Positions 1 to 8,583 of a stretch of 8,583 nucleotides of DNA are shown piece by piece. The stretch is from positions 1-8,583 of the forward strand of contig CAMLSA010000120.1 in assembly GCA_946482655.1 (NCBI GenBank). Direction: 5' to 3'. Position numbers and translations under genes: made by a program. This DNA is from an uncultured Sphingomonas sp. GTDB taxonomy: Bacteria > Pseudomonadota > Alphaproteobacteria > Sphingomonadales > Sphingomonadaceae. Below the pieces are notes generated by a model that saw nothing but the letters and a program-made list of their open reading frames with translations, did not search any database and had not been told where the DNA came from. How positions within the stretch are numbered: the stretch's first letter is position 1; every line of letters begins with the position of its first letter.

Positions 1-135
1 GGTCGCTGGAAGGGTGATCTCTCGTCGCTAACTTACCCCGGCGAAAGCTCGGATATGTCTTCCCGCTATGGACGCCGCTTCCTGATCGCTACATATCCTC
101 TTCACGGAAGCTTCGATCGGGAGCCGGGAGGATGA
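1..135 (+). other. Upstream region of the thioredoxin-like gene; possible tail of a preceding reading frame
   Basis: One forward frame is open from the window edge to a TGA at 133-135, which overlaps the ATG of the next gene in an ATGA arrangement. That could be the 3' end of an upstream gene translationally coupled to the thioredoxin-like gene. However, the frame's third codon positions are not as GC-rich as in the real genes here, and the roughly 44 visible residues match nothing I recognise. The stretch may simply be leader and promoter DNA. I see no convincing -35/-10 pair. Confidence 0.2.
119..123 (+). promoter_or_regulatory. Ribosome binding site of the thioredoxin-like gene
   Basis: GGGAG lies 8 nt before the ATG at 132. 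A second purine run, GGGAGG at 126-131, directly abuts the ATG and is too close to act as a normal Shine-Dalgarno. The upstream copy at proper spacing supports the chosen start. Confidence 0.45.
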
Positions 136-704
136 AGTTCGACAGGCGGGAATTGCTCGCGCTGCTGCCTGCCCTGGCGCTGGCGGGGCACGCCGCCGCG
201 CAGGCCCCCGACCAGTCCGGATTTCAGGCTCAGCTCGCGCCCTTCTGGGATCAGCTGGCGATGCTGCCGAGCATCCGCCAGCCCGCGCTCGAGCGCCCGA
301 GCGCGGGCATCTGCTACATGTTCACCAACAAGGACTGCCAGGTCTGTCAGCTCGTCCACAAGGAATATTCGAAGGGCTATCGGCGGCTCGAAATGCGCTA
401 CATCATCTATCCCTGGCCGGGTGAGCCATATCGCGAGCTCAACTATATGTACCGGCCCGAGACCAGCCTGGCCGACTATGAGACCTATATGGCGCACCGG
501 CTGATGGCGGCCTCGCCCTCCGAAAGCAGCGCGCAAGTCGACCTGATCACCGCGGTCGCCGCCGACATGGCCAAGCAGCTGATCGAAGGCGACAGCTTCG
601 GCACGCCCTTCTTCTTCCATGCCGCGCCCGCGAAGGCCGACGGCCTGGTGTTCAGCGCCGGCGATATCGTCGCGATGGCGCCGCTGCTCGACAATGCGGC
701 GTGA
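132..704 (+). CDS. Exported thioredoxin-fold (Dsb-like) protein with CQVC active site
   Basis: A 190-residue protein. Residues 1-24 look like a Sec signal peptide: Lys/Arg-rich start (KFDRR), a Leu/Ala core at about 8-19, and a small-residue cleavage region (GHAAAQ), so it should act in the periplasm. After about 30 linker residues a thioredoxin-like domain begins: a strand (ICYMFTNKD, 60-68), a CXXC dithiol CQVC at 69-72, a second strand near 88-94 (EMRYIIYP), a helical insertion, and GTP at 157-159 in the cis-proline position. Thr before the cis-Pro is typical of DsbC/DsbG-type proteins. Unlike DsbC/DsbG there is no N-terminal dimerisation domain, so this would be a stand-alone thioredoxin domain. 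The dipeptide Gln-Val between the cysteines is not the CPHC of DsbA or the CGPC of thioredoxin, so the redox role (oxidase, isomerase or specialised reductase) cannot be assigned. It is convergent with ung. The start is supported by GGGAG at 119-123 and by the signal peptide. Confidence 0.8.
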   Translation: MKFDRRELLALLPALALAGHAAAQAPDQSGFQAQLAPFWDQLAMLPSIRQPALERPSAGICYMFTNKDCQVCQLVHKEYSKGYRRLEMRYIIYPWPGEPYRELNYMYRPETSLADYETYMAHRLMAASPSESSAQVDLITAVAADMAKQLIEGDSFGTPFFFHAAPAKADGLVFSAGDIVAMAPLLDNAA

Positions 705-779
705 GCATCCCAAGCCTCCTCACCGCGCCACCGCCTGCGTCACGGTTTCCCGCCGGGATCGGCCAGTCAGATGGCTGTG

Positions 780-825
780 GGCCGGCCGCCGGTCATTCTC
801 GCTCTCCCGCGGTTGGGTGGGGAGA
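780..825. terminator. Stem-loops between convergent genes, possible bidirectional termination region
   Basis: The 151-nt gap between the thioredoxin-like stop and the ung stop holds two stem-loops. One pairs GGCCGG (780-785) with CCGGTC (789-794, one G-T pair). The other pairs TCTCCC (803-808) with GGGAGA (820-825) across an 11-nt loop. Neither is followed by a T-run on either strand, so classical intrinsic termination is not demonstrated. I see no gene in 705-855. Confidence 0.25.
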
Positions 826-852
826 AGGAGGCCAGCCCGGGGAACGGCCCGC

Positions 853-873
853 TCGCTACGGGTCCGGTAGCGA
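853..873 (-). terminator. Hairpin spanning the ung stop codon
   Basis: TCGCTAC (853-859) and GTAGCGA (867-873) form a perfect 7-bp stem around a 7-nt loop. The left arm contains the ung stop codon and the rest lies within the last ung codons. It could stabilise the 3' end or help termination of the leftward transcript. It has no T-run, and a stem inside coding DNA may be coincidental. Confidence 0.25.
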
Positions 874-1551
874 CCAGTCGATCCGCGGAAGACCGTTCGC
901 CTCAAGAAAGGCGTTGGCCTTCGAGAAATGCCGGCAGCCTAGGAAGCCGCTATGAGCGGAGAGCGGCGAGGGATGCGGTGCCTTGAGGACGAGGTGGCGG
1001 CCGCCCTTCTCGGTCGAAACGACGAAGGCGGCCTTCTTTTGGGCGTAGCTGCCCCATAGCATGAAGACGACAGGATCGGATTTGGCGTTGACCAGCCGGA
1101 TGATCGCATCGGTGAATTTCTCCCAGCCGCGGTCGCGGTGCGAAGCGGCGAGGCCCATTTCGACGGTCAGCACGCTGTTGAGCAGCAGGACGCCCTGTTT
1201 CGCCCAATGTTCGAGGAAGCCATGGCCCGGGCGCGGCAGGCCGAGATCGCTTTTGAGCTCCTTGTAGATGTTGACCAGGCTCGGCGGCGGCGGGACGCCG
1301 GGGCGGACGCTGAAGCACAGGCCGTGCGCCTGGCCGAGCCCATGATAGGGATCCTGGCCGAGGATGACGACGCGGACCTTGTCGAGCGGAGTGAGGTCGA
1401 GCGCGCGGAACCACTCGCTGGCCGCGGGAAAGATGCGCTTGCCACGGGCGCGCTCTCCAGTGAGAAAGGCCTTGAGCGCGGCCATATAGGGGGCGGCGAA
1501 CTCTTCGCCGAGCGGCGCCTTCCAGCTGTCGTGGAGCTTGATGTCGGCCAT
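856..1551 (-). CDS. ung: Uracil-DNA glycosylase, family 1
   Basis: A 231-residue cytoplasmic base-excision repair enzyme that removes uracil from DNA arising from cytosine deamination or dUTP incorporation. The family-1 motifs are complete. GQDPYHG at 65-71 carries the catalytic Asp67 (E. coli Asp64). LLLNSVLTV carries Asn125, the uracil-recognition Asn (E. coli Asn123). HPSPLSAH at 193-200 is the DNA-intercalation loop with His193 (E. coli His187). [10 protein letters not shown] near 162-171 is also typical. Length fits the family (about 220-230), so it is full length and should be active. The ATG lies 15 nt after the stop of the upstream coiled-coil gene. The intervening bases (CCCGCACGACCGCC) lack a clear Shine-Dalgarno, suggesting co-transcription and perhaps translational coupling. 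There is no obvious promoter of its own. Confidence 0.97.
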
Positions 1552-1566
1552 GGCGGTCGTGCGGGA

Positions 1567-4008
1567 TCAGACCATCAGCCGCTCGATCGCCTGGGCTAGG
1601 GCGACATAGAGCTTGCCCATGTCCGACGACAGCATCGTCACCGCTAGCGCGCTTCCGTCGCGGCTCGAAAGGACGCGGCGGAGCAGCGCCTCGAAATCGT
1701 GAATATAACGGTTCACATGCTCGCGGAACTCGACATCGCCGTCATACAGCCGCGCGACGCGACCCGCCTCCTCATTGCGCAGCAGCCGCACGGCGGTGCG
1801 GGTGAAGGCGCCATGATCGCCATGAAGATAAGCCTTCCAGGCGCCGTCGGGAACGTCGTGCGATATCAGCTTGGTGACATCGATCGCGGCCGAGTTGAGA
1901 TGCTCGATGAGGATGGAGACCTCGCGGCTCACCTCGGTCTGGTCGATCTGCTCCTGCCGGGCCTGCGCATCGGCGACCCGCTTCTCCATGCTCAGCGTCG
2001 CCTCGGCGACCGACAGCATTTGACCCAGCAGCCGCTCGCTGGCCTGGTTGGCGGCGGCGACCGCTGCTTCGGCGGTGTCGGAGATCAGATAGATGCGCTG
2101 GTTGATCTGGTCGCCGAAGGCGCGCTCGATCGCCTCGGCACTGCTTCGGGCAAGCCGGTCGGTCGACGCGGGGATGATCGATTCGAGTGCCGCGCGCGCG
2201 CCGCGCGCCGCTTCGCCCGCGGTCTCGCGGATCTTGAGGATCGCGTCGATCAGCCCGCTACCCGAAAGCTCGGAAAGTGAGCGCATGTTCGATTCGGTCT
2301 CGGCGATCAGCCTGCCGAGTTCGTTCGAGTGGTCGCGCAGTGCCTCCAGTCGGGCATTGGCCTCCTCGGCGAAGGCGTCGGACAGTTCGCGCTGCCGCTC
2401 GAGCATCGCATCGCCCTCGGCGGCGATGCCGGCCATGCGCCGAGCCGCCTGGTCGCCAAGGCCGGAAACCGCCTCGCGCTGGCGGTCGATCATCATATCG
2501 GCCGAGCTCAGGCGGTCGGTGGCGCGCTCGACGGTCGCGGCGAGCTGTTCGGCCTGAGCTGTGATGGCGCGTATCGTCGCGTCGCCGCGCGCCGCCTCGT
2601 TCTCGACGCGCTGCATCGTCTGCGGCAGGTCGCGCTCGATATTGGCGACGATCGAGTCGAACGCGATGCGCAGCCCAGTGGCGCGATCGGTCAATGTCCG
2701 TGCGCCGGCAATGCCGTTGCTGACGGCCTGGCCAAGATTGTCGACCTGCTCGGACAGGGTGACGACCAGTTCGACAAGGTCGGCGGTCTGCTCGGCTCCG
2801 GTCGCGCCGAGCGCCTCGAAACGGCTCTCGATCGCGCCTAGAGCCTGTTCTAGATTGGCAACGAGGCGGCGGGCTTCCTCGTCCTGGTGAGCGAGCTGGC
2901 TCGACAGACCGCCGGCGAGGTCGCTCATTTCGGAGAGGCGCTGGGCTATCGACGCCGCGGCGGAGGTGCCCGCCTCGTCGAGTGCCGCACGGCCATGACC
3001 GATCATCGCCGCCATCGCCTCGCGCTGCAGGTCGAGGCTGGTGCGGCTCGCTTCGATGGCCGCGGTCGTCCGGTCGAGGGTGGCATCGACCGCGCTGCCG
3101 AGGCCAGTCGCGACCTCGTCGATCGTCCGCGCGGTGCGCTCGGCGCGGGTCTCGATCCGGCCTATATGGGTGGCGAGCCGGCCGGATGCGGCGCCGATCA
3201 GCTCGTCGGCCTCATGGCTGCGCGCGATGATCGCGGCAAGCGTCTCCGACAGGCCCTCGGCATGGTCCCGGGCGGTGCCGCCAATCGAGCGGATCAGCCC
3301 GGAAACCTCGCCGATCATCTCGAGCGATTTGGGGAGATCGAGCATCAGCTCGCTCATCTCCGAGCGCGCGACGCGCGCGGCGTTATGGAGAAGGTCGGTC
3401 TGGCGGCCGAGCAGATCGGTCTCGTCGCGCATGTCCATGCTGATCTGCTGGAGCTTCTCGGCGGCGCGATTGCCTTCTTCGAGCAGCGAGGCAGTGTGCG
3501 CGGCGAGCGCGGCCCGGCGATTGTCGAGCACCGCCGCGACCCGCGCCACCGCCTCTTCGAGCCGGCGGCTCTCGATCCGCATCGACAGCGCGGTGTCGCC
3601 GAAGCGGCGGACCTCGCCCCGGGTGCCCCGCTGGATCAGCAAATAGAGGATGCCGAGCAGCGCGAGCGGCCCGCTGGCCAAGGCGATGCTGCTGGTGATC
3701 GCCGCGAGATCGGGCCCGGCGGGAACGACGCCGCCGATCCACAATGCGATCCATCCTGCCGCGATCAGCCCGAACAGGGCCCCGATCGCGAAATCGCCGG
3801 CGCGGCGCGGGGGCATTGACGAAGCAGGTTCGACATAGGCGGGCGCATCCTCGCGCGCGGCCTCGACGAGGAGCAGCTCGTCGTCGCCCGCGGCATTTGC
3901 CTGTTCTTTTTCAGGGGCTTGGCCCTCGCTCGCGGCGGCGCGGACGGCATCGGCTTCGGCCGCATTGGCGGCGCGCCAATGATCCAGTGGATGCGGTGCC
4001 TTCCCCAT
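1567..4008 (-). CDS. Large membrane-anchored coiled-coil protein with conserved C-terminal helical domain
   Basis: An 813-residue protein in four parts. Residues 1-70 are an Ala/Glu/Asp-rich, Pro-containing, probably disordered cytoplasmic segment. Two hydrophobic segments at about 73-95 and 101-125 are joined by a very short turn (VPAGPDL), giving a hairpin anchor. Residues about 135-690 are almost entirely Ala/Glu/Arg/Leu/Ser-rich helix with few prolines, reading as long coiled coil. A compact C-terminal domain of about 115 residues (from about 697) has many aromatic and charged residues, including GAWKAYLHGDHGAFTR, VNRYIHDFEALLRRVL and MLSSDMGKLYVALAQAIERL. Such proteins are often misannotated as ATPase, kinesin-like or apolipoprotein-like from coiled-coil similarity; I see no Walker A motif or other enzyme motif. 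The short anchor loop would leave both ends in the cytoplasm, consistent with a scaffold or envelope/chromosome organiser, but that is inference. It is first gene of the leftward unit with ung, and divergent from the Hpt-like gene. Confidence 0.85.
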   Translation of the reverse strand: MGKAPHPLDHWRAANAAEADAVRAAASEGQAPEKEQANAAGDDELLLVEAAREDAPAYVEPASSMPPRRAGDFAIGALFGLIAAGWIALWIGGVVPAGPDLAAITSSIALASGPLALLGILYLLIQRGTRGEVRRFGDTALSMRIESRRLEEAVARVAAVLDNRRAALAAHTASLLEEGNRAAEKLQQISMDMRDETDLLGRQTDLLHNAARVARSEMSELMLDLPKSLEMIGEVSGLIRSIGGTARDHAEGLSETLAAIIARSHEADELIGAASGRLATHIGRIETRAERTARTIDEVATGLGSAVDATLDRTTAAIEASRTSLDLQREAMAAMIGHGRAALDEAGTSAAASIAQRLSEMSDLAGGLSSQLAHQDEEARRLVANLEQALGAIESRFEALGATGAEQTADLVELVVTLSEQVDNLGQAVSNGIAGARTLTDRATGLRIAFDSIVANIERDLPQTMQRVENEAARGDATIRAITAQAEQLAATVERATDRLSSADMMIDRQREAVSGLGDQAARRMAGIAAEGDAMLERQRELSDAFAEEANARLEALRDHSNELGRLIAETESNMRSLSELSGSGLIDAILKIRETAGEAARGARAALESIIPASTDRLARSSAEAIERAFGDQINQRIYLISDTAEAAVAAANQASERLLGQMLSVAEATLSMEKRVADAQARQEQIDQTEVSREVSILIEHLNSAAIDVTKLISHDVPDGAWKAYLHGDHGAFTRTAVRLLRNEEAGRVARLYDGDVEFREHVNRYIHDFEALLRRVLSSRDGSALAVTMLSSDMGKLYVALAQAIERLMV

Positions 4009-4090
4009 GCCGGGGATTTTATCGGAATTGCGAATCGAGCGATAGTCTCGGCTAACGATTTCTTTACCGGATTTGGGCCCTTATCCGGAC
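4009..4090. promoter_or_regulatory. Divergent promoter region with a weak CtrA-like element
   Basis: These 82 bp separate the leftward coiled-coil gene from the rightward Hpt-like gene and are visibly richer in A/T than the coding DNA. CTAA (4052-4055), a 7-nt gap and TTTACC (4063-4068) approximate the alphaproteobacterial CtrA consensus TTAA-N7-TTAAC with one mismatch in each half. GAATC at 4032-4036 fits the CcrM methylation motif GANTC. On the leftward strand, TAAAAT at 4015-4020 resembles a -10 box, but no good -35 accompanies it and it would make the transcript almost leaderless. Regulatory content is likely; the identity of each site is uncertain. Confidence 0.4.
4067..4088. repeat. Inverted repeat immediately upstream of the Hpt-like gene start
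   Basis: CCGGAT (4067-4072) and ATCCGG (4083-4088) are perfect 6-bp inverted arms around a 10-nt centre that itself contains GGGCCC. The right arm ends 2 nt before the ATG at 4091. It could be an operator or, as RNA, a hairpin covering the initiation region of this gene, which has no strong Shine-Dalgarno. Confidence 0.4.
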
Positions 4091-4387
4091 ATGTCCTTTC
4101 CGCCCGGATCGCTCGATCATCTGCTCGCCGAAGCCGTTGGCGGTGACGGCGCCGTGACCGCGGAACTGCGTGCGCTGTTTCTCGCATCGGCGACCGGTCA
4201 TGTCGCCGCGATGTCTCGGCCGGCGGGGATGGAGCATTGGCGCGAAGAGGCGCTCAAGCTGCAAGGGCTGGCCGCCAGCTTCGGGATGACCGGGTTGATG
4301 GAGATCGCCTCGCGTGCCGCCTGCGCCGGGCCCGATCCGCTGCTGCTCGACGCGGTGGCCGATGCGCTGGCGGAGTGTCGAGCTTAA
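4091..4387 (+). CDS. Small Hpt-like protein lacking the phosphoacceptor histidine
   Basis: A 98-residue all-helical protein. Residues 24-71 read like a histidine phosphotransfer (Hpt) domain: LRALFLASATGHVAAM matches the first helix pattern, and EALKLQGLAASFGMTGLMEIA (53-73) matches the signature helix usually written AHxLKGSAxxxG. In that alignment the phosphorylated His falls on Leu55 (codon CTC, 4253-4255), one base from a CAC His codon. Domain length is normal for a stand-alone Hpt protein. No signal peptide or membrane segment is seen, so it should be cytosolic. Without His it could not relay phosphate in the usual way but could still bind a receiver or kinase DHp domain. The frame could start 18 nt earlier at TTG (4073), but ATG 4091 is preferred, although no clear Shine-Dalgarno precedes it. 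The assignment rests on the pattern AASFG with its flanking helices; a non-Hpt helical protein is the alternative. Confidence 0.7.
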   Translation: MSFPPGSLDHLLAEAVGGDGAVTAELRALFLASATGHVAAMSRPAGMEHWREEALKLQGLAASFGMTGLMEIASRAACAGPDPLLLDAVADALAECRA

Positions 4388-4523
4388 ATTACGTCCTGAA
4401 GGAAAGGGGAACGATCAGGAAGGCTCGAGGTGACTGGTTTTGGGACACTCCTGATCCGCATTCCTACTTTGCAGAATCGTTTGACACCGCCTATCCCCAT
4501 CCGCTTGCCGAGGGGGGACGGAC
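4388..4523 (+). promoter_or_regulatory. Intergenic region with possible promoter for the membrane fusion gene
   Basis: No gene is seen in this 136-nt gap. TTGACA at 4481-4486 is a perfect -35-like hexamer, but the DNA 16-18 nt downstream (GCTTGCCG) is a poor -10, so the promoter is only a suggestion. GAATC (GANTC type) lies at 4474-4478. A GGAAC at 4408-4412 is not followed by GTT at the 16-17 nt spacing used by the alphaproteobacterial stress sigma factor EcfG. No terminator hairpin with a T-run is present after the Hpt-like gene. Confidence 0.25.
4511..4518 (+). promoter_or_regulatory. Ribosome binding site deciding a TTG start
   Basis: The purine run AGGGGGGA ends 5 nt before TTG at 4524-4526. 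The frame has a TGA at 4482-4484 and no ATG or GTG between that stop and the TTG, so this strong Shine-Dalgarno fixes TTG as the likely initiation codon. Confidence 0.6.
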
Positions 4524-5747
4524 TTGCCGCTCGCAGCGCTCATCGCCGCGCAGGATCAGACGGACATTGGCGACGGTTTGCGCGCGACCCTGCCGCTTGC
4601 GGGACGTACATTGCTCGAATATCAGGCCGGGCTCGCGCTCGCCGCCGGAGCCGGCCATGTCGTCGTGCTGGTGGAACGGGTGCCGGCGAGCCTTGCCCAG
4701 GCGGTCGACCGGTTGCGGCGGCAGGGCAACCGGATAGAGATCGCGCGCAGCGTCGCCGACGCCGCCGACCGCTTCCATCCCGAGGAACGGATCATGCTGG
4801 TCGCCGATGGCGCGATCGTGGCGCAGGACGCGGTCGAGGCGCTCGCCGCCGAGCCCGGCCCCGCGCTGCTCGCGCTGCCCGACACGCAGGCCCATTCGGA
4901 GTTCGAGCGGATCGATGCGGGCCAGCGCTGGGCCGGCTTTGCGCTGCTCGGCAAGGGGGCGCTTGAGGCGACCGCGCAGATGCTGGGCGACTGGGATCTG
5001 AGCTCGACGCTGCTCCGCCGGCTGGTTCAGCTGGATGCGGTACGGATCGATGCGACCAATCCCTCGGGTGAACGGCCGGTGCCGCCGCCGGTGCTGGCGA
5101 TCGGCCCTAGCGCGATCGGCGCCGTCGAGGCGAGCCTGTTGCGGCGCGCCGATCCGGGCGGCGGCAACTGGGCCGAGCTCTATCTCCACCGGCTGTTCGC
5201 CGGCCCGTTGGTCGGACCGCTGGTCGCGCGCCAGATCGATCAGCGCCATGTCGCGGCCGGTGGGGTGGCGCTCGCCTGGGCCGGCGCGCTGTTCGCCGCC
5301 TTCGATTTCTTCTGGGCGGCGGTGCTGCTGCTGCCGCTATCGGCCGTCGCCGTCTCGGCGGCCCGGCGGATGGCGCGGATCTGGAACGGCGCCGCCGAGC
5401 CGGCGGTGCTGGTCGACCTCGCCCGCCATGGCGCCGCGCTGGCCGTGCTGATTCTGCTCGGCCGGGTGCTCGCGACCGAGGACGGCTGGGGCTGGTGGAT
5501 GGTGACGGCGCTGGTGCCGGCTTCGCTGGCGGGGCTCTCCGCGCTCGACCCGATCGTTGCCGCGATCCGCCCGCTGGCGCCGCCGCGCTGGCTGGCGAGC
5601 GCCGACGCGCTGGTTTGGGTGGCGCCGTTCATGGCGGTGCTCGGCGGCTGGCGCTCGATGGCGGCGGCGCTCGCCGCCTACGCGATGCTGTCCTTTCTCG
5701 AGAGGTTCGTGGCGGCGTGGAAGGGGGCGCGAATTTGTGCCAGGTGA
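4524..5747 (+). CDS. Degenerate nucleotidyltransferase / CDP-alcohol phosphotransferase-like membrane fusion protein
   Basis: A 407-residue protein starting at TTG. Residues 1 to about 190 resemble a sugar-phosphate nucleotidyltransferase: LIAAQ at the first strand, LPLAGRTLLEYQAGLALAAGAGHVVVLVE (23-51) matching the usual LLPVxGxPLLxxQ segment, and MLVADGAIV (91-99) with Asp95 at the metal-binding strand. The glycine-rich loop (AAGxGxR) is replaced by AAQDQTDIGDGLR and the PK lysine by Arg20. Residues about 215-400 hold some five hydrophobic segments and begin like the membrane half of inositol-phosphate cytidylyltransferase/DIPP synthase fusions (WAELYLHRLFAGPLVGPLVAR). The CDP-alcohol phosphotransferase signature D-x2-DG-x2-AR-x8-G-x3-D-x3-D aligns at 277-302 with exact spacing, but only Ala284, Arg285 and Asp298 remain; the other positions are Val277, Ala280, Arg281, Ala294 and His302. 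Catalysis is therefore doubtful and a binding or regulatory role is possible. It stands 136 nt after the Hpt-like gene and 42 nt before the DUF2336 gene. Confidence 0.75.
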   Translation: MPLAALIAAQDQTDIGDGLRATLPLAGRTLLEYQAGLALAAGAGHVVVLVERVPASLAQAVDRLRRQGNRIEIARSVADAADRFHPEERIMLVADGAIVAQDAVEALAAEPGPALLALPDTQAHSEFERIDAGQRWAGFALLGKGALEATAQMLGDWDLSSTLLRRLVQLDAVRIDATNPSGERPVPPPVLAIGPSAIGAVEASLLRRADPGGGNWAELYLHRLFAGPLVGPLVARQIDQRHVAAGGVALAWAGALFAAFDFFWAAVLLLPLSAVAVSAARRMARIWNGAAEPAVLVDLARHGAALAVLILLGRVLATEDGWGWWMVTALVPASLAGLSALDPIVAAIRPLAPPRWLASADALVWVAPFMAVLGGWRSMAAALAAYAMLSFLERFVAAWKGARICAR

Positions 5748-5751
5748 CTGC

Positions 5752-5767
5752 TTAGCTTCGATTTAAC
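5752..5767 (+). promoter_or_regulatory. Candidate CtrA binding site upstream of the DUF2336-kinase pair
   Basis: TTAG (5752-5755), seven bases, then TTAAC (5763-5767) matches the CtrA consensus TTAA-N7-TTAAC at eight of nine positions with exact spacing. It lies in the 42-nt gap between the stop at 5745-5747 and the next start, a position suited to an activator overlapping the -35 region. The call is by consensus only. Confidence 0.45.
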
Positions 5768-5789
5768 GACATTCCGATATGACCGAAGC

Positions 5790-6914
5790 ATGATGGGGTT
5801 GGAAGACGAACGGTTGGACGCAGGGCGGCCCGCAATGACGCAGTGGCTGAGCGCCGCCGTGCGCGCGCTCGATGGGGCCGAGGACCGCATCGACCGTGCC
5901 GCCAGCGAGCTGTTCCACAACTCCGCCCTCAACCTTTCGGATCAGCATCGCGCCCAGATCACCCAGTTGATGCGCGCGCTGATCGGCGCGATCGAGGACG
6001 AGCTCCGCATCCGGATCGGCAACGCCCTGCCGCCCGATGCCAGCCCCGAACTCGCGGCCGCGCTCGGCTCGGCGCGGGTGCCGATCGCCCAGCCCCTGCT
6101 CGAGCGCACCCAGCTGCTGCGCGAGCCCGATCTCGTCTCGGCGATGCTGCGCCGGGTCGATGAGCATCGCCTCGCGCTCGTGCTCGGCCGTGATTCCCCC
6201 TATCACGTCGCCGATCTCGCTCAGCGGCTGCTCGACATGGGCGACGAAGAGATAGTCGAGGCGGTTATGGCGCTGTTGATCGCCGAGAGCCGCCGTTACG
6301 ACCAGTTCGGTGATCCCGCGCTCGCCCGCACCGATCTGCCGCCGGGGCCGCATCGCCGGCTGCTCTGGGCGGTCGCCGCGGCGCTGCGCCACTATCTGAT
6401 CCGCCAGCATGCGGTGCCCGATACCCAGGCCGATCTGATGCTGGCCGGGGCGGTGCGCGACCTGCTCGCCGAACATGAGGATGCAGACAGGCTCGAGGTC
6501 CGCGCCGACGCGCTGGCGCGGCTGCTCGGCGAGCGCGGGCTGAGCGACGACGCGCTGCTCACCGCCGCGCTTGAGGAGGGCTGGCTCGCCTTGTTCACCG
6601 CGGCGATCGCGCAGCGCGCCGGAATCGACGCGAACGGGGTCTGGTCGATGGTTGCCGACCCGTCTGGGATGATGCTGGGCACGGTGCTGCGCGCGATCGA
6701 TTGCGGCCGTGATGCCGCGGTCACCATATTGTGGCGGATCGGATCGGCCGAGGGCATCGGAGAGGAAACTTTGGTCGAGCGCGCCGAGGCGTTCGATCAG
6801 ATCAGCATGCGCGATGCTGCCGAGGCCGTGCTGATCTGGCGTCTCGATCCCAATTACCGACGCGCGGTGATCGAGATCGGTACAGGCGGTAGCGACGGCG
6901 GCCGGCGGCGATGA
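5790..6914 (+). CDS. DUF2336-type helical-repeat protein
   Basis: A 374-residue cytosolic protein, nearly all helix, with no signal peptide or membrane segment. From about residue 85 to 240 it follows the DUF2336 pattern of short repeated helices: VPIAQPLLERTQLLREPDLVSAMLRRVDEHRLALVLGRD, then VADLAQRLLDMGDEEIVEAVMAL. DUF2336 is an uncharacterised family common in alphaproteobacteria; its HEAT-like look suggests protein binding. No catalytic motif is visible. The stop codon overlaps the kinase ATG (ATGA), so the two are translated from one message and probably act together. The start is uncertain. ATG 5790 and ATG 5793 lack a Shine-Dalgarno and lie only 22 nt after a CtrA-like box. ATG 5835 (residue 16) has AGGG at 5822-5825 with 9-nt spacing, and may be the true start if transcription begins near 5785-5790. 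Confidence 0.8.
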   Translation: MMGLEDERLDAGRPAMTQWLSAAVRALDGAEDRIDRAASELFHNSALNLSDQHRAQITQLMRALIGAIEDELRIRIGNALPPDASPELAAALGSARVPIAQPLLERTQLLREPDLVSAMLRRVDEHRLALVLGRDSPYHVADLAQRLLDMGDEEIVEAVMALLIAESRRYDQFGDPALARTDLPPGPHRRLLWAVAAALRHYLIRQHAVPDTQADLMLAGAVRDLLAEHEDADRLEVRADALARLLGERGLSDDALLTAALEEGWLALFTAAIAQRAGIDANGVWSMVADPSGMMLGTVLRAIDCGRDAAVTILWRIGSAEGIGEETLVERAEAFDQISMRDAAEAVLIWRLDPNYRRAVIEIGTGGSDGGRRR

Positions 6915-8260
6915 ACGCGCCGTCCTCGATCCGGCCGGTTCATGGCAAGGTCGATGATCAGGGCCGCCTGATCGAAGCCGATCCGCCGCTGCTGCGGTTG
7001 CAGGAGCGCGCCGGAGGCGTCTGCGGCGGTACGCTCGCGTTGCCCCAGCTCGCCTCGCTGGTGCGGCTGACGCGACGGCTCAAGATTGCGATCTCGCGGC
7101 GCGTGATCGCCGCCAACGGCGATCAGGATGTCGACCTGTGGGTGCAGGTGAAGCCCGGCAATGGCGGGGTCGAGCTGGCGATCACCGGCTGGCAGGAGAT
7201 TGCCCCGTCGGTTCCGCCGCCGGGGCTGGACGCGTTGCGCTGGCGCGATTTCTGCCGAGCCAGCGCCGACTGGATCATCGAGACCGATACCATGCTGCGG
7301 GTGACCCAGCCGCCCGCCAACATGCCCGGCGCGATCGGCCAGCCGATCGAGGCGCTGTTCACCTTGAGCTGCGACGAGAATGGCGTCAGCCGGATCGCGG
7401 AGGCGGCCCGGCGCGCCGAACGCTTCGAAGACGGCGGCGCGACCTTCCTGCTCGGTCCCGGCGTACCGGTACGGATCGCCGGGGTGCCGCTGATCGATGG
7501 GCTCGGCGGGCTCGCGGGATATCAATTGCTGATCAGCCGCCGCGATAACCAGGCGTCGCGCGCACGCGCCTTCCATCCCGTCCCGCTCGACGAGGCGTTC
7601 GGGACCCAACTCGGCCGGGCGATGCGCGAACCGCTCGACAAGATCATCGCCAATGCCGATGCGATCCAGGATCGTGGCGATGGCCCCGTCCGGCGCGATT
7701 ATGCAGACTATGCCGAGGATATCGCCGGTGCCGGCCGCCATCTGCTCGCGCTGGTCGAGGATCTGGTCGATCTCCAGCAGATCGAGCGCGCCGATTTCCG
7801 GCCCGAGGCCGAAGAGGTGGATCTGACCGACACCGCGCTGCGCGCCGCGGGGCTCCTCGGCGTCCGCGCCGCGAACCATCAGGTTACGATCGACGTGCCG
7901 ATCGACGGGCGGATCGTAATGGCACGCGGCGATTTCCGGCGCATCCTCCAGGTGCTGATCAACCTTTTGAGCAACGCCATCCGCCATTCGCGGAGGGGCG
8001 GCGCCGTGCTGATCCGCTGCGAGCGCGAGGGCGATATCGCCGCGGTCATCGTGGCGGATGATGGCGACGGCATCGCCGCCGAGCATCACGACCGGATCTT
8101 CGACCGGTTCGAGCGGCTTGGCTTGCGTGACGGCACCGGCAGCGGCCTCGGGCTCTACATCTCGCGTCGCCTCGCCCGCGCGATGGGCGGCGACCTGGGT
8201 GTGGACAGCGCGCCGGGGATGGGAGCGCGCTTCGTGTTTACCCTTCCGGCGGTGGAGTAG
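6911..8260 (+). CDS. Cytosolic PAS-type histidine-kinase homologue lacking the phosphoacceptor histidine
   Basis: A 449-residue protein without membrane segments. Residues about 14-95 and 107-210 look like two PAS-like sensor regions (GRLIEADPPLLRL; RWRDFCRASADWIIETD). The dimerisation helix pair runs from about 227 to 292. Its H-box, usually SHELRTPL, reads GRAMREPL at 235-242, putting Arg236 (codon CGG, 7616-7618) at the phosphorylated His. The second helix (GRHLLALVEDLVDLQQIE) is typical; its His277 is the common HLL position and not the acceptor. The ATP-binding domain is intact: N-box NLLSNAIRHS (351-360, Asn355), G1 DDGDGI (383-388), F-box IFDRFERL (396-403), G2 GTGSGLGL (408-415). It should therefore bind ATP but not autophosphorylate at the usual site, much as the kinase homologue DivL carries Tyr there. 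The ATGA overlap with the DUF2336 gene implies coupled translation. No cognate response regulator is in the window. Confidence 0.9.
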   Translation: MNAPSSIRPVHGKVDDQGRLIEADPPLLRLQERAGGVCGGTLALPQLASLVRLTRRLKIAISRRVIAANGDQDVDLWVQVKPGNGGVELAITGWQEIAPSVPPPGLDALRWRDFCRASADWIIETDTMLRVTQPPANMPGAIGQPIEALFTLSCDENGVSRIAEAARRAERFEDGGATFLLGPGVPVRIAGVPLIDGLGGLAGYQLLISRRDNQASRARAFHPVPLDEAFGTQLGRAMREPLDKIIANADAIQDRGDGPVRRDYADYAEDIAGAGRHLLALVEDLVDLQQIERADFRPEAEEVDLTDTALRAAGLLGVRAANHQVTIDVPIDGRIVMARGDFRRILQVLINLLSNAIRHSRRGGAVLIRCEREGDIAAVIVADDGDGIAAEHHDRIFDRFERLGLRDGTGSGLGLYISRRLARAMGGDLGVDSAPGMGARFVFTLPAVE

Positions 8261-8291
8261 GACAGGCGCGGACGGTCGCAGCCGCGGCCTT

Positions 8292-8373
8292 GGCTTGCCG
8301 AAAGCGCAAGCGCCCGAGCCTATGCGAGCAAGCCTGGCGGATGGATGTCCCGCGCCGGCGTTTGACGGCCGGC
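8292..8373. terminator. Stem-loops between the kinase homologue and gltA
   Basis: The 122-nt convergent gap contains no gene but two clear hairpins. GCTTGC (8293-8298) pairs with GCAAGC (8306-8311) over a 7-nt loop; the same left arm (GGCTTGC, 8292-8298) can alternatively pair with GCAAGCC at 8328-8334. A GC-rich stem, GCCGGCGT (8354-8361) with ACGGCCGGC (8365-8373), closes on a 3-nt loop with one bulged G and lies 9 nt beyond the gltA stop. No T-run follows either in either direction, so termination is plausible but unproven. Confidence 0.4.
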
Positions 8374-8382
8374 CAGAGACGA

Positions 8383-8583
8383 TCAGCGTTCGCCCACCGG
8401 TACATAATCGCGCTGCGCCGGTCCCATATAGAGCTGGCGCGGGCGGCCGATCTTCTGTTCGGGATCGGAGATCATCTCGTTCCACTGCGCGACCCAGCCG
8501 ACGGTGCGGGCGAGCGCGAAGAGGACGGTGAACATCGTCGTCGGGAAGCCGATCGCCGACAGGATCACGCCCGAATAGAAATC
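8383..8583 (-). CDS. gltA: Citrate synthase, C-terminal 66 residues (cut by window edge)
   Basis: The TCA-cycle entry enzyme, condensing acetyl-CoA and oxaloacetate to citrate in the cytoplasm. The visible end reads [20 protein letters not shown], then an [15 protein letters not shown] segment, a [16 protein letters not shown] segment and a [10 protein letters not shown] tail, the hallmark C-terminus of the type II (GltA) enzymes. The first residue in the window is the catalytic Asp of the DFYSG motif (Asp362 in E. coli). The 66 residues from it to the stop equal the number in the E. coli enzyme as I recall it, so the C-terminus is complete. The 5' part lies beyond the right edge, so nothing can be said of its promoter. 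It converges on the kinase-homologue gene. Confidence 0.96.

Follow-up and report, generated by a model that had tools for sequence, protein, structure and literature searches.

A histidine kinase homologue without its phosphoacceptor histidine, encoded next to a DUF2336 gene and retained by most sphingomonads

The window—the whole stretch of DNA analyzed, 8,583 nucleotides of contig CAMLSA010000120.1 from an uncultured Sphingomonas sp.—encodes a histidine kinase homologue with arginine at the phosphoacceptor position. Upstream of it lie genes for a DUF2336 protein, a relative of CDP-alcohol phosphotransferases (P407), an HPt-like protein, and, on the opposite strand, a long protein designated P813; the 3' part of gltA follows (Table 1). 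The gene order around the kinase was conserved among the loci compared. The DUF2336 and kinase genes overlap by the four bases ATGA (6911–6914), in support of the translational coupling proposed in an initial sequence-only reading of the window. Among the 54 kinase loci whose upstream sequence extended for 1.1 kb or more, 49 encoded DUF2336 immediately upstream, all 49 on the same strand. It was absent from the remaining five and from L103–L105; thus, the DUF2336 protein is not an obligate partner of the kinase.

Table 1. Genes and sequence features of the window.
Feature	Position	Strand	Remarks
P813, 813 aa	1567..4008	-	hydrophobic segments about 70-126; rest coiled-coil-like by eye
Pseudo-HPt, 98 aa	4091..4387	+	Leu at phosphoacceptor position
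P407	4524..5747	+	NTP-transferase-like N-terminus, hydrophobic C-terminus; CDP-alcohol phosphotransferase relative
DUF2336 (PF10098) protein	5790..6914	+	weakly SpbR-like; 4-base overlap with kinase gene
Pseudo-histidine kinase, 449 aa	6911..8260	+	ATG start; N-terminal PAS-like region, DHp about 228-292, HATPase_c 340-447
Degenerate H-box GRAMREPL, residues 235-242	7613..7636	+
R236 codon, phosphoacceptor position	7616..7618	+	ungapped alignment with His-bearing relatives
A237, +1 position	7619..7621	+	Glu in 132/132 His-bearing rows; acidic in 0/165 family loci
E240, +4 position	7628..7630	+	Thr in 132/132 His-bearing rows; Thr in 6/165 family loci
N-box, N351-N355	7961..7975	+	N351 and N355 in 165/165
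G1 box, D383-G387 (DDGDG)	8057..8071	+	D383 and G385 in 165/165; G387 in 164/165
F-box, F397-F400	8099..8110	+	F397 60/60, F400 54/60
G2 box, G410-G414	8138..8152	+	G410, G412, G414 in 165/165
gltA (citrate synthase), 3' part	8386..8583	-	conserved neighbour

The DUF2336 protein has PF10098 in common with SpbR, reportedly the subject of work by Wang and Bowman in 2019; its SpbR match of 53.5 bits was far under the cut-off of 400. P407 is apparently a degenerate CDP-alcohol phosphotransferase that has lost its motif. The acceptor His of the HPt-like protein was retained in 5 of the 103 rows with a residue at this position (L003 and P0207–P0210; 104 rows aligned). P813 was present in 27 of 31 long loci; no Pfam family matched it at E 0.01, and its NCBIfam matches were at chance level. 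It may resemble TipN.

The HATPase_c domain (PF02518) of the kinase homologue was recognized by Pfam with 97.4 bits (cut-off 26.4); the HisKA match reached 22.9 bits, under the cut-off of 26.9, and was confined to residues 238–292, past the acceptor. R236 aligned without gaps to the phosphoacceptor His of HK853 (2c2a) and of FLSSMSHELRTPL-bearing relatives. Together with the open reading frame, these alignments bear out the first reading of GRAMREPL as an H-box with Arg236 in the acceptor position. Of the features of a catalytic HisKA-type kinase, the His and the acidic +1 residue were missing, and HATPase_c with its four boxes was present. A hydropathy scan revealed no hydrophobic segment or transmembrane candidate, in agreement with the cytosolic location suggested earlier. 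The PAS-likeness of the N-terminus is indicated by Pfam PAS matches in relatives (below the cut-off; also precomputed) and by the secondary structure of the model. The protein is best described as a PAS-like pseudo-histidine kinase that is soluble and presumably forms dimers.

The AlphaFold model had a mean pLDDT of 82.9 and a pTM of 0.48, with DHp pLDDT values of 62–78 in blocks of ten. It matched the DHp-CA structures of DivL, HK853, and RetS, with DivL (4q20) ranked first but level with ZraS and HK853. By sequence, R236 lies opposite H260 of HK853 (an offset of 24), and several structural HK853 rows suggest an offset of 23; the acceptor register was taken from the sequence alignment because the structural comparison—range ends only, low DHp pLDDT, and an rmsd of about 5–10 to HK853 chains—is too coarse.

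The acceptor position was surveyed in 165 family loci, comprising 60 (54 including the window, plus six) and 105 others (109 aligned, four dropped as repeat genomes). Pro was the most common residue (76 loci), followed by Arg (32), Gly (16), Gln and Glu (6 each), Thr, Ser, and Lys (5 each), Ala and Asp (4 each), and Asn, Val, and His (2 each); both His-containing loci were of the Zymomonas type, and Tyr was found in none. Among 120 listed database homologues, which overlap the 165-locus sample and include the window's own protein, there were 72 with Arg, 22 with Lys, 15 with Gln, 4 with Glu, 3 with Asn, and one each with His, Ser, Ala, and Thr. The sole His belonged to a close homologue (P0020) with Ala at +1 and Glu at +4. 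These counts rule out a sequencing error or a recent loss of His in the window. Conservation of Arg among orthologues, which the sequence-only reading had left to be checked, was not borne out, and Arg was rejected as a conserved functional residue since Pro is commoner at this site. What held across the orthologues was the loss of the acceptor together with retention of the ATP motifs; the Glu at +1 and the Thr at +4 are lost too.

Seven ATP-site residues (N351, N355, D383, G385, G410, G412, and G414) were invariant in all 165 family loci, and the N, G1, F, and G2 boxes, already described as intact, are conserved across the family. Kept motifs fall short of proof of tight ATP binding; on their basis, the kinase is predicted to bind ATP.

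Within the order to which Sphingomonas sp. SRS2 belongs, 268 of the 297 genomes matched the kinase at E ≤ 1e-30, weaker matches being paralogues or His-bearing relatives. With a profile of the N-terminal region, 281 of 296 genomes were matched (E ≤ 1e-5), about 190 of them strongly (hand count). Judging by these searches and alignments, this is a real, old, and widespread pseudo-histidine kinase kept by most sphingomonads. Some genomes seem to be without the gene: among 25 weakly matching ones, G213 and G218 gave no match at E ≤ 1e-35, and G101, G113, G135, G225, and G227 gave a single partial match each, at about 1e-38. A literature search, mostly at title level and with subscription papers largely outside its reach, returned no earlier description that we recognized as this pseudokinase family. 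One lineage has Asp at the acceptor position (L070, L072, and L073, with open frames of 354, 341, and 598 aa); no adjoining DUF2336 or HPt-like gene was found in L103–L105 of the Asp-acceptor lineage. The kinase orthologue of genome G077 (L052) contained an in-frame TGA; no other stop occurred among the listed matches.

The sister rows of the family in the tree are PAS histidine kinases of basal Sphingomonadales and Emcibacterales, the named homologues coming from Pedomonas (Sphingomonadales), Govanella unica (Emcibacterales), and Emcibacteraceae. Unlike the family, they keep His, Glu at +1, and Thr at +4 of the H-box in each of 132 rows (120 listed homologues and 12 locus rows); the L092 kinase had 7311 homologues, and the 120 of them that were listed all carry His. 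Within the fetched loci, to which the gene context of these relatives refers, 10 of the 12 outgroup loci (L091–L102) had a same-strand DUF2336 gene directly upstream of the kinase. In the other two (L100 and L101), the contig stops on the upstream side of the kinase; L101 had another DUF2336 match elsewhere, on the opposite strand. Genes gltA and gltX adjoin the His-bearing kinase of L092.

In quick trees of 56 and then 81 rows, with trait columns removed, long branches, and no bootstrap, the pseudokinase family formed one clade (SH-aLRT 99); therefore, catalysis was probably lost once and early. Relatives with a normal His in the same gene pair do exist, the case that the sequence-only reading had named as a sign of recent loss; since they sit in basal lineages, the loss of the acceptor is ancient and not recent.

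Because the ATP pocket is kept, the phosphorylation machinery is lost, and other apparently dead enzymes adjoin, the role of the pseudokinase is probably that of a switch or scaffold and not that of a kinase; an allosteric, ATP-dependent mechanism is likely. In the account that we favor, with a probability of roughly 60%, an old DUF2336-linked kinase was turned into a non-phosphorylating, ATP-responsive regulator acting by protein contact. The protein would descend from a normal kinase linked to DUF2336 and would have become established in an ancestor shared by most Sphingomonadales; the acceptor His would have been lost together with the +1 Glu and the +4 Thr of the H-box, and the ATP-binding domain retained. 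It would bind ATP, shift its conformation on an N-terminal signal, and relay this signal via protein contact, not phosphotransfer. Candidate contacts are the DUF2336 protein of the overlapping gene, the neighboring membrane-linked proteins, or an active kinase. The account draws on the H-box losses beside intact ATP motifs, the DUF2336 linkage of the His-bearing relatives, the single clade in the quick trees, purifying selection, the changes at positions 244 and 247, the DHp-CA fold, the conserved gene order, and the probable Zymomonas pair; ATP binding, dimerization, signal, partner, and output are inferred. Weighing against it are the dispensability of DUF2336, the His of the Zymomonas-type orthologues and of P0020, the weak nucleotide binding of DivL, and the limits of the quick trees.

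A DivL-like action, in which the degenerate DHp would bind a phosphorylated receiver of the DivK type and signal allosterically to CckA, we consider rather unlikely. DivL of Caulobacter (4q20) similarly has a DHp-CA fold without an acceptor His; it differs in having Tyr at this position, where the family has Pro, Arg, Gly, or other residues and is altered at +1 and +4 as well. According to the DivL study (PMC4211667), DivL homologues carry Tyr, except for Ala in Magnetospirillum, and the binding of TNP-ATP by DivL is weak (57 µM). The DivJ–PleC–DivK system is described as degenerate or lost in Sphingomonadales (PMC2877005). Another histidine kinase with a pseudokinase version is reportedly ChrS of Corynebacterium glutamicum (PMC9491836). 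Two observations argue against DivL-like action. The genome of Sphingomonas sp. SRS2 gave 22 other kinase-like matches, of which 20 were fetched and nine aligned at the acceptor: eight with His and one with Tyr. The best PDB match of the Tyr-type protein (L110) was DivL 4q20 (1.5e-46), and in the quick trees it fell outside the pseudokinase clade, but on a long branch. Thus, a DivL-like protein and the pseudokinase coexist in this genome, and the pseudokinase is probably not the sphingomonad DivL, in line with the earlier suggestion that it differs from DivL. The second observation concerns three positions counted in the 60 family rows: position 244 changed from Ala (131 of 132 His-bearing rows) to Arg (49 of 60), position 247 from Gly (132 of 132) to Ala (52 of 60), and the adjacent position 248 from F to N (39 of 60). 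Positions 244 and 247 align with residues 268 and 271 of HK853, given in PDB titles as rewired interface residues. The docking surface may therefore have been changed and then re-fixed, which would point to a new docking partner.

It is unlikely that the protein forms a heterodimer with an active histidine kinase, inhibiting or tuning it. RetS–GacS provides a precedent for such an arrangement; at the same time, no second kinase was found among the recognized conserved cluster genes, which speaks against it here.

It is very improbable that the protein still phosphorylates by using another residue instead of the canonical His. The intact ATP site, the His at the acceptor site of Zymomonas-type orthologues, and H277 would fit such activity; H277 is the sole position within residues 100–447 with His in at least half of the 60 family rows, and it is invariant in them (60 of 60). 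However, His is present there in 130 of 132 His-bearing relatives as well, which rules out H277 as a substitute acceptor; moreover, the commonest acceptor residue is Pro, and an acidic +1 residue was never seen. Decay of the gene under relaxed selection, to which the in-frame TGA of the G077 orthologue and the freely varying acceptor position might be ascribed, is scarcely credible: purifying selection acts on the gene, with dN/dS of 0.14–0.17 overall and 0.07–0.14 in 65 DHp codons (three close relatives, three pairs), the ATP boxes are unchanged, and synteny is kept.

The favored account, a contact regulator derived from a DUF2336-linked kinase, can be extended, in a doubtful further step, to the whole cluster as a catalysis-free signaling module of pseudo-kinase, pseudo-HPt, pseudo-CDP-alcohol transferase, DUF2336 protein, and membrane coiled-coil-like protein. 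In a sphingomonad ancestor, a phosphorelay together with a lipid enzyme might then have become an ATP-gated protein-contact switch required for aerobic growth. Few pseudo-histidine kinases are understood. In this family, the loss of catalysis can be placed on a tree that includes living His-bearing relatives with the same gene pair; the wide distribution, these relatives, and the datable loss make the role of a kinase fold after phosphotransfer directly testable.

The Zymomonas-type orthologues (L138, L139, L252, and L253) combine an acceptor His with Ser at +1 and Pro at +4, and Zymomonas either kept or regained this His. The quick 81-row tree needs three changes of the His state; a tree in which Zymomonas falls outside the rows lacking His was 68.8 log units better (p 0.955), so the quick search missed a better tree. 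The pyruvate decarboxylase of genome G181 aligned with no visible mismatch to PDB 2wva, which we take to be the Z. mobilis enzyme; for this reason, G181 was taken as Z. mobilis. Its gene order was P813-P407-DUF2336-kinase-gltA-gltX, in which gltA is presumably ZMO1963. In the aerobic-growth section of a Z. mobilis CRISPRi study, the unit ZMO1961-ZMO1962 (an uncharacterised protein and a putative histidine kinase) has an oxygen-specific knockdown phenotype (PMC10746277), and ZMO1964 is grouped with glutamate, histidine, and cysteine genes in PMC8237431. By annotation and gene order, ZMO1961-ZMO1962 is probably the orthologue of the DUF2336-kinase pair, which suggests what an aerobic-growth locus published as uncharacterised might encode. 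If the oxygen phenotype is that of this pair, it comes from a His-bearing orthologue. The kinase may have a role in the cell cycle or in stress, as the sequence-only reading suggested; oxygen-specific growth of Zymomonas was the sole phenotype found that may concern the DUF2336-kinase pair.
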